A stretch of DNA of 64,000 nucleotides, taken from NCBI GenBank assembly GCA_030834965.1, contig JAUQWW010000044.1, positions 1 through 64,000 on the forward strand, read 5' to 3'. This stretch comes from Gallionellaceae bacterium (GTDB lineage Bacteria > Pseudomonadota > Gammaproteobacteria > Burkholderiales > Gallionellaceae). Positions within the stretch are counted from its first letter, which is position 1; each line of letters opens with the position of its first letter. The position numbers and the translations under genes are program-made. The notes under the pieces are model-generated. The model did not search any database and was not told the DNA's origin. It saw nothing but the letters and a program-made list of their open reading frames with translations. Of this stretch, positions 1 to 64,000 are shown in pieces.

Positions 1-80
1 AGAGAGTCGCCTTTCTGCCAGCGCTCCCACATCAGAGCTCTCTGGCTTTCAGTGTAATAGATTCGCGGTCTCTGTTTCAT
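1..80 (-). CDS. IS30-family transposase, 5' end only (cut by window edge)
   Basis: The minus strand from an ATG at 78-80 reads MKQRPRIYYTES, then an ALMWERW stretch. This is the usual opening of IS30-family DDE transposases, whose N-terminal helix-turn-helix recognises the element ends. A Shine-Dalgarno AAGGAG sits about 9 bases upstream. The sequence up to about 150, including TTTCAAACGGTCGATGCAAC on the minus strand, looks like the terminal inverted repeat. The rest of the gene and the other end lie outside the window, so I cannot say whether the copy is intact. Confidence 0.78.
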   Translation of the reverse strand, partial: MKQRPRIYYTESQRALMWERWQKGDS

Positions 81-221
81 CTGCAACACTCCTTCTGCTT
101 ACGCAGATTCTAGTGTGTTGCATCGACCGTTTGAAACTGCAATTATAAACCGGACACTGGCGCCTGCGATGTCGAACTGGCACAATGCGGCCAATAACGG
201 TCACTCAAAATAACTGTTTCC

Positions 222-1202
222 ATGCAAAGGTCAATGCATTCTTGTGAAAGGAATTCGTTGGTGTTCAATCGCGAAAACGGCACGAAGAAACCCCTGTCCG
301 ATAGAGAGCGCGAAACGCTCAAGCTATTAAGGGGAGCACTACCGGAGTGCGATATTCATGCAAATATGCGACTGGCCGATGTAATCAAAGCGGGATGGCG
401 GCAGTTCAATTTTATCAAAAGCTATCACCTCGATTTTGTCATCTGTGATCAAGACGGTCACACCGTAGCAGCAGTAGAGCTTGACGATTCAACCCATGAC
501 AATCGAAAAGCACGGGAGCGTGATGCAAAGAAGGATGGGTGGCTTCGTGATGCCGGCATCAAGATAATCAGGATACGAAAACCGCATGAAGCAAACAAAA
601 TACGGCAACTAATTGAGGAATACCAGCCCGAGAGAATTTTTCAAGAACCTCAAAATCCGCCTGTCTTTGAACCTGGACGCGCGAATTCACGCATACCACC
701 GATTCCAGTTCCACCAATACATCCTTCCAAGTATACAAGACCCAGAATAGGGCGAAGTAGACATATAACTACACAGCAAATATTCACAAGGATGGCAGTT
801 ACTGTAATAGGTATGTTCGTAGTTTGGATGGTGTTCGCCAATTTTGTGAGCAATCAACAAAAGCGAATGATCGAAGCATCACAAAAAGCGCAACAACAAA
901 TGAAGCAAAGAGCGGCTGAACAACAGGCGGAAGTACAACGACGAGCGCAGGCAGCAGAGAGCTTGCGTAGAAAGCAGGAAGCAGTATCAGCATCTCAGAC
1001 AGAGCAGTTGAGAAAATACGAACAGGCGCTTATCTACCAACACGAATTAAAGGTAGCGGCACAACAGCCACGATATGAGCGTGTTTTCGTAAGAGCAAAA
1101 TCAGGTGAAGAATGCAGAAAAGGGAACGTCATCGATAACGAAGTCGTTCGGTGCATGGCTGACCACTATGAAATCATTGAAACGAAAAATGGTACTCAGT
1201 AA
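222..1202 (+). CDS. DUF2726 nuclease-like protein with a transmembrane segment
   Basis: 326 residues. Residues about 28-130 fit DUF2726, a domain thought to have the PD-(D/E)XK nuclease fold: a leading L..A..ECDIHANMRLADVI strand, HLDFVICD, then VAAVELDDSTHD and an RERDAKKDGWLRDAGI.IIRIR tail. A Pro-rich linker follows (about 145-175), then one hydrophobic helix near 190-208 (VTVIGMFVVWMVFANF) and a Gln/Ala-rich coiled coil (about 215-275). The layout suggests a membrane-anchored protein with the nuclease-like domain in the cytoplasm. An in-frame ATG at 234 has a better Shine-Dalgarno (AAAGG) and may be the true start. It lies just upstream of the restriction-modification gene in the same direction. 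Role unknown; whether it cuts nucleic acid is not shown by the sequence. Confidence 0.72.
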   Translation: MQRSMHSCERNSLVFNRENGTKKPLSDRERETLKLLRGALPECDIHANMRLADVIKAGWRQFNFIKSYHLDFVICDQDGHTVAAVELDDSTHDNRKARERDAKKDGWLRDAGIKIIRIRKPHEANKIRQLIEEYQPERIFQEPQNPPVFEPGRANSRIPPIPVPPIHPSKYTRPRIGRSRHITTQQIFTRMAVTVIGMFVVWMVFANFVSNQQKRMIEASQKAQQQMKQRAAEQQAEVQRRAQAAESLRRKQEAVSASQTEQLRKYEQALIYQHELKVAAQQPRYERVFVRAKSGEECRKGNVIDNEVVRCMADHYEIIETKNGTQ

Positions 1203-1487
1203 GGGGGGTGGAGGTCGGCCGAACGTTAAGATGTAGTAGTTGCGATTTAATCTAACAGATAGTCGCGAGCGTCCGCTTCCAGGCAAGCAGGTCGCAATGA
1301 TGAACGCCCACTCGGTGCCAACCCGCACATCACGGAGTGGCAATATTGGCTACTGTAATGACTGCACTGAATCGAATACTCCAAAACATCAGATTTCTTA
1401 TCGTGTAGAGGCCTGTTTCTGGGCGACTGGTGTTCCCATGAGAGGAATGCGATACACTGATGAGATTCAAATTCGGGAATCGTTTTG

Positions 1488-4400
1488 ATGGCCTTCCTAG
1501 CTAAAACACCCCTGCAATCGCTTTCCCCCGTCCTCCTTAAAAGCAAACCCGGCCAAGAGCAGTTCGAGTTTTTCAAAACCAAGCTGGTTGATCTTCTGGA
1601 ACAGATCAAAGGGAGTCCCAGTGAAAGCGAAGAGCATCACAAGAATCATATTTCTGACTTCCTGAAATACGCTTTCCAGTTTCCCGCTTATTTCATCAAT
1701 ACCAGTGAACGAATTGATCTGGTGATCCACAACGGAAAAGCGCCCACGGATTCTGTGGGCGTCATCCTGGAAGTCAAGAGTCCAACCAACATCACTGAAA
1801 TGCCAACGCTGGACAACTTCAATGTCAAAGCGATGCAGGAGTTGGTGCTGTATTACTTGAGGGATCGACTGCGCCTCATGGCGAACAATCTGGCCGTCAA
1901 GCACCTGATCATTACCAACGGCTATGAATGGTTCATCTTTGATGCCAATGTCTTTGAAAAAGCGTTTGCTCAAAACAAGGCGTTGATCAAACAATTCCAT
2001 GAGTTCGATTCTGGGATGCTATCGGGCAAGACCACGGATTTCTTTTACAAAGAGATTGCCAAACCTGTTCTCGCCAAGCTGGAGGATCTGGAGTTTACGT
2101 ATTTCGATTTACGAGAGAAGAGAACCGATAAAGCGCTGATCGCCTTGCTCAAAATATTTTCCCCGGAGCACCTTCTCAAACTTCCCTTCGCCAACGACAG
2201 TAATAGCCTAAACAAAGATTTCTATTCTGAGTTGCTCCACATCATTGGGTTGTTCGAGATCAACGACGGTGGCAAAAAGCTGATCCAACGGAAGAATGAG
2301 GGAGAACGCAATCGCGGATCCCTGTTGGAAAATGCCATTGCCAAGTTGGATGCGCAAGATCGACTGCGCAATTTTGAAAAGCTGAGTGCGTTTGGAGCCA
2401 CGAAACAAGAACAGTTGTTCAACGTGGGCCTGGAACTGGTGATCACTTGGATCAACCGAATCTTGTTCCTTAAACTGCTTGAAGGCCAACTCATTACATA
2501 TCATAAGGACGATCACTCCTACGCCTTTCTCAATGCTCAACGGATCCACAGCTTTGATGAGTTGGATGCCTTGTTCTTCGAGGTCTTGGCCCGGAGGCCC
2601 GAGGAACGGGAAGAAACGATCCAAAAGGCTTTCGCTAAAGTGCCTTATCTGAATAGCTCATTGTTTGAGCCGACCGAGATTGAAGGGAAGTCGATCTTCA
2701 TCGGAAACTTAGTCGGGGAGCTAAGGCTCCCGCTTTATTCGTCTACCGTTCTCAAAGATACAAAAGGGAAACGTCGAACGGGTGAACTGCCCACCTTGGA
2801 ATATCTGTTTGCCTTCTTGGAGGCTTATGATTTTGCAAGTGAGGGCCATGGTGATCTGAAAGAGAACAATAAGGCTTTGATCAATGCGTCCGTGCTGGGA
2901 TTAATCTTTGAAAAAATCAACGGTTACAAAGACGGCTCGTTCTTTACACCAGGCTTCATTACCATGTCGATGTGCCGTGAAACCCTAAGGGCTGCGGTCG
3001 TCCACCAATTCAATACGGCCAAAGGCTGGAACTGCAATGACCTGATTGAACTGGAAGACCAAATCGAAACCGGGGCCGAGGCCAGAGCCGAAGCCAATAC
3101 CATCCTCAACAGCCTGAAGATTTGTGATCCTGCGGTCGGATCCGGGCACTTCTTGGTGTCGGCCTTAAATGAGTTGATCGCCATAAAAAGTGAATTGGGT
3201 ATTCTCCAAGACACGGAAGGGAAGCGATTCAAGAACTACTTCATACAGGTCGTTCATGACGAACTGGTGGTTTTGGATGAAGAGGGCGATGAGTTCGGAT
3301 ACAACCGAACCAACCCCGAAAGCGTTCGCGTTCAGAAGGCTCTGTTCCATGAAAAGCAAACCCTCATCGAGAACTGCCTTTTCGGGGTGGACATCAACCC
3401 CAACTCGGTGAAGATCTGCCGCCTTCGGTTGTGGATCGAACTGCTGAAGAATGCGTATTACAACGTCAAGGAACAGCTTGAAACCCTACCCAACATCGAC
3501 ATCAATATCAAGGTCGGCAACTCGTTGATCAGCCGGTTTTCCTTGGATGCGGATCTGAAGGATGCGTTGAAGAAGAGCAAACTGACTTTGCCGGATTACC
3601 GGAAAGCGGTGGATACTTACCGCAATGCCAACAGCAAAGATGAGAAGCGTGAAATGGAGCGCTTGATCACGGAAATCAAAAACGACTTCCGTTCTGAAAT
3701 CCTTTACCACGATCCGAAAGCGAAAAAACTGGTGCATCTCGGGGTTGAAATGAAATTCCTGGAACTACCAGGAACCCTGTTGGAAGAATCGGCCAAAGAG
3801 AAAAAAGAAAGAAAACTGAAACTGGAGAAACTGAAAGTGCAGTTCAACAAACTGAGAACCGAGATCGAGGAAGTCAAAAGCAATGCGATCTATGAGAATG
3901 CCTTTGAGTGGCGCTTCGAGTTTCCGGAAGCGTTGAACGATGAAGGGGGGTTTGTGGGGTTTGACGTGGTGATCGGCAATCCGCCCTATGTCTTTGCCCG
4001 AGAAAACTTTACCGACTCCGATCGGCAATACTTCAATGCCAACTATGAGTTGGCCGCATATCAACTGAATTTGTATATCCTGTTTTTGGAACGAGGAACA
4101 AACCTTCTCAAGCCCCAAGGCCGTTTAGCTTACATCACGCCGAACAACTGGCTCACGATCAACAGTGCGAAGGTGGTTCGTGAGTTTGTCTTACACCAAT
4201 CAGACATTGACATCATAAACTTCTATGCGAAAGTGTTTGAAGATGCCAGTGTGGATACCAGCATTCTCATGTATGAGAAGGGCGATCACACCCCAGAACT
4301 GAAGCTCTATGAATCCAGTGGGCCTGATGACCTGAGGTTGGCGCATGAAGGCCCCACCTCCTATTTCTTGGAGCAACGCGATTCCATTATCAATATCGCA

Positions 4401-5129
4401 GCCTTCCGATCCGGTTCAACCAGTGGTTTGTTGAGCAAGATAGAAGCTTCGGCTCAAGCCTTGGAACTCGTCGCGGACGTGAAGGCTGGACTCATGGCGT
4501 ATGAAGTAGGCAAGGGTGTTCCAGCCCAAACGGTCGAAATGAAAGATGAACGTATTTATCATTCCAAACATCCACTCGATGATAGTTATCTGCCTTATCT
4601 GGATGGCCGGGATGTTCAGCGATACGGCTTTGGATGGAGTGGGGATTATCTTTCCTACGGGAAGAATTTAGCTGCTCCACGGAAGTTTGATCTGTTCTCC
4701 ACCCCGCGTATCTTAGTGAGACAAATCCCTTCCGCACCGCCTTATTGTATTTGTGCTTGCTATACGAACGAGGTGGTCTTAAATGACCGGAACTCGATGA
4801 ACATCGTCAACATCCAGGACTCCCCTTTGTTCTTACTGGGTGTCCTCAACTCTCGTTTGATGACGTTCTGGTTTGTTCACAAGTTTGGCAAACTCCAGCG
4901 GGGCGTTTTCCCTCAATTCAAAGTGAATGAGTTGGCCCAGTTCCCAATTGCGGTCACCAATGGAGATCAGAAAGAGGCGGTCGGCCAGAGAGTCGAAAGA
5001 ATCTTGGAGGCTAAGAAGGCCGATCCGAAAGCGGATATGTCGGCCCTAGACAAAGAGATCGATCAGTTGATCTATACCTTGTATAACTTGACGCCCGAGG
5101 AAGTGGAACTAATCGAAGGAAATTCTTAA
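1488..5129 (+). CDS. Type IIG restriction-modification enzyme (nuclease-methyltransferase fusion)
   Basis: 1,213 residues with all parts of a single-chain type IIG (Eco57I-like) enzyme. The N-terminus carries a PD-(D/E)XK nuclease core (D77, then E95-V-K97 in ILEVKSP). The middle is a gamma-class N6-adenine methyltransferase with the SAM motif DPAVGSGHF at 547-555 and the catalytic NPPY at 831-834. The C-terminal third (LPYLDGRDVQRYG, later LVRQIPSAPPY) resembles TaqI-like target-recognition domains. One protein would both methylate adenine and cleave unmodified DNA. I chose the ATG at 1488; the TTG three bases earlier is possible. No separate specificity subunit or helicase is adjacent, so it probably works alone. 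The frame is open throughout with no disruption. The target sequence cannot be deduced. Confidence 0.9.
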   Translation: MAFLAKTPLQSLSPVLLKSKPGQEQFEFFKTKLVDLLEQIKGSPSESEEHHKNHISDFLKYAFQFPAYFINTSERIDLVIHNGKAPTDSVGVILEVKSPTNITEMPTLDNFNVKAMQELVLYYLRDRLRLMANNLAVKHLIITNGYEWFIFDANVFEKAFAQNKALIKQFHEFDSGMLSGKTTDFFYKEIAKPVLAKLEDLEFTYFDLREKRTDKALIALLKIFSPEHLLKLPFANDSNSLNKDFYSELLHIIGLFEINDGGKKLIQRKNEGERNRGSLLENAIAKLDAQDRLRNFEKLSAFGATKQEQLFNVGLELVITWINRILFLKLLEGQLITYHKDDHSYAFLNAQRIHSFDELDALFFEVLARRPEEREETIQKAFAKVPYLNSSLFEPTEIEGKSIFIGNLVGELRLPLYSSTVLKDTKGKRRTGELPTLEYLFAFLEAYDFASEGHGDLKENNKALINASVLGLIFEKINGYKDGSFFTPGFITMSMCRETLRAAVVHQFNTAKGWNCNDLIELEDQIETGAEARAEANTILNSLKICDPAVGSGHFLVSALNELIAIKSELGILQDTEGKRFKNYFIQVVHDELVVLDEEGDEFGYNRTNPESVRVQKALFHEKQTLIENCLFGVDINPNSVKICRLRLWIELLKNAYYNVKEQLETLPNIDINIKVGNSLISRFSLDADLKDALKKSKLTLPDYRKAVDTYRNANSKDEKREMERLITEIKNDFRSEILYHDPKAKKLVHLGVEMKFLELPGTLLEESAKEKKERKLKLEKLKVQFNKLRTEIEEVKSNAIYENAFEWRFEFPEALNDEGGFVGFDVVIGNPPYVFARENFTDSDRQYFNANYELAAYQLNLYILFLERGTNLLKPQGRLAYITPNNWLTINSAKVVREFVLHQSDIDIINFYAKVFEDASVDTSILMYEKGDHTPELKLYESSGPDDLRLAHEGPTSYFLEQRDSIINIAAFRSGSTSGLLSKIEASAQALELVADVKAGLMAYEVGKGVPAQTVEMKDERIYHSKHPLDDSYLPYLDGRDVQRYGFGWSGDYLSYGKNLAAPRKFDLFSTPRILVRQIPSAPPYCICACYTNEVVLNDRNSMNIVNIQDSPLFLLGVLNSRLMTFWFVHKFGKLQRGVFPQFKVNELAQFPIAVTNGDQKEAVGQRVERILEAKKADPKADMSALDKEIDQLIYTLYNLTPEEVELIEGNS

Positions 5130-5194
5130 ACTTTGGATCCATTAGCCACGTTGAACAACAACTTTGGAGGTGGCTGACTATCCGGTTTGAGGCG

Positions 5195-5414
5195 GATTCT
5201 GTTGAAAAACTCTTTTTTCAGGCGGCCTGAAAAAATTCTAGGCGATTAGATCGATTTTCTTTCGAAGGACGTACCCGGGGTCATGCGGAACATGATCGTT
5301 CGTTGTGGGGTGTTCGATTCTTTCGCAATACAGGGAGTCGACTGCGTTCTTTGAGAGCAACAGCATTTGGCGTATTTTCAGCGCCCCTCAGAAAAAGAGT
5401 TTTTCAACAGAATC
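5195..5414. mobile_element. 220-bp MITE with 24-bp inverted ends
   Basis: The left end GATTCTGTTGAAAAACTC (5195 onward) and the right end 5391-5414 are inverted repeats matching at 23 of 24 positions. The element is flanked by the direct repeat AGGCG (5190-5194 and 5415-5419), as expected of a target-site duplication. The internal 170 bp carries no transposase; a small perfect palindrome TTCAGGCGGCCTGAA lies near the left end. The core TGTTGAAAAACTC is also the terminal sequence of the IS1182-type element at 43276-44866, so that family could mobilise it in trans. The rest of the gap 5130-5533 shows nothing else. Confidence 0.75.
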
Positions 5415-5533
5415 AGGCGATAAGCGGCCAGTCAATAAACGTGATGCCGAATATCTTCAATGTTTCGAAGGGTGAGTTGGCGACTGGCAGCTTCCAGGCA
5501 ATGAAAAATCTGTGGTGTTGAATTGCACAAGCT

Positions 5534-6946
5534 CTACCGCTCTAAGTCCTTTTCACCCTGCTTCGGCGCGGCCTGTTCAGCGCCATTATTTTGTCCGGCG
5601 CTTGGCTGCGGTGTGGTTTCAACGGTGATGCCGTGAATATTCTCGGCCTGCCTGGTAAATTTCTGCGCCAAATCCCGCTTGATCTGGTGCCGCTCGGTGT
5701 CAATGGATGGCATGGCTGCCACAAAGCCACGGATACGGGCTGCAAGCGCCTTGTTGTCCCCGGGTGCACCTTGATAACCCCTTAGCCGTTCTGCGCCTCC
5801 AAGAGCGCGAGAATCGCCAGCTCGCGCCCGTCGCATTTCAGAATCGGCTGCTCGTTCCCTTCCCATACGATCAGGTGCATTCGCCCGCAAAAGCACTTGA
5901 GAAGGTCGTTCGTGGTGAACCACACCGACGCGGGACACGTTTCGCAAGCCGGTGAGGGTTCCGGGCGGTGCTTGGCGTCCAGTTTTTTCAAGGTTGGACT
6001 GATATACAGCGGCGGCTCGCTGGCCTGCTCGTTCGTGATCTGCGCTGATGCGTTCGTAGTCTGGTCGTTCATTGCGGGCTTCCTTCTGGTTAAATGTCTT
6101 TCGGGTGTCTTCGTGCTCAAGCGCATCGGCTGCGGTCAGCCAGGCGTGGCGGATTTCGCGCTGCCGTGCCTTGATCGCTTCTTCCCAAGGCTTCGGCGGC
6201 ACCGGCAAGCCCCGGGCCTCGGCACTAAGTTCCTGTGCGGCTTCTTTGATCTTCGCGGCCTTGACCTTGGACACGCGCGGCTGGTGGGTCTTGTCGCCAC
6301 GCTCAATGTGCCTGATCACGTTCGGCTCGGCTTTCTTGACCACACCCCGGCTGCGCCTCGGGCTGGCCTCGGCATCTACACCCTGGTCACGCAGCTTGTC
6401 CGCGAATCCCTCGCGCCACTGCTGCAAGTCGGCCTTCCGGGGATTCAGGCGCTTACCGTCAAAGCCAAGGCATTTGACCGTGACGTGACAATGCGGGTGT
6501 GGTTCATCGGTGTGCAGGGCAAAAACGTATTCATGGTTTTTGCCAAAAGTGGTTTTAGTGAACTCTCGCACGGAATTCTTGACTGATTCCGGGTCGGTGG
6601 TTGCCGGCATGGAAAGAACCAGGTGCATCGTGTCGCGCTGGTTCTTGTGGCGCTTGCCGTCGCCAAAATCTTTCTCCCAATCCTTGAAAAAGACTTTGAC
6701 TTCCTCCTTGCCGTTGAAGATCTCGCCCCGGTCATTCTCCATTTCGAGTTTGCCGTTCCGGGTGATGTAGTCAAGATGGGCTTTTACATGGCCAGCGCTC
6801 TTGCCAAAGCCGGTGATTTTCACCATGACTTCGGACGAACCGCCCGTTACTCGCTTGGCCGCTGACCGAAGTTTCCGGGTGCGGTTGGCCTTGCGTTTGA
6901 CGGCTGGATTTAACGCCTTACCTAATTCGGATTCGATCAGCGTCAT
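5534..6946 (-). CDS. MOBP-type relaxase (plasmid mobilisation)
   Basis: 470 residues. Relaxases nick one strand at oriT, stay covalently bound to its 5' end and pilot it into the recipient. The metal-binding histidine triad is clear: H145-T-D-E-P-H150-P-H152-C-H154, the HxDxxxPHxH motif of MobA/TraI-type relaxases. The nucleophilic tyrosine is probably Y64 in LDYITRNG. The C-terminal half is charged and variable. The start at 6946 overlaps the mobC stop (TGATG), implying translational coupling; an upstream ATG at 6961 is less likely. A second reading frame inside the C-terminal part (5782-6072) looks like a separate gene. No coupling protein or type IV secretion gene is in the window, so this is a mobilisation rather than a self-transfer system as seen here. 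Confidence 0.9.
   Translation of the reverse strand: MTLIESELGKALNPAVKRKANRTRKLRSAAKRVTGGSSEVMVKITGFGKSAGHVKAHLDYITRNGKLEMENDRGEIFNGKEEVKVFFKDWEKDFGDGKRHKNQRDTMHLVLSMPATTDPESVKNSVREFTKTTFGKNHEYVFALHTDEPHPHCHVTVKCLGFDGKRLNPRKADLQQWREGFADKLRDQGVDAEASPRRSRGVVKKAEPNVIRHIERGDKTHQPRVSKVKAAKIKEAAQELSAEARGLPVPPKPWEEAIKARQREIRHAWLTAADALEHEDTRKTFNQKEARNERPDYERISADHERAGQRAAAVYQSNLEKTGRQAPPGTLTGLRNVSRVGVVHHERPSQVLLRANAPDRMGRERAADSEMRRARAGDSRALGGAERLRGYQGAPGDNKALAARIRGFVAAMPSIDTERHQIKRDLAQKFTRQAENIHGITVETTPQPSAGQNNGAEQAAPKQGEKDLER
5782..6072 (-). CDS. Cysteine-containing small protein nested in the relaxase gene
   Basis: A 96-residue frame lies wholly inside the relaxase gene, on the same strand in a different frame. 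Its ATG (6070-6072) has a strong Shine-Dalgarno, AGAAGGAAG about 7 bases upstream, which would be unexpected by chance. The protein has a plausible composition: an acidic, Gln/Thr-rich head, then CETCPASVWF and LKCFCGRMHL, whose four cysteines could form a metal site, ending in a hydrophobic Ala/Leu tail. Overlapping genes inside relaxase genes are known in small mobilisable plasmids (for example mobB inside mobA of IncQ plasmids and ColE1 mob genes), but I do not recognise this family. Function unknown. Confidence 0.6.
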   Translation of the reverse strand: MNDQTTNASAQITNEQASEPPLYISPTLKKLDAKHRPEPSPACETCPASVWFTTNDLLKCFCGRMHLIVWEGNEQPILKCDGRELAILALLEAQNG

Positions 6947-7488
6947 CAGTCGGCCTTCCACGCGTTTTGACTGGCCCGGACCAAGACCCGAATCGCGGCC
7001 CGGTTTTCGGTGATGGCCTGGCTTAACTCGGCCAGCTTGATCAACGGTAGCCAGTCTTTATCAAAAGCCCCTGGGTGGATGATATTGGCTTGGTTGATGG
7101 ATTTGGCAATTTGGTTAATGTTTCGACCGATTGCGACAAGTTCACGTCCGCTGGCCTGCAACCCCTCCAGCTCGGCATCGGACATTACCGGCTGGCCGGT
7201 GAGGTTCGATTGCACCAAAGCCGTTACCCAACGACTCGGGGCCATGCCTTTTGCCTTTGACCGCTTCTTGGTGGCCTCCATCAAGAAACGGGGCATACGA
7301 ACTGTCATACGGTCGGACTCGGCCTTTTCCGCGTCTGGCATTATGGGCTGGTCGGTGTCTTTGGACTGGTCGGTTGCCGCCAGGACAACTGCTCGAAGAA
7401 GTTCGGATTCGGACAGTCCGCGCGCCTTCGCTATGTTGCGAAAGCGCGTCTTGATTTTAGGTTCAACGAGTGTTTTTAGTACGGGCAT
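6946..7488 (-). CDS. mobC: MobC-like relaxosome accessory protein
   Basis: 180 residues. The N-terminus (KTRFRNIAKARGLSESELLR) looks like a ribbon-helix-helix segment, a second similar stretch (MTVRMPRFLMEATKKRSKAKG) follows, and the C-terminal part has the MobC hallmark ELVAIGRNINQIAKSINQ. MobC proteins bind near nic, help open the DNA and recruit the relaxase. It is the first gene of the mobC-relaxase operon, with the oriT region directly upstream, and its stop overlaps the relaxase start. In IncP plasmids traJ occupies this position. Confidence in the role is high from motif plus position. Confidence 0.82.
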   Translation of the reverse strand: MPVLKTLVEPKIKTRFRNIAKARGLSESELLRAVVLAATDQSKDTDQPIMPDAEKAESDRMTVRMPRFLMEATKKRSKAKGMAPSRWVTALVQSNLTGQPVMSDAELEGLQASGRELVAIGRNINQIAKSINQANIIHPGAFDKDWLPLIKLAELSQAITENRAAIRVLVRASQNAWKAD

Positions 7489-7748
7489 GAGGGAGGAGAG
7501 AGAGGGTCAATTTGGGGGCATTGTACCAGATCGCCGCACGTGTGCCTATCCTGCCCTAGTTTAAACCCCTCTCTACGCTCTTCATGGTTTTTTGGTTGTT
7601 TGCTGGTTGTTATGTGGTTTTGTTCTTATTTTCTTTTGTTGTGTTTAGTTGTTTTCTGGTTTACTACGTTTGCAATGCAGTTGTTTTTGGTGGCAATGAC
7701 AGTTGAAAGCGGTTAACATGGCCTGGGTTCCAACGTAAGGGCCAGGAA
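7489..7748 (+). other. oriT: oriT region with RP4-like nic site and T/G-rich tract
   Basis: The plus strand contains CCTATCCTGCCC (7545-7556). This matches the IncP/RP4 nic core (ATCCTG, nick, C), which places the expected cut between 7553 and 7554. The site lies between mobC (leftward) and the traK-like gene (rightward), the same arrangement as traJ-oriT-traK in RP4. Between about 7585 and 7665 the plus strand is almost purely T and G, a strong strand asymmetry that would favour bending or single-strandedness next to nic. Nick polarity by analogy to RP4 would make the DNA from 7554 rightward enter a recipient first. No gene lies in this stretch. Confidence 0.75.
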
Positions 7749-8141
7749 ATGGACATAGAGGAATTTCTAAAGCAGGTACAGCCACGGGCTAAACGCTCGA
7801 AGCTGGAACCCTTTAAGGCACAGATTTTTGAACTGAAAGCCAGGGGCTATGCGAACGTGCAGGTCTGTGAATGGCTCGCAACCAACGGGGTGAAAATCTC
7901 GCAAGAAGGCTTACGAAAATTCATTGAGCGCCGGGAGCAAACTAAGCAATTGCCAAAAAGCAGCCCGAAGGATCAACAGACAGGCAGTAAACAAACAGAA
8001 GCCCCGCCAGTTGTGAAAGCTGAATCCGATCCCGAAAGTCCGGTGGTCGGCTCTCACGATCCAGCGGATTTAAGAAAGATTTTAGCGAGTAATCCAGACC
8101 TCGCGGCATTTGCCAAAATCGCAAAGGGAATGAAAAAATGA
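7749..8141 (+). CDS. TraK-like oriT-binding protein
   Basis: 130 residues, basic N-terminal half. The segment KAQIFELKARGYANVQVCEWL, followed by ISQEGLRKFIERRE, looks like a helix-turn-helix of the kind in TraK/StbA-like mobilisation proteins. A Lys/Ser/Pro-rich linker leads to a short helical C-terminus. IncP TraK binds the bent DNA beside nic and stimulates relaxosome formation. It is the first of three tightly spaced genes transcribed away from oriT: its stop overlaps the next start (8138-8141). A Shine-Dalgarno (AAGGGCCAGGAA) precedes the ATG. Assigned mainly from position and general sequence character. Confidence 0.65.
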   Translation: MDIEEFLKQVQPRAKRSKLEPFKAQIFELKARGYANVQVCEWLATNGVKISQEGLRKFIERREQTKQLPKSSPKDQQTGSKQTEAPPVVKAESDPESPVVGSHDPADLRKILASNPDLAAFAKIAKGMKK

Positions 8142-8845
8142 AAGTTGCAGTTATTAATTACTCAGGCAATGTCGGCAAAACCACTGTGGCCGGGCATCTG
8201 TTGAAACCCCGTATGGGTGATGCTCAGATTTTCTCTATCGAGTCGATCAACGCCGGGGCGGATGCCGATGGCCTCGAAGTCGAGAAGATGAAGGGGAAGA
8301 AATTCGGGGCATTGGTGGATGAGTTGATGCCACTGGATTCGGCAATCATCGATGTGGGCGCGTCCAACGTCGAGGATTTCTTGATGCTCATGCAGCAATA
8401 TGACGGATCGCATGAGGAGTTCGATTTCTTCGTGGTGCCGGTGGTAAAGGAGAAAAAGGTGCAGGCGGATACGGTGAATACGATCCGCGCCTTGCAAAAA
8501 CTGGGTATCGAGAAGAAGAAAATCCGTCTGGTATTCAACAAGGCCGAAATGGATGAGTCTGTGACTGATGAATATGCGTCGCTGGTCGGCTATGCCGCAG
8601 CGGATAAAGCTTTTGTCCTTCACCCCGATGCGATAATTTATTCGAACGAGGTTTACGATCGGTTAAAGGCGGTTGGTAAGTCGCTTGGCGACATTACCGC
8701 CGATCAAACTGATTACCGCGCCCAGCTCCGCCAGGCCAAGGACGAGGATGAAAAAGCAATGTGCATTCAGATGGTGTCCTTGAAGCGCCTGGCGGTGACG
8801 GCCAACAAGAATTTGGACGATGTTTTCAAAGTCATGTTCAAGTAA
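8138..8845 (+). CDS. TraL/StbB-like ParA-family ATPase of the mobilisation operon
   Basis: 235 residues. It starts with a deviant Walker A, NYSGNVGKTTVAGHLL, and continues with an SAIIDVGAS strand typical of ParA/MinD-like P-loop proteins; later FFVVPVVKEKKVQADTV and IRLVFNKAE match the expected core strands. Relatives are TraL in IncP plasmids and StbB in IncW R388, which act with the preceding DNA-binding protein in plasmid transfer or positioning. It overlaps the traK-like stop by 4 bases and is followed after 9 bases by the traM-like gene, so the three form one operon. It is distinct from the partition ParA at 17-18.7 kb. Confidence 0.75.
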   Translation: MKVAVINYSGNVGKTTVAGHLLKPRMGDAQIFSIESINAGADADGLEVEKMKGKKFGALVDELMPLDSAIIDVGASNVEDFLMLMQQYDGSHEEFDFFVVPVVKEKKVQADTVNTIRALQKLGIEKKKIRLVFNKAEMDESVTDEYASLVGYAAADKAFVLHPDAIIYSNEVYDRLKAVGKSLGDITADQTDYRAQLRQAKDEDEKAMCIQMVSLKRLAVTANKNLDDVFKVMFK

Positions 8846-8854
8846 GGCTGCACC

Positions 8855-9316
8855 ATGAATGCGCCCCGCACTGCCCGCGAAGCATTGATTGCGGAAATGC
8901 TCGGTGATCTGGACGCGCTGCTTGCCCGCATTGAAGCTCTCCCGGCGCTGGTGGCCGGTGCCGAAGAAAGGCTTTCCGGCACGGCTGCGGCGCTGGAGGC
9001 TGCGGGCGACAAGTACCGGATGGCCGTTACCGCTTTCAACGAACAAGCCAAGACTGATTTGTCGGAATACTTTGACCGCAAGGCGGTTGAAGTATCGTCA
9101 AGAACGGTGGAGGATCAACGTGCGGCAATGCAAGAAGCCGCGCGCATGGCCTTCCGCTCCGAAGCCTCTGACAAGGCCGCAAGTCTGGGCCTTGTCCTGG
9201 GCGAAGCGGCCAAGGAATTCCGCCTATCGATGCGGTCCAGGCTGGTGGAACACGCCATAACCGCGCTGGTGGCATCTGGCTTTACCGCTGGCTTTGTCTA
9301 TCTGATAGTGAAATGA
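8855..9316 (+). CDS. TraM/StbC-like protein with C-terminal membrane anchor
   Basis: 153 residues. A long Ala/Glu-rich helical region (about 1-125, probably coiled coil) ends in a single hydrophobic helix, ITALVASGFTAGFVYLIVK, at the very C-terminus. This is the form of TraM of IncP-like plasmids and of the third gene in stbABC-type operons. It is third in the operon after the traK-like and traL-like genes, with 9 bases between. It may tether the ATPase or the DNA complex to the membrane; that role is inferred from architecture and position only. Confidence 0.62.
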   Translation: MNAPRTAREALIAEMLGDLDALLARIEALPALVAGAEERLSGTAAALEAAGDKYRMAVTAFNEQAKTDLSEYFDRKAVEVSSRTVEDQRAAMQEAARMAFRSEASDKAASLGLVLGEAAKEFRLSMRSRLVEHAITALVASGFTAGFVYLIVK

Positions 9317-9348
9317 TGGCCTCGATTACTGACGCGCTGCGCTTGTCG

Positions 9349-9400
9349 CCGCCTTGATTTTTGCATTGCCAGCAATCGTGCAATACAAAAATCAAGGCGG
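9349..9400 (+). terminator. Hairpin after the traKLM-like operon
   Basis: Arms CCGCCTTGATTTTTG and CAAAAATCAAGGCGG are perfectly complementary over 15 bases, with partial pairing continuing inward. It lies 33 bases after the stop of the traM-like gene. There is no clear T-run after it, so it may act as a bidirectional or factor-assisted terminator, or only protect the 3' end. The rest of 9317-9627 holds no gene I can support. Confidence 0.6.
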
Positions 9401-9627
9401 TTGATGTTCACTGTGTATTTGCGCTGCACGTATGTTTGTTGCATCAGGTTTTGCGAAAACTAACGGGCAACTATCGGGAATGTTGACTGGCCGGTTCGAC
9501 CCCTTTCCATTATTCAAGCTTGATAATACGTTGTCAGAATGCTGCCATTCACCAATTGGCGACACTGAGCAGCCATTGGATTTTCCCCAAAGCAGAACAA
9601 AATCGGAAGGCAACTCGAACCATTGGT

Positions 9628-10668
9628 TCAGTCAGGTACTTCAAACAGCCTATAGATCATCTGGCGAAGTTCATCATTACAAGCCTTATGCTTATCCGCA
9701 GCATCGATGATGAAATCAACCTGCTCCTTAGACCGCATCGGCAATGTCAGGGCCTTGTTCAACTGATTTGGTAGAAGATATTTGTTCAAGTGTTTGAATG
9801 GATCAATTTTCTTCCCATTAATCTGCTGTAGGATGAGGTGGAACATGGTACGTGATGCATTAGCCATACACTCTCGGACTATACGACGATAATCAACGAG
9901 GGGTTCAGGCTCCCTGATTTCAATTGCAGACTTGTACCAACTATAAAATTCTCGCACGCGTGCAGCATATGATTCAGCAAAGACACGCACATGAATGCCA
10001 TTTGGGCATCGATTAATAAAGGCGCGAGCCTCTTTAGAAAGATCTTTTTGGTCGCGCAGATGCTCGGTTTGGATGACGAAGTTCGTCTCCCGTTCAGCCT
10101 CGTACTTAACTTGCCAGCCGACGTCAGGGAGTTCTTGATGAAGAACGATATTTCGCAAAGAAGTTACAAATTTGTGCTCTTGTGAATCAAATGTTGTAGC
10201 GATTTGCTCACCCAGTTCAGGAATAACAATTGAATCTTTTAGTCTTCGACTAAACGCAACAAGTGCGCTTGAAGCCGCAGAAAAAGCCACCAGTTCCTTT
10301 TTTACTGCCATATTGATCTCTTCAAGTTGAAGTCTACCAACAGGCAGATACATATCATCAGTGAGGCTAAATACGTGAAAACGGTTAAGCTGCGCGATGA
10401 GATCCTCATGTGCTCTATTGAAGATCGATAGCATCGACCAAAGTGACTTTAATTTACGTTCAATCTCATATCCGGGATGGCATCTCAATACAGCTTCTCG
10501 CTCGACCGGGCCTAGCCAGACTATTTCCTTCACTATTTCTTCCTGAACAGGGGCAGTCGTAACTAGTTTGGCAAGTTCATCTCGACGTATTGCCTTCTGC
10601 ATTTCTTGCTGTTTAAGCAATGCGAAAAAATCCAGATGCTGTGGCAAAAAGTGCTGGTTATCGGACAT
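9628..10668 (-). CDS. Unrecognised 346-residue protein with HEPN-like Rx4H motif
   Basis: I do not recognise the family. The chain is largely alpha-helical and soluble, with no signal peptide. Two features stand out: SLRNIVLHQELPDV near the middle, an R-x4-H arrangement like the catalytic motif of HEPN ribonucleases, and FYSWYKSAIEI with following charged helices. Stand-alone genes with a single HEPN-like motif are often toxins or defence factors, but one motif is weak evidence. It lies alone on the minus strand between the mobilisation operon and the umuDC region. I chose the ATG at 10668 (MSDNQHF); the 14 residues upstream in frame, from 10710, look less natural and no strong Shine-Dalgarno decides it. 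Confidence 0.6.
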   Translation of the reverse strand: MSDNQHFLPQHLDFFALLKQQEMQKAIRRDELAKLVTTAPVQEEIVKEIVWLGPVEREAVLRCHPGYEIERKLKSLWSMLSIFNRAHEDLIAQLNRFHVFSLTDDMYLPVGRLQLEEINMAVKKELVAFSAASSALVAFSRRLKDSIVIPELGEQIATTFDSQEHKFVTSLRNIVLHQELPDVGWQVKYEAERETNFVIQTEHLRDQKDLSKEARAFINRCPNGIHVRVFAESYAARVREFYSWYKSAIEIREPEPLVDYRRIVRECMANASRTMFHLILQQINGKKIDPFKHLNKYLLPNQLNKALTLPMRSKEQVDFIIDAADKHKACNDELRQMIYRLFEVPD

Positions 10669-10848
10669 GAAAGATTGACTGATGCTTTCGGTGGCAGGTA
10701 TATGCTGCAATCAGTATAACGCCGGTTAGAAATTTACTTATGACTGTGCACAAATATAAGTATAGCAACGTCCCAGCGACATTCTGGTTTTGGCACGCAG
10801 CCGAAAGACACAATTAGTAACTGCCTACCAGAAAACAGCCACTGGCGA

Positions 10849-11085
10849 TTAACGTTTACCGACATCCCTAAAGTCGACCTCGCGGATCACCTCTCCTTCG
10901 ATCACCTCGCCCTCAATCACCACGTTGCCCGCGGGATGCTCGCGCATCTGCTTTCGCAGATCACGGGTTCTCCACCACAGATAGCCCAGGGCCACCGCAC
11001 CGGCGGTCACGACAAACATGACGACCTTGTGCAACAGCCGAGTAGGCTTATTGGTCGTATGCGAGAGCTTTTCGAAGGATGTCAT
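10849..11085 (-). CDS. Small single-pass membrane protein
   Basis: 78 residues: a basic head (MTSFEKLSHTTNKPTRLLHK), one hydrophobic helix (VVMFVVTAGAVALGYLWW) and an acidic tail with the repeated unit VIEGEVIEGEVI. Short proteins of this shape, one helix plus a VIEGE-type tail, occur in betaproteobacteria without known function. It is transcribed away from umuDC. Confidence 0.55.
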   Translation of the reverse strand: MTSFEKLSHTTNKPTRLLHKVVMFVVTAGAVALGYLWWRTRDLRKQMREHPAGNVVIEGEVIEGEVIREVDFRDVGKR

Positions 11086-11244
11086 CCGCTTTTCGTCAAT
11101 GTTCTTAAGAATTACTTACAACAGATTCAGGTCGATCCGATGCAGTGTCAATGACAAAGAGGGTATACCGAATTTTGTGTAAACAGAATTTTATTATTGC
11201 TGCGACATCCCGACGTCCCTCTACCGAACAATTCCTGAGGTCGA

Positions 11245-11273
11245 TTGACAAAAGAACGATCGTTCTTTACGAT
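11245..11273 (+). promoter_or_regulatory. umuDC promoter with GAAC-N4-GTTC operator
   Basis: A consensus -35 box TTGACA (11245-11250) and a -10 box TACGAT (11268-11273) are separated by 17 bases. The spacer is filled by the perfect palindrome AAAGAACGATCGTTCTTT (11251-11268). A repressor bound there would block polymerase. The core GAACGATCGTTC fits the GAAC-N4-GTTC pattern of Gram-positive LexA (DinR) boxes rather than the CTGT-N8-ACAG box usual in beta- and gammaproteobacteria; no CTGT-N8-ACAG box is visible here. The start of umuD is about 30 bases downstream. Confidence 0.7.
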
Positions 11274-11301
11274 ACAGCCATCGCCCTGCTAGCTGAATCC
11301 C

Positions 11302-11742
11302 ATGACTTCCCTGATACAACAAACTATCTTGCTACCAAAGGTGAGCAAGAAGTCTAGCCTACTCCCGCTGTTTAGCCATAAAGTTGCAGCGGGCTTCCCC
11401 TCCCCTGCCGATGACTACATCGAAGTCAGGTTGAGCTTGGACGAGCACCTGATTCCGAACAAAGAATCCACATTCTTCGTGCGTGCCAAAGGTAACAGCA
11501 TGGCGGGCGCGGGCATCTTTGATGGTGACCTGCTCGTGGTGGACAAATCACTCACCCCATCTTCCGGCGACATCGTGATTGCTGTGGTCGATGGAGACTT
11601 GACGGTAAAGCGGCTAATCAAGCGCGGGGATAAGGTCATACTCAAACCAGAAAACCCTAGCTTCAAGGATATTGAGTTCAAGGACGGGCAAGAGCTTCAG
11701 GTATGGGGGGTAGTAACCTCCACAGTGAAAAAGTTTGTTTAA
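11302..11742 (+). CDS. umuD: UmuD-like protein, DNA polymerase V subunit
   Basis: 146 residues, the normal UmuD length. UmuD is cleaved after RecA contact at an Ala-Gly bond and then joins UmuC as error-prone polymerase V. Visible here: the cleavage site A30-G31 in [10 protein letters not shown], the catalytic serine S66 in [15 protein letters not shown], and the catalytic lysine K103 in LTVKRL. These are the LexA/signal-peptidase S24 residues. It is followed after 11 bases by umuC. The ATG at 11302 lacks a good Shine-Dalgarno; a GTG at 11341 would be too short. Confidence 0.92.
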
Positions 11743-11753
11743 GGGCTGCCGTG

Positions 11754-13028
11754 ATGCCTCTAGCCCTCGTTGATTGCAACAACTTCTACGTTTCTTGCGA
11801 ACGGGTTTTTAACCCCCGACTGGAAGGCAAGCCTGTCGTCGTGCTCTCCAACAACGATGGAGTTGCTGTTGCCCGTTCCAACGAGGTAAAAGCACTCGGC
11901 ATCAAAATGGGGGAGCCGTGGTTCAAGATGGAGAAGATTGCCAGGCAGCATGGAATCATCGCCTATTCCAGCAATTACACGCTCTACGGCGACCTGTCTG
12001 CGCGGGTCATGTCCATTCTGTCCACCTTCTCCCCCAAGCAGGAAATCTATTCCATAGATGAATGTTTTCTCGACCTGGACGGCTTCGACCCGCAATCGCT
12101 GATGACCTATGGGCAGATAATCCGCCAGGCAGTTAAGCAGAGTTTAGGCATTCCAGTCTGCGTTGGCATTGCCGATACCAAAACCCTTGCGAAACTTGCC
12201 AACCACTGTGCCAAGAAAGGGCTGGCAGGCGCAGACGGTGTATGTGACTTCGGTCGGCTGAATGATGGCGAGCGCACGGTGCTCTTTGCCAGCATTCCAG
12301 TGGGCGAGGTGTGGGGGGTGGGACGGCGCATCACCGAGAAGCTGCTGACCATGAACATCACTACAGTCGAAGACCTGCGAACAGCTAACCTTGAGCGAAT
12401 CCAAAGCCAGTTCTCCGTGGTGCTGGGGCGTACTGTGAATGAGCTTAACGCCATTCCCTGCATCGAACTGGAAGAGGCAGGCACACCCCGGCAGCAAATT
12501 ATGGTCTCACGTTCATTTGGCTCCTCTGTAACGTGTCTGGCAGACCTCTCCGAGTCGGTTACCTACTTCACCACCAGAGCCGCAGAAAAACTCCGGCATG
12601 ATGGCTCTGTTGCTGCCAGTGTGTGTGTTTATATCCGCACCAACCCTTTCAAGGAAGACGACCCGCAATACCAGCGGTCAATGATAGTGCCATTGAGCCG
12701 GCCGAGTGATGACACAACCAAGCTTGTCCAAGCCGCACTCGCAGGATTGAAGGCAATTTACCGCAGCGGCTACAACTACAAGAAGACCGGTGTGCTACTG
12801 ATGGGGCTGCAACCCAAGGCAACAATTCAACCCGCCCTGTTTGATGACCCCCTTGAGCAGGCAAAATCGGATAGCCTGATGCACGTCATGGACGCAATCA
12901 ATAAAAAAATGGGGCAAGGGTGCGTTGGAATTGCCGCATCGGGTATCAGGCAGCGTTGGGCGATGCGCCGGGAGAGAAAGTCACCGAACTACACAACAGA
13001 CTGGAATGAGTTGCCAGTGGCGGGTTAG
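11754..13028 (+). CDS. umuC: UmuC-like Y-family DNA polymerase V catalytic subunit
   Basis: 424 residues. The palm motifs of Y-family polymerases are present: [15 protein letters not shown] at the start (D7 metal ligand, then the FYVSCE steric gate region) and SIDECFLDL at about 101-109 (D102, E103). The rest (HhH region [11 protein letters not shown], little-finger [10 protein letters not shown]) matches UmuC. It would copy past damaged bases and raise mutation rate under stress. Start chosen at the ATG 11754, with AAGGG upstream; earlier in-frame codons fall inside umuD. Plasmid-borne umuDC (mucAB, rumAB, impCAB) is common on mobile elements. Confidence 0.95.
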
Positions 13029-13055
13029 AACATTTCAATGAGTGGAGGTATTCAA

Positions 13056-13151
13056 ATGTTAAATGCAGTCAGGGTCGATCCAGATCGTCTGGTGTTTTTC
13101 GTATGCATGCTCGGAGCACTTGTTTTGGTGCTTGTGAATATGTTGCATTGA
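13056..13151 (+). CDS. 31-residue single-pass membrane peptide
   Basis: A short frame with strong start signals: GTGGAGG lies 8 bases before the ATG. The peptide begins MLNAVRVDPDRL and then is almost all hydrophobic (VFFVCMLGALVLVLVNML), one membrane-spanning helix. It lies 27 bases after umuC and could be co-transcribed with it. It could be a small membrane regulator or toxin-like peptide; nothing more can be said. Confidence 0.5.
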   Translation: MLNAVRVDPDRLVFFVCMLGALVLVLVNMLH

Positions 13152-13212
13152 TGTGTATCCCTGACTGACAGGTCATTAAAACTCCGAAACCGTAAGCCAC
13201 CCTTTCGCGAGC

Positions 13213-13878
13213 CTATACTTGTATCTCATCAAACAAATCCGGTGAATCATGCTGTGTGCTGTTGACCTTGCGACTAACGGGATAGGCTTCCATCAAACGG
13301 TCCGGGTAGGGCTTTGTCATCGCTTGAATCTTGGTGACATCAGTGAAGTTTGTGTCGACCCACGCGGCGTAATCTTCCGGCCTGATAATTACCGGCATGC
13401 GTTCATGGATCTTGGTCATCAATAAATTGGCATCGACAGTGAGAATGGTAAAGGTTGTCACCTCCCCGTCCGCGCCTTGCCAGTGTTCCAGTAAGCCACC
13501 CATCCCCATCGGCTCACCATCGCGCAGCCTGATCAAGTATGGCTGTTTCCCGTTCCGGGGCACCCATTCATAAAACGCATCCGCCGGAACCAGCACACGG
13601 CTCTTGCGGTAAGCGTGGCGAAACATCGGTTTGATAGCGGCTGTTTCCGCCTTCGCGTTGATGGGGTGCTGTAATTCCTCAGGGTCTTTGGCCCAGGAGG
13701 GAATCAGTCCCCAGCGGGCGAAAGAGAATACACGATCGCTAGTCTCGTCGAAGCGAATAACCGGAACCGTCTGGGTCGGCGCGATATTAAAATGCGGCTT
13801 AAAGTCCAGTTCATTCGCCGTGGCAAAATGTTCCTTTAGCTTGGCGGGTGTGCTATTGAGGGCGAAGCGTCCACACAT
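13213..13878 (-). CDS. SRAP (HMCES/YedK-type) protein sealing abasic sites in ssDNA
   Basis: 221 residues from the ATG at 13878, chosen because SRAP proteins begin Met-Cys-Gly-Arg-Phe and the cysteine after Met removal is the catalytic nucleophile; AAAGGA precedes it. Other family features: FNIAPTQTVPVI, RWGLIPSWAKD, AYRKSRVLVPADAFYEW and IHERMPVII with the active-site His. The protein forms a thiazolidine crosslink with abasic sites in single-stranded DNA, protecting them from cleavage. Its start lies one base after the stop of the nuclease gene upstream, so the two are co-transcribed. Near umuDC it fits a damage-tolerance cluster. Confidence 0.92.
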   Translation of the reverse strand: MCGRFALNSTPAKLKEHFATANELDFKPHFNIAPTQTVPVIRFDETSDRVFSFARWGLIPSWAKDPEELQHPINAKAETAAIKPMFRHAYRKSRVLVPADAFYEWVPRNGKQPYLIRLRDGEPMGMGGLLEHWQGADGEVTTFTILTVDANLLMTKIHERMPVIIRPEDYAAWVDTNFTDVTKIQAMTKPYPDRLMEAYPVSRKVNSTQHDSPDLFDEIQV

Positions 13879-13879
13879 T

Positions 13880-14386
13880 TCAGTCCTTTCGCTTCTGTTG
13901 CTTCCGCCAGTCCCATGGTGGGGTTGGTTCGGCGTCGAGCCATAATCCGCGTCTTTCCGCCCTCGCCTGCTCTTCTGCTTGGGCATAGATAGAACGGTCA
14001 TCAAGAGATTGCTCTTTCTGGTATTTCTTGTAGTGCCATGCCAAGCCTGCTTTGATCTGCTCAAGGTTGGCATCGACTCCATCCACGAGTATCTTGCCGA
14101 CGGTTCGCCCGTATTTATCCTTCTTGTTGTATTCGACTATCACCTGTTTGTTGAACACCAATGCAGACAGGGATTCCTTGGACCTGCTGCCAAAGGCCTG
14201 CTTTTTTTCAGGCGCATCTATGCCCATCAGCCGAATCTTGAACTGAGTGTTCGAGTCATCCAGTAAAGTTACTGTATCGCCGTCAGACACTCCCACCACT
14301 CGGCCTTGCAGGGTGTCGGCGGCAGAGGTATGGTTTAGCAGCAACGAGGCCACTAACAGCATAATTCGGGTAAAGTAGAACTTCAT
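13880..14386 (-). CDS. Secreted staphylococcal-nuclease-like thermonuclease
   Basis: 168 residues with an N-terminal signal peptide (basic start, hydrophobic MLLVASLLL, likely cut after SAA) followed by an SNase domain: VSDGDTVTLL, then IRLMGIDAPEKKQAFG, the ALVFNKQVIVEY strand and KDKYGRTVGKILVDG. The Asp/Glu/Arg catalytic set of this family appears present. It would degrade DNA or RNA in the periplasm or outside the cell. Homologues are frequent on IncP- and IncN-like plasmids. It is directly followed by the SRAP gene, an odd pairing of an exported nuclease with a cytoplasmic repair protein. Confidence 0.88.
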   Translation of the reverse strand: MKFYFTRIMLLVASLLLNHTSAADTLQGRVVGVSDGDTVTLLDDSNTQFKIRLMGIDAPEKKQAFGSRSKESLSALVFNKQVIVEYNKKDKYGRTVGKILVDGVDANLEQIKAGLAWHYKKYQKEQSLDDRSIYAQAEEQARAERRGLWLDAEPTPPWDWRKQQKRKD

Positions 14387-14401
14387 TTTAGGAGAATCCC
14401 C

Positions 14402-14680
14402 ATGACTGATTTATCGACGTTTGCCCAATATATTAAACTCGCTGACCAGCTCATTGAAAAAGTGAGCAAGGAAGACCTTGCTGAGTGTGCCAGGTTGCTG
14501 GCACTCAATGTGGCGCATTACCAGAATAAGTACGGTGAACTACCACTTGAAGAGCAACTCGCCATGATTGGCATGACCAAACCCAATGATGAACAGATAC
14601 AGATGCTGACAGATGGAATGGAAATACTGGTCGGGGTACTAGGTAATGTTGTTACGGGAATTGGAGAATCGAAGCATTGA
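14402..14680 (+). CDS. Conserved small protein of unknown function
   Basis: 92 residues, mainly helical and acidic, with no membrane segment. It begins MTDLSTFAQYIKLADQLIEK and contains ECARLLALNVAHYQNKYGEL. Shine-Dalgarno TAGGAG precedes the ATG. A damaged paralogue sharing most of the first 50 residues lies at 27812-27990 on the other strand, which supports this being a real, mobile-element-associated gene. It is divergent from the nuclease-SRAP operon with only 15 bases between start codons. Confidence 0.65.
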   Translation: MTDLSTFAQYIKLADQLIEKVSKEDLAECARLLALNVAHYQNKYGELPLEEQLAMIGMTKPNDEQIQMLTDGMEILVGVLGNVVTGIGESKH

Positions 14681-14713
14681 AACGTGTCGATGAACGTCTG
14701 ATAACGGAGCAGT

Positions 14714-14791
14714 TTAAATCGCAATCCACTGCCCAATACATTCCTTGGCAGCTTCAAACGCTATTGCTTCATCTTGTGTCCATTGCTGCAT
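14714..14791 (-). CDS. Possible 25-residue peptide or gene remnant
   Basis: The minus strand reads MQQWTQDEAIAFEAAKECIG and five more residues to TAA. AAGGG lies about 9 bases upstream. The DEAIAFEAAKECI pattern resembles the N-terminus of longer uncharacterised proteins, so this may be a truncated copy rather than a functional peptide. Low confidence. Confidence 0.3.
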   Translation of the reverse strand: MQQWTQDEAIAFEAAKECIGQWIAI

Positions 14792-14805
14792 GATTGAAAG
14801 TCCCT

Positions 14806-15174
14806 TCAAAGCGTCCGCATTATGTCCTGTGGCGAAATCGCCATTAGAATAAAGTCGTAAGTCCAGCCGATCAGGAAGGCCAGAAAGCTAACGGTGGCGA
14901 AGCCCCAAACCATCGCGGTTTTATCAGGGAAGGCATACCACGCAAACAGCCAAGCCAACAGCATCGGAAATGAAATGATGTTGCAGAGAAAAATAATGGG
15001 CAGGCGTAGCCAGTACATTAGCAGAAACACCGGCAAACGCACCACAAACCACAGCCACACCAATACACTCTTAACAGTCGATGCCCTCGGCATTGCTGCC
15101 TTGATCTTGGTCGCGTCACGGTCAAGGGCAGGCAAAGGCCGTTTGGCTTTGGGAAATTTCACAACGTTTTTCAT
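14806..15174 (-). CDS. KleE-like membrane protein (plasmid stable inheritance region)
   Basis: 122 residues. A basic VVKFPKAKRP head is followed by paired hydrophobic segments (about 38-60 and 62-85, then 90-112) with the phrases RLPVFLLMYWLRLPIIF, LLAWLFAWYAFPDK and YDFILMAISPQDIMRTL. I recall this pattern from KleE of IncP plasmids, a small inner-membrane protein of the kil/kor-linked kle region whose exact role is unclear. It lies 9 bases after a short gene and downstream of a TA pair in the same direction, so it may be expressed with them. Confidence 0.6.
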   Translation of the reverse strand: MKNVVKFPKAKRPLPALDRDATKIKAAMPRASTVKSVLVWLWFVVRLPVFLLMYWLRLPIIFLCNIISFPMLLAWLFAWYAFPDKTAMVWGFATVSFLAFLIGWTYDFILMAISPQDIMRTL

Positions 15175-15183
15175 TTCAGTACC

Positions 15184-15324
15184 CTACCCTTCCTTGGTGC
15201 GCTCCCTGATAAACGAAAGTTCGATCATGGACGCCATAGAAAACACAGATGCCAAAAGCTGGCTTTGCATGGAACCATCAATGATGGTGACGGTTTTCGT
15301 GACGTGCAGAATTACTCCCTTCAT
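15184..15324 (-). CDS. Short unrecognised protein coupled to the RelE-type toxin gene
   Basis: 46 residues from the ATG at 15322-15324, which overlaps the toxin stop codon (ATGA). It begins MKGVILHVTKTVTIIDG and contains an amphipathic Met/Ser-rich stretch. Tight coupling to the toxin gene upstream and to the KleE-like gene 9 bases downstream suggests a real gene, but the sequence itself is not recognised. Confidence 0.45.
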   Translation of the reverse strand: MKGVILHVTKTVTIIDGSMQSQLLASVFSMASMIELSFIRERTKEG

Positions 15325-15605
15325 TTCCGCACTGGCGGCCACTGCCTGGACGTATGCACCAATGTCAGCACCCATACCGTTTTCTGCTCGATCTCATACA
15401 CCAGGCGATAGCTTTCATGCGGTATCAGCTCGCGAGTGCCGGATATCTTCCCCGGCTTGCCTAGCTTGGGATGCTTGGCCAGCCTGTCCGCCGCATCGCT
15501 GAATAACTCATCCATCCGAGCGGCCGCTTGCGGGTTGTCGGCCGCAATGTAGTCCCACACATCAGCGCGATCTTGCTCTGCCTCTGGCGTCCAAATAACG
15601 CTCAC
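15321..15605 (-). CDS. RelE/ParE-family toxin
   Basis: 94 residues, standard length. Family landmarks: the opening VIWTPEAEQDRADVWDYIA, the central DRLAKHPKLGKPGKISGTREL, then YRLVYEIEQKTVWVLTLVH and the terminal RQWPP. RelE/ParE toxins either cleave mRNA on ribosomes or poison DNA gyrase; the subgroup cannot be told from sequence alone. The start overlaps the antitoxin stop by 4 bases, as usual for such pairs. Confidence 0.88.
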   Translation of the reverse strand: MSVIWTPEAEQDRADVWDYIAADNPQAAARMDELFSDAADRLAKHPKLGKPGKISGTRELIPHESYRLVYEIEQKTVWVLTLVHTSRQWPPVRK

Positions 15606-15880
15606 GCCTGACCAGCCACCTGGGCACGCCGGGTGGCAAATGCGGCTTCAACATCATCATTCGGCCGGCCACGACCTGCCCGCATCGATGACCGGCCAGC
15701 TTCGACCTTGTTGCGCAGGAACTCATCATATTCCCGCGTTTCACGCTGGCGTTGGACAAACTCGCGCATCAAATCGCGGAGAACTTGAGAAGCTGGCCGG
15801 TGAACGGCCTCGGCCTCAGCCATGAACTCGGCGCGCAGCTCAGGTTCCAGTTTCATCGTGAAAACGGCGTCTTTCGACAT
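15602..15880 (-). CDS. RelB/DinJ-like antitoxin
   Basis: 92 residues from the ATG at 15880, picked because TAGGAG lies just upstream and because MSKDAVFTMKLEPELRAEF begins like a ribbon-helix-helix DNA-binding strand. PASQVLRDLMREFV completes the fold; the charged C-terminal half would wrap the toxin. It should neutralise the downstream toxin and repress its own promoter, where an inverted repeat is visible at 15903-15930. Confidence 0.8.
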   Translation of the reverse strand: MSKDAVFTMKLEPELRAEFMAEAEAVHRPASQVLRDLMREFVQRQRETREYDEFLRNKVEAGRSSMRAGRGRPNDDVEAAFATRRAQVAGQA

Positions 15881-15902
15881 GGTACGATCTCCTACAATCA
15901 AG

Positions 15903-15930
15903 TAATGATTTAGTATATACGTTATCATTA
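15903..15930. promoter_or_regulatory. Likely TA-operon operator
   Basis: Inverted arms TAATGAT and ATCATTA separated by 14 bases that include GTATATAC lie 22 bases upstream of the antitoxin start. The position and symmetry suit autoregulation by the ribbon-helix-helix antitoxin. Confidence 0.5.
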
Positions 15931-15998
15931 CCTTTGCCAAGCCGACTTGTCGCACAAGTCCGAAGATTAGCGACGAAATGCCTTGCCCTGGTTTTCTT

Positions 15999-16383
15999 GG
16001 CGTTGTTGCATGGATACCCCGGCATCGACCTGCTCTAGAAGCGGTGCCACTTGCGAAGGATCTCCTACATCTTTCTCGGTCAGCGTCAAAGCCATCACCA
16101 TCCCGGTGTCGGCATCCACAGCCAGATGCAACTTCCGCTAGGTGCTCCGGGCTCTCACTTCGTGCTTTTCCTGCAGCCCATGGCCTTGTCCGTAACCCAC
16201 AACGTCAGGAGGTACCTCACCACCAGAGCACAGCATCATACTCAGCCCAATTTCACTCGATATTCCATCTTCCAAATATAATGGCGGCGTTTGACGTTGT
16301 GTTTGTTGGGCAAGGCTCGGATCGCTTCAGTTCATTGGATTCGTCAGCTTAGCTGATCTCGCGGGTATCCATGCAACAACGCC
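15999..16383. mobile_element. Decayed IS5-family element (385 bp, both ends kept)
   Basis: The ends are inverted copies: GGCGTTGTTGCATGGATACC at 15999 and its complement at 16363-16383. Inside, the minus strand near 16040-16140 still reads like part of an IS5-type transposase (RKLHLAVDADTGMV, then LTEKDVGDPSQVAPL), but stops and deletions leave far less than a full gene. It is a non-autonomous relic in the 630-bp gap between the antitoxin and parB; the rest of that gap shows nothing. Confidence 0.72.
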
Positions 16384-16510
16384 CTACCCCTCACCCCGCG
16401 AAGCTCGGCAGTTGGGATGGTGATAGTAAGCTGGCCAACCATCCCATGCTTCAAAACATACATTATTCGCTAACCAATTGATTTTTAGGCATACAAAAGT
16501 TTTGTAAAAT

Positions 16511-17428
16511 TCAATTGCCTCGTCTTGCGTGATTTTCTACTACTTTATGGAGTTCATTAAAGAGTTCCTCATCCACAGGCTCAAAGAACGAAAACCGAAG
16601 GTCTTTTTCTGCCCTTCTGATTGAGCAAAACGATTTCTTACCAGACCGAATTATCTTGGAAGTAGCTTCTTGACGCTTTATTTTATCTTCGCTGTCGGCA
16701 TATCCAACTGCTGCTATCTGGCTTAACTTCTTTTCAGCAAGTTGTCGGACAGCTTCGACTACCCTGCCCTCCTTTCCTTTCTTTGCAATCTGCGCTAACT
16801 TCGCCGCAGCGCTTGCACCCAACAATCCCTTATCAGAAGCACTATCAAGAATACTGATTGCTTCCTTAGGCAATCCGGAAAATGAAAGCAAGAGACTGAC
16901 GGATTGCTGCGAAACTCCAGCTTCTTTGGCTACCTGCTCCTGGGTCAAGTTTCCGTGTTCCATACGAGCACGGAGTCCCATAAATTTCTCGAAATCAGGC
17001 AGCGCCGGCGAAAGCAGATTTGAATAGAAAGCAGACCGTTCTGCTTCATCCTCGGTCATTTCAAAAACGACAGAAGGAATTTTTGCACGTCCCAGCTCAC
17101 GGTAAGCCTGAACCCGGTTATGTCCTGCGATAATTTCATACCCCCCAGCTTCACGACGGCGAACCGCGATCGGAGACGTCAACGGATTGTTGGCAAGATT
17201 ACCTTTGAGTTCTGCAATTTGCTCTATTGTCAGATGACGTTTGCGACCGGGCACTTCATGTAGCTCGATAAGCGGCAGCTCGCTTTCATACTTCATGAGT
17301 TCTAGTTTTGCAGTTCGCACCGCGCCTATTCGCGGTGTTTGATCCACTGAAACCTCCTCTTGCCGCACATCGCTTACTGAACGCAGCTTTGCGCTTTTAG
17401 CTAACATTTCCTGAATCCGTTTGCTCAT
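16511..17428 (-). CDS. parB: ParB partition protein
   Basis: 305 residues. The ParB/Sulfiredoxin-like N domain is evident (LPLIELHEVPGRKRHLT, ELKGNLANNPLTSPIAVRR, then the GGYEIIAGHNRVQAYRELG box containing the GHNR CTP-binding motif). A helix-turn-helix follows, LTQEQVAKEAGVSQQSVSLLL. ParB binds the centromere and activates the partner ATPase. The start overlaps parA's stop by 4 bases. The type Ia operon order parA-parB is kept. No obvious parS repeats were found; they may be in the AT-rich region upstream of parA. Confidence 0.92.
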   Translation of the reverse strand: MSKRIQEMLAKSAKLRSVSDVRQEEVSVDQTPRIGAVRTAKLELMKYESELPLIELHEVPGRKRHLTIEQIAELKGNLANNPLTSPIAVRRREAGGYEIIAGHNRVQAYRELGRAKIPSVVFEMTEDEAERSAFYSNLLSPALPDFEKFMGLRARMEHGNLTQEQVAKEAGVSQQSVSLLLSFSGLPKEAISILDSASDKGLLGASAAAKLAQIAKKGKEGRVVEAVRQLAEKKLSQIAAVGYADSEDKIKRQEATSKIIRSGKKSFCSIRRAEKDLRFSFFEPVDEELFNELHKVVENHARRGN

Positions 17429-18654
17429 ACTGCCCCCTTAGCGTTGGTTACAGATTGATTCCACTTTACAACGAATTTGTCATCGATCAATTTGCATAGG
17501 TGATCGAAGGGATCTCTGATCCGGGATAGTGTTCGATTGCTCCCTGTCCATTTGCTAACGTCGTAAATAGTCGAAAACTCTAATGCCTCGGACCCAACGG
17601 CTGAGGATATTGGAATTTCAACTGGAAGTACCCATTCTCCGTACGCACGCTCAATCCAACTGCGAACAACGGGTGCAGAACTGGAAGAGCTATTATCTAC
17701 CTTCGATAGCAGCACATTGATAAAATCGAATCGCTTTGTTGGATCAAGTCCAGTGAAGTTAAGCGCAAGCTCCGAGAAAAGATTCCAAAATTGTACCGAG
17801 CTCACAAAATCGAGAGACTCCGGCACCAGGGGCATGATCATAGCGTTCGCTGACATCAACGCATTTATAGTCATATAACTCAGTGAAGGCGCCGTATCGA
17901 TCAGGATGTAGTCATAGCGTTGTCGGAGAGGCTGGAGCCCTTTATTCAGGATGTCCCAGAATTTGAACTTCGGGTCTTGAGTAACCGTGCTCGGGATAAT
18001 AAATTCAGCACCAAAAAGGCTAGTTGCTGCTGGAATGATGTCAAGATTTGACCAATAGGTAGAATTGATCGCGTAATCCAGGTTTGTTTCATCACCATAA
18101 ATAAACGGCATCACCGTGTCCGCTTCGTTGATATCTTCCTCAACATACAAACCACAGAGCTCCGTAAGTGAAGCTTGAGGATCAAGATCAACTAAAAGTA
18201 CCTTCCTGCCACGCAGCGTGAGTCCCTGTGCGAGGCTGGCTGTTGTTGTTGTTTTGGTACTGCCCCCTTTGAAATTAGCGATGATTACAATTTCTCCAGG
18301 CGTCCCTTCAGGCCGGTGAACAATTCCAGATTCTTGACGTACCCACTCTTGAACATCCGGGAGAGAAAACATCCGCGTGCGGCTTCCTCCATGATAAATA
18401 CCCTGGGGTAAGAATTCTTTCTTTTGTAGTAAGTAATTTACTTTGGCGCGTTCAATTCCACAGAGTGCACCCAACTGAGATGAAGTATATTCAGGAGCCG
18501 ATTTTCGGGGATGCGGAGCTAACATTTGCTCTCGTAATTCCTCCATGATGACAGTAAGTCGACTGGAAAAATTGCCTAGCTCTTGTAGACTGATGCTGCG
18601 ATCGGCAAAAGGTACAATTGGTTTTTGCATAGCACTTCCTTTGGTAACGGCCAT
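17425..18654 (-). CDS. parA: ParA partition ATPase (type Ia, with N-terminal DNA-binding region)
   Basis: 409 residues from the ATG at 18654; an ATG at 18630 or 18702 is also possible. The first ~110 residues include a MerR/HTH-like segment (TSSQLGALCGIERAKVNYLL, later FSLPDVQEWVR), then the deviant Walker A IIANFKGGSTKTTTTASLA, LLVDLDPQASLT and YDYILIDTAPSL. Type Ia ParA proteins position plasmids on the nucleoid and repress their own promoter through the N-terminal region. The upstream sequence (18655-18840) is AT-rich and probably holds that operator. Confidence 0.93.
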   Translation of the reverse strand: MAVTKGSAMQKPIVPFADRSISLQELGNFSSRLTVIMEELREQMLAPHPRKSAPEYTSSQLGALCGIERAKVNYLLQKKEFLPQGIYHGGSRTRMFSLPDVQEWVRQESGIVHRPEGTPGEIVIIANFKGGSTKTTTTASLAQGLTLRGRKVLLVDLDPQASLTELCGLYVEEDINEADTVMPFIYGDETNLDYAINSTYWSNLDIIPAATSLFGAEFIIPSTVTQDPKFKFWDILNKGLQPLRQRYDYILIDTAPSLSYMTINALMSANAMIMPLVPESLDFVSSVQFWNLFSELALNFTGLDPTKRFDFINVLLSKVDNSSSSSAPVVRSWIERAYGEWVLPVEIPISSAVGSEALEFSTIYDVSKWTGSNRTLSRIRDPFDHLCKLIDDKFVVKWNQSVTNAKGAV

Positions 18655-18845
18655 ATTTTTTTGCTCAATAAGAATATAAACGGTTTTTGTATATAACTTC
18701 AATATCCGTATATTAGGCCATATATCGTAAAGCTTTTCAAAAAAGAACTAAGTAATTTTGATATCTATCCGATTTGTGGCTATTTTCAATTGTATAAAGC
18801 AGCACAGAATCCTTTAACCTATTGTTATAGTAATGCATAAAACAA

Positions 18846-19138
18846 AGGTGAGTAGATTTGGGAGTCCTGATCCTCCTATTTGCTGGGTTGTTTGTTTCCT
18901 CGCATATTAGAAAACGCACATCAGTTGGTATTGAGGGTTTTTTAAATAAACACATTTAATATATTAAGCATTACTCAAAGCCTTGTGGCGTATGGCTTTC
19001 AGCTGAGGTATGGTGAGACGCTTTGGGAAGAAAGGTGATGTGTTTTGGGAGTCTCTATAACTTCAAGGTGAGTTGTATTGATAGTCAAAGGTGAGTTTAT
19101 TTGGGAGTCCACATAGAGATAGGTGAGGCGATTTGGGA
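18846..19138 (+). repeat. oriV: Iterons of the replication origin (six copies)
   Basis: The consensus GGTGA-N5-TTTGGGA occurs in direct orientation starting at 18847, 19012, 19034, 19090 and 19122; a weaker copy starts at 19067. Starts of the five clustered copies are 22, 33, 23 and 32 bases apart, close to two or three helical turns, so bound initiators would lie on one face. Several copies extend to GAGTCC. The array is AT-rich around it and ends 90 bases before the initiator gene, as in iteron plasmids. The first copy lies 165 bases apart from the rest. Confidence 0.82.
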
Positions 19139-19179
19139 AAGCCGACAAAAAAAATGATTCAGATATGAAGATAATTCAG

Positions 19180-19210
19180 CGGTGAAAATATTTGTCGCAA
19201 ATTTTCACCG
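19180..19210. promoter_or_regulatory. Inverted repeat likely acting as rep operator
   Basis: CGGTGAAAA (19180) faces TTTTCACCG (to 19210) across a 13-base spacer. Both arms contain GGTGA, the first half of the iteron, in opposite orientation. In pPS10, R6K and related plasmids such inverted half-iterons bind Rep dimers and repress rep. It lies 20 bases before the initiator ATG. Confidence 0.62.
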
Positions 19211-19230
19211 TTTAGCGTAGTCTCTTTCAA

Positions 19231-20460
19231 ATGAGTCTTACTGTACTTGTTAAAGAAGAGAGGCTTCCTAGTCTGAAAAAGGCTCAGGAGGCAATCGCAA
19301 TCTTGCCAAAGTCTGGCAAGATAACACTTTTGACTCGACGTCTCTTCAATTCACTCCTGCAGCTCGCACAGGAAGATGGCGAACTGACAATGTACCGTTG
19401 TCGCTTATCGAAAGTGTTATTTAATGCGTCATTCGATTCCAACAACACAGAAGTTGTAAAAGAGCAGCTACGTCGAATGGCGAGCATCCAGGTTGAGTGG
19501 AACTCAACTTCGGGAGAAGGCGAGCGCAGATGGGGCGTTAGTAACCTTCTCGCAGATGCAGAAATTATTGAAGAAAAGGGCGCGGTTTGGATCGAATGGT
19601 CATATTCGGAAAAGGTTCGTGCCAAATTACTTGATCCCGAAATTTACGCAAGGATCTCGTTACAAGCTTATTCACAAATACGTTCCTCGGCTTCTGCAGC
19701 GCTATACGAAATCTGTGCTCGGTATGTTACGAACCCGAGCAATCTCACGATGCGAGCGCCATGGCAGTGGTGGCGTCCAAGGCTGACTGGAAATCCGGAA
19801 GATGCGGTAGAGACTACGGAATACAAATTCTTTAAGCGTGACGTATTGAAGCCCTCAATATTAGAAGTTAATCGCCTCGCCGATATTTGCGTTGAACTCG
19901 TAGAGCACAAGGATGGAAGGCGCGTAACAGAAATCCAATTTAGAGTTAAAAAAGTTAGCCAGGGGAACCTGCATCTTCCCGATCCAAACATGGTTAACAC
20001 CGAGATCATCAAAAGGCTTGTTGATGAAATGGGTCTCATGGCAGAAGAAGCAGCCAAGGTTTATGCTGACCATGATGAACCATTCCTAATGGCCACAATA
20101 AATTTAGTTCGCGAACGAGAAAAAGACCGTAACCTTCCAGCGTTAAAATCAACGGCAGCTTTCTTTAAGAATGCGTTGCGTGGAAAATATGCAACTAGCA
20201 AAAAGCCAGTTTTAATATCACCAGTACAGTTGCCAGCTGTCGTCAAAACAGTGCGTCAAGATACAGCACCAAGCCCGGAAATAGCGGTCGCACTTGATGC
20301 TTTCGATAAAATGGATAGCCTGCAACAGGCAGAGTTACTTGAAGAGTTTGCGCAAGTAAATGCTTTGGTCGCGGCAAGAATTCGGAAGTCCCCAAAATCG
20401 CCTTTCGTACGTAAAACCCTAGGCCCATGGCTTGCAGCAAAATCCGCTGCTGAATCCTAA
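19231..20460 (+). CDS. rep: Rep_3-type replication initiator
   Basis: 409 residues. The N-terminal two thirds look like the double winged-helix Rep_3 fold: ITLLTRRLFNSLLQLAQ, ...LRRMASIQVEW, LLADAEIIEEKGAVWIEWSY, then ASAALYEICARYV and FFKRDVLKPSILEVNRLADI, the last being the second winged helix that contacts iterons. The C-terminal 120 residues form a charged, helical extension. Rep binds the iterons upstream and opens the origin. It is oriented away from them with the inverted-repeat operator between. No good Shine-Dalgarno is seen before the ATG. Confidence 0.85.
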   Translation: MSLTVLVKEERLPSLKKAQEAIAILPKSGKITLLTRRLFNSLLQLAQEDGELTMYRCRLSKVLFNASFDSNNTEVVKEQLRRMASIQVEWNSTSGEGERRWGVSNLLADAEIIEEKGAVWIEWSYSEKVRAKLLDPEIYARISLQAYSQIRSSASAALYEICARYVTNPSNLTMRAPWQWWRPRLTGNPEDAVETTEYKFFKRDVLKPSILEVNRLADICVELVEHKDGRRVTEIQFRVKKVSQGNLHLPDPNMVNTEIIKRLVDEMGLMAEEAAKVYADHDEPFLMATINLVREREKDRNLPALKSTAAFFKNALRGKYATSKKPVLISPVQLPAVVKTVRQDTAPSPEIAVALDAFDKMDSLQQAELLEEFAQVNALVAARIRKSPKSPFVRKTLGPWLAAKSAAES

Positions 20461-20493
20461 GACAAAGAGAAAGATAGAAGGGGAGGGGGTCAA

Positions 20494-20577
20494 TCAGATT
20501 TCATTCAACTTGCGAGGCGTCCAGTACAAGTACAGCTTAGCGCCACAATAGAAAAGTACAACGATTGAGATATACCC
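20494..20577 (-). pseudogene. C-terminal fragment of a DUF2958-like gene
   Basis: The minus strand reads GYISIVVLFYCGAKLYLYW followed by TPRKLNEI and a stop. It matches the end of the intact gene at 55408 (GYISIVELLQCGAELDLYW, TPKKLAAI). No start or N-terminal part is present. A shorter tail of the same kind is at 59277. The remainder of the 233-base gap before the integrase is featureless. Confidence 0.7.
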
Positions 20578-20693
20578 CTGCAGAGGTGAGCTTTTACTGC
20601 GGGACCGGACTGCGTCACCCGTCAGTCACAAATAAAGAAGCTTGGCTGCGCACCATCCCAATCGGACTATAGAGTACCGCGCAGACGCCTGAC

Positions 20694-22649
20694 CTAGTCG
20701 TCGCCAGCCGTACTGTACTCCATCAGCCTTTCCACGGCGGCTTTGCGCCTGTTTCTTCCCGTATGCGAATAGATCGCGGTGGTTGCGGGGCTCGCGTGGC
20801 CCAGATTCTCCTGCACCTCTTCGATAGCAGCTCCCGCTTCCAGCGCGTGGGTGGCATGGGTGTGACGCAGCCAGTGCGTCGAGGCACGGATCAGGTGGCC
20901 GGCATCTACTGCATGATCCATTTCCCGTGCCACCCGCTGGAAATGGGTGCGCAGCATGCGAAACAACGCTGAATCTGACAGTGCTTTTCGTTCGGGTTGC
21001 ACATGCTGAAGGCCCTCGCCGAGTGTCGTGATCAAGGGTGTGTGCTCCGGCCACGCATGCGGATATCGCCCGAGGCCGCGTCTCTCAAAGTAATCCGCCA
21101 GGGCGATCATGACCGCATCCGGTACCGGCACCGAGCGGGGCTTGTTGCCCTTGCCTAGTACTTCCAGATCCCAGTTGTCCGGGCCGTGTGCGGGTTTGAG
21201 GCCCGGATTGGCTTTTCCCGGAGTTTCGGTGCGGGCGGCGACCTTCGCGGCGACGAGTTCCGACAGCCGCAATCCCATCCCGTAGGCCAGTAACAGCGTG
21301 AATCTCAGGCGGTAGTAGGCCTCGTCCTGCGGCAGCTCTTCTGCGGACGCGAGCAGCGCTTGCCACTGGGGGCGGGTGAGGGCATGGTCGGCCCGGAGCT
21401 TCGCCGCGACATGGTGCGCGGGGGGTACACCATCCCACGGGTTGGTCTCCAGATAGCGCTGGCGCATCAGCCATTCGCACAGCGCGGTGAGTATGGTTAC
21501 CGCCAGCTTCTGGCTGGAAGGCGAGAGCCCCCCGGAAAAAGGTCGCCAGTCGGAGCTAAAGCGCGGTGTGCTGCGCGCGCCGATCCAGCGTTCGCGGGGC
21601 ACCCGCCAATACCAGAGCGTCTGGCCATCCAGCGCGTCCAAAAAATCCCTGAAACTGATGCAATCCTCGGTGGTCGCCGAAGACAACGCCTTGTCCTTCT
21701 CAAAAATCATCCACAACAAAAAACGCTCGGCCTGCGTGCGGTAACTGCGCACGGTGTGCGCCCGGGGTCCCAGACTGGCAAGCCAGGCTTCGATGGCGGC
21801 GCAGTCATCGCTGGCGGCAAGTTTGCTGGAATAGCAGCGGTTGGTGCCGCGTACGCCGGACAGCTCGGCTGGGGCGGCAAAGCGCTCCAGCGGCACGATC
21901 GCGGTTGATGGCAGGGGAGTGCTGCGCAGTGCCTGGACGCGGGCCACGCCCGGCATGCCGTCATCCGCCAGGACGTTGTGGCCTGCGAGGGCGGTGGCGT
22001 CCGCCAGGATCCAGCGCTCGAGGTTGCGGGCGGCGACCGGGCCGATGCGGGGGATGTGGCGATGCCAATGGCGGCCCCGCTTGGTGATGGTGCGGGTGAG
22101 ATCGGCCAGGGTGTGTATCCCGACCGCCACCAAGCGTGCGGCCAGTGCTTCATCCAGCCAGGCCAGCACGGAATCGCCGGGCCGGGGAGGGGAGGCCACA
22201 CGTGCCTCGAGCCAGATGATGGCTTCGCGCAGCCGGTGGCGCAGGCGGTCGTTGCGCCGGGCGCGGCGGGCGGCGGCGGGATCGGTCACCGGCCAGGTCT
22301 GCTGGAAGAGCTCGATCAGTTCGCGCTCATTAAAGAAACCATGCGGGTCGTGTTCGTCCTGGAATTCCCTGAGTGTAGGGGTTGCATCGGCGGGGGAGGC
22401 GAGGCGCTCGAGGGGGATTTTCAGGAGCTTGATCAGGGAGGGGTTTTCTTTGCGGGCCGCCTTGATCAGCTCGTCGCGCACCCAGCGTAGCGTCGCCTTC
22501 GCCCGGGGCAGATCCGCTCCGGTGTCGAGAAAGCGCTCACCCAGGGTCGCCAGATCCAGCCCCTCGAAGTGGCTGCGGAAAAACGCCACGTGATGCAGCC
22601 CCAGACGGCGGGCGTTTGCGGGCGATGCGGACGGGATTTGGGTTGTCAT
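20694..22649 (-). CDS. Large tyrosine recombinase (phage-type integrase)
   Basis: 651 residues. The C-terminal catalytic domain has the family set: first Arg in LLAYGMGLRLSEL, a beta-hairpin Lys region at LGKGNKPRSVPVP, HWLRHTHATHALEAG (H-x-x-R), NLGHASPATTAIYSH with the His, and the nucleophile Tyr in AIYSH. A SAM-like core-binding segment sits near 290-400 (HTVRSYRTQAERFLLWM). The first ~250 residues are an extra helical domain seen in plasmid and genomic-island integrases of beta- and gammaproteobacteria. It could resolve plasmid multimers or integrate the element. GC content is higher than in the rep-par block, suggesting a separate origin. Confidence 0.9.
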   Translation of the reverse strand: MTTQIPSASPANARRLGLHHVAFFRSHFEGLDLATLGERFLDTGADLPRAKATLRWVRDELIKAARKENPSLIKLLKIPLERLASPADATPTLREFQDEHDPHGFFNERELIELFQQTWPVTDPAAARRARRNDRLRHRLREAIIWLEARVASPPRPGDSVLAWLDEALAARLVAVGIHTLADLTRTITKRGRHWHRHIPRIGPVAARNLERWILADATALAGHNVLADDGMPGVARVQALRSTPLPSTAIVPLERFAAPAELSGVRGTNRCYSSKLAASDDCAAIEAWLASLGPRAHTVRSYRTQAERFLLWMIFEKDKALSSATTEDCISFRDFLDALDGQTLWYWRVPRERWIGARSTPRFSSDWRPFSGGLSPSSQKLAVTILTALCEWLMRQRYLETNPWDGVPPAHHVAAKLRADHALTRPQWQALLASAEELPQDEAYYRLRFTLLLAYGMGLRLSELVAAKVAARTETPGKANPGLKPAHGPDNWDLEVLGKGNKPRSVPVPDAVMIALADYFERRGLGRYPHAWPEHTPLITTLGEGLQHVQPERKALSDSALFRMLRTHFQRVAREMDHAVDAGHLIRASTHWLRHTHATHALEAGAAIEEVQENLGHASPATTAIYSHTGRNRRKAAVERLMEYSTAGDD

Positions 22650-22782
22650 AAAAACTAATCCGGCAGATTATTCGCAAAATCATTATAGCCTGATTATAGT
22701 ACTAATCAAGCTATCATATCGCTCATGTAACCCGGTCAGGCACCCGTTTTACCCGTCGATTAAAGTAAAACTACGTCCGAAT

Positions 22783-23100
22783 TTAAAGCAAAACTTTGTC
22801 GGGCATGTCGGGAAGCCCTTCTAACGCGTTTTGTGCGTCTACGTTGGGGATGGTCCCCCAAATGGGATTGGCCTTCCCCCAACATCGAAACTCCAGAACT
22901 CCACGGTGGCGAACCCCAGCGGCGTACGGCAGCCATTCACCCCAGGGCACGTCCTGGCTTTGCCAATATCGGCCGATCATTCCCATGTGCTTCGCCCAGT
23001 GCAGCGCTTCCTGGAAACATGCGCGCACCTCCTCGTAAAACAGATGGTCTCGTAACCAACGTTCCTCGGCTGAAGAAGAGAGGTGTTCGCGCCGATGCAT
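22783..23100 (-). CDS. Unrecognised 105-residue protein
   Basis: The sequence has a plausible globular composition rich in Trp and charged residues (EERWLRDHLFYEEVRACFQ, then WAKHMGMIGRYW and VPWGEWLPYAAGV). I do not recognise it. It lies upstream of the large integrase on the same strand, 133 bases away. It may be a truncated copy of a longer protein. Moderate to low confidence that it is expressed. Confidence 0.35.
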   Translation of the reverse strand: MHRREHLSSSAEERWLRDHLFYEEVRACFQEALHWAKHMGMIGRYWQSQDVPWGEWLPYAAGVRHRGVLEFRCWGKANPIWGTIPNVDAQNALEGLPDMPDKVLL

Positions 23101-23102
23101 TA

Positions 23103-23213
23103 TTGACCCAAGCTGCCGGAAATCGTTGACCCTGCCGAATGCTTAGCAGACGATTGACCTCTATGGGATTTTAGAAGCAGAAGATGGAGCAGTCAAAATC
23201 GGCAGACTGGGTC
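23103..23213. repeat. Imperfect inverted repeat around a 110-bp segment
   Basis: TGACCCAAGCTGCCG at 23103 and CGGCAGACTGGGTCA ending near 23213 are inverted copies with 13 of 15 matches. The segment holds no gene. It could be a tiny mobile element or the relic of one. Confidence 0.4.
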
Positions 23214-23257
23214 AAAAACAAGTCGGCGACAACATCCATCCTACCAAAAAGGTAAAA

Positions 23258-23551
23258 TTAGCTTAATTTGTTCGTTGGCGGCCACTGCTGCGCTGTATGT
23301 TTCACCCGCAGAATTTCGACCTTCGCGGCTAACATACGATAAATCACCACATAGTTTTCATGTGCGATAAGTTCGCGGGTGCCGCGCTTGCGTCCTGTAC
23401 GTCCGATCTCAGGATGCGCTGCAAGGGGAGTTACCTTGTCCTCGATAAGATCAATCATTTTTTCTGCATTCGCCGGACTGTCTTTTGCGATTTGCTGGCC
23501 GATTTTTATCAGATCGTTGATGGCCTGTTTTTTCCAGTGAATGGCGTGCAC
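23258..23551 (-). CDS. RelE/ParE-family toxin
   Basis: 97 residues, full length. Landmarks: IHWKKQAINDLIKIGQQIA, VTPLAAHPEIGRTGRKRGTREL, YVVIYRMLAAKVEILRVKH and the terminal QQWPP. The same fold as the toxin at 15321 but clearly a different subgroup. It follows its antitoxin gene after 9 bases. Expected to inhibit growth by mRNA cleavage or gyrase poisoning; target not predictable. Confidence 0.86.
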   Translation of the reverse strand: MHAIHWKKQAINDLIKIGQQIAKDSPANAEKMIDLIEDKVTPLAAHPEIGRTGRKRGTRELIAHENYVVIYRMLAAKVEILRVKHTAQQWPPTNKLS

Positions 23552-23560
23552 GATTTCCCT

Positions 23561-23989
23561 TTACTCTTGCTTGATCGCGGCGCGGATCTGGCGCATGGCT
23601 TCATCGTGAGGGATCGTCGGGTTGGTGTCGTCAATCGCTTCCTGTATCTCTGCTTTCAGCCACTTAGTATAGGCGGCGGCCTGGTGGGCGTCTTTCATGG
23701 CAGTCGCCCGATCAGGGCGCTTGTGCGCGGTCCCGCTCTTGGGATCGTAGTTCACTGCGTCTACGTCGAAGCGGGGAATGCCTATCCCTTTCAGGTAATC
23801 GACCAATGTTTCGAGTTTGCGGAAGATGCGTACCTGGTGGCTGCGTTGTGCCGCCAGTGCGCGCTCGGTCATGCCGTATTTCACCAGGATGCCCCAACCG
23901 CCTTCTTGCCCGACAACGTGTGCGCTACGTACAACGCCAGCTTCGGCCAATTTCGATAGGGTGGTATGGTCAATGGTTTCGGTTGCCAT
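23561..23989 (-). CDS. Antitoxin partner of the RelE/ParE toxin
   Basis: 142 residues from the ATG at 23989, which has GGAGA 8 bases upstream; an ATG at 24001 is the alternative. The sequence (LSKLAEAGVVRSAHVVGQEGGWGILVKYG, then SHQVRIFRKLETLVDYLKGIGI) resembles ParD-like antitoxins of about 140 residues paired with ParE toxins. The C-terminal 50 residues are acidic and likely embrace the toxin. Family assignment is from recall and position. Confidence 0.68.
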   Translation of the reverse strand: MATETIDHTTLSKLAEAGVVRSAHVVGQEGGWGILVKYGMTERALAAQRSHQVRIFRKLETLVDYLKGIGIPRFDVDAVNYDPKSGTAHKRPDRATAMKDAHQAAAYTKWLKAEIQEAIDDTNPTIPHDEAMRQIRAAIKQE

Positions 23990-24070
23990 GCTTTTCTCCA
24001 TGTTATTGCGGAATATTCAATAATTAGATTATCCGCGAATTACAGAAGATTGCAAGAATAGTTTTCGAAT

Positions 24071-24140
24071 GGGGAGTGTCTCAGAAAACGGAGATTGGGT
24101 GTTTTTGACTAAAACCGCGAACTTTAATTTCCGTTTTCAG
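24071..24140. repeat. Tn3-family-like terminal sequence, two facing copies
   Basis: GGGGAGTGTCTCAGAAAACG at 24071 resembles the GGGGTCGTCTCAGAAAACGG end of Tn3-family elements of the Tn5393/Tn163 kind, as I recall it. A second, inverted copy of its core (CCGTTTTCAG) is at 24131-24140. No transposase or resolvase lies nearby, so this is at most a relic. Similar ends occur at 57788 and 59434. The rest of the 357-base gap to vapB, apart from the operator at 24317, is featureless. Confidence 0.45.
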
Positions 24141-24316
24141 CCGATGAATGTCTATCTTTGACATTAATGTGTTGGCCGCCTGCTATGCCGATCCGGCGTA
24201 CTGGAATAAGACGTTACGAGGTGAAGGCGAGCCTGTTTTAGGCTAATTTTACATTTTTGGCGCGATGGGCAATATTTAGCCAATCTCAGAAGAAGTTGGC
24301 CTTCTTCGCCAAGTTG

Positions 24317-24334
24317 TATATACTGTCGTATATA
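24317..24334. promoter_or_regulatory. vapBC operator
   Basis: The perfect inverted repeat TATATAC-TGTC-GTATATA lies 25 bases before the vapB start, where a VapB-VapC complex would repress its own operon. The AAGGAG Shine-Dalgarno of vapB follows at 24348-24354. Confidence 0.55.
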
Positions 24335-24358
24335 TTATTTGCATCGGCAAGGAGATCC

Positions 24359-24655
24359 ATGATGATCGTGACACGTGTTGCCAAGCTGTTCAAGAATGGC
24401 GCCAGTCAGGCGGTCCGCCTCCCCGCAGGATTCCGCTTCGAAGGCGACGAGGTATATGTCACGCGCGACGATGCGACCGGCGATGTGGTGCTGTCGAACC
24501 GGCCGGGTGCCAAGACCTGGAGCGAGTTCTTTGAGTTGCTGCAGGAAGTCGACGTGCCCGCCGATTTCATGGCGGAGCGCCCGCTGAATGTGTTGCCGCA
24601 AGAACAGGGCATCTTTGATGATGAACTTTCTACGCGCGGCAAGCTGGGCCGCTAG
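24359..24655 (+). CDS. vapB: VapB-type antitoxin (AbrB/SpoVT fold)
   Basis: 98 residues from the first of two adjacent ATGs (24359), with AAGGAGA upstream. The swapped-hairpin AbrB-type DNA-binding domain is evident: RVAKLFKNGASQAVRLPAGFR, then GDEVYVTRDDATGDVVLS. The C-terminal helix (TWSEFFELLQEVDVPADF) and acidic tail would bind and inhibit VapC. It is followed after 2 bases by vapC. Confidence 0.88.
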   Translation: MMIVTRVAKLFKNGASQAVRLPAGFRFEGDEVYVTRDDATGDVVLSNRPGAKTWSEFFELLQEVDVPADFMAERPLNVLPQEQGIFDDELSTRGKLGR

Positions 24656-24657
24656 AG

Positions 24658-25059
24658 ATGCTGCACATGCTGGATACCGACACGGCAAGCTACCTCATCA
24701 AAGGGAAGCCGCCTGCGATAAAAGCCAAACTGGAGGCCCTTGTGCCATCAATGGTCTGCATCTCGGTGATGACGCGGGCGGAGTTGCAATATGGTCTGAA
24801 ACGCTTGCCAGCCGACCATCGGCTGCACCTGGCAGTACGCCAGTTCCTCAAAATTGTCCGCATCTTGCCGTGGGATGCCGAGGCAGCGGACTGGTACGCC
24901 GAAATCCGCCACCAGCTCGTCAGCACAGGGCAACCGATTGGCGAACTGGACATGATGATCGCGGCACACTCGTTGTCTGCCGGCGCTGTGCTGGTCACCA
25001 ATAACAGCCGCCATTACGAACGGATCGCAGCGCCCCTGATCCTGGAGAACTGGGCGTAG
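24658..25059 (+). CDS. vapC: VapC-type PIN-domain ribonuclease toxin
   Basis: 133 residues. The PIN active-site acids are in place: D6 in MLDTDTASYLI, E42 in TRAELQYG, D98 in GELDMMIAAHSL, and the usual TNNSRHYERI near the end. PIN toxins cleave specific RNAs such as initiator tRNA or the sarcin-ricin loop. The pair should promote stable plasmid maintenance. Confidence 0.92.
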   Translation: MLHMLDTDTASYLIKGKPPAIKAKLEALVPSMVCISVMTRAELQYGLKRLPADHRLHLAVRQFLKIVRILPWDAEAADWYAEIRHQLVSTGQPIGELDMMIAAHSLSAGAVLVTNNSRHYERIAAPLILENWA

Positions 25060-25255
25060 CATAGCCAACAGGACGGAAGGCCAAATCGGCTGAATGACAC
25101 TAGCCCAACCCAGATTTCCGTTCCACTGTGCCTCAAGCTCCTGGTTCAGCTATGGGTCGGGTTGCCCCCTGGTTCGAAGGAGGCACAGGAGAAAAACTCC
25201 CGTGCCCGTCAGCCAATATCAGCCGGACCGTGACAGCGCCGGATAAAACGCCAGA

Positions 25256-25540
25256 TTACTTCTTGGCGCCGTTGACTGCAGCCTTGAGTGTGGCACCAGC
25301 CTTGAATGCCGGAACCTTGGATGCCTTGATCTTCAGCTCTGCACCCGTAGCCGGATTGCGGCCAGTGCGTGCCGCACGTTTGCGCACCTCGAAAGTGCCG
25401 AAGCCAACCAGTGCCACGTTGTCGTCCTTCTTCAGGGTGGCGGTGATAATCTCGATCAGGGCGGCGATGTTGCGGTCTGCATCGGCTTTGGTGCTGCCAG
25501 TTTTTGCTGCCAGTGCACCGATCAGTTCTTTGCGGTTCAT
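25256..25540 (-). CDS. hup: HU-type nucleoid protein
   Basis: 94 residues, nearly standard HU length. It begins MNRKELIGALAAKTGSTKADA, has the core VALVGFGTFEVRKRAARTGRNPATGAEL (flexible arm) and ends with a KASKVPAFKAGATLKAAV tail. HU bends and constrains DNA; plasmid-borne copies may compensate for the host's pool or assist replication. Shine-Dalgarno GGGAG is upstream. It stands alone on the minus strand. Confidence 0.93.
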   Translation of the reverse strand: MNRKELIGALAAKTGSTKADADRNIAALIEIITATLKKDDNVALVGFGTFEVRKRAARTGRNPATGAELKIKASKVPAFKAGATLKAAVNGAKK

Positions 25541-25684
25541 GCGTATTGGCTCCCTGTTAACGTGGTTGAAGTACCGGCGCTGATTGTTGTGGATATTTGG
25601 CTGTCTGGCAATAGGGGATTTAACCGAATTACCATTTGTCTATCTGACATTAACGGCTTCGGCCATATCGGTTATAAGGAAACT

Positions 25685-25939
25685 ATGAAAGAAATACTGC
25701 AATACCTGAAAACACATGGCGAGCGGCTCGACAAAGAGATCGCCGTAGCTACAGGCATCCCGCTTGATAAAGTGCGCCTCCATTTGACAGAACTCGCTGA
25801 CAAAAGAGAAGTAATGGCGTGCCATTCGATCCGGTACGAGAAGGGCAAAAAAATCGAGGGAATCAGATGCCGGCTAACTGGATATATTCCTCCGGCAGCG
25901 CCGGGCAGAAAATCGAAGGCACAGCTGACGTTATCGTAA
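25685..25939 (+). CDS. Small winged-helix protein
   Basis: 84 residues from the ATG at 25685, with AAGGAAA upstream; the longer frame from 25562 lacks such a signal. The sequence MKEILQYLKTHGERLDKEIA, followed by IPLDKVRLHLTELADKREVM, is a typical winged helix-turn-helix, then a two-strand wing and a basic tail. Probably a DNA-binding regulator; ligand and target are unknown. Confidence 0.6.
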   Translation: MKEILQYLKTHGERLDKEIAVATGIPLDKVRLHLTELADKREVMACHSIRYEKGKKIEGIRCRLTGYIPPAAPGRKSKAQLTLS

Positions 25940-26004
25940 TTCCTTGCGCCACGTGCATGAAAAGCTAGGCTGCGAAATTTTATAACCCGACCGGAAGTAC
26001 AATA

Positions 26005-26280
26005 ATGTTCACTTTACCCTCGATGTGGAACATCATCATCATCACCACCATCGCGTTCGCCATCGCCGCCTGGTATGTCCACCGTTATATGAATGGGCAG
26101 GGGATTCCAAAAGGGATGACGCGCGGCTTACTCGTATTTGCAGTCGCCTCTTTGGTGTCATGGGGTGCCGGAGCAGGGGTGGACTGGGCACAGGAAAAAA
26201 TAGAGGGGCCGCAACCGGTAGCAAAAATCTCCGGCGATCTGACGCAACTGCTGAAGGTGGTTGGGCAGGCGCAACCATGA
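26005..26280 (+). CDS. Small two-helix membrane protein
   Basis: 91 residues. Two hydrophobic helices (MWNIIIITTIAFAIAAWYV and LLVFAVASLVSWGAGAGVDW) are separated by a short basic loop. The C-terminal 25 residues are soluble. GGAAG precedes the ATG. Not recognised; conserved small membrane proteins of this form are common on plasmids. Confidence 0.5.
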   Translation: MFTLPSMWNIIIITTIAFAIAAWYVHRYMNGQGIPKGMTRGLLVFAVASLVSWGAGAGVDWAQEKIEGPQPVAKISGDLTQLLKVVGQAQP

Positions 26281-26469
26281 TGGCTTCCCATCCGGCCACA
26301 TGCGCCTGCTCGAAACAGAAATGAAGAATTGTGCAGACGGCAACGACTATCCTTAGGGCGCTTACAGACAGAGGACATAATCGGCTCCCCAGATTGCGTT
26401 AAGCTGGCCGCATATGCTCATTCAAAGACGGTGACAATGGTTTTCCTTTCACACAAAAGGAGAATCGTC

Positions 26470-27094
26470 ATGAACACCGATACTAAAATCGAGAACAGGA
26501 AAGCCCCCTGGAACAAGGACAAGCTGGTTGGACAAAAGCTGCCGCTGAAATTGAAAGAAATATGGGCAATACGCATCCGCCTTCAGCTGGCCCAAAGAAC
26601 CCGAGAACTGGCCCTGTTCAATCTGGCCATTGATAGCAAATTGCGCGGATGTGATCTTGTTGAGCTTCACGTACGTGATATTGCTCAAGGAAGTCATGTT
26701 TCTTCAAGAGCAATAATCATGCAGCGTAAAACGCACAGGCCAGTTCAGTTCGAACTCACAGAACCAACGCGCGATGCTGTCGGCGCGTGGATTGCAAAAG
26801 CACAGCTCAAGCCAGAGCAGTTCCTGTTCCCTAGCCGGATACATGAATCACTGCATATATCGACCCGGCAGTACGCAAAGATTGTCGATCAATGGGTGAT
26901 GTCGATCGGGCTTGACCGGACTGCCTACGGCACACACACTATGCGGCGCACCAAGGTCACCTTAATTTATCGGCGCACAAAATCTTCGTGCTGTTCAACT
27001 TCTGCTTGGACATTTAAAGTTGGAATCTACCGTGCGATATCTGGGAATCGAGGTCGACGATGCGCTGGTTATATCCGAACAAACTGATGTATAG
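26470..27094 (+). pseudogene. Frameshifted tyrosine recombinase
   Basis: The ATG at 26470 (AAGGAG upstream) opens a short integrase of a type common in Nitrosomonadales: MNTDTKIENRKAPWNKDK, LFNLAIDSKLRGCDLVELHV (first catalytic Arg), and YGTHTMRRTKVTLIYRRTK (H-x-x-R). At an A-run near 26978-26982 the frame shifts. The proper continuation, NLRAVQLLLGHLKLESTVRY, followed by LGIEVDD and a stop at 27092-27094, is in another frame. In the original frame the protein ends at 27087 with an unrelated tail. The His and Tyr of the active site are lost, so it is probably inactive unless the shift is programmed or a sequencing error. Confidence 0.8.
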
Positions 27095-27106
27095 CAACAA
27101 GGCCAG

Positions 27107-27140
27107 CGAAAGCGGCAGGCATGTAGAGATGCCGCTTTCG
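27107..27140. terminator. Hairpin after the integrase pseudogene
   Basis: CGAAAGCGGCA and TGCCGCTTTCG form a perfect 11-bp stem around a 12-base loop, 12 bases after the stop. There is no following T-run, so it could also be a recombination site. Confidence 0.45.
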
Positions 27141-27313
27141 GGCAGTGATTTCAGCAACTCCAGAAGCAGCTCGGTGCCACGGTACTTCGCGCCAAGCTGC
27201 TGCATCAACCAAAATCAACTGTTCGTACTATCATTACACACGCGGACATATCTCGTTCCGTATAACAAGCACTACAATAAACAAGCACGTTAAGCTGCGA
27301 AGGAATACTTGCC

Positions 27314-27739
27314 GTGACATGTTCAACCCGGATATTCATTGTTGGCCCAGACGACACCCTGTATCGGTTAGCTGCCACGAAGTTCTCGGGCATGTTCGAC
27401 GATCCAGAAATCTACCACCTGCTGCGCTTCGCCGGTCAGCGAGTGCGTATGGTAGAAGCAATCGTTGAGTTTCGCGATCGAGTTCCCTGCGGCATCGTCC
27501 GGCTTATATATGAGATGCTCAGATTTGATGACCATGGAAGATTGGACCGCGACACTCTCGTGCGCCAGAATGTCGCTCTTGCTGACCTAATCGCCGATGA
27601 ACCAACGACGAACGACATCGTCGTTGTTAACGCGAGTAGTCGCTTTGTTGCGCAAGGCGGTCGATGGCGGCCATCCCCAGCGCTGGCGCGGCGCGTTCGC
27701 CAAGCTGCACTTGGAGAAGTGGAATGCAAGCGCTTGTAG
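27314..27739 (+). CDS. Conserved protein of unknown function
   Basis: 141 residues. The opening TRIFIVGPDDTLYRLAATKF and the phrase RFAGQRVRMVEAIVEF, followed by RLIYEMLRFDDHGRLD, match, by memory, short uncharacterised proteins found on plasmids and islands of ammonia- and iron-oxidising betaproteobacteria. No signal peptide or membrane segment. No recognisable catalytic motif. It lies between two broken genes. Confidence 0.6.
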   Translation: MTCSTRIFIVGPDDTLYRLAATKFSGMFDDPEIYHLLRFAGQRVRMVEAIVEFRDRVPCGIVRLIYEMLRFDDHGRLDRDTLVRQNVALADLIADEPTTNDIVVVNASSRFVAQGGRWRPSPALARRVRQAALGEVECKRL

Positions 27740-27811
27740 TGTCGCTGTCTCAACAATGTGACCGAGCAGAGGCCGATGAAAACGCTACGGTATTTCTCGA
27801 TCAATCTTCGT

Positions 27812-27990
27812 CCAGGCGCCGCAAGCGTAGCTAGCGTCTCTTCAAGCGGTAGTTCGCCGTATTTTGACTGGTAGTGCGCTATATTGAGTGCCAGCAATCT
27901 GGCACATTCAGCCAAGTCTTCTTTGCTTACTTATTCAATCAGCTGGTCGGCAAGTTTGTAGTATTGTTTGAATGTCGATAAATCTGACAT
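27812..27990 (-). pseudogene. Broken paralogue of the 92-residue protein at 14402
   Basis: From an ATG at 27988-27990 the minus strand reads MSDLSTFKQYYKLADQLIE, a TAA, then VSKEDLAECARLLALNIAHY, QSKYGELPLEE. The intact copy has Lys where the stop sits, so AAA became TAA. Beyond about residue 57 the similarity ends abruptly in unrelated sequence (27812). Both a nonsense mutation and a 3' truncation mark it as dead. Confidence 0.75.
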
Positions 27991-28072
27991 AGGGGTTCTC
28001 CGATGACGAGGTTTTACTGTGCCCGAATACCAGACAGAGAAATCTGTTGAGGACTGTTAAGTGGATTGATAC

Positions 28073-29197
28073 ATGACCAAGACGCGAAGCACGACCTATT
28101 GCCGACACCATTCCCTTGCCCTCCTGATAGGGCTCATCAGCGCCATCCTGGCCACCACGCCAGCTTCTGCCGAACTGGTTTTACCATCGAGCCGCGTTGT
28201 CTCGTCGCTTAATGTACGTGCCGCTCCAACGACTTCCTCCAGCGTTGTCACCAAGATGCTCCCAGGTGATGTTGCGGTTCTGGTGGGACGTTCCGATCAG
28301 TGGTATCAGGTTTCCATGCCCAGTGGCGCAGCCGGGTACGTCAGCAAAGCTTGGTTGGTACTGGAAGCTGATCTCCGTTTAGGTGCATGGAACCTCAAAA
28401 AACTGGGACACGGATCATCCAAGGATTACAGCACAATCGCCGGTATCATCAACGACAGTTTTGATATTCTGACGGTAATCGAAGTGATGCAGAAGGATCA
28501 CAGCCATCCAGGCTATGACGCGCTCCTTCAAGCACTCGGCTCTTCCTGGTCTGGCATTATTACTTCGACGCCGAGACCGAACACGGCTGCCGGTGATGCT
28601 GAGTTCTACGCCATTCTCTATCGACCGACCGCAGTTGCTCCGTGCTCCAGCACCACACAGCTAGAGTATTTTCCAGATAACGAAGGTGGCCCTCAGGGCA
28701 CCGGTGTGGATCGATTTATTCGCGAACCAGCGTTTGCCTGTTTCGCTACCGTATCCGAGTCTGGAACGCGGGGATGGGACTTCATTCTGGCCGCCTACCA
28801 TGCCACCTAGGCTGATGGCAATGAAGACGCGATCATTGCTGAAGCATCTAGCCTGGGCGAGGTATTTGCAGCAATGAGAGCTTCAAGGCCAGGTGAAGCT
28901 GATCTGTTCATTGCAGGCGACTTTAATCTGACGCCTGACATCCTCGCAGGCGTCATATCCGCAGCCGACAGAACCATCGGCACAGGCTCAACCCTGAACA
29001 GCAAGGGTGGCCAGACCGCTAACCTGTATGACCATCTTCTGGTATTTGATAAACATGCGACTTCTGAGCTTGTCATGGATGCTAAGGTGTTGGATGTCCG
29101 CAACCGGGTTTCATCAAATAAAGTTTTCTACCAAACCGTGAGCGACCATCTGCCCATCATGGCACGGTTTTTCCGGAATCGTGCGGACGATGATTGA
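28073..29197 (+). pseudogene. Secreted SH3b-endonuclease/exonuclease/phosphatase protein, amber-interrupted
   Basis: A 374-codon frame broken only by a TAG at 28808-28810. The first part has a signal peptide (cut near ASA at about 33), a bacterial SH3 domain (SSLNVRAAPTTSSSVVTKML, then GAAGYVSKAWLV) and the start of an endonuclease/exonuclease/phosphatase fold (AWNLKKLGHGS, VIEVMQ). Directly after the TAG the frame continues with the remaining catalytic motifs: FIAGDFNLTPDI and TVSDHLPIMARF. The expected residue at the stop is Trp (TGG to TAG), as in HATWADGNED. Unless read through by a suppressor, only a dead N-terminal half is made. No mobile element disrupts it. Confidence 0.8.
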
Positions 29198-29497
29198 GAA
29201 TGCTGAGCCAGTGTTCATTGCGGATACGCTGTGCGCCGATGTTGCAAAAAGAGCTCAATGGGCGAATATCCGAAGCGGGTCGTTGGCTGCATTACGAGTG
29301 GCTGCCTGCAGGAAAACTACGATCACAGCGTCATGAAGCAATTGAAGCCGCCGCTGTAGCCGAACCATGCAGGCTAGATGTACTAAGGTCCAATTGTTCA
29401 TATTGCCGAAGCCGCTATGATGCGAGCATACCAACAAAATGACGATCCTGAAGCGCCGTCCTCGGCTGTTAAACAAGCCGGAATTGAAAGTAAATAT

Positions 29498-29953
29498 ATG
29501 CGTGCAATTACTGTGGCAATAGCCGATGACGATGGCGGCCGGCGCGCCAAATACGAAAATTCGCTGCAAGGTGCAGAAGGCATCAGGGTGCTCACCTACG
29601 CTGCAATCAGCGCAGGAGATATTACCAAAATCAGACAGCTCAACCCACGGGTGCTTTTAGTCAGCATGAAACAGTGCGCCGACTGTGCAATGCTGGATGC
29701 CTTGCGCCGCGAATGTCCTGAAACACGGGTAATCCTGTTTACCGATGAATCTTTTCCGCAGGAAGATCAACTCATGCATGCGTTGGCCAAAGGCGTGCGC
29801 GGCTACCTGAGCCTCGAAGCAGGCATGGCTCAGATTTCAAAAGCCGTTCATCTGATAGATAGTGGTGATGCTTGGGTTCCGCGCAGGGTACTGGGCAATA
29901 TCCTGGATCAGATATTGCATCAGCGGTATCAAACCAGCAGTTCGTTCCGGTAA
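29498..29953 (+). CDS. Response-regulator-like protein without output domain
   Basis: 151 residues from the ATG at 29498. The receiver fold is recognisable: ITVAIADDDGGRRAKYENSL with the acidic pair, VLLVSMKQCADCAMLDAL, TRVILFTDESFPQED and GVRGYLSLEAGMAQISKAV. The phospho-acceptor Asp appears replaced (LLVSMKQ where LLDxxM is usual), so this is a pseudo-receiver. In NarL/CsgD relatives a LuxR-type helix-turn-helix begins after DAWVPRRVLGNIL, but here the protein ends 14 residues later. It may be a truncated regulator or act through protein contacts. Confidence 0.65.
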   Translation: MRAITVAIADDDGGRRAKYENSLQGAEGIRVLTYAAISAGDITKIRQLNPRVLLVSMKQCADCAMLDALRRECPETRVILFTDESFPQEDQLMHALAKGVRGYLSLEAGMAQISKAVHLIDSGDAWVPRRVLGNILDQILHQRYQTSSSFR

Positions 29954-30386
29954 AGTTGGAGGGAAGGTGGGCCGAAATGAACGACGGTAAGCCACATCCG
30001 AACAACTACTTCGTCGGATGTAGAAGGTTGGCATCGCGCCGATAAATTGCGCGTTTGAGTGGCTGCTTGTAGGAAGCCAGAACGGAAACATGGCATGCAG
30101 CTGCGTGCCATTACCGGAATTTCAGCCGTTATACAAATTCAACCCACATCCAAAATGGCTAGGCCGAAATATTATAGATATTTCGGAATATATGAATCCC
30201 AAATCATTTGGTGTATGGCGCGGCGTCTCATTACTTGAACTGGTGAAAAACCGAGCGAGGCCCGATTCATGCTGAAATTGCTGGCGGTCAGGCTGGGTCA
30301 ATATTCAATCGGCGCAAACAACAAATTCGATGAACATCCAGGATCAACCGCATAACGTTATCAAGCTGTGGTAGCATTTAGCCATC
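29954..30386. other. Stretch without a supported gene
   Basis: About 430 bases between the response-regulator-like gene and the metal-resistance block. Short frames exist but lack start signals and family character. The phrase GAGTGGCTGC occurs here (30056) and also near 29308 and 60138, which hints at a dispersed intergenic repeat, but the matches are too short to define one. Confidence 0.4.
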
Positions 30387-30758
30387 ATGCGCACTTGCTT
30401 CGCTTTTCTTCTTGCCATCATGCTCTCGTTGAATGCCGCCTATGCGGCAACAGTGGGTGTCTGCGATGCACTGGAACATGCATCAAGCCACGCCGGACAT
30501 TTCGGGCATCACAGCCACGGGCATAGTAACGATCATGTTCATGATGAACCAGCAGCCGATGCTGATGGGGCAAGTAACGTGCCTGCCGTCGACCACCACC
30601 ATACCCATGTGCATCCGGTCTTTTCCTCACTTCCGACGACTTCCGTTGTCGTAATACTGCTAACGGGATGCAACCCCTTGGTTGCATATCCAGCCAGTAT
30701 CTTCGTCTCTGCACCGCAAGCACTCCTCGATCGTCCGCCTAGGACAACTCTCGCCTAA
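30387..30758 (+). CDS. CzcI-like His-rich exported protein
   Basis: 123 residues. A signal peptide (FLLAIMLSLNAAYA) precedes a histidine-rich periplasmic part (HASSHAGHFGHHSHGHSND, then VDHHHTHVHPVF) and a weakly hydrophobic segment with RPPRT near the C-terminus. This is the form of CzcI-type proteins that precede czcCBA genes and influence their expression or bind zinc, cobalt or copper in the periplasm. It leads the RND operon, 235 bases upstream of the adaptor gene. A second protein of this type is at 40330. Confidence 0.72.
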   Translation: MRTCFAFLLAIMLSLNAAYAATVGVCDALEHASSHAGHFGHHSHGHSNDHVHDEPAADADGASNVPAVDHHHTHVHPVFSSLPTTSVVVILLTGCNPLVAYPASIFVSAPQALLDRPPRTTLA

Positions 30759-30992
30759 TCCGGCGGGACACCATTATTTCCCTGTAGCACCCTGCACCTG
30801 ACCCTATAAAAGGGTTTGGCCGCACGTCCCGTCGAAATTCAACTTTTTTTGTTGAGGATTTCGATGATTCTGCATCTGCAAAAATTACTAGATTCGCCTG
30901 AATGGCGGAGTTCAACATGCTTTTATCTTCCACAGCTCATTGAGAGGTGTGGCCACGTTTGCCGCGCTATCAGGCACTACTTGAGGTTAATT

Positions 30993-32117
30993 ATGAACAA
31001 AACAAATCAATGTATCCAAGTATGCGCATACGCCATAGCCGTGCTGTGCGCTTTCACATCACCCGCTCAGGCGGCTGATCGACCCGCCAGGTTCGCTGTT
31101 CCAAACGGCCAGATACAAGCATTGGGCATCACGACTGTGCCGTTACAGAGCCAAGCCGAATCGGTGCGTGCAAGCTTCCCCGCTCAGGTGGTGGTTCCGC
31201 CAAACGCCGAACAGGTCATCAGTTCGCCGGTGGCCGGCTTGGTATCCCAACTGTTGGTTCAGCAAAACCAGGTAGTGCGTAGAGGCGCGCCCCTGGTCCG
31301 CATCGCCAGCCCGGAATTCGGCCAATTGCAATTGCAGTTGCTCCAGTCGAGTTCGCGCGCCACGCTGGCGCGGCAAGCCGCGCAACGCGAGCAACAGTTG
31401 TTCGATGAAGGCATCATCCCGCAACGCCGCGTGCAGGAAGCGCAGGCTGGCTTGAAAGAAGCTGAAGCAGCGCTCAAACAAGCCAAGGCGGCACTGCGTT
31501 TAACGGGCATGCCGCCCGAGACGATAGCCGGGATTGCCGCTTCCGGAAATCCACAGGAAAGCTTGACGCTGGTATCGACGCAGGCCGGGGTTGTTACCGC
31601 GATAGCGGTCAAGCTCGGCCAGCGTGTCGATTCGGCCAGCCCGTTGTTGCATGTGGTGCAGACCGATGTACTCTGGCTCGACATTCAAGTTCCGGTCGCT
31701 GAAAGCACTAGTTGGCAACCCGGAACCAGGCTTATTGTGCAAGGCCGCAACATTGCGGCGCGCATTTTGAGCGCCAGCCCGACCGTCTCGGCTGGCAGTC
31801 AGACGGTGGTGCTGCGTGCAGTAATCGAGGGCAAGGCCGGGCAAGTGCGCCCCGGCGAATTTCTTGCGGTCGAGCTGCCCGTCAAGGCTGTGGCGGACGG
31901 TTGGGACTTGCCGTTGAGCGCCGTGGCCCACGACGGCAACCAGGCTTACGTGTTCGTCCGCACATCGGACGGCTTTGAAGCCAGGCTGGTAAGGGTCGCG
32001 GCCAGCGCCGGGCAGCGGGTGCGGGTGCAAGGTTCGCTCAAGGCGGGCGAACAAATCGCCGTCAGCGGCGTGGTGGCGCTCAAGGGCGCATGGCTTGATG
32101 GAAAGGAGAGTAAATAA
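30993..32117 (+). CDS. RND periplasmic adaptor (CzcB/CusB family)
   Basis: 374 residues from the ATG at 30993 (TTGAGG upstream). Signal peptide to about residue 28 (SPAQAAD). Then the membrane-fusion layout: barrel and lipoyl half motif (VISSPVAGLVSQLLVQQNQVV, GAPLVRIASPEF), an alpha-helical hairpin (about 105-165), the second lipoyl half (TLVSTQAGVVTAIAVKLGQRV) and the C-terminal beta domains. It links the inner-membrane pump to the outer-membrane channel. The pump gene starts inside its stop codon (TAATG), implying coupled translation. Confidence 0.9.
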   Translation: MNKTNQCIQVCAYAIAVLCAFTSPAQAADRPARFAVPNGQIQALGITTVPLQSQAESVRASFPAQVVVPPNAEQVISSPVAGLVSQLLVQQNQVVRRGAPLVRIASPEFGQLQLQLLQSSSRATLARQAAQREQQLFDEGIIPQRRVQEAQAGLKEAEAALKQAKAALRLTGMPPETIAGIAASGNPQESLTLVSTQAGVVTAIAVKLGQRVDSASPLLHVVQTDVLWLDIQVPVAESTSWQPGTRLIVQGRNIAARILSASPTVSAGSQTVVLRAVIEGKAGQVRPGEFLAVELPVKAVADGWDLPLSAVAHDGNQAYVFVRTSDGFEARLVRVAASAGQRVRVQGSLKAGEQIAVSGVVALKGAWLDGKESK

Positions 32118-35100
32118 TGCTTGCCCGCCTGGTTCAGTTTTCTTTATCGCAGCGCCTGTTCGTCCTGCTTGCGGCGCTGCTCGTCGCGGGTGTGGGCGGC
32201 TACGCCTATCAGGGATTGCCGATCGACGCATTCCCGGACGTGGCGAGCACCCAGGTCAAGATCATCATGAAAGCCCCCGGCATGACGCCGGAGGAAATCG
32301 AAAACCGCATTGCGGTGCCGATTGAAGTCGAGATGCTCGGCATCCCCAAAACCAAGATTCTGCGCTCGATGACAAAGTACGGTTTGGTCGATGTCACGAT
32401 CGACTTCGAGGATGGCACCGATATCTATTGGGCGCGCCAACAAGTCAGTGAACGGCTGGGCGGGCTTGCCGGAAGCTTGCCGACCGACATTTCGGGCGGC
32501 ATGGCGCCGATCACGACGCCCTTGGGCGAAATGTATATGTTCACCGTCGAAGGCGAAGGGCTGTCCTTGGCGGAACGTCGCAGCGTGCTTGATTGGGTCA
32601 TCCGTCCGGCACTGCGAACCGTGCCGGGCGTCGCCGATGTCAATGCGTTGGGGGGTGTCGTTCGAGCCTTCGAAGTAGTTCCCGATCCGGTCAGGATGGC
32701 AGCGAGCGGTGTAACGATGGCGCAGTTCAAGGAGGCGATTGAAGCGAACAACCGCAACGACGGTGCGGGCAGGCTAGGCGAAGGCGACGAAGTGCTCCTC
32801 GTTCGCAGCGAAGGCAGTATTACCAGCCTGGACGATCTGCGCGCGGTGGTGGTAACCATGAAAGACGGTTCACCAGTCAGCGTAGGAAATTTGGCCGAAG
32901 TCAAGATTGGCACCGTCACCCGCTATGGGGTGGTCACACAAAGCGGTCGGGGTGAAGCCGTGCAAGGACTGGTGCTTGGATTGGCTGGAGCTAACGCGCA
33001 AAAGGTGGTTGAGGGCGTTCGAAAAAAACTGGACGAACTGAAACCGACTTTGCCGCCGGGCGTTCAGATCAATACGTTCTACGACCGCGCCTCGCTTGTA
33101 TCCAAGGCGGTTGGCGCGATTTCCACAGCGCTGATCGAGGCGACTGTCCTGGTCATCGTGTTGCTCGGGCTGTTTCTGGGTAATATTCGCGCGGCTTTGA
33201 CGGTGGCCCTGGTGCTTCCGCTGGCGGCACTGATTACGTTCATCCTGATGCGCATCTTCGGCATGTCGGCGAACTTGATGAGCCTCGGCGGGTTGGCGAT
33301 TGCAATCGGTATGCTGGTCGATGCCGCCGTAGTGGTGGTCGAAAACATCGTGCAGCGCCTGGCGACCGATCCGACGGCCGGCAAGCTGCCACGCCTGCAT
33401 ACGATCTACCGCGCGGTGCGCGAGGTGGCGGTTCCGGTCACAGCCGGAATTTTGATCATCATTACGGTATTTCTGCCGCTGCTCACCTTACAGGACCTCG
33501 AAGGCAAGTTCTTCGTGCCGGTAGCGCTGACCATTGTCTTCGCCCTTGCCGGCTCGCTGGTGCTGTCGTTAACCGTCATACCGGTGCTGGCGTCTTACCT
33601 GTTGCGTGAAGTGAAGCACGAAGACCCGTGGTTGCCGCGCAAGCTGCTTGCCCTGTATGAGCCTGCCCTCACCTGGGGCATGCGCCGGCAGCGCATCGTT
33701 GCGGCCGCTGCTGTGGCGATGCTGGTGGCGGCTGGCGTAATTTACACCCAGGTCGGCAAAACATTCATGCCGACGATGGACGAGGGTGACCTCATTGTCG
33801 GCATCGAAAAACTGCCTTCGGTCAGCCTCGAACAGAGCGCCGCACTCGATCTGAAAATCCACCGCGCCATCATGCAGGCAATACCGGAGATCACCGGCAT
33901 CGTGGCGCGCGCCGGCTCAGACGAAATCGGACTCGACCCGATGGGGCTCAACCTGTCCGACACGTATTTGCTGATGAAGCCGCAAGGCGAGTGGCGCATG
34001 AAGAGCAAGGAAGCACTGATGGACGAAGTGCGCAAGGTGCTCGACCCCATGCCAGGCATCAAATACAGCTTCACGCAACCGATCGAAATGCGCGTGTCGG
34101 AAATGATCATCGGCGTGCGCGGCGACCTGGCGGTCAAAATCTTTGGACCAGACCTCGATAAACTGAACGAGTACGCGAGCCAGGTCGAAGCGCTCGTCAA
34201 AACAGTTCCCGGCAACCAGGACGTGTACACGGTACAGAACGACGGCGTGCAGTACTTGCGCGTGCTGGTGGATCGTTTGCAGGCCGGTCGGCTCGGTTTG
34301 AGCGTGGAAGAGATTCAGGATGCGTTGCGCACCCAGATCGTGGGACAGAACGCCGGAATTGTCATCGAGGGCAATCGCCGCACGCCGATCGTGCTGCGTG
34401 GCACCGAGGGTATACGCGTGTCACCATCCGATTTCGGGGCGATGCGCATTACCACCAAAGACGGCAACACCGTCCCACTGACCAGCGTCGCCAAACTGGA
34501 ACGCGCCGAAGGTCCGGTCAAAATTGATCGGGAAATGGGCAGCCGCTATAGCGTGGTCATTGCTAACGTGAGTGGCCGTGACTTGGTCGGTTTCGTCGAA
34601 GAGGCGAAGGCGCTCGTCACACAGAAGCTACCCATGCCGACGGGTTACCGCATCAGTTGGGGCGGGCAGTTCGAGAACCAGCAACGCGCGGCAGCACGCT
34701 TGACCGTCGTCGTTCCGGTCGCGCTCGGGCTGATATTCGTGCTGCTCTTTTCGACCTTCCGCTCAGTCCGGCAGGCTCTGCTTATCCTGAGCAACATTCC
34801 GTTCGCACTGGTGGGCGGGATTGTCGCTTTATGGATTACCGGCGAATACCTGTCGGTGCCGGCATCCGTTGGTTTTATCGCCCTGCTCGGCATCACCGTT
34901 CTGAACGGGGTCGTGCTGGTCAGCTATTTCAATCAATTGCAAAGCGAAGGGATGAAATTGAGCGAAGTCGTCGTGCAGGGAGCAAAGCGTCGCTTGCGGC
35001 CGGTGCTGATGACCGCCTCGATCACAGCATTTGGATTAATTCCGCTGCTGTTCGCGACTGGGCCGGGTTCGGAGATTCAGCGCCCGCTCGCCATTGTCGT

Positions 35101-35200
35101 GATTGGCGGCCTCATTACCGCCACGGCACTGACGCTGATCCTGATACCAATCTTGTATTTGCGCTTCGCTTTCCCAAATCGAAAGGATTCCCATGTCTGA
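32117..35200 (+). CDS. Heavy-metal RND efflux pump (CusA/CzcA family)
   Basis: 1,027 residues, full length for HME-RND pumps: two sets of six inner-membrane helices with two large periplasmic loops. The TM4 proton-relay motif is AIGMLVDAAVVVVEN with D402 and E409. The earlier aspartate of DFGxxxDGA (zinc/cobalt CzcA) is alanine here (A396), as in CusA and some other subgroups, so a Cu/Ag pump fits better than a classic CzcA; the substrate remains inferred. No frameshift. It overlaps the adaptor by one base and the next gene by 8 bases, forming one operon with DUF3240, the outer-membrane channel and a DUF1232 protein. Confidence 0.93.
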   Translation: MLARLVQFSLSQRLFVLLAALLVAGVGGYAYQGLPIDAFPDVASTQVKIIMKAPGMTPEEIENRIAVPIEVEMLGIPKTKILRSMTKYGLVDVTIDFEDGTDIYWARQQVSERLGGLAGSLPTDISGGMAPITTPLGEMYMFTVEGEGLSLAERRSVLDWVIRPALRTVPGVADVNALGGVVRAFEVVPDPVRMAASGVTMAQFKEAIEANNRNDGAGRLGEGDEVLLVRSEGSITSLDDLRAVVVTMKDGSPVSVGNLAEVKIGTVTRYGVVTQSGRGEAVQGLVLGLAGANAQKVVEGVRKKLDELKPTLPPGVQINTFYDRASLVSKAVGAISTALIEATVLVIVLLGLFLGNIRAALTVALVLPLAALITFILMRIFGMSANLMSLGGLAIAIGMLVDAAVVVVENIVQRLATDPTAGKLPRLHTIYRAVREVAVPVTAGILIIITVFLPLLTLQDLEGKFFVPVALTIVFALAGSLVLSLTVIPVLASYLLREVKHEDPWLPRKLLALYEPALTWGMRRQRIVAAAAVAMLVAAGVIYTQVGKTFMPTMDEGDLIVGIEKLPSVSLEQSAALDLKIHRAIMQAIPEITGIVARAGSDEIGLDPMGLNLSDTYLLMKPQGEWRMKSKEALMDEVRKVLDPMPGIKYSFTQPIEMRVSEMIIGVRGDLAVKIFGPDLDKLNEYASQVEALVKTVPGNQDVYTVQNDGVQYLRVLVDRLQAGRLGLSVEEIQDALRTQIVGQNAGIVIEGNRRTPIVLRGTEGIRVSPSDFGAMRITTKDGNTVPLTSVAKLERAEGPVKIDREMGSRYSVVIANVSGRDLVGFVEEAKALVTQKLPMPTGYRISWGGQFENQQRAAARLTVVVPVALGLIFVLLFSTFRSVRQALLILSNIPFALVGGIVALWITGEYLSVPASVGFIALLGITVLNGVVLVSYFNQLQSEGMKLSEVVVQGAKRRLRPVLMTASITAFGLIPLLFATGPGSEIQRPLAIVVIGGLITATALTLILIPILYLRFAFPNRKDSHV

Positions 35201-35495
35201 ATTTTGTTTAAATCTATTGTGTCCACTGGCGGTCGAAGAAAAATTGCTCGACCTGCTGCTCATGTCACCCAATGTGGAGGTTTTTACCAGCGCGCCGACA
35301 GCAGCGCATGGGTTGGCCTCCGGGCACTTGAGCCAAACCGAACAAGTGCTTGGCCGAATGCTGGCGACACAGATACAGGTGTTGCTCTCTGAGGCAGACA
35401 AAGAAGCGCTGCTCAAAATCATTCAACAACAATTTGCCGGTGCAGGCCTACGCTATTGGTTAACGCCGGTCATCGAGTCTGGGAGGTTTGCATGA
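35193..35495 (+). CDS. DUF3240 protein of the RND operon
   Basis: 100 residues. The sequence (EFCLNLLCPLAVEEKLLDLL, VFTSAPTAAHGL, EQVLGRMLATQIQVLL, AGLRYWLTPVIESGRFA) fits DUF3240, a small family found next to heavy-metal RND genes. It resembles ACT/GlnB-like small regulators in fold prediction by recall only. It overlaps the pump gene by 8 bases and the next start by 4 (ATGA), so it is translated with them. Role likely regulatory or in pump assembly; not established. Confidence 0.78.
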   Translation: MSEFCLNLLCPLAVEEKLLDLLLMSPNVEVFTSAPTAAHGLASGHLSQTEQVLGRMLATQIQVLLSEADKEALLKIIQQQFAGAGLRYWLTPVIESGRFA

Positions 35496-36772
35496 AACAC
35501 ATACTACTGAGCGGCCGATCTGCTTTGTTGCTCGCCTTATTGAGCGGTATTGCCTGTGCCGAAGAACTCAACCGGCCCGACCTGCCGCCCCCTGCACAAG
35601 TGGAAAGCGCGTTGAACCAACACCTCACGGTGCTGAACGCCAGCAGCGAGCTAAGAATGGAACACGCCAATCAGCGCAAGTGGAACAGCGGCAATTACGA
35701 ATTCAATCTGCGCGCCGGCACGGGGCAACGCAACATTGTCAGTACCGGACAAAACCTGAAGGAATGGGATGTCGCACTGGAACGCCCGCTGCGCCTGTTC
35801 AACAAGGTAGGCATTGATGAAGGCATCGGCGCGGCCAGCGTCGCGCGCGCCGAATACGCGCTCGGCGATGCACGCCATGAAGCCGCGCGCACGCTGCTGC
35901 AGCTGTGGTTCGCATGGCAACGTGAGCAAGCTCAAGTCGCACTGTGGCAACAGCAAGTGGACATCCTTAAGCAACAAGCGCAAATGACCGAGAAACGCGT
36001 CAAGGCGGGCGATGCGCCCAAGCTGGAATTGAATCAGGCACAAGCCGCCGCCGCACAGGCCAGCGTGTCATGGCATCAGGCCCAATTGCGCGCACAACTC
36101 GCGGGCAATGATCTGAAGCGCCAGTTCCCTGCCATTCAGTTGCCGGAAAAATTGCCGCCCGTTACACCGCAAACCGTCGAGCATGACTTCGCGTTCTGGA
36201 AGTCGCGCGTGCTCGAACACAACCACGAGCTCGGCATGGTGCAGGAGCAGAGCCGCGTGCAACAACTGCTGGCACAGCGCAGTCGCGCCGATCAACTGCC
36301 TGACCCTACCGTCGGCCTGCGCTACTCGAATGAACAGGGCGGCAATGAAAAAGCGGCGGGCGTGTATGTCAGCGTGCCGATCTCCTTCGGGCAACGCCGC
36401 GCGACGGCAGAAGGCGTGGCGCAACAGGCCGCCATCGCCGCCGATCAGGAAGCCTTTGTCAAACGACGTCTGGAAGGCGACATCTACGCCGCCCATACTC
36501 AGGCAGTGAGCAGTTTCGCCACTTGGCAACAGGCGCGCGAAGCCGCACAAGCGATACGCAGCAATACCGAACTGGTCGGCAAGGCTTACAGCCTGGGTGA
36601 AAGCAGCCTGTCGGACAGCCTCATCGCACGCCGCTTCGCTCTGGAATCTTCATTAGCGGAAAACCTCGCGCAACTTGATGCCAACGAAGCGCGCTATCGC
36701 CTGCTGCTGGATGCCCATCAACTGTGGCCGTTAGGTAATGAAGGAGACGAACATCATGCCAATCACTATTAA
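35492..36772 (+). CDS. Outer-membrane channel of the RND pump (TolC/CzcC family)
   Basis: 426 residues from the ATG at 35492, inside the stop of DUF3240. Signal peptide to about residue 23 (LSGIACAEE). Then two repeats of long alpha-helical hairpins (HEAARTLLQLWFAWQREQAQ, MTEKRVKAGDAPKLELNQAQ; VGKAYSLGESSLSDSLIARR) typical of the outer-membrane efflux protein family. It completes the tripartite system that moves metal ions across both membranes. Confidence 0.9.
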   Translation: MKHILLSGRSALLLALLSGIACAEELNRPDLPPPAQVESALNQHLTVLNASSELRMEHANQRKWNSGNYEFNLRAGTGQRNIVSTGQNLKEWDVALERPLRLFNKVGIDEGIGAASVARAEYALGDARHEAARTLLQLWFAWQREQAQVALWQQQVDILKQQAQMTEKRVKAGDAPKLELNQAQAAAAQASVSWHQAQLRAQLAGNDLKRQFPAIQLPEKLPPVTPQTVEHDFAFWKSRVLEHNHELGMVQEQSRVQQLLAQRSRADQLPDPTVGLRYSNEQGGNEKAAGVYVSVPISFGQRRATAEGVAQQAAIAADQEAFVKRRLEGDIYAAHTQAVSSFATWQQAREAAQAIRSNTELVGKAYSLGESSLSDSLIARRFALESSLAENLAQLDANEARYRLLLDAHQLWPLGNEGDEHHANHY

Positions 36773-37172
36773 AGCGATGGCATTACTCGCAGAACTGAAA
36801 CAACGTGCGCGTCATCTCAAGGCGGAGACCTTTGCTCTTTACCTTGCTGCGCGTGACCCCAGAACACCGTGGTATGCAAAGCTTCTCGTTGCCGGCATCG
36901 TCGCTTATGCCTTCAGTCCTATTGATCTGATTCCAGACTTTGTGCCGGTTCTTGGTTATCTGGATGATCTCATCCTGATACCAATGGGTATTGCCTTGGC
37001 TATCAAGTTGATTCCCCGTTCCGTTTTGGCCGAGTGCCGAACACGTGCACAGGAAGCCATACGGAATGAAAAACCCGCGAGCTGGATTGCAGGCGCGGTA
37101 ATTGTCGTAATCTGGTTAGTGTTGGCGATGCTCTGCATTGTATGGGGCTATGAGGCGTTCATGCCGCAATGA
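36756..37172 (+). CDS. DUF1232 (YkvA-type) membrane protein
   Basis: 138 residues from the ATG at 36756 with AAGGAG upstream; it overlaps the channel gene by 17 bases. The DUF1232 core is clear: AFSPIDLIPDFVPVLGYLDD, where the DLIPDF/LGYLDD signature is diagnostic. Hydrophobic helices flank it, with a further one at the C-terminus (AVIVVIWLVLAMLCIVWGY). The family often sits next to metal transport genes; function unknown. Confidence 0.82.
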   Translation: MPITIKAMALLAELKQRARHLKAETFALYLAARDPRTPWYAKLLVAGIVAYAFSPIDLIPDFVPVLGYLDDLILIPMGIALAIKLIPRSVLAECRTRAQEAIRNEKPASWIAGAVIVVIWLVLAMLCIVWGYEAFMPQ

Positions 37173-37247
37173 TCGTAAACACGCCCAACAATTCGCTCAA
37201 ACCTTGTGCCGCCGCACTACGAATTTTGAATGATGAAAGGAAACGCA

Positions 37248-37673
37248 ATGAAAACATTTTACTTGAGCATACTGGCAATTTTTCTGCTGGCCGGTTGCGC
37301 CAGCCAGACGCACCTGCTGGTCAAGGAAGACAACGCTCCGTTTTTTGGTGGTGAACTGGTTCATGATCGAGGAGAGGGGAATCGCCTCGTGCTGGAGGCG
37401 CCAAACCGCCGTTACGAGACTCGTGGTTTTGTTGTCGAGCGCCAGACCAATTTGGCGGCTTTGCGCAAACGCTATTACGGTGTTAATCCAAAGCATTGGG
37501 AGCGGATTTTTGCCGGGCTCGACACCGATCATGTGGTTTATTCTGTCGAGACAATTGCCATATCCGCAGAAGGGCATGAAGTCTCGTGCCAATTGATTTG
37601 GGGGGGCGGTGCAAAGCCAGCGGGTGTTTGCACAGATCAGGCCGGAACAGCGTTCCCGATACGTTTCGAGTAG
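37248..37673 (+). CDS. Small lipoprotein of unknown function
   Basis: 141 residues from the ATG at 37248 (AAAGGAA upstream). The signal peptide ends in a good lipobox, FLLAGC, followed by ASQTHLLVKED. The mature part is a mixed alpha/beta domain with one ISAEGHEVSCQLIWGGG stretch and two cysteines. It follows the RND operon after 75 bases in the same direction. Probably anchored in the outer membrane; no known family recognised. Confidence 0.68.
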   Translation: MKTFYLSILAIFLLAGCASQTHLLVKEDNAPFFGGELVHDRGEGNRLVLEAPNRRYETRGFVVERQTNLAALRKRYYGVNPKHWERIFAGLDTDHVVYSVETIAISAEGHEVSCQLIWGGGAKPAGVCTDQAGTAFPIRFE

Positions 37674-37709
37674 TTTTGTTCTGGCAGCCTTTGTTCGAAA
37701 GCTGAAAAG

Positions 37710-38759
37710 ATGAATTGGAAAGAAAGATTTCGCCAACCAGGCGTACTGGCAGCATTGGGGGCGGCTTTGTTGTTTGGCGCAGGAACGCCACTGGCGAAGT
37801 GGCTGCTTGATACTGTCGATCCGTGGCTGTTGGCAGGATTGCTCTATCTTGGTTCCGGGATCGGGCTGACGCTTTATCGTCGCCTGAGCCATGCACCTGC
37901 CGTTCGCCTTCCCCGGAATGATCTGCCTTGGTTTGCTGGGGCGATTTTGGCGGGCGGAATCGTTGGCCCTGTGCTGCTGATGATCGGGCTGACAGGGTTG
38001 CCTGCATCCGGTGCCTCTCTCCTGCTGAATGCCGAAGGCGTGTTCACTGCGCTGCTGGCGTGGTTCGTTTTCAAAGAGAACTTCGACCGGCGCATCGCGC
38101 TGGGAATGCTTGCCATCATGACAGGTGCAGTCATACTAAGCTGGCCCGGAGAAGCGCGTTTTGCAGGGCTGTGGCCGACGCTGGCTGTCCTTGGCGCGTG
38201 CTTCGCATGGGGTATCGATAACAACCTGACGCGCAAGGTGTCGCTCACTGATGCCACTTGGATCGCCTCGGTGAAGGGTTTGGTGTCCGGTGCTGTCAAC
38301 CTGATTTTGGCCTTCTCATTGGGTGTATCAATGCCAGCACTGCCGACTTTGGCAGGTGCAATGGTGGTTGGCTTGCTTGCCTACGGGGTGAGTTTGACAC
38401 TGTTCGTGGTTGCTTTGCGCCACCTTGGCACTGCACGCACGGGCGCATATTTCTCGGTTGCGCCGTTTTTCGGTGCTTTGCTTGCCTTGCTGATGGGTGA
38501 CTCAGTCACGATGCCGCTACTTGTGGCTGGTGCATTGATGGCGCTGGGCATCTGGTTGCATCTAACCGAGCACCATGAGCACGGACACGCCCACGCAGAG
38601 ATGGTGCATGACCACGAGCATATCCACGACGAACACCACCAGCACGAGCACGATTATCCGGTGACGCCCGGCAGCAAACATCGCCATCTGCACCGGCACG
38701 AACCAATGACACATGAGCATCCACACTTCCCGGATGTTCACCACCAGCATCTCCATTGA
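37710..38759 (+). CDS. EamA-type (DMT) transporter with long His-rich tail
   Basis: 349 residues. Ten hydrophobic segments in two EamA repeats (ALFGAGTPLAKWLLDTVDPW, ...GAVILSW; later LLAYGVSLTLFVVALRHLG, APFFGALLALLMGD). Residues about 288-349 are an unusual cytoplasmic or periplasmic tail with more than twenty histidines (HEHGHAHAEM, HIHDEHHQHEHD, HRHLHRHEP). EamA proteins export small molecules or amino acids; the tail suggests metal binding and a role in the metal-resistance block. Start ATG 37710, spacing 36 from the lipoprotein gene. Confidence 0.82.
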   Translation: MNWKERFRQPGVLAALGAALLFGAGTPLAKWLLDTVDPWLLAGLLYLGSGIGLTLYRRLSHAPAVRLPRNDLPWFAGAILAGGIVGPVLLMIGLTGLPASGASLLLNAEGVFTALLAWFVFKENFDRRIALGMLAIMTGAVILSWPGEARFAGLWPTLAVLGACFAWGIDNNLTRKVSLTDATWIASVKGLVSGAVNLILAFSLGVSMPALPTLAGAMVVGLLAYGVSLTLFVVALRHLGTARTGAYFSVAPFFGALLALLMGDSVTMPLLVAGALMALGIWLHLTEHHEHGHAHAEMVHDHEHIHDEHHQHEHDYPVTPGSKHRHLHRHEPMTHEHPHFPDVHHQHLH

Positions 38760-38909
38760 AAACGGCTGCTAGTTCAGGGGAAAGATAAGCTAAAGGGTCG
38801 CTGACAACTCGCCGATAACAAGGTCAGCCCAAAAATTGATCCCAGATATAGCAAACCGGCCAGCATCCACAGACTTACTGTTTACAGCAGCAATTTGGCG
38901 AGCGGCGTT

Positions 38910-38939
38910 AAAAAAGGTGAGCACTACATCGTGCTCACC
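38910..38939 (-). terminator. Rho-independent terminator of the DUF6488-HupE operon
   Basis: On the minus strand GGTGAGCAC pairs perfectly with GTGCTCACC around a 6-base loop and is followed by six Ts. It lies 8 bases after the stop of the 38948-39289 gene. The plus-strand transporter gene ends 150 bases away on the other side. The remaining gap shows nothing else. Confidence 0.85.
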
Positions 38940-38947
38940 GTAATCGC

Positions 38948-39289
38948 TTATTTACCAGTGAAATTGGCGGCGATATAGATACCATCCAGACTAAAGAATA
39001 TATACAAAGTCTGCTTTGCTGCGTCACTCACCTTGTCATTCTTGTACGTTACCACCCACTCGTCCCCCTTGGTTGATGCGCCGACGGCTTTGACATCGGC
39101 CCAGCTTTTATCGAGCTTGCCGCTTTCGATCAGGGATTTGACCTTTTCGGTGGCTTTGTTGATGACCTTCTCGCTGGAAATCTGGCCGTGCGAGTGACCT
39201 CCGCTGCCGTGATCATGGCCTGCGCCCGCCATCACTGGCGATGCGAAAAAAAGGGAAGAAACGAGTAGGACTGTCGAAATGTTACGCAT
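38948..39289 (-). CDS. Exported DUF6488-like His-rich protein
   Basis: 113 residues. Signal peptide (TVLLVSSLFFASPVMA), then HDHGSGGHSHGQ and a small alpha/beta domain (KVKSLIESGKLDKSWADVKA, EWVVTYKNDKVSD, TLYIFFSLDGIYIAANFTGK). The domain matches, by memory, the DUF6488 family found with metal-resistance genes. Likely a periplasmic metal-binding protein. It is the last gene of a minus-strand operon: His-rich protein, HupE-like, small lipoprotein, this gene. Confidence 0.72.
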   Translation of the reverse strand: MRNISTVLLVSSLFFASPVMAGAGHDHGSGGHSHGQISSEKVINKATEKVKSLIESGKLDKSWADVKAVGASTKGDEWVVTYKNDKVSDAAKQTLYIFFSLDGIYIAANFTGK

Positions 39290-39313
39290 TATTAACTCCT
39301 TTAGATAAAAAAA

Positions 39314-39439
39314 TTAGTCGATGGACTTGTGGTTTTTTGAGGGGGATTTGTCGTCATGGGCGTGCCCGTGCTCAGCATCGCAGCCAGAAAATGCTGCAAT
39401 GATAGCCAGACAGAATGAAAAAACAAACAGGGTTCGCAT
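39314..39439 (-). CDS. 41-residue His-rich lipoprotein
   Basis: The ATG at 39437-39439 has GGAGG 9 bases upstream. The peptide is a complete lipoprotein precursor: MRTLFVFSFCLAIIAAFSGC with a lipobox, then DAEHGHAHDDKSPSKNH and a stop. It lies between HupE and the DUF6488 gene with 15 and 24 bases around it, so it belongs to that operon. Likely a tiny periplasmic metal-binding lipoprotein. Confidence 0.68.
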   Translation of the reverse strand: MRTLFVFSFCLAIIAAFSGCDAEHGHAHDDKSPSKNHKSID

Positions 39440-39454
39440 AGGTATTTCCTCCGA

Positions 39455-40243
39455 TCAGTCGATGGTTTCGTGGGTATTTTTCTTGACAAGTTCCGCTGCA
39501 CGCTCCTCATTCATTTTGATATGTTCGTGAATGTGGTTGTCGGCGCTGAAACCGAACTCGTCCGGGTTGCTGACGTGCGAGTAGCCGTGCATCTGCATCA
39601 GGAACAACAATCCACCGGCAACGATCAGTGCGTAATTGGAGAAAAGGCTGAAGGGTTTGAACGAGCGTGACTTGCGCCAGCCCGACAGAAACAACAGCAT
39701 GATCGCCAACGCCAACACCTGACCGCCTTCAATTCCGACGTTGAACGAGATGATGTTCAGCAGAAGATCGTCTTTGTTGAGTGGCAACTGTTGCAGGCGT
39801 GTTGACAATCCAAGACCATGAATCAGGCCAAGACCAGTGATCATGGCCAGCAGGCTGGGCGCCTTGATGCCCAGAAGGCGTTTGAAGCCGTCGAGGTTGG
39901 CAAACGCGATATAGCTAACGCTCAGCCCAATCACGGCGTCGATCAGAAAGTAATTGATCTGTATACCGTTGAATGTTGCGTAAAGCAGCGTCACGCTGTG
40001 CCCGACCGTAAACGCCGTAATGTATTTGACAATGTCCTTGAAGTTGGTCAGAAAAAAGACAATGCCAAACACGAACAGCAGATGATCGTAGCCCGAGAGC
40101 ATGTGCGTGGCGCCCAGCCACATGTAGCGCAGATTACCGCCATCGATGATCGACAGCTTCTCCGCTTCCGACATGCCATGGCCGAAGGCTTGCCCGACGA
40201 AGAGCACGATGGTAAGCGCGAGCAGCCATCGTAATTGTTTCAT
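39455..40243 (-). CDS. HupE/UreJ-family membrane protein
   Basis: 262 residues from the ATG at 40243. A cleavable or first hydrophobic segment is followed by six to seven helices with the family phrases MWLGATHMLSGYDHLLFVFG, FTVGHSVTLLYA, IHGLGLSTRL and FNVGIEGGQVLALAIML; conserved His residues in those helices are the likely metal ligands. HupE/UreJ proteins transport nickel or cobalt or related ions. The C-terminus is His- and Glu-rich (DNHIHEHIKMNEERAAEL). Its place in a metal operon agrees. Confidence 0.87.
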   Translation of the reverse strand: MKQLRWLLALTIVLFVGQAFGHGMSEAEKLSIIDGGNLRYMWLGATHMLSGYDHLLFVFGIVFFLTNFKDIVKYITAFTVGHSVTLLYATFNGIQINYFLIDAVIGLSVSYIAFANLDGFKRLLGIKAPSLLAMITGLGLIHGLGLSTRLQQLPLNKDDLLLNIISFNVGIEGGQVLALAIMLLFLSGWRKSRSFKPFSLFSNYALIVAGGLLFLMQMHGYSHVSNPDEFGFSADNHIHEHIKMNEERAAELVKKNTHETID

Positions 40244-40329
40244 TACAGATAACATAAACACCTCAAAAAAATGAACTGATTTGCAGGCTTGGTGCGCGCT
40301 GCAGAAATGGGGTTAAACGGGATTGACGC

Positions 40330-40740
40330 TCAGGAGAATCGAGGCGGGGCGCGGGGCTGACCGGGGTGCGGATGGAGTTGACGGGGCAGGGAATTGCGGC
40401 CCTCAGGCGGGCCAGGCTCCCTTGTCTGAATGAGCGGTAGGCAATAGACAAAAGCAGCCAGTGCAGCCGACGGATTGTCCAGCTTCTTGTTATTTGGCGG
40501 ACTCTGGTCGTGATCGAGGTCAACAACCTTGGCCTCATCCATTTGCATATGGCTAGAGTCAATTTGGTCAGCGTGAAAAACGACCGGTTGATGGGCGTGT
40601 GCCTCAACGCTATGCTGGTGCTGCTCACCGCCGTGGTCGTGCTGCGCATTTAAATGCGCGTGCGACGGCGCCCACTTGACCACCATAAAGGCAGTAAGCA
40701 GAAGAAAAATAAAAATTGCGTTGACACGTTGCTTGATCAT
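40330..40740 (-). CDS. CzcI-like His-rich exported protein, second copy
   Basis: 136 residues from the ATG at 40740, which begins a signal peptide or anchor (AIFIFLLLTAFMVVKWAPSHA); the longer frame upstream is unlikely. Histidine clusters follow (HLNAQHDHGGEQHQHS, then HAHQPVVFHAD) and the C-terminus is Pro/Arg-rich. It heads the HupE operon and resembles in layout the protein at 30387, but the two share little sequence beyond the His clusters. Confidence 0.65.
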   Translation of the reverse strand: MIKQRVNAIFIFLLLTAFMVVKWAPSHAHLNAQHDHGGEQHQHSVEAHAHQPVVFHADQIDSSHMQMDEAKVVDLDHDQSPPNNKKLDNPSAALAAFVYCLPLIQTREPGPPEGRNSLPRQLHPHPGQPRAPPRFS

Positions 40741-41235
40741 GACGGCATTGAGTTCGAGGTAATTGTTGGTATTACCATGGCAGCAGAGCAAGAGTTTTAT
40801 TATACACACGGATGAAGAATCTGAATTTCTGATAGTGACAGACTTACCTTTTGGGTAATGCCTGAACACCGTCTTCTGGTTGTTAACAGCAATATGCCAA
40901 CTTCCGGTATGTGTAGGCTGCTGCCCGTGGCCAAGGTCAGCTTTATCCAGATGGAAATTTATTAAGGCCAGTGACGGCTTTGGGGCGCGCAGTTAGCAAG
41001 GACGAAATCTCCTGGGTGCCATTAAGAGATATTCAGCGCAGCCTCGGCAAGATTGCGACGAGGTTTAAATATATAGGCATTTTGCCTATTTTATCGGTGT
41101 AATCGGTATGCTCTAATCTGGCATCTGTCTGTATTGTTACCGCATATGCGGACAGATAAATTCGATTGGCTTCAATGAATCCGTCACTTATCGAAAATGC
41201 GCATGCCTCACTATTTTTAATAGTACAGACCGGTG

Positions 41236-41258
41236 GGACCGTCTAATAACTGTTAGGC
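41236..41258 (+). other. attI-like recombination junction at the left end of a cassette
   Basis: GTTAGGC (41252-41258) is the consensus integron core site (recombination between G and T). It is preceded by GTCTAATAACT, which with GTTAGGC gives two facing core-type boxes a few bases apart, as in attI simple sites. The matching attC-like site is at 43181. No integrase gene lies on either side in this window. The 545-base gap 40741-41285 otherwise holds only presumed promoters for the two divergent operons. Confidence 0.5.
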
Positions 41259-41285
41259 AGCACGTTCGTACTCAGGAGAATAACC

Positions 41286-42650
41286 ATGGATGAAACGAGA
41301 CGCGATTTCCTGAAACTAGCCGCCGCTGCGACAGTGTTCAGCGCACTCGGTCAACGGCAGGCGTTCGCGCAAAGCAGCGCGAGCATCGAACCCGGCGACC
41401 GGGTGTATATCACCAACGAGGATTCGAACACCATCACGGTAATCGACCCGCGCAGCAATACGGTCGAGACCACCATCAACCTGACCAGCTTTGACGAGGA
41501 CGCGCGTCCGCCATTCCGCCTGATGACTGCCGGGGTAATGCCGACGCACGCAGCGATGATCCACAAGCCGCTCTATCACGGCTGCATCGACGCGCACGGG
41601 GCGGTTCCTTCACCCGACGGCCGGTTCCTCGCCACCAGCGGTCGAGGCTCAAGCAATATTTACCTCATCGATGCGGTCAACAAGAAGGTGGTGGGCAACA
41701 CGTCCAATCCGCTTGCTGGCCCCAATACCAATACCGAACGGCTTTCAAGCGGCATTCTGATCGGTCGCGAGCCGCACGAGCCGACCTTCACGCGCAACGG
41801 CAAGGAACTGTGGGTGACGCTGCGGGGCGAAGACCGGATCGTCATCCTCGATGTGGAGCGCGCCATGCGTCAGGCCGGAGGCGTCGAGTCCGGCGCGATT
41901 CTCCGCTACATCAACGTCATCAATGGACCTGCGCAGGTCTGGTTCGACGCCAGGGGCGCGCTGGCGTTCGTCGCCAGCCAGAAGGTATCGAAAGTCGATG
42001 TGTTCCGAGTCAACCCGGATGCAAACGGTTATTCGCAGCCGCAACGCCTGACGACGATCGACATCACTGCGCAGGACAAGCCGGCATTTACGCCCTTTCT
42101 CAAGACCACGCCGGATGGCAAGGAAGTCTGGTTCTCGCACAAGCTCGCAGACACGGTGTCGGCGCGCTCGACGGCCGAGCCTTTTGGCTTTCTCGATGCC
42201 GTGCCGCTCGGCAATATGGCGCGCCCCAACCACGTTGAGTTCGTCGAGAACCGCAAGGGCAGTGTGGTGTACGCGAGCCTCGCGCGAGTGGACGATAACG
42301 GCCCGGGCGGTGTCGCCGCGAGCCAGATCGCCATCATCAACCGCAGCGCCGCGCCCGGCACGCGCAAGGTAGTGGGGACATTCTTTTCCCGTGCGCGCGA
42401 GGCGCATGGCATCTGGACGAATCCGGCGAATGACCTGCTCTATATCGCGCACGAGCAGGACGAACTGCCTGGCACGCCTAACGCCGGGCAGACCTGCTGT
42501 TCCGCATTCGATGTGTCCGATCCATTCAACCCGAAATTCATCGCGCAGATTCCACTCGGAGCATTGAAACTACCCTCCGGTGAGTTACGCAACAAGAAGA
42601 GCATCAACCTTGTTTACGTGCGCCCCGGTTACAAGGGCCAGACGGCATAG
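41286..42650 (+). CDS. Tat-exported YVTN beta-propeller protein
   Basis: 454 residues with AGGAGA before the ATG. The N-terminus MDETRRDFLKLAAAATVFSA is a twin-arginine signal, implying export in the folded state, often with a cofactor. The mature part is a seven-bladed propeller of the YVTN type: DRVYITNEDSNTITVIDP, GRFLATSGRGSSNIYLIDA, GKELWVTLRGEDRIVILD, AFVASQKVSKVDVFRV, KEVWFSHKLADTVS. Several His and Met residues could bind metal. With the DUF305 gene 8 bases downstream it forms a two-gene unit bounded by integron-like sites. Substrate unknown; context suggests copper. Confidence 0.83.
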   Translation: MDETRRDFLKLAAAATVFSALGQRQAFAQSSASIEPGDRVYITNEDSNTITVIDPRSNTVETTINLTSFDEDARPPFRLMTAGVMPTHAAMIHKPLYHGCIDAHGAVPSPDGRFLATSGRGSSNIYLIDAVNKKVVGNTSNPLAGPNTNTERLSSGILIGREPHEPTFTRNGKELWVTLRGEDRIVILDVERAMRQAGGVESGAILRYINVINGPAQVWFDARGALAFVASQKVSKVDVFRVNPDANGYSQPQRLTTIDITAQDKPAFTPFLKTTPDGKEVWFSHKLADTVSARSTAEPFGFLDAVPLGNMARPNHVEFVENRKGSVVYASLARVDDNGPGGVAASQIAIINRSAAPGTRKVVGTFFSRAREAHGIWTNPANDLLYIAHEQDELPGTPNAGQTCCSAFDVSDPFNPKFIAQIPLGALKLPSGELRNKKSINLVYVRPGYKGQTA

Positions 42651-42658
42651 GAGGCGCG

Positions 42659-43090
42659 ATGATGCGATGGTTTTTGCTATTACTGTGGCTAATTGCCGGG
42701 GCGGCGCTGGCGCAGGACCAGCACCACGGTATGCGCGGGGGCGATTCGCCTGAGCGCCACGACACTACTTTCGCGCGCTTCGCCTCTGGGATGGATGCCG
42801 GCATGAACACGATGATGCGTGACATGCATGCTCCAGGCTACACCGGCAACGCGGATATCGACTTCCTCGCGATGATGATTCCGCACCACGAAGGCGCTGT
42901 GGAAATGGCGCGGCTGGCGCTGATCTACGGCCGTGATCCGCTCACGCGGAAACTCGCTGAGGAGATCATCGCGAGCCAAACGGTTGAAATAGAAGGAATG
43001 AAACGGCGCCTTGCGATTCTGCGCGCCAAGCCCAGCCCGGAGCAGGGTGAGTTCCCCGCACTCGGCGGCACGCGCGGACCCAGCCAGTAA
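42659..43090 (+). CDS. DUF305 ferritin-like exported protein
   Basis: 143 residues; AGGAGG lies right before the first of two ATGs. A signal peptide (FLLLLWLIAGAALA) precedes QDQHHGMRGGDSPERHD and a DUF305 domain: FARFASGMDAGMNTMMRDMH, then DIDFLAMMIPHHEGAVEMAR with the signature MIPHHxGAxxMA, and EIIASQTVEIEGMKRRLA. The domain is a four-helix bundle; homologues (CopM-like) bind copper in the periplasm. It is the second gene of the cassette-like unit. Confidence 0.87.
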   Translation: MMRWFLLLLWLIAGAALAQDQHHGMRGGDSPERHDTTFARFASGMDAGMNTMMRDMHAPGYTGNADIDFLAMMIPHHEGAVEMARLALIYGRDPLTRKLAEEIIASQTVEIEGMKRRLAILRAKPSPEQGEFPALGGTRGPSQ

Positions 43091-43180
43091 TCCTGGCTGC
43101 ATAGGAGCCGATTTACTCGCGTGCGCCGCAGCCAGTGACGTAAACAATTGGGATGATCAGACTCGACTAATTGCAGCCAT

Positions 43181-43237
43181 GTCTAACTTGTCATTCGAGG
43201 CGACGCCTTACGGCGCGCCTCAATTCGGACGTTGAAG
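43181..43237 (+). other. attC: attC-like site (integron cassette recombination site)
   Basis: The R'' box GTCTAAC (43181-43187) and a GTT core (43231-43233, GTTGAAG) enclose an imperfect palindrome. In it GAGGCG (43197-43202) pairs with CGCCTC (43216-43221), CGCC (43204-43207) pairs with GGCG (43212-43215), A203 is left extrahelical, and the loop is TTAC. This is the geometry of integron attC sites, about 57 bases long here. Joining its left part with the GTTAGGC at 41252 would give a standard attC. Thus the 41253-43231 stretch has the structure of one gene cassette. Confidence 0.68.
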
Positions 43238-43275
43238 TTCAGCTATCGGGAAAATCGACTGTCTCTTATGTGTCT

Positions 43276-44866
43276 ATTGTGTTGAAAAACTCGCTTTTGT
43301 TTTTTCCCTGCCACCTGACTGAATTTTTCTTTCAGTCTATTTTTTGATTTTCAGCAGATTATCGGATTGGATTTGACGGTTCTGTTGCCCCTATCTGCTT
43401 TTATGCAGGTACTACGCTTGCTTCCTGTGCTGCTGGTGTAAGCCACTTGGCCATTCGCCTCAAATTCTGCGCAGTTGCTGCTAGCAGAAACTCATCTTGC
43501 GCACCGCTGTGGCCCCGCAATCGAAGCTTGTCCAGTTTCAAGATGCGCTTGAGGTGGGCAAAGAGCATTTCGACTTTCTTGCGTTCACTTCGTGATTGTT
43601 GATATTCAGGCGTCAGGTTAATTTGGCGAGCAACGTCCCGTGCGTTTTCATGGATGCTGCGTGCGATTTTGCGAAACTCAGTGTTTGGGCAGCAACGATC
43701 CTTCTTGGGGCATGCCGCACAATCTAACTGGCTTGAACGGTAGATGATCGTATCTTCATTCGTTATTCTCTTGCGCGGCTTTTTGAAAGGACGCCAATTG
43801 CTGCGCAGTGCATGCCCCTCAGGGCATCGGTACTCGTCGGCTTGTTCATCCCACTGAAAATCACTACGCGAGAACGTGCCATCTTTGCGCTCCGACTTAT
43901 CACACACCGGAACATGCGGTTCAATCTGTTTCTCGTCCACCAGCCAGTTAAGCATGGCCGCTGATCCATAGTTAGTGTCGCCGACGAGGCGCTCTGGTTT
44001 GATATCGAACTTCTCCTCAACTCGATCAATCATCGCTCTGGTTGCATCTACTTCAGCAGCCTTGTTGACTGCAGAGGCTTCGACATCGACGATGATGCCT
44101 GCCTTGAGGTCGATCAAATAGTTTGTGCAATAAGCAAAGAAGGCAGGCCCCCCTGTCGCACCTGTCCAGGTTGCCGATGGATCAGTCGTAGAAACAAACT
44201 TGGGTATGAATGAGGGATCATTCGTTTCTTCAAGCGCATCAAGGTATTCCCTCACCGCACGGGGCGCATCTTCCGAGTGAGTCCAATTCATTGCTTCTTC
44301 GCCGGGTATGCTTTGCATGCGTTGTGCGTCCGCTTTAATAATGCTGGCATCGGTCGCAAAACCTTCACCGCGAACCAGTCCTTCGGACATGCAACGTTGC
44401 AACACACTCTCAAACAAATGACGGAAAGCGCCGCTCTCGCGAAAGCGCCCATGCCGATTCTTGGAGAATGTGGAATGATCCGGTACTGCATCTTCCAGTC
44501 CCAACTTGCAGAACCAGCGATAGGCCAGATTCAAATGCACCTCTTCACATAGCCTCCGCTCAGAGCGAATACCAAAACTGTAACCGATGACCAGCATACG
44601 AATCATCAGCTCCGGGTCAATGGAGGGGCGTCCGGTGTGGCTGTAAAACTCTGAGAGGTGTTGGCGAAGATCGCCTAGGTCAAGATACTGATCGATGCCG
44701 CGGAGGAGATGATTCTTTGGTACGTGATCTTCGAGGTTGAAAGAATAGAAAAGCCGTTCTTGGTTACTCGTCTGAAACCCCATCATGGCAAGGCTCCCAG
44801 CCTGATTTGATACGCGTTATTTTACTCCTCGCAACATCAAAAATCGAGAGAGTTTTTCAACACAAT
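43276..44866. mobile_element. IS1182-family insertion sequence
   Basis: The terminal inverted repeat ATTGTGTTGAAAAACTC is at 43276-43292 and, inverted, at 44850-44866 (17 of 17). The 1.59-kb element has one transposase gene on the minus strand. It separates the cassette-like unit from CusRS. Its ends share TGTTGAAAAACTC with the MITE at 5195-5414. I could not define a target duplication. Confidence 0.88.
43401..44783 (-). CDS. IS1182-family transposase
   Basis: 460 residues from the ATG at 44783; the ATG three bases earlier is equivalent. The N-terminus MGFQTSNQERLFYSFNLEDH and RGIDQYLDLGDLRQHL, GRPSIDPELMIRMLVIGY are typical of this family. DDE-type landmarks: EGFATDASIIKAD, ERLVGDTNYGSAAMLNW and RKKVEMLFAHLKRIL. 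A cysteine-rich insertion (CAACPKKDRCC) lies before the last motif. It looks intact and probably functional. Confidence 0.92.
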   Translation of the reverse strand: MGFQTSNQERLFYSFNLEDHVPKNHLLRGIDQYLDLGDLRQHLSEFYSHTGRPSIDPELMIRMLVIGYSFGIRSERRLCEEVHLNLAYRWFCKLGLEDAVPDHSTFSKNRHGRFRESGAFRHLFESVLQRCMSEGLVRGEGFATDASIIKADAQRMQSIPGEEAMNWTHSEDAPRAVREYLDALEETNDPSFIPKFVSTTDPSATWTGATGGPAFFAYCTNYLIDLKAGIIVDVEASAVNKAAEVDATRAMIDRVEEKFDIKPERLVGDTNYGSAAMLNWLVDEKQIEPHVPVCDKSERKDGTFSRSDFQWDEQADEYRCPEGHALRSNWRPFKKPRKRITNEDTIIYRSSQLDCAACPKKDRCCPNTEFRKIARSIHENARDVARQINLTPEYQQSRSERKKVEMLFAHLKRILKLDKLRLRGHSGAQDEFLLAATAQNLRRMAKWLTPAAQEASVVPA

Positions 44867-44972
44867 ATGTCGTGAACAGCATGTCACGAAGTGCCGCTTT
44901 CCGACATTGAAAAATCTGCTGCCGCTAAAAGGATGAGTTGCCCGATTGTGGAACTTGGCGAATTAGCGCAAT

Positions 44973-45406
44973 CGACCCTTATGCACAGTGCGCAATTATG
45001 CAAAGTTTATCGTCCGCATCGGACTTGATTGGCTATTTTGCTTGGGTTGCGAGAAGCAGGCAGAGCCTGAACTGGACATAATTTCTGCGATATGAATGTA
45101 TCGATGCGTTTCTTCTTTGCGGAAACCACGATGAATTTGACAAGCCACGCCACACCGTGACCCCACCGCTTTGACGAACTAGCGCAGCGGTTGCCTACTC
45201 GCCGTCGCGCTGATGCAGTATTGGATCTAACGCAGTTACTGTTCAATCGGCCAACTGGTAGCAGCTCTGCCACACAAGTAATTATGCAAAGTGCGCCCCG
45301 CTACAACTCCTATATGCATTGGGTCGGACGGGCCTCTTTGCTATTATCTACGCATAATTGCGAACTGTGCATAAGGGTCGTTATGCAAAGATTTGCATAA
45401 CGACCC
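44973..45406. repeat. Inverted repeat segment with perfect 32-bp palindrome
   Basis: A 29-base arm at 44973-45001 (starting CGACCCTTATGCACAG) recurs inverted at 45352-45380 with 28 of 29 matches. At the right side the palindrome GGGTCGTTATGCAAA-GA-TTTGCATAACGACCC spans 45375-45406. The motif AATTATGCAAAG occurs again internally (45281). The enclosed 350 bases hold no convincing gene. The structure looks like the ends of a recombinase-mobilised element whose gene is gone; the left outer part may have been removed when the IS1182 arrived. The rest of 44867-45522 is featureless. Confidence 0.6.
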
Positions 45407-45522
45407 CAAGCTGCCCTTGGAGTTTCCGAAAAGCAGACCTTCGACGATAGCGTGCGAAGCACCAGCACCGCCAGTAATGAGGGTGCAATCCATGGGCCTC
45501 GTTCATCGGATATATTCATATG

Positions 45523-46935
45523 TTAAATTTCACTCTGATCCGTGACAGGAAAAGTAATCTCAAAACGTGTCACCCCATCTGCAGAGAATGCCTGTATCGT
45601 TCCCCGGTGCGCCTCGACGATAGACTTCGTGATTGCAAGCCCGAGACCGGCGCTATCGCTGGCTTTCTGGCGTGAAGAATCGACTCGGTAAAATCGGTCG
45701 AACAGTCGGGGGAGATGTTCCGGCGGGATGCTCTCACCCGGATTCTCGAAAGTAAGCCGGATTCTGCCGGGCTCCTTGTCTGATCTAATGACTACCTTGA
45801 CCGCGGCGTGGCGTGGCGTATGCCTGATGGCATTTGAGAGCAAATTGCTTAAGGCCCGGCGGAGCATCAGCCTGTCGCCGCGAACGGCACCTTCTCCGAC
45901 GAGAGCCAGGCTAACGCCTTGCTCCTCAGCAAACGCTTCATAGTAGCCGAACAACTCTCGCACTTCCGTGGGCAAATCCACTGTTTCGCTGCTCGGTATG
46001 ATCAGCCCGTTGTCGGCCTTTGCCAGGAAAAGCATGTCGGCAATCATGCGTGCCAGCCGCTCGTATTCTTCCAGGTTTGAATACAGCACTTCGCGATATT
46101 CATCTGCCGGTCTTTCCCTGGATACGGCCACCTGCGTCTGTGTCATCAGATTACTGATAGGTGTCCGTAATTCATGGGCCAGATCGGACGAGAAATCAGA
46201 CAAGCGCCGGAATGAATCTTCAAGGCGGGCCAGCATTTCGTTGAAGGCAATTGCAAGGTCGGCCAGTTCTGGCGGGACAGTTTCGGGCGATAGGCGCTCG
46301 CCCAAGTGGCTGACCGAAATACCCTTGGCCACATTCGCCATCTCGCGGACTGGAACCAACCCCCGGCGTGCGGCAACCCAGCCTAGAACTACGGTTAGCA
46401 CGATGCCTGCGGCGATTGCCAGCCAGAGGTTATTGCGGAATGCATTCATGAAGGCGCGGTGATGCTCGATGTTGATCGCAAGCGCAATGATGGCCGGCGG
46501 CTGGCCGGCGATTTCAGTGACTGCTTCTGCGGAGATGCCGCGGTATGTTTCCCCCCCTTGTTTCCACATCACCAGTTTTGCATTCACGGATGGCTCTCCA
46601 AGAGGCGGCTGTTCAAGCAGGTGGGTGGCAAACCTCGCACTTGGCGAAGTGAACAACACGCGACGATCCGGCCCAAGAACTGCTACCGATAAATCGGGAT
46701 GTCCGATCAATGCGTCAGCAAGACTTTGCGGAACAGTCGCGAGATCGGATGGAGTCTGCACTTTGGTTAATGTATGGCGGACAAGTTCCAGCTTGCCGTT
46801 GAGCTCCATCAGGTCTTGTTCCTCGAAGTGTGACTCCAACAGAGTTCCGACCAGCGTGCCTACCACGAGAAGCACAATGGTCGAGGCTGTGGAAAAAAAC
46901 AGCGTCAGACGGGAAGTGATCGACTGGGGTCTCAT
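45523..46935 (-). CDS. cusS: CusS-type copper/silver sensor histidine kinase
   Basis: 470 residues. Two membrane helices (about 10-35 and 168-190) flank a periplasmic sensor domain; then HAMP ([20 protein letters not shown]), a dimerisation domain with the phospho-acceptor His in [17 protein letters not shown], and a catalytic domain with [26 protein letters not shown] and [16 protein letters not shown]. It detects periplasmic Cu(I)/Ag(I) and phosphorylates CusR. Gene overlaps cusR by 4 bases. The family also includes CzcS/IrlS; the copper assignment rests on the neighbouring copper genes. Confidence 0.9.
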
Positions 46936-47612
46936 TGCGGCTCCGGAATTTCCAGGACATATCCCATGCCCCTCAGTGTTCGGATGAGCTTGGGCTCGAA
47001 ATCATCGTCGATTTTTGCGCGCAAACGACGCATGGCGACCTCGATCACGTTGGTGTCGCTATCGAAGTTCATGTCCCATACCTGGGATGCGATCAGCGAA
47101 CGGGGCAGCACCTCCCCTTGGCGTCGCAGCAATAACTCGAGCAGAGCGAATTCCTTGGACGTGAGGTCGATACGTTTTCCTGCACGTGTCACTCTGCGCC
47201 GCAGGAGATCCAGTTCCAGATCGGCGGCCTGAAGCCGTTCCGGTTCCTTGGTCTTGCCGCGGCGCAACAACGTGCGCACCCGTGCCAGCAGTTCCGAAAA
47301 TGCGAACGGTTTGACGAGGTAATCGTCAGCGCCGAGCTCCAGCCCTTTTACCCTATCCTCGATCTGATCGCGAGCAGTGAGGAACAGCACGGGCATATGC
47401 TTGCCCCGCTGCCGGATTCGCTGGAGTACCTGCCAGCCGTCGAGCCCGGGCAACATGACATCAAGTACTACGAGATCGTAGTCGTCGGTCAACGCCAGGT
47501 GCATGCCATCGAGACCGTCGCGCACCAAGTCCACCACAAAGCCTGCCTCGGACAGACCTTGCTTCAGATAATCGCCGGTTTTCTGTTCGTCTTCGACTAT
47601 CAGGATTTTCAT
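46932..47612 (-). CDS. cusR: CusR-type response regulator
   Basis: 226 residues from the ATG at 47612 with GGAGCAAG upstream; the longer frame is less likely. OmpR/PhoB layout: [20 protein letters not shown], phosphorylation site in [36 protein letters not shown], then the winged helix ([48 protein letters not shown]). It would bind the palindrome at 47679-47694 to drive both itself and the divergent copper-binding protein gene. Confidence 0.92.
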
Positions 47613-47678
47613 CTTGCTCCAATCAGATATTTGTTCAGCATGCTTATTGTGCACGGACTTAAGGAACAGTTCACGAAG

Positions 47679-47694
47679 ATTACAAACTTGTAAT
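47679..47694. promoter_or_regulatory. CusR/CopR-type box
   Basis: ATTACAAACTTGTAAT is a perfect palindrome (ATTACAA-AC-TTGTAAT) in the intergenic region between divergent cusR and the CusF-like gene, 67 bases from the cusR start. This arrangement matches binding boxes of CusR/CopR-type regulators. Confidence 0.68.
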
Positions 47695-47781
47695 GTTGCT
47701 GTCAGCTACCAGTAAAGGGCCTAAGAGCACAATGGTAACCGTCAAAAGGATGCAAGCATCAAGCAACGCATTACCTTCTGG

Positions 47782-47795
47782 CTGACATCTGTCAG
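47782..47795. promoter_or_regulatory. Second palindrome upstream of the CusF-like gene
   Basis: CTGACATCTGTCAG is symmetric (CTGACA-TC-TGTCAG) with the same 2-base centre as the box at 47679. It is 38 bases before the CusF-like ATG, close to the likely promoter. It could be a weaker CusR site or a separate operator. Confidence 0.4.
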
Positions 47796-47832
47796 TTTTC
47801 GTTTTTTTTATTTGAAATTAGGAGCCTTAACC

Positions 47833-48204
47833 ATGAAACACCAAACCATCAACAAAATGATCGCCACCCTTGCCATCTGCGGTATCGGTTTCATTTCCGC
47901 TTCCGCCATCGCCGGGCCCAGTTATGCCGCCGATACGGACGAATCCCATCATGCCGGAACTGACACGCAGAAAAGTTATGCCGTTAAAGGCGAAGTGGTT
48001 GCCATCGATCAGGGCGCCGGCAAGGTGAAACTGCGGCATGAGGCTATCCCCGAACTGGGTTGGTCTGCCATGACGATGAATTTCGCCGTCGCGGACAAGG
48101 GGCTAATGGGGGAGGTGAAGTCCGGCGACAAAGTCAGCTTCAGGATTGCCAAGGACCAGTCGACCGGCCAGTATGTGATCCGGACATTGCAGGTCGCTCA
48201 ATAG
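47833..48204 (+). CDS. CusF-like periplasmic copper-binding protein
   Basis: 123 residues from the ATG at 47833 (TAGGAG upstream). Signal peptide to about residue 33 (ASAIAGPSYAAD). The mature protein is a small beta-barrel (CusF-type OB fold): SYAVKGEVVAIDQGAGKVKL, then RHEAIPELGWSAMTMNFAV with the W and two Mets plus His that bind Cu(I) in CusF, and SGDKVSFRI. It would pass copper to an efflux pump. Divergent from cusR and likely CusR-controlled. Confidence 0.88.
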   Translation: MKHQTINKMIATLAICGIGFISASAIAGPSYAADTDESHHAGTDTQKSYAVKGEVVAIDQGAGKVKLRHEAIPELGWSAMTMNFAVADKGLMGEVKSGDKVSFRIAKDQSTGQYVIRTLQVAQ

Positions 48205-48687
48205 GCTGCACCTGATCGTCAGGCTGATCATGGATGTGTGCAGGCAGGGTTGTCGGTACCCCGCGCCAATGCTCGTCACTGCTGGAACCATACCTGCCGT
48301 ATTGAGGTATGAGGTAAACGATGTCTTAACATCAATCACTAAGGCAGCTCTCATAAGGAATATTTCGTTAGTCGCATCAGTCGGCCCAATTGGAATGGGT
48401 GGCATGCTGTCTTTGGTAACAATTCGCAAAGGCCTCGCCAAGAATGATTACAAGAATCACGGCTGGCACAAACATCCCACGGCTACAATGACCTGCGGAT
48501 GGGCAAGTTACGACAAAGCGATGCTGGCAGTTTCTGATGAGTTCGACAAGATCATCGTGCCCCAGCCTAGCGAAACTTTGCTGAAGGTGCGGAATGGTGG
48601 TTCGCATGCAGGGTATTGGCTTGCGCGAATGTCATCGACCGTTGATTCAGGTAGTTTTTATTAATACGTCTTCTGGAAAGAGTAAAA
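48205..48687. other. Stretch without a supported gene
   Basis: 480 bases between the CusF-like gene and the DUF2231 gene. One frame of 144 codons from 48230 exists, but its composition is unlike a known family and it lacks a start signal. No terminator with a T-run or repeat was found. Confidence 0.4.
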
Positions 48688-49374
48688 ATGATAGCAATTA
48701 TTCCCAATTGGCATCCGCTCTTCGTCCACTTCACGGTGGCCCTGTTGATCATCGCCGCAACAATCCACCTGCTGTCCCATTTCTTGCCAAACGGCGAGCT
48801 GGCCAGTCAATTGACGATAGTCGCACGCTGGAACCTGTGGCTCGGCGTCGGGCTCACCCTGCTCACCGTGGCAGCGGGCTGGTATGCCTATAACACGGTC
48901 GGTCATGACGCGACCTCGCACATCGCCATGACTGAACACCGCAACTGGGCGATGGTCACGCTCGCGCTGTTTCTTAGTGTCGCGGGCTGGGAGTATTACC
49001 TGACGCGCCGGGGCAAAGGCCGGGGCTGGCTGTTCACTGGCTTGCTGGTAATCGCGGCAGGCTTGTTACTGTCCACCGCATGGCATGGTGGCGAACTGGT
49101 TTACCGCTATGGCTTGGGTGTGATGTCCATCCCCAAACCGGAGGGCCTGGGCCATATTCATGAGCACGGCGAAGGACATGGCGACATGCCTGTGCAAGGT
49201 GAAGATACGCCACATGAGGATGGGCCTGCCCATAGCCACGATGACACGGCAAACGGCGAACATCCACATGATGCGGAACCCGGTCGTAAAACCCCCGCTG
49301 CGGACAGCGCAGGCACGGCGCCCAGAAAGGCTGGGCATATCCATGCGCCCGAGACGCCGCCGCACAAGGATTAA
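48688..49374 (+). CDS. DUF2231-like membrane protein with His-rich tail
   Basis: 228 residues. Four hydrophobic helices (NWHPLFVHFTVALLIIAATI, WLGVGLTLLTVAAGWYAY, WAMVTLALFLSVAGWEYYL, LLVIAAGLLLSTAWHGGELV) with WHP and FVHF at the start, as in DUF2231. The C-terminal 80 residues are rich in His, Asp and Gly (HIHEHGEGHGD, HSHDDTANGEHPHD), probably a periplasmic metal-binding arm. DUF2231 proteins often accompany copper or heme-related genes. The ATG at 48688 has AAGAG upstream. Confidence 0.75.
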   Translation: MIAIIPNWHPLFVHFTVALLIIAATIHLLSHFLPNGELASQLTIVARWNLWLGVGLTLLTVAAGWYAYNTVGHDATSHIAMTEHRNWAMVTLALFLSVAGWEYYLTRRGKGRGWLFTGLLVIAAGLLLSTAWHGGELVYRYGLGVMSIPKPEGLGHIHEHGEGHGDMPVQGEDTPHEDGPAHSHDDTANGEHPHDAEPGRKTPAADSAGTAPRKAGHIHAPETPPHKD

Positions 49375-49512
49375 CATGATGTAAAAGCAGATTGGGATAG
49401 TCGCCCTGTTGTTGGCTGGCGTGGTGCCGCTGCCACTGTCGGCGCAGCCAATGGCGAGGCAAAAATTGTCGCGCATCATCAATATTCTTTTCTGATTGGA
49501 GGACAGCTCTTT

Positions 49513-51213
49513 ATGAAACGTCATTCTTCACTTTCTTTCGCCGCGCCGGATTTGTCGCGCCGGCGATTTGTTCAGGGGCTTGCGGCGGGTGGCGTTCTGC
49601 TGGGCCTGTCGTCGGTCATCAAGCCGGCCTGGGCTCTCGCCACGGACACTGGCCGTGCCTCGGTGCTCACCGGTACCGAATTTGATCTCGTTATCGCCGA
49701 GTCGCCGGTCAACTTTACCGGCAAACCGCGCATGGCCACCACGATCAACGGTTCGATTCCGGCGCCCACGCTGCGCTGGCGCGAAGGGGATACGGTTACC
49801 ATCCGCGTGACCAACAAGCTGCGCGAGGCCACCTCCCTCCACTGGCACGGCATCATCCTGCCCTATCAGATGGACGGTGTGCCCGGTATCAGCTATGCCG
49901 GCATCGCGCCGGGCGAGACATTCACCTATCAATTCAAGGTGCGGCAATCGGGCACATATTGGTATCACTCGCACTCTGGCTCACAGGAACAGACTGGCAT
50001 GTATGGCGCGATCATCATCGAGCCAGCGGGTGGCGAATCAATCCGGGCCGAACGCGATTATGTGGTGCATCTGTCTGACTGGACCGATGAAGACCCGATG
50101 CGCATCTTTGCCAAGCTCAAGACTCAGAGCGACCACTACAATTACAACAAACCAACAGTAGTAGATTTCTTTCGCGATGCTTCGCGCGACGGGTACAAAG
50201 CCGCGCTCGACAAACGCAAGATGTGGAACGAGATGCGCATGAACCCGACCGATCTGGCGGACCTGTCGGCGCACACGCTGACCTATCTGATGAATGGCAC
50301 GACCCCAGCAGGCAACTGGACAGGCCTGTTCCGATCAGGAGAAAAGGTGAGGCTGCGCTTCATCAACGGCGCGGGCAACACCTTCTATGATGTGCGTATC
50401 CCGGGTCTCAAGCTCACCGTCGTGCAGGCCGATGGCCAGAACGTCGAGCCCGTCACTGTGGACGAATTCCGCTTTGGCCCAGGCGAAACCTATGACGTGA
50501 TCGTCGAACCCAGGGACGACGCATACACGATCTTTGCCCAGACTATGGATCGCACCGGCTACGCGCGCGGCACCCTCGCAGTGCGCGCAGGGCTCGCCGC
50601 TACGGTACCGGGCTTGGACAAACCCGAATGGTTGACCATGACAGACATGATGGGTGCTATGGCCGGCATGGATGGCATGGATATGAGCGGTGCCAGCAAC
50701 GGCCATGCCAGCACAGAGTATGGCCCGAGCACTGACATGCGCGTGGACATGCCACGCACCAACCTGGACGATCCCGGCGTCGGCCTGCGCAACAACGGCC
50801 GCCGTGTGCTCACGCTGGCCGATCTATCCACCATCGGCGGGCCGCTCGATACGCGCGGCCCCGAGCGCGAGATCGAACTGCATCTGACCGGCAACATGGA
50901 GCGCTACACATGGTCGCTCGACGGTCTCGAGTTCGGAAAATCCACTCCAGTGCATTTCCGTCACGGCGAGCGGCTGCGTGTCATCCTGCGCAACGACACC
51001 ATGATGACCCACCCCATGCACCTGCATGGCATGTGGAGCGAACTGGAAAGTCCGGACGGACGTTTCCAGGCACGCCGACATACCCTTCCCGTGCAACCGG
51101 CGCAACGTATCAGTTTCCTTGTTAACGCCGACGCGATCGGCCGTTGGGCTTGGCATTGCCACCTGATGTTCCATATGGATGCAGGCATGTTCCGCGAAGT
51201 GGTGGTGGCGTAA
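49513..51213 (+). CDS. copA: CopA-type multicopper oxidase (copper resistance)
   Basis: 566 residues with a twin-arginine signal (SRRRFVQGLAAGGVLLGL). Three cupredoxin domains carry the copper ligands: TSLHWHGIILPYQMDG, GTYWYHSHSGSQEQTG, and at the C-terminus MMTHPMHLHGMWSE and GRWAWHCHLMFHMDAGMF. A Met-rich insert (MTDMMGAMAGMDGMDMSG) between domains is typical of CopA/PcoA. It oxidises Cu(I) in the periplasm to the less toxic Cu(II). The gene has GGAGG upstream and is followed after 27 bases by copB. Confidence 0.95.
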   Translation: MKRHSSLSFAAPDLSRRRFVQGLAAGGVLLGLSSVIKPAWALATDTGRASVLTGTEFDLVIAESPVNFTGKPRMATTINGSIPAPTLRWREGDTVTIRVTNKLREATSLHWHGIILPYQMDGVPGISYAGIAPGETFTYQFKVRQSGTYWYHSHSGSQEQTGMYGAIIIEPAGGESIRAERDYVVHLSDWTDEDPMRIFAKLKTQSDHYNYNKPTVVDFFRDASRDGYKAALDKRKMWNEMRMNPTDLADLSAHTLTYLMNGTTPAGNWTGLFRSGEKVRLRFINGAGNTFYDVRIPGLKLTVVQADGQNVEPVTVDEFRFGPGETYDVIVEPRDDAYTIFAQTMDRTGYARGTLAVRAGLAATVPGLDKPEWLTMTDMMGAMAGMDGMDMSGASNGHASTEYGPSTDMRVDMPRTNLDDPGVGLRNNGRRVLTLADLSTIGGPLDTRGPEREIELHLTGNMERYTWSLDGLEFGKSTPVHFRHGERLRVILRNDTMMTHPMHLHGMWSELESPDGRFQARRHTLPVQPAQRISFLVNADAIGRWAWHCHLMFHMDAGMFREVVVA

Positions 51214-51240
51214 GAGGTGCAGACTCACAATAGGAAAACG

Positions 51241-52131
51241 ATGATGAATACACGAATGAAATGGATAGCGGCCGCCATCGCTGCGTTGAGTCTTTCCCAG
51301 GCATGGGCACAGGATCAAAGTACAGCATCTGAGGCCAGCGCGAAAGCGAAAGAAATGCAGGGCATGGATCATGGCAGCATGTCCATGCAGGAGGGGGCAA
51401 CCCCGACCGATACCCGCGACCCGCACGCCTATTCTGGTGGCTACATCCTCGAGTCAGGTCCGTATGCGCTCCCCGGGCCGCGACAACTGCGCCTCGCCGA
51501 CGAACACAACTTTGGCGCGCTGCTCGTCAATCGGCTGGAGCGGGTCTACACCAGTGACAACAACGCCACCGCTTACGATGTACAAGCCTGGTACGGCCGG
51601 GATTACGAGCGACTAGTCATCAAAGCCGAGGGCGACGTCGCCCAAGGAAAATTGCAGGATTCCCGGACAGAATTGCTATGGGGCCATGCCATTGCCAGTT
51701 TCTGGGATGCGCAACTGGGTGTGCGCCACGACGGCGGAGCAGGACCGAATCGGGGCTGGTTGGCTTTCGGCGTCCAGGGTCTGGCCCCATACTGGTTCGA
51801 TATGGATGCCACGGCTTATGTGGGTGACAACGGCAAGACCGCACTGCACCTGGGCACGGAATACGAATTGCTGTTCACGCAGAAACTCATACTGCAACCA
51901 CGCGTTGAGATCAATTTGTACGGCAGGAGCGACCCGGCGCGGAATATCGGCAGCGGACTGTCGGATGCGCAAGCCGGTTTGCGTCTCAGATACGAATTTA
52001 CCCGCGAGTTCGCACCGTATGCGGGTATCGAATGGGCTGGCAAGTTTGGTGAGACCGCCGATTTTTCGAGTGCAGCGGGAGCAAAGAACAGCGAGACGCG
52101 CTGGGTCGCCGGTGTGCGGTTCTGGTTCTGA
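51241..52131 (+). CDS. copB: CopB-type outer-membrane copper resistance protein
   Basis: 296 residues from the ATG at 51241 (AGGAAAA upstream); a GTG at 51217 is less likely. Signal peptide to about residue 22 (LSLSQAWAQD), then a Met/His-rich segment (MQGMDHGSMSMQEG) and a beta-barrel-like region with the family phrases LLVNRLERVYT, YERLVIKAEGDV, LWGHAIASFWDAQLG, RGWLAFGVQGLAPYWF. The final residue is Phe, usual for outer-membrane barrels. It works with CopA in binding or transporting copper. Confidence 0.92.
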   Translation: MMNTRMKWIAAAIAALSLSQAWAQDQSTASEASAKAKEMQGMDHGSMSMQEGATPTDTRDPHAYSGGYILESGPYALPGPRQLRLADEHNFGALLVNRLERVYTSDNNATAYDVQAWYGRDYERLVIKAEGDVAQGKLQDSRTELLWGHAIASFWDAQLGVRHDGGAGPNRGWLAFGVQGLAPYWFDMDATAYVGDNGKTALHLGTEYELLFTQKLILQPRVEINLYGRSDPARNIGSGLSDAQAGLRLRYEFTREFAPYAGIEWAGKFGETADFSSAAGAKNSETRWVAGVRFWF

Positions 52132-52358
52132 CGGAAGAGGGGGAGAACCCAAGGCCGGCTGACCTGATAGCAAGGTTCAGGTATCCCCCAGGATCACGCG
52201 GTTGACGTGAGAGTAATGGCACTACCCCAGATCACTCACGACCAATCAAGTAAGTATATGTTCGATAACGCACAGAACAATCTGGACTTTCAATGTAAAA
52301 GCAACCATGTGAGTCTTGGATTTGAAGGTTTCTGATCAGTTCATTTTTTGGTGAATAG

Positions 52359-52468
52359 GATGAAAAACCCGCAAGACATGGACAAACAAATGGCTTCATG
52401 CAGGAAGGCATGCTGAAGACGCACCAGCATGTGCAGGCCATCCTGAAAAGATGGATCGCCAAGCTGTA
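52359..52468 (+). pseudogene. Remnant of a Met/His-rich copper-associated protein
   Basis: Frames here read MKNPQDMDKQMAS and, after a one-base shift, MQEGMLKTHQHVQAILKR to a TAA. The style (MQEGMLKTHQH) resembles the C-terminus of Met-rich periplasmic proteins seen beside copB. No complete gene is left. The rest of the 52132-52647 gap holds no feature I can support. Confidence 0.45.
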
Positions 52469-52647
52469 AGGGATGCCGGGTTTGGTGAAAACTGTTATGT
52501 ATCCTGAATAGCTATACCAGGATGCTGCAACACGGAGTCCATCAGTAGTGAAATTTGTACAGCCGTAAGTTGGAGCAGTACTTGTTTGGCGCCACCTGGC
52601 CCGCTGTAAAACACCCTTCTATCAACCTCAACGTGGAGACTTAAAAA

Positions 52648-53001
52648 ATGAAAAAATCACTTCTCATAGCTGTGCTGGCCACCCTGCCATTATCCATGCC
52701 CCTTGCCTGGGCGGAGGAGTCCCATCATGCCGACAAGGACAAGAAACCGGCAGCGGCCATGACAGACAAAGAAAAACAGATGCAGATGAGCAAGATGCAG
52801 GAGCACATGCTACGGATGCACGAGCAGATGCACAAGATCATGGATGCGAAAAATCCGCAGGAGCGCGAACGGCTCATGCAAGAGCACTCAAAGATGATGC
52901 AGGACAACATGCAAATGATGCAGGGCATGATGAGCGGACACGGAATGATGGGTGGTGATGCCAAGGGCGGCAAGATGGATGGCGGTATGAAAGGCATGTA
53001 A
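52648..53001 (+). CDS. Met-rich exported protein of the copper cluster
   Basis: 117 residues. A signal peptide (LLIAVLATLPLSMPLAWA) leads to EESHHADKDKK and then an extremely Met-rich helical stretch (KQMQMSKMQEHMLRMHEQM, MMQDNMQMMQGMM) and a Gly/Met tail. Such proteins may chelate Cu(I) through thioethers. A strong hairpin follows the stop. Its function is inferred from composition and position. Confidence 0.7.
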   Translation: MKKSLLIAVLATLPLSMPLAWAEESHHADKDKKPAAAMTDKEKQMQMSKMQEHMLRMHEQMHKIMDAKNPQERERLMQEHSKMMQDNMQMMQGMMSGHGMMGGDAKGGKMDGGMKGM

Positions 53002-53008
53002 GGACACG

Positions 53009-53037
53009 CACGGCACAGCGTAACACGCTGTGCCGTG
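53009..53037 (+). terminator. Hairpin ending the copper cluster
   Basis: CACGGCACAGCGT and ACGCTGTGCCGTG form a 13-bp perfect stem with a 3-base loop, 8 bases after the Met-rich gene. No T-run follows. Confidence 0.65.
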
Positions 53038-53212
53038 TCCGCTTCCTGGTGTTGGGCGCGTGGCACGCGCAGAGGCGCGATGTTGAGGCGCGCTTTGGCG
53101 AACGCTGGCGCGAGCATGCTGTGCGTACGCCAGAATTCATCCCACAACTCTCACATTTCGGCGCGCAGGGTGGTGATGTGGCCCGGTATGCTGGCCAGCA
53201 TTACAGTTCATC

Positions 53213-54435
53213 TGTAGTAGTCGCGACTTCATCTGACAGTTACCCGATTTGATCGAAGTGACTGTCAGTTCAGATTCAGCTATTCAATGTGGTGATTTTA
53301 TCGTGCCACGCCTCCTTTCCGTCAATTAAAGTTTGCATCGGTGTCCGCCCGCAACACATCTTGCCCTGATGGGTGCGGTCGTTGTTGTAGTCCGCCAGCC
53401 AGTTATCCAGATCAGCTTGTAGCTCTTCGATTGATCTGTATATCTTGCGCCTGAACGCAACCTGATAGAACTCTTGCAGGATGGTCTTGTGGAAGCGTTC
53501 GCAGATGCCGTTGGTCTGCGGGTGGCGCACTTTGGTCTTCGTATGCTCGATGTCATTCAAAGCCAGATACAGCTGATAGTCATGCGATTCCGGCTTGCCA
53601 CAGTACTCCGTACCTCGATCAGTCAGAATTCGGATCAAGCCCATCCCTTGTTCGGCCAAGAACGGCAGCACCTTGTCATTGAGCAGATCGGCAGCGGTGA
53701 TTGGAGTCTTGGTGGTGTAAAGCTTGGCAGCAGCCCACTTGGAATAAGTATCGACGAAGGTTTGTTGATAAATCCTGCCTACGCCTTTGATTGTGCCGAC
53801 GTAGAAGGTGTCCTGGCTGCCGAGATAGCCTGGATGGGCGGTCTCGATTTCGCCGTGGGCCACATCGTCTTCCTGCTTCCTCTCAAGCGCCTGCACCTGT
53901 GCCTCGGTCAGTACTTCACCAGTCTGGGCAACATGCCCCTCCAGTGCAGACAGGCGCTTCTTGAACGATTCCAGGTTGTGCCGCAGCCAAACCGAGCGGA
54001 CTCCAGACGGAGAAACAAAGATGCCGCGTTTGCGCAGTTCGTTGGAGACGCGCACTTGTCCGAAGGCGGGCTGTTCCAACGCAAAGGCGGTGACAGCAGA
54101 TTCCGATGCCTCCTCGACGCGATTCTTGGGATTGGGCTTTCTGCGATTGGCTTCAATCAGTGCATCGACTCCACCGGTTTCAACTGCGGCCTGATAGCGA
54201 TAGAAGGTATCGCGTGAAAAGCCCATCACCTTGCAGGCGCGGGATACGTTGCCAAGTTCAGCGGCCAGATTCAGCAAGCCGACCTTGTGTTTGATGACGT
54301 TCTGTTGAACACTACTCATGGGGTTACTCCTTTGCGCTTACGCGCTTTGGTTGATAAAGATTCGCACCTCTATCAAACCGGGTAACCCCACCCTTTGGCA
54401 AGACCTTACTGTCAGATTAGGTCTGAACTACTACA
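53213..54435. mobile_element. IS481-family insertion sequence
   Basis: The ends begin TGTAGTAG (53213) and end CTACTACA (54435); over 28 bases they match as inverted repeats in most positions (both contain ATCTGACAGT or its complement). TTCATC lies just before the left end and, one base further, after the right end, a 6-bp target duplication. The element has one intact transposase gene. The insertion hit the stop codon of the gene at 54431-55018 without changing its product. Confidence 0.85.
53276..54319 (-). CDS. IS481-family transposase
   Basis: 347 residues. N-terminal helix-turn-helix (VGLLNLAAELGNVSRACKVM, GFSRDTFYRYQAAVETGG), then an integrase-like DDE core: QDTFYVGTIKGVGRIYQQTF with the first Asp region, LIRILTDRGTEYCGKPESHD (second Asp) and TKVRHPQTNGICERFHKTIL (Glu), ending LADYNNDRTHQGKMCCGRTP. 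All typical of IS481. It appears functional. Confidence 0.93.
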   Translation of the reverse strand: MSSVQQNVIKHKVGLLNLAAELGNVSRACKVMGFSRDTFYRYQAAVETGGVDALIEANRRKPNPKNRVEEASESAVTAFALEQPAFGQVRVSNELRKRGIFVSPSGVRSVWLRHNLESFKKRLSALEGHVAQTGEVLTEAQVQALERKQEDDVAHGEIETAHPGYLGSQDTFYVGTIKGVGRIYQQTFVDTYSKWAAAKLYTTKTPITAADLLNDKVLPFLAEQGMGLIRILTDRGTEYCGKPESHDYQLYLALNDIEHTKTKVRHPQTNGICERFHKTILQEFYQVAFRRKIYRSIEELQADLDNWLADYNNDRTHQGKMCCGRTPMQTLIDGKEAWHDKITTLNS

Positions 54436-55018
54436 ATTCATCGCTACGATCAAGAATTTCCAGCCTGAACTGCCATCCTTCAAATGAGCTTAACATGCTG
54501 CCAAATTTCTCCCATGAGATTTCCTGACCATCTACGACAATACTTGGTGCAGGAACACCTTCGGAATAGTCGCACCCAATCCGGCCGCGCACCATCATGT
54601 CGGCAATCCGGAGTCCATGCCCATCACCATCGTCTGCAAGATGTTTTACAGAGAGTGTCTTGCGTATTCTTTTTACCATGCGCCCCAGCAGGTCGAACTG
54701 GTCTTCCTCGGGGTCGCCGATCATCTGGAACTCATAGCCCGCCCGCTGCCCTTCTTGAAGCTCAAAAGCTTCCAGCGTGACCATGGATACCAGCAGGCGT
54801 GTCACAAAATGAAATTGGTGCAATTCTCCATTGCAATCAGAAATCCCGATGGGTTCAAGCCGTGCGCTGTTAAAATTATCCAGGCCGCTAAGCTTCGCCA
54901 CCTCGGTATTGAAGCAGAGGCTGCACAGATCCCTATATTCGTTATCTATGGAACCGAAGTGAGTAACATCGTAGCCCGGCACATCTTTGCCACACCCCTC
55001 GCAATGGACTTGTTGCAT
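54431..55018 (-). CDS. Conserved DUF7713-like protein, stop codon supplied by IS481
   Basis: 195 residues. The N-terminus VHCEGCGKDVPGYDVTHFGS and YRDLCSLCFNTEVAKLSG has two CxxC pairs, probably a zinc site. The remaining sequence (ELHQFHFVTRLLVSMVTLEAFEL, FQMIGDPEEDQFDLLGRM, VVDGQEISWEKFGSML, FEGWQFRLEILDRSDEL) matches, by memory, a widespread uncharacterised family. The last codon and stop (TTG TAG) fall inside the IS481 end; the sequence beyond the IS would give CTG TAA, so the protein is unchanged. Function unknown. Confidence 0.78.
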   Translation of the reverse strand: MQQVHCEGCGKDVPGYDVTHFGSIDNEYRDLCSLCFNTEVAKLSGLDNFNSARLEPIGISDCNGELHQFHFVTRLLVSMVTLEAFELQEGQRAGYEFQMIGDPEEDQFDLLGRMVKRIRKTLSVKHLADDGDGHGLRIADMMVRGRIGCDYSEGVPAPSIVVDGQEISWEKFGSMLSSFEGWQFRLEILDRSDEL

Positions 55019-55028
55019 GTTTATTTCC

Positions 55029-55334
55029 TCAATGGCTAACTAACAATAATGCAATTCTACCGTAGCTTTGTATGCCCACGGCTGCTTTGCGAGCCTCGGT
55101 ATATAGCGGGTTGTTTTCAAACAAGACCACGCGCCCTTGATCGAAATAGTCGGTCATGGTGTCGGTGTCGTTCCGGTAAACGTCCGGAATGACATCGCGC
55201 AGGGCGTGCCCGTAATCCTTCGCGTACAGGGAGACGCACTTGCGGCCATCAGTGCGGTTGTCGAGGCTGTAAAAAATTCGCGCCTTTGTCTTTGTGGTTG
55301 TCTCGGTTACGTTGTGTTTGTTGAACTTGACCAT
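55029..55334 (-). CDS. Plasmid-type conserved small protein
   Basis: 101 residues, soluble. MVKFNKHNVTETTTKTKARIF, then LDNRTDGRKCVSLYAKDYGH and LRDVIPDVYRNDTDTMTDYF. I do not recognise a family name; this style occurs among accessory plasmid proteins next to DUF2958 and radC genes. Its leader (ACAACCACAAAGGCAGG before AAG and the ATG) resembles the leaders of the neighbouring genes. Confidence 0.6.
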   Translation of the reverse strand: MVKFNKHNVTETTTKTKARIFYSLDNRTDGRKCVSLYAKDYGHALRDVIPDVYRNDTDTMTDYFDQGRVVLFENNPLYTEARKAAVGIQSYGRIALLLVSH

Positions 55335-55407
55335 TTCTTACCTGCCTTTGTGGTTGCAAAGTGGTGCCATAACAGCACCCTAATGGGGGGCAGAGCCCCC
55401 GCCTGAC

Positions 55408-55821
55408 TCAGATTGCCGCCAGCTTTTTCGGCGTCCAGTACAAGTCCAGTTCAGCACCGCACTGCAACAGCTCAACGATGGAGATATACCCAAGCTCCCC
55501 GCCGTAGCCAAGATCCGCCAGGCCGAAGGCTTGGCGCTGTTCGGCCTCTACGTCGCGCTCGGTGATGTGCCAATCGCATGAGCCGGTAAAATAATGCAGA
55601 TGCACTACGGCCTGGTTGCCCTGGCCGTCCGTCCCATAGGTCACCGGCATCGAGGAAACAACCTCGGCCAGCTCCACCATCTTGTCGTAGAAAAACTGCT
55701 TTTCGCAGCCGGTGAACAGCTCCCCGAGGACTTTACGCTGAGCCGTGCCAATAAAGCCTTGCAGCTTGTGGAGGGCTTCAATCGCTTGAGTATGGGTTGC
55801 GGCTTGTATGTTTGTGTTCAT
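55408..55821 (-). CDS. DUF2958-like plasmid protein
   Basis: 137 residues from the ATG at 55821, with AAGGAAATC right upstream; the longer frame to 56058 has no comparable signal. Sequence highlights: FIGTAQRKVLGELFTGCEKQ, HLHYFTGSCDWHITERDVE, RQAFGLADLGYGGELGYISI and the end ELDLYWTPKKLAAI. The DWxITExD and ELGYxSxxEL phrases fit DUF2958, a family common on conjugative plasmids near antirestriction genes. Fragments of the same tail lie at 20494 and 59277. Role unknown. Confidence 0.68.
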   Translation of the reverse strand: MNTNIQAATHTQAIEALHKLQGFIGTAQRKVLGELFTGCEKQFFYDKMVELAEVVSSMPVTYGTDGQGNQAVVHLHYFTGSCDWHITERDVEAEQRQAFGLADLGYGGELGYISIVELLQCGAELDLYWTPKKLAAI

Positions 55822-56278
55822 GATTTCCTTTTCTCCGTGTTGTGTTTTCAAAGTGATGCTGTTGTCGAGCTCGCTGCCGCAGGCGGTGTTGCTTTCGGTT
55901 GTGCTGGTTTGTTGATCGCGCATCTGTCTTCTCCTGGTTGTTGTGTAGTGGGTCATGCCGTCGTATCGCTCGCCCGGTATGGCGTTAAGGCGGTCGCGTA
56001 TTTGGGAGGCGGCATAAGGCATGACAGACAAGAGGTGCAGCCGAAGCCGCATGCGCAAGCGACCGCAGGGAGTGCGAACGGGAGAAGGGGCACGCGCAGC
56101 GGCACGGCAGTAGCGTGCCCTCGAAGGCTGGCGTGACTTTTGACTTTAGCCTCCGCGACCGGCAAGCCACAGGCGATGCGAGGGCATGACCCACAAAGAC
56201 CCGGTGAAGGCGCTCAACAAACGGCCTGCAACAACCGATTAAAAAGCCGGTACAGTAAGGGTGGTTGGTTTAAGGCTT

Positions 56279-56406
56279 GGAGCAGGGCGCAGAGCGCCGT
56301 GCGTGCGTTTGGGGATAAGCCCGGCGGCTAAGGGGTTGGCGGATATCCGGAACCCGGCGTAGCGGGAGCAGGGGAGCGGGCAGCCCCTTATTGAGCGTCA
56401 GCCAAG
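56279..56406. repeat. 128-bp direct repeat, copy 1
   Basis: GC-rich sequence starting GGAGCAGGGCGC and ending GAGCGTCAGCCAAG. It recurs at 57527-57654 with only a few differences. It can fold: AAGGGG pairs with CCCCTT, enclosing the palindrome GGATATCC and a CCCG/CGGG hairpin. No protein frame is conserved in it. It lies upstream of the minus-strand DUF2958-like gene. The rest of the 55822-56537 gap has no supported gene. Confidence 0.8.
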
Positions 56407-56537
56407 GGTGACCTAAAAGATGGCCGCCAGGCGTTGCCGTTCTTGCCCGGCTTGCCATTGCAGCAGGCAATGCAGCAGGCAATGCAGAAGAGAGGCGCAA
56501 CCCCCGCCAGCGTCTCCTCGCTGGCGGTAGTCCTGGT

Positions 56538-57164
56538 TCAGATCAGGCCGCGCTCGGCAAAGCTCATGGTCTGATTACCGGCCACAACAAAATGATCCAG
56601 CACGCGCACATCAACCAGTGATAAAGCCTGTTTTAATGCGTCGGTCAGCATGCGATCGGATTGGCTCGGTTCGGTTGCGCCGCTTGGGTGGTTATGGGCG
56701 AATATCACCGCTGCCGCATTGTGTTTTAGTGATGCTTTCACGACTTCACGGGGATAGACGCTGGTCTGTGTCAATGTTCCTTTGAAAAGCTCATCCGCAG
56801 CAATGACACGGTGTTGAGCGTCCAGAAAGATCGCTACAAAGCTTTCATATTCACGGCCTGCAAAGTGCATTTTCAAGTAGTCGCGGACTGCATGCGGTGC
56901 ATTCAATGAAGCGCTGGTCATGATTTCTTCGTTAAGCCAGCGGGTCAGTAATTCACGGGCAACCAGACAAATTTCAGGGGCTTGGTCTTTAAACACTGCA
57001 TTGAGGCTCCCTGCGTAAATTTTCTTGGCTTCTCTCACGCCTAACAGTTTTCCAAGCAATTCGAGGTCTGAGTATTTTTTAACATCGGGTCGGTGAGTCT
57101 CGCGGGGCGCGAAGAGCGCGGTTTGTCTGGTTTGTTTTGCAGATTGATTATTTAGCGTAGTCAT
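56538..57164 (-). CDS. radC: RadC-like JAB/MPN-domain protein
   Basis: 208 residues. The JAMM metalloprotease-like motif is present: a Glu in [17 protein letters not shown], then [19 protein letters not shown] (H-x-H-x10-D). The N-terminal HhH region of chromosomal RadC is reduced, as usual for plasmid RadC proteins. Family function is unsettled (linked to DNA uptake, recombination, antirestriction). Leader GAAAGGAAACATC precedes the ATG. It is bracketed by the 128-bp direct repeats. Confidence 0.88.
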
Positions 57165-57296
57165 GATGTTTCCTTTCGTTTTGTGGTTGTCATCGGTTCA
57201 GCGTTGCCTCGCCCGAAAGGTGGAAACTGACTGCGCTTTGACGTGGGCAATGGACATGACACAAACGGGGGAGAGGTGCGGCCAGCGCGGAATGGA

Positions 57297-57470
57297 ATGA
57301 GCACTGCCACGGTCGCCCGGACTGTTGGGGCAATTGCGCTCTTGCACGTCTGCAGGCAGTTGAAGCCGGGTGACGCTGAAATGATGATTACAAAACGGAA
57401 GGGGGAATACGCCGAAATGGTTTTCGATCTGGAAAGAAAATGCTTAACAGTTTGTGGATTGCGTTTGTAG
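57297..57470 (+). CDS. Possible 57-residue protein
   Basis: A plus-strand frame from ATG 57297 reads MSTATVARTVGAIALLHVCR, then KRKGEYAEMVFDLERKCLTV. The composition is protein-like, but no clear Shine-Dalgarno is seen and neighbours run the other way. Unrecognised; may be spurious. Confidence 0.28.
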   Translation: MSTATVARTVGAIALLHVCRQLKPGDAEMMITKRKGEYAEMVFDLERKCLTVCGLRL

Positions 57471-57526
57471 TGATGGGGGAAAGAACAGGCTATTCCATCA
57501 TGATCGCCTTTTGATCATGCCGCTGT

Positions 57527-57654
57527 GGAGCAGGGCGCCAAGCGCCGTGCGTGCGTTTGGGGATAAGCCCGGCGGCTAAGGGGTTGGCGGATATCCGGAA
57601 CCCGGCGTAGCGGGAGCAGGGGAGCGGGCAGCCCCTTATTGAGCGTCAGGCAAG
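57527..57654. repeat. 128-bp direct repeat, copy 2
   Basis: Nearly identical to 56279-56406 (changes at GCCAAG versus GCAGAG near the left end and GGCAAG versus GCCAAG at the right end). The start-to-start distance is 1,248 bases. It lies about 360 bases upstream of radC, on radC's 5' side. Confidence 0.8.
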
Positions 57655-57674
57655 TGGTGGCCTGGAAGGTGGCC

Positions 57675-57818
57675 GGAGGCTAGTCGCAAAGCGCCCAGGC
57701 GCCCATGCGCGCGCCTGGAATGGGCATCCCGGTTTTCGTGTCGGCGAAAATGCTCCGGAGTTTGCCTTTGCTATATTGGGTGGTGGGTCGTCCCAGAAAA
57801 CGCACAAAGAATTACGTT
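57675..57818. repeat. Second direct repeat, copy 1, with a Tn3-like end
   Basis: About 140 bases, opening GGAGGCTAGTCGCAAAGCGC and containing CGCGCGCCTGGAATGGGCAT. It ends with GGGTCGTCCCAGAAAACGC (57785-57803), similar to Tn3-family ends. Copy 2 is at 59325-59465. The remaining sequence to 57999 has no supported gene. Confidence 0.72.
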
Positions 57819-57999
57819 GCGTGCAATATAAACAAAAATAAATCGACCGGCACGCTGTGCCTGGCTGAGCGCCTGCGCCGACAGCAGCAACAGGCTTGTA
57901 ACAAACTTCTTCAATTTATTTTCCTCGTTTGAAGAGTGATACCAACGTAGCACCACAAACAGGGAGGGACAGCCCCGCCCAGTGGTGACTTTTCGGGTA

Positions 58000-58452
58000 T
58001 CAGTCATCAGTCCCAAATTCTTTCTTGATTTCTTCCGCCAGTTCGAGAAAGGCTTTATCATTTTCGCCTAGCGTGTGATAGCTGGTCATAAGCTCCAACA
58101 CGATGCCGAAATGGCGCTTGTCCATTCCTGAGATGTCGGACAGATCAACAGGGTATGTGTAGCCGTTGTACAGGCTCAAAATGAAGCGCCGGATTTTCGC
58201 GGCCGTTCCGTAGTCAGCCAGGATAACACCCCGGTGTTTCACGAATGGTGAAACCCACGGGGTTGCCTTAAGCTGCTCGGCCAGCCCCATTGCCGCCGCC
58301 TTCGCCTCTTCAGGTGTGTCGAAATCGTTCACAGTAAAATAGCCGTGTTGCATGCCGTGCTGATGAACAGTAAACATATACGGTTCCAATTCCCCCTCGT
58401 CATTTCTCGTGTTGCCTGTCTTGATTGTGACTTTGTTCGCTTCGTCGCTCAT
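58000..58452 (-). CDS. Unrecognised plasmid protein
   Basis: 150 residues, soluble and acidic. YMFTVHQHGMQHGYFTVNDF, then KHRGVILADYGTAAKIRRFI and DKRHFGIVLELMTSYHTLG. No known family comes to mind. The leader region (CCACTTTACAACTATGAAG, then TTTGGAG and the ATG) resembles leaders of other genes in this row. Stop at 58000. Confidence 0.6.
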   Translation of the reverse strand: MSDEANKVTIKTGNTRNDEGELEPYMFTVHQHGMQHGYFTVNDFDTPEEAKAAAMGLAEQLKATPWVSPFVKHRGVILADYGTAAKIRRFILSLYNGYTYPVDLSDISGMDKRHFGIVLELMTSYHTLGENDKAFLELAEEIKKEFGTDD

Positions 58453-58538
58453 TTAAATCTCCAAATTTCTTCATAGTTGTAAAGTGGTGGCCTGGAAGGC
58501 GGACGGTATCCGTTAAGCATTGCCGGCAGCAAAGCCAG

Positions 58539-58664
58539 TCAATACGCACAGTCTTTCCGCAAATCAGCGTCGTACTGCTTGGCCTTGGTCTTGCCTTTGG
58601 AAATATCCTTGGCTTCTTTCAGGCTTTGCACCAAATCATCAAACAGTGTTTGTTCCATGCTCAT
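58539..58664 (-). CDS. 41-residue protein resembling the start of an HTH antitoxin
   Basis: AAAGGAG precedes the ATG at 58662-58664. It reads MSMEQTLFDDLVQSLKEAKD, then ISKGKTKAKQYDADLRKDCAY and stops. The FDDLVQSLKEAK pattern followed by a basic stretch is how HigA/XRE-type antitoxins associated with RelE toxins begin, but the helix-turn-helix part is missing. It lies directly downstream of a broken RelE-like toxin gene, so it may be a truncated third component. Confidence 0.5.
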   Translation of the reverse strand: MSMEQTLFDDLVQSLKEAKDISKGKTKAKQYDADLRKDCAY

Positions 58665-58701
58665 AGCTCCTTTACAAATTCGCGCAAGATGTTGGTTGTT
58701 G

Positions 58702-58974
58702 TTATCGCTTCATGTCTCGATAAAAATTCTCATGTGCGCCTAGCGAAATCAGCAACAATTCATCGGGACCAACGCTATACGCCAAAAGAATTTATTGCTT
58801 GTTGATTTTGAATTTATAAACACTTACGCCTGACAAATCACCTTTTTTTGCCTCCCCGATGGCGGGCTTGGCAAGTATTTCGCGCACCGCGCCATCAACC
58901 GCCTTTTTATCCTTGTCATGCAGTTTTTTTACTGACCTGGCAAAGGTTGGGGTGGATTTTACTTTCAAAGCCAT
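58702..58974 (-). pseudogene. RelE-type toxin with nonsense mutation
   Basis: From the ATG at 58972-58974 the frame reads MALKVKSTPTFARSVKKLHD, DKKAVDGAVREILAKP, KKGDLSGVSVYKFKINKQ, then TAA at 58792-58794. The same frame continues ILLAYSVGPDELLLISLGAH and ENFYRDMKR to a proper stop at 58702. The phrase LLAYxxxxDELxLxxLGxHENFYRDxKR is the family's C-terminal half, so CAA or CAG became TAA. The toxin is cut at about 60 of 90 residues and should be inactive. Its antitoxin gene upstream is intact. Confidence 0.8.
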
Positions 58975-59195
58975 CACGCACCAAACTTGTAATCAACAGA
59001 CTGTCCGGCTTTCGCCTCTTCAATACCCAGCAGCGTGTCCTGGATGAACTGCAAAGGTAGCTCTGGATTGTCCTCGACAACCTTGCCCAGCCGCGCCCAG
59101 TATTCAATTTGCTTTGGAATTGAACGATGCATGGCAGCGGCGTGGGGTTTTGCCAGATCAATCAACTCATCAGATAATTTCAGTGCAACGGACAT
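58974..59195 (-). CDS. ParD-like antitoxin (partner toxin broken)
   Basis: 73 residues from the ATG at 59195, with AAGGAGAG directly upstream. It resembles ParD-like antitoxins: MSVALKLSDELIDLAKPHAA, MHRSIPKQIEYWARLGKVVE, then PLQFIQDTLLGIEEAK. Its stop overlaps the toxin start (TGATG). It would repress its promoter and could still neutralise related toxins from other replicons. Confidence 0.75.
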   Translation of the reverse strand: MSVALKLSDELIDLAKPHAAAMHRSIPKQIEYWARLGKVVEDNPELPLQFIQDTLLGIEEAKAGQSVDYKFGA

Positions 59196-59276
59196 GGTTC
59201 TCTCCTTAATGAACGAGGGTGTACAATACATATAAAGGCGACCTTTTGAAACCATAACAGGGAGCCAGTCAGGCGT

Positions 59277-59324
59277 TCAGATTTCAAATAGCTTGCGAGG
59301 TTGCCAGTAAAAGTCCAGGTGTCC
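59277..59324 (-). pseudogene. 15-residue C-terminal tail of a DUF2958-like gene
   Basis: The minus strand reads GHLDFYWQPRKLFEI and a stop, the same tail as in 55408 and 20494. It joins the second copy of the direct repeat directly, showing recombination at this point. Confidence 0.55.
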
Positions 59325-59465
59325 GGAGGACAGTCGCGAAGCGCCCAGGTGCCCAGGCGCGCGCCTGGAATGGGCATCCCGGATTTTGCGGGCGCGAAAA
59401 TACCCCGGATTTTGTCTTTGCTCTATTGGATGGATCGTCCAGAAAACGGAATATAAAGCACGTCA
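59325..59465. repeat. Second direct repeat, copy 2, with a Tn3-like end
   Basis: Matches 57675-57818: GGAGGACAGTCGCGAAGCGC at the left and GGATCGTCCAGAAAACGGAA (59432-59451), followed by TATAAAGCACG at the right. The right part matches the terminal repeat I recall for Tn5393/Tn163-type Tn3-family elements closely. No transposase lies near. Confidence 0.72.
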
Positions 59466-59491
59466 GCGATCAGCAAGGGGCGGTGCAGCAA

Positions 59492-59896
59492 TCAGCCGCG
59501 CCCCTTGCTGATCGCAGCACCGCCATAATGTTTGGCAATCATCATGTTCACGCGCTCAAGCAGGTCTGCGCGCTTGATCTTCAAATGCAGATTCCCGTTC
59601 TTGAACGCCTTGGCGCTGAAATATTCACCCGAATATTCGGCGTTTTCCGCGAACGCCCTATTCATTTCGCATGAGAGTTCGCGCGGCTGGTGGCGCTTCC
59701 CGTCCAGCGTCTTGAAGACTCTGTCGATGTCGTTTATCTCATCCTCGCCGCTGCCAAAGCGCAGATGCTTGCCACTCGACCAACGCGCCTCAATCATGCT
59801 GGTCATCACAATTTTTTCGCCTACCTTGAATAAATCGTTCGTCTTGTAATTGCCGGACAGCCTGCGGAACACATTTACAATCCCGTCAGAAAACAT
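59492..59896 (-). CDS. DUF4942-like protein, probably C-terminal part only
   Basis: 134 residues. The segment EINDIDRVFKTLDGKRHQ and EYFSAKAFKNGNLHLKIKRA, then DLLERVNMMIAKHYGG fit the end of DUF4942, which in full proteins covers about 200 residues and often sits next to a methyltransferase domain. The start here (MFSDGIVNVFRRLSG) falls inside the expected domain, so this is likely a truncated but still open gene. It faces away from the Zorya operon. Confidence 0.65.
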   Translation of the reverse strand: MFSDGIVNVFRRLSGNYKTNDLFKVGEKIVMTSMIEARWSSGKHLRFGSGEDEINDIDRVFKTLDGKRHQPRELSCEMNRAFAENAEYSGEYFSAKAFKNGNLHLKIKRADLLERVNMMIAKHYGGAAISKGRG

Positions 59897-60383
59897 CTGT
59901 TATGTAATCCTGTACTTGTGTTGCTCATAGTGTATATTCAGTATTAGCAATTGCATTGACTATACGCAACAGTATCAGTGTGGCGTATTGCTACTCTCTG
60001 CGGGTAATTTTACGCGTTTTCTCAGCCCTATTGGCTGCAGAAGCGGTCACTGGCAATAAAAATTTGGGCTGACGTAAGCGGTCTTTGCCCAATTCACCCT
60101 ATCGACACTTTGGAGACGGTCATTTCGTTTGCTACGAGTGGCTGCTCTTCGGCCAAAGCGGGCGGTGGCGTTCTGAGCAAATCAGGTCTGCTATGCGATG
60201 CATACCAGTCGTTGATTAGAAATACAAGCTGAATAGCCGTTTTTCAAAACGGCGAATTCACACTCACGGCCTATTCAGTCCTGCTTAGGTTGACTAGGCC
60301 GATCAGCCGCCGCTCTGCAACTGTTTTGGGACATCTTAAGCCTCCCGTCATGCTACTATTTGCGACAGGGGAGTCCCATAAGA
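59897..60383. other. Intergenic region upstream of Zorya
   Basis: About 490 bases without a supported gene; it must hold the promoter of the Zorya operon and of the divergent DUF4942-like gene. Partial hairpin GGCCTA...TAGGCC at 60268-60300. No clear promoter consensus was identified. Confidence 0.4.
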
Positions 60384-62225
60384 ATGTCCAACATGCCGCC
60401 GTTTCTGATCCCAATAGTTGTCGCTGCTTTTGTCGTAGCGCTTGTACTGGCCTTTGCGTATTGGTACTGGCGACCTTCGTCGCGCATCAAAAAAGTTCTA
60501 AACAGGGTCATTCCGCGCATACAGGCATTGCAATCACCTGGGGTATTGGTCAACCGCCACGCAGTGGCTGAGATCATGCAGGCCGACAAAACCCTGAAAC
60601 ACTTGTGGGACGAATACACCGAGACTCTCCATGAGCAATACGACCACGTAGATGGTGAGCGGCGGTTGGTCGCAATTCGTGCCACTGTGCCCGCCGAAGT
60701 CTTCTTCAATACTCAGGTGCTGGTCGATACGCCGCTCAACACCGAGTTTTTTCGTCATCTTCCCGGATTGCTGACCGGCATCGGCATCATCGGCACATTC
60801 TCGGGTTTGATCGTTGGCCTCTCTGATTTTAATCCGACAGGCAGCGCCGAGGCGGTCAAGGTCAGCGTGGATAAGCTGATGAAAGGCGTGAAAGAGGCGT
60901 TTTATGCCTCAGCCGGTGCCATCACCGCCGCGATGCTCATTACCTTTGTCGAAAAGAGCATCCTTACACGGCGTTATAAGCAGATTGAAGTCCTCGCCCA
61001 GACCATCGATACGTTATATGAAGCAGGGGCTGGCGAGGAATACCTGGCACGACTGGTCAAGGCTGCTGAAGAAAACACAGTTCACACTGCTCAACTTAAG
61101 CAAAGCCTGGTTGATGACCTCAAGCAGATTTTGACGGACTTGAGCGAGCGGCAGATTGCAGCCCAGCAAACGCATGGCCAGCAACTCGCGCAGAACATTG
61201 GTCAGGCCATTCAGAGTAGCTTGCAGGCACCGCTCGACCAGATTGCAGCTGCCGTTACGCACGCCTCGGGTCAACAAGGCACCGCAGTCCAGAACATGCT
61301 GGAAAACCTATTGACCGCATTCATGGAGAAAATGGAACAAACATTTGGCGGCCAGATGCACGGACTCAATGAAATGATGGCGCAGTCCACCATCGCGATG
61401 AGCGAAATGCAGAAGGGCTTTGAAAAACTGATTGCGGATTTAGGCCAGACCAGCCAAAAGGCGACTGGCGATTTGACAGACAAATTGAGCGTTGCGCTCG
61501 GTGCCGCCGACCGTCGCCATATGAAACTGGAAGAGCAGATCAGCAACGCTGTCGCTGCACTGGAAGGACAGCGTAAAGCGGCAGCAGAGGAAGAGCAAAA
61601 ACACCTGGGCGAGATGACCAGCAGGACAGGGCAATTTGTCTCTGGCTTGGCACAGGAAACGGAAAAGCTCAGTGCAGAAACACTCAAAGCCGTCGCCGCG
61701 ATGGGACAGTCCATCGACAAAATGAATACAGGCGCACAAGACATGTATCTAGCGGCATCCGAGTTTAAAGATGCTGGAAAGGCGGTATCTGGAGCGATGC
61801 AACAGGGCGCGGCCACGCTTGACACGTTGAGCACCGCAGCGGATCGGGTGAGCATCGCCAGTAGCGGTCTGTCGGCAGTCATGACCGCCAATCAGAATGC
61901 CCAGCAAACGATCCAGGGCATGATCGATGCCCTGAAGAGCGTGGTTGAGCAAGCCAGACGTGAAGCGGGTGTCAGCCAACAAATTGTGAATGACATGGGC
62001 AAGGTTGGGCAGCAGTTAAGGCAGGTTGAGGAGCAAACCCAAGAATACTTCGACCAGTTGAACAGCTTGCTCAACACAGCATTCAGCACATTTGGCGATG
62101 CGGTGACGCGCGAACTCGGCAAGAGCAACGCTGCATTCCAGAGCGAGCTGACGACAGGGACGAATCTGCTCAAAGGCGCCTTCACCGAACTGGCCGCCGT
62201 CGTCGGCACACTCCACAAACCCTGA
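60384..62225 (+). CDS. zorA: Zorya anti-phage protein ZorA (MotA/TolQ-like motor with long tail)
   Basis: 613 residues from the ATG at 60384, chosen for AGGGGAG upstream; a TTG at 60360 is less likely. Three membrane helices: about 6-29 (LIPIVVAAFVVALVLAF), 126-147 (LPGLLTGIGIIGTFSGLIVG) and 173-192 (AGAITAAMLITFVEKS), in the MotA/TolQ/ExbB arrangement with the GTFxGLxxGL motif. Residues about 215-610 are a very long helical, Gln/Ala-rich tail. ZorA forms a pentamer around ZorB and, powered by ion flow, the tail reaches into the cytoplasm. It is followed by zorB after 2 bases and zorC, matching the type I order. Confidence 0.93.
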   Translation: MSNMPPFLIPIVVAAFVVALVLAFAYWYWRPSSRIKKVLNRVIPRIQALQSPGVLVNRHAVAEIMQADKTLKHLWDEYTETLHEQYDHVDGERRLVAIRATVPAEVFFNTQVLVDTPLNTEFFRHLPGLLTGIGIIGTFSGLIVGLSDFNPTGSAEAVKVSVDKLMKGVKEAFYASAGAITAAMLITFVEKSILTRRYKQIEVLAQTIDTLYEAGAGEEYLARLVKAAEENTVHTAQLKQSLVDDLKQILTDLSERQIAAQQTHGQQLAQNIGQAIQSSLQAPLDQIAAAVTHASGQQGTAVQNMLENLLTAFMEKMEQTFGGQMHGLNEMMAQSTIAMSEMQKGFEKLIADLGQTSQKATGDLTDKLSVALGAADRRHMKLEEQISNAVAALEGQRKAAAEEEQKHLGEMTSRTGQFVSGLAQETEKLSAETLKAVAAMGQSIDKMNTGAQDMYLAASEFKDAGKAVSGAMQQGAATLDTLSTAADRVSIASSGLSAVMTANQNAQQTIQGMIDALKSVVEQARREAGVSQQIVNDMGKVGQQLRQVEEQTQEYFDQLNSLLNTAFSTFGDAVTRELGKSNAAFQSELTTGTNLLKGAFTELAAVVGTLHKP

Positions 62226-62227
62226 CC

Positions 62228-62944
62228 ATGCTGGGCACACGACTGGTTATTCCCCGGCGAGGACGCGACGAAGGTGAGAAGCCTTTCTGGATTTCTTATG
62301 CCGATTTGATGACGGCGTTGATGATGTTGTTTCTGGTGGTCATGGCAGTGGCTCTGTTTGCCATCACCAGCCGCAATGATCACCACGAGGCAGAAATCGA
62401 AGCGTGTTTGAGCGAGCTAAAGGATCAAGTAAAACCATACGAAAAAAGCGGCATCGAGCTTAAGGATAAGCGAATCGACTTTGGGGTAAGAGCACTGTTC
62501 GATAATGACCAATATGCCTTGAAGCCAGAAACAGCAAAAGATCTGCGCGCGTTCACACCAATGATTCTCGAATTTGCCAAGAAGGGTTGTGGCAATAAAC
62601 TACTTAAGCGCGTCGTAATAGAGGGCTATACCAGTCAATCTGGTAACTATTTACACAATCTGAATTTGAGCCTCAACCGCGCGCAAAGCGTGCTTTGTGC
62701 GTTGTACGACAAACCGGGTATCGACGAAAATCGGAAACTCGAATCCGGCGAAAAGCAGGATATCCGCAAGTTGTTTGTGGTCGGTGGCTACGCCTCAAAC
62801 CAGGCACGCAAAAAGCCCGATGAAGACCGCCGAGTTGAATTGCGACTGGAGTTTTGGGGGTTGGACGAACCCAGAACAGCAGATGTGGACTACGCCCCAG
62901 AGATCGGGCAATGCAAGCTACAGCACCGTGTCCTCGCCAATTGA
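62228..62944 (+). CDS. zorB: Zorya protein ZorB (MotB-like, OmpA peptidoglycan-binding domain)
   Basis: 238 residues. One membrane helix with the ion-binding Asp: WISYADLMTALMMLFLVVMA, D26 equivalent to MotB D32. After a linker comes an OmpA-like domain: RIDFGVRALFDNDQYALKPE, VVIEGYTSQSGNYLHN and LNLSLNRAQSVLCAL, then RKKPDEDRRVELRLEFW. It anchors the ZorA motor to peptidoglycan. It begins 2 bases after the zorA stop and overlaps the zorC start. Confidence 0.93.
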   Translation: MLGTRLVIPRRGRDEGEKPFWISYADLMTALMMLFLVVMAVALFAITSRNDHHEAEIEACLSELKDQVKPYEKSGIELKDKRIDFGVRALFDNDQYALKPETAKDLRAFTPMILEFAKKGCGNKLLKRVVIEGYTSQSGNYLHNLNLSLNRAQSVLCALYDKPGIDENRKLESGEKQDIRKLFVVGGYASNQARKKPDEDRRVELRLEFWGLDEPRTADVDYAPEIGQCKLQHRVLAN

Positions 62945-64000
62945 AGCTCTACAGCAAAGTCTGAACAAGACTCTTGCTCAGCTTGTTCCTTCAGGCTATC
63001 GCATGCCAGAAGAGGGTATCAAGGCCATCCAGAAAACGGTCGGCACCCTTCGTCAACAACTCGGCGACCGGCTTGTCTCGCCCACCCCTGACAGAATCTG
63101 CTCCGCGCTAAAAACCTTGCGCACTCAAGGAGCGCGGATGCTGGACGGCATGTCGTTCTACTTTGCCTGCTGGGGGTTGACGCAGGGGTGTGCGGGACAT
63201 TCTCCGCTGATCGAAGACGACCAGCCGTTTGCCGATTTCATGGGGGAAATCGAGCACCGTAAACCCGCAAGCCTGATGTGGCGGGGGCTACTCGATGCGT
63301 ACTTTCGCTACGAACCAGAGACCAGACCGGTAGGAAAAGCTAACTGGCAGCGCCTGCGAGCCTGGCTAGAAAATGATTTGGACAACTTGTTGCGGCGCAC
63401 GAATCCGAATCTGCGAGACTGCCTTGCATGGCTCAAAACATTGGAAAGCGAACGAGGATTGCTGAACGCAAGCGATCAGGTCAAACCCTACGCTGCGGAA
63501 GCATTACAGGGAAAACAGGAAAGGCTTGATCGAATCAAAACCGATCTTGATATTCCGCCGACTAGCTGGTTCTGGCGTGAATTGGTGCTGGCACAGATAC
63601 GGGAAGCCACGGCTTTATCTGACGATCACTTTAAGGCAGCTTTGCAGCCGCTGGCTCAATTGCTAAAGGAACACAAGCTTCTCTGGGACGACGGCCTGAA
63701 ATACCTGCTCACCCGCTACCACGCTTGCCAGGACCACGCGGCTCACGAAAGCTTGAAAGCGCTGGCGCTGGAAGCATGGCAAAGCCCTCAGATATCGAGC
63801 CACGGCAAGTGGGGGCATGTTGCTCCTACGGTGAAGGAAATGGTCAGCCAATGGCTGGTGCTGGAAGATTTGCAGGATTTCTTCGAGCTGCTGGCGGCTG
63901 ACAGAGCCGCCGACCAACACCGGCTGAATTTTTGGATGCGTTACATCAAGCAGATCAGCTTTTCGCACATCGCGCTTGGTAAGCACTTATGGATCAGCCG
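62928..64000 (+). CDS. zorC: Zorya protein ZorC (EH_signature domain), 3' end outside window
   Basis: A frame open from a GTG at 62928 (17 bases inside zorB) to the window edge, at least 357 residues; an ATG at 63003 is an alternative start. Helical and Trp-rich: FYFACWGLTQGCAGHSPLIE, LRDCLAWLKTLESERGLLNA, TSWFWRELVLAQI, LWDDGLKYLLTRYHACQ. Near the end RLNFWMRYIKQISFSHIALG matches the EH_signature domain of ZorC (FWxxYxxxI...). In type I Zorya, ZorC and the nuclease-helicase ZorD act downstream of the ZorAB motor at the invasion site. ZorD should lie just beyond 64000. Confidence 0.87.
   Translation, partial: MSSPIEALQQSLNKTLAQLVPSGYRMPEEGIKAIQKTVGTLRQQLGDRLVSPTPDRICSALKTLRTQGARMLDGMSFYFACWGLTQGCAGHSPLIEDDQPFADFMGEIEHRKPASLMWRGLLDAYFRYEPETRPVGKANWQRLRAWLENDLDNLLRRTNPNLRDCLAWLKTLESERGLLNASDQVKPYAAEALQGKQERLDRIKTDLDIPPTSWFWRELVLAQIREATALSDDHFKAALQPLAQLLKEHKLLWDDGLKYLLTRYHACQDHAAHESLKALALEAWQSPQISSHGKWGHVAPTVKEMVSQWLVLEDLQDFFELLAADRAADQHRLNFWMRYIKQISFSHIALGKHLWIS

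Follow-up and report, generated by a model that had tools for sequence, protein, structure and literature searches.

A two-gene, copper-linked integron cassette at one of many dispersed attI sites in Gallionellaceae

How might an integron gene cassette come to lie in a chromosomal copper island that has no integron integrase beside it? The textbook integron has one intI, one attI, and one array, and most known cassettes carry one short ORF. The question arises from a 64-kb window (the whole stretch of DNA analyzed), which is contig C94 of a Gallionellaceae genome of 3.07 Mb in 104 contigs, referred to here as the host genome. A first-pass annotation of the window had read two copper-linked genes as an integron cassette without an integrase and had considered that, if confirmed, they would be a new kind of cargo. 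We assign a probability of roughly 0.87 to the following reading: positions 41253 to 43231 are a two-gene cassette inserted between the G and the TT of one of many dispersed, integrase-less attI platforms, with an integrase presumably acting in trans. Relatives were surveyed in 158 genomes of the family, many of which are draft assemblies. The attC and attI models were built in this analysis, and the E-values that they return are rough.

Recombination sites and junctions of the cassette

At the left end, the first-pass annotation had pointed to an attI-like core, GTTAGGC (positions 41252 to 41258), with a facing box, GTCTAAT (41242 to 41248). These two boxes are a piece of a conserved block of ~130 bp that extends far beyond them and comprises a leader and a recombination site (41125 to 41252, forward strand). 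A model of the block, R2, was built from 30 copies in related genomes with the window copy left out; it matched positions 41125 to 41255 at 98.6 bits (E = 5.6e-28, searched in its genome), which bears out the proposed core site at this boundary. When positions 40862 to 43274 were used as a DNA query against the whole family, ~100 matches were retrieved from 67 other genomes, nearly all of them to positions 41121 to 41258 and ending at GTTAGGC. In an alignment of more than 30 copies, conservation extends to ..GTCTAATAACTG/TT (GACCGGTGGGTCTGTCTAATAACTG/TT is also given as the core-end sequence; the slash marks the cleavage point, G41252/T41253 in the window) and the copies are fully divergent beyond it, as expected of an attI that precedes differing first cassettes. 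The block thus has a fixed polarity and a constant sequence 5′ of the first cassettes up to G/TT, and judged by its sequence we regard it as a genuine attI. An adjoining intI gene is present neither at the window copy nor at most others, being found only at loci L173, L179/L200, L201, and L202.

At the right end lies the proposed attC (43181 to 43237, forward strand), in which an R'' box, GTCTAAC (43181 to 43187), is followed by a paired imperfect palindrome whose stem has an extrahelical base and by a GTT (43231 to 43233) that opens the R' core, GTTGAAG. Because attC cores vary, a regular expression recovered no sites from the host genome, and a covariance model with explicit structure, R1, was therefore built from 30 attC sites of the host's family, with the window site left out. 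The training sites came from integrase-linked arrays of related genomes and were picked by a strict stem scorer; a looser, earlier scorer gave many false sites and was therefore replaced. The base pairs of R1 covary well above shuffles. Over the 64 kb, the site scored 34.5 bits (E = 7.4e-6), with the runner-up at 10.8 bits, and the DNA fold of its bottom strand gave z = -3.3, with 1 of 200 shuffles equally good. The first-pass annotation had offered to give up its reading if no covariance model matched here; one did, and score and fold together lead us to regard the site as a real attC. By eye, its nearest look-alike is GTCTAACCTGTCATTCGAG...CCCTCAATTTTACGTTGGGC at locus L151 of the same family. 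Used as a similarity query against plasmids, the attC gave chance matches only, and nothing in Rfam matched the region. The final base of the R' core is off consensus; GTTGAAG is part of the target's right flank, as expected of an inserted cassette.

The cassette proper (41253 to 43231, forward strand, 1979 bp) is bounded at each end by a G/TT cut (G41252/TT and G43231/TT), and the flanks on both sides match those of other platforms. Platforms also agree in the DNA that follows the last attC (G/TTGAAYGNCYGCTTTCTGRAAA..GTGTCG..), and exact GTTGAAYGNCYGCTT occurs four times in 0.82 Mb, each time at an attC or a platform end. With a position weight matrix (PWM) from 17 right flanks of other platforms, the window position ranked first of 2019 GTT positions, and blastn matched the window flank to that of L170 (E = 2e-5). 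Since this flank is conserved and is matched by the window (43232 to 43274, forward strand, TTGAAGTTCAGCTATCGGGAAAATCGACTGTCTC..TGTGTC), the cassette sits between two halves of a target that others use. A pattern search of the 158 genomes found no empty platform, so the uninterrupted target was pieced together from the flanks only. Could chance have produced this picture, from a terminator-like palindrome behind the DUF305 gene and a fortuitous GTTAGGC? Cores of seven bases are common and the hairpin alone reaches only its z value of -3.3, but the scores of both models and the rank of the right flank refute the idea, and its probability is vanishingly small.

The native flank runs up to an IS1182-family insertion sequence (43275 to 44867, reverse strand) with a transposase at 43401 to 44786 and terminal inverted repeats at 43275 to 43295 and 44847 to 44867. 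Its target duplication, TGTC (43271 to 43274 and 44868 to 44871), splits the conserved TGTGTCG motif of the right flank, and we take the insertion to be later than the cassette/platform arrangement. No second copy of the element is found in the host genome. We also considered whether the insertion sequence marks the cassette's right boundary and rejected this, as the end and target duplication of the element lie ~40 bp past the attC. Farther to the right, 38-bp inverted repeats (44973 to 45010 and 45343 to 45380) surround TATGCAAAG motifs, and the same region (44973 to 45406) holds a perfect 15-bp palindrome at 45375 to 45406; these may be the termini of a transposon that is small or degenerate.

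Dispersed attI platforms and their integrases

The window attI type gave ~180 model matches in 90 of the 158 family genomes, a minority of them partial and some consisting of a leader without a core, with up to 7 per genome at different places. Single-contig genomes also carry copies, and nearly every copy examined has different genes upstream. Usually, one cassette or a few lie downstream of a platform. At platform loci, each of the 50 attC matches (34 distinct, from 24 platforms) is on the strand of the attI and downstream of it, and the first gene begins 0 to 59 nt past the core, in the array direction, at 24 of 24 platforms. Other families of the order also have similar sites, and there too attC lie nearby; the attI-type sequence was not found in plasmids, nor the exact core in viral contigs. 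The literature searched, with partial coverage, yielded no report of attI sites dispersed without intI. This dispersed, mostly integrase-less attI family, which the first-pass annotation missed, is the more surprising part of the result.

Integrase-less copies share a common upstream module that is unlike that of intI-linked copies, and the window has the integrase-less version. Positions -280 to -218 from the window core match -194 to -131 of L193 at 75% (blastn), and a remnant of the module (GTGCCATTAAGAGATATTC, 41009 to 41031, forward strand) was located by blastn of upstream regions and alignment, with ~90 bp of unrelated DNA between it and the attI block.

The earlier remark that no intI is visible holds for the window, where no functional intI lies in cis and no relic was found apart from unrelated tyrosine recombinases. 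The host genome has no complete intI, as judged by TIGR02249 matches above cut-off, and holds only a 5′ fragment on contig C36 (L013, 1444 to 1750; also L098), where a PF13495 N-terminal domain is present and the frame is then lost. Flanked by an attI-like GTTAGAA, cassette-like ORFs, and a weak attC (23.6 bits), this fragment is the relic of a second integron in the host genome, and it belongs to another IntI type than the one that matches the window attI. Elsewhere in the host genome, a two-gene cassette without intI, its second gene CopG-antitoxin-like, lies at G000:C50:744-1361 (L220), and a cluster without intI on G000:C89 (L221, 5060 to 6530) resembles at least three cassettes.

Across the family, intI is present in 87 of 150 sampled genomes, and at the 30 intI loci examined the attI differs from the window type. 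The window type instead belongs to a second type of IntI (86 to 100% identity), which is found in only four genomes, once as a pseudogene, with the attI adjoining each; a contig-end fragment in L173 may represent a fifth genome. The matching IntI adjoins only 4 of ~38 attI copies examined, and one further copy has a weak intI-like remnant. Per genome, attI copies and intI of any kind are not associated (Fisher p = 0.32), so no integrase can be pinned to the attI copies in this way.

An ordinary intI-attI-cassette integron might once have stood in the window and lost its intI by local deletion. In keeping with this, the same attI type adjoins full intI in four genomes, other contigs of the host genome retain the 5′ fragment as well as remnants of cassettes, and decay of integrons into integrase-less arrays is a proposed origin of clusters of attC sites lacking integrases (CALIN) (PMC9024848). 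However, what lies upstream of the window attI is the module typical of integrase-less copies and not intI remains, the window has no intI relic, and the relic on C36 comes from an IntI of the other type. We therefore consider local deletion improbable and count the window among the integrase-less attI platforms.

A different history would have the attI block itself travel, in a cassette-like unit that ends in an attI, and the window would then record a two-site insertion and not a resident platform. Platforms do occur in tandem or back to back: L219 (2050 to 4650, G023:C40) has two tandem platforms, each with its own downstream segment, and L231 and L232 have close pairs. At L233, a later locus, an attC lies just upstream of the platform in the same orientation, and delta-attI-type cassettes are known to be active with IntI1 (PMC12901181). 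Against this, no attC was found upstream of or reversed to the platform at 49 platform loci (L154 to L202), the left ends of platforms have no obvious common GTT boundary, and most platforms are single. We rate a traveling attI as rather unlikely and retain the resident platform as the preferred reading.

Two further observations concern platform surroundings. Group II intron matches (Rfam RF02003 and RF00029) lie just upstream of the L219 platforms. In addition, platform flanks on both sides (right flanks at L191, L192, L194, and L219; left modules) look like one type of palindromic repeat, ..GNCYGCTT..GTGTCGAAAGCGGACATTC.., as if a dispersed intergenic repeat contained the attI platforms or had copies on either side of them.

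Cargo, leader, and a possible route of entry

The first cassette gene (41286 to 42650, forward strand) encodes a 454-residue YVTN beta-propeller with a Tat signal (PF10282, E = 1e-10; TIGR02276; TIGR01409), and an AGGAGA that resembles a ribosome site lies just 5′ of its ATG. The second (42659 to 43090, forward strand), 8 bp farther on, encodes a 143-residue DUF305 protein of the CopM metallochaperone family (PF03713, E = 1e-17), with a signal-peptide-like N terminus; its NF049983 (CopM) score of 90.5 bits barely passes the cut-off of 90. Genes for CusA, the CopA multicopper oxidase, CopRS, and a CusF-like protein flank the cassette.

Could the pair be a long-standing copper operon of the chromosome that simply happens to have attI-like and attC-like sequences on its two sides? 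It is a widespread operon elsewhere (Proteobacteria, Nitrospirota, and plasmids), and the window is a copper island. Yet in 82 of 82 homologous gene pairs, DNA similarity is confined to positions 41364 to 43084, inside both junctions, and a DNA search of the other family genomes found nothing of the two genes beyond 35-bp pieces. DNA conserved across the junctions of such an operon was the other finding that the first-pass annotation had said would tell against it; none was seen in the 82 relatives, and we hold this explanation to be very improbable. In the two plasmids examined, the pair lies beside genes for an ECF-type sigma factor, a sulfite oxidase, and a cytochrome c.

The first-pass reading of a cassette with its attC, at an attI and with no adjoining integrase, is supported; the assertion of a new kind of cargo was overstated. 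R1 detected no attC near the pair at the 82 homologous loci; its single match with E ≤ 1 in their 915 kb (23.6 bits, E = 0.037) lies away from the propeller and DUF305 genes. Since the pair is common without attC nearby, it is unusual only in its packaging as a cassette. Sister platforms also hold cassettes of two or three genes, and metal-resistance genes are rare but already reported among integron genes (7 BacMet matches; PMC7370490). CopM, a DUF305 protein, binds copper in Synechocystis (PMC4335983), and the cassette pair may serve copper tolerance in this island.

Within the attI block, a short ORF (41175 to 41246, forward strand; MNPSLIENAHASLFLIVQTGGTV and stop) of 23 codons ends at the core, and its 72-nt frame is kept in most copies. 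It has no codon-position bias and no sign of protein-level selection, and we accordingly claim no coding role for it. A promoter with a sigma-70 consensus was looked for at the attI, without success. Expression from the platform leader is nonetheless plausible, since a stretch that resembles a ribosome site lies in the block, along with this ORF and its end in the core. Leaders of this type, with a comparable short peptide, also stand before ordinary genes: in the host genome (G000:C102; L230, 982 to 1100), a leader without a core stands before a patatin-like gene, its peptide MNQLMSVKLHGSRLLIVQTVGRACA having a stop that overlaps the start codon, and in three relatives (L235 to L237) a coreless leader stands before mobB. 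The coreless leader resembles a leader-peptide or promoter module shared across the family, and its place before ordinary genes suggests that a host expression signal became joined to attI.

Under the preferred reading, an integron integrase from elsewhere, in the cell or an ancestor, would have acted on the cassette and joined the folded bottom strand of its attC to the attI, as in known integrons. A copper metallochaperone pair would thereby have entered a metal-resistance island as a cassette, to be expressed from the platform leader or from its own ribosome sites, and its products would serve the surrounding island in the periplasm. The cassette would now be fixed, because no functional intI is left in the host genome. 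With ~180 attI matches in 90 of 158 genomes versus a matching integrase in 4, the attI seems to be a dispersed, integrase-free docking site and perhaps an expression site. More tentatively, and as a reading less likely than not, one may picture a distributed integron: many small attI platforms with their own leaders, chromosome-wide, loaded in trans by one integrase. If true, cassettes would be placed and expressed beside relevant host operons, here a copper island, and not in one array. Whether an integrase can load a distant chromosomal attI, and whether the leader expresses the cargo, are now testable questions.

Comparison with known systems

The segment resembles integron gene cassettes in its G/TTRRRY ends, paired R''/R' and L''/L' arms, extrahelical base, genes in one direction, and short 5′ leader; it differs in carrying the two genes of a periplasmic, copper-linked pair. 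The attI1 of class 1 integrons is likewise a site before the array with a short ORF (ORF-11) that ends in the core. The window attI type, however, is unrelated in sequence, mostly without intI, multicopy, and dispersed.

Cassettes without a neighboring intI are already known as CALIN (PMC9024848), to which the window is alike in that respect. It has a single attC, whereas the CALIN default is two, and it has a genuine attI. IntegronFinder does not seek attI outside class 1 and by default calls CALIN from two attC (PMC9024848); single-cassette platforms are therefore invisible to current surveys. Delta-attI-type cassettes, known in mobile integrons (PMC12901181), similarly place attI material away from its canonical position beside intI. 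They carry pieces of attI1 or attI2 at cassette 3′ ends, whereas in the window type the attI stands before the cassettes at scattered chromosomal loci. Finally, the DUF305 protein resembles CopM of Synechocystis (PMC4335983) in scoring above the NCBIfam cut-off (NF049983), in being apparently exported, and in its copper island. It differs from CopM in being cassette-borne and paired with a Tat-signal propeller gene.
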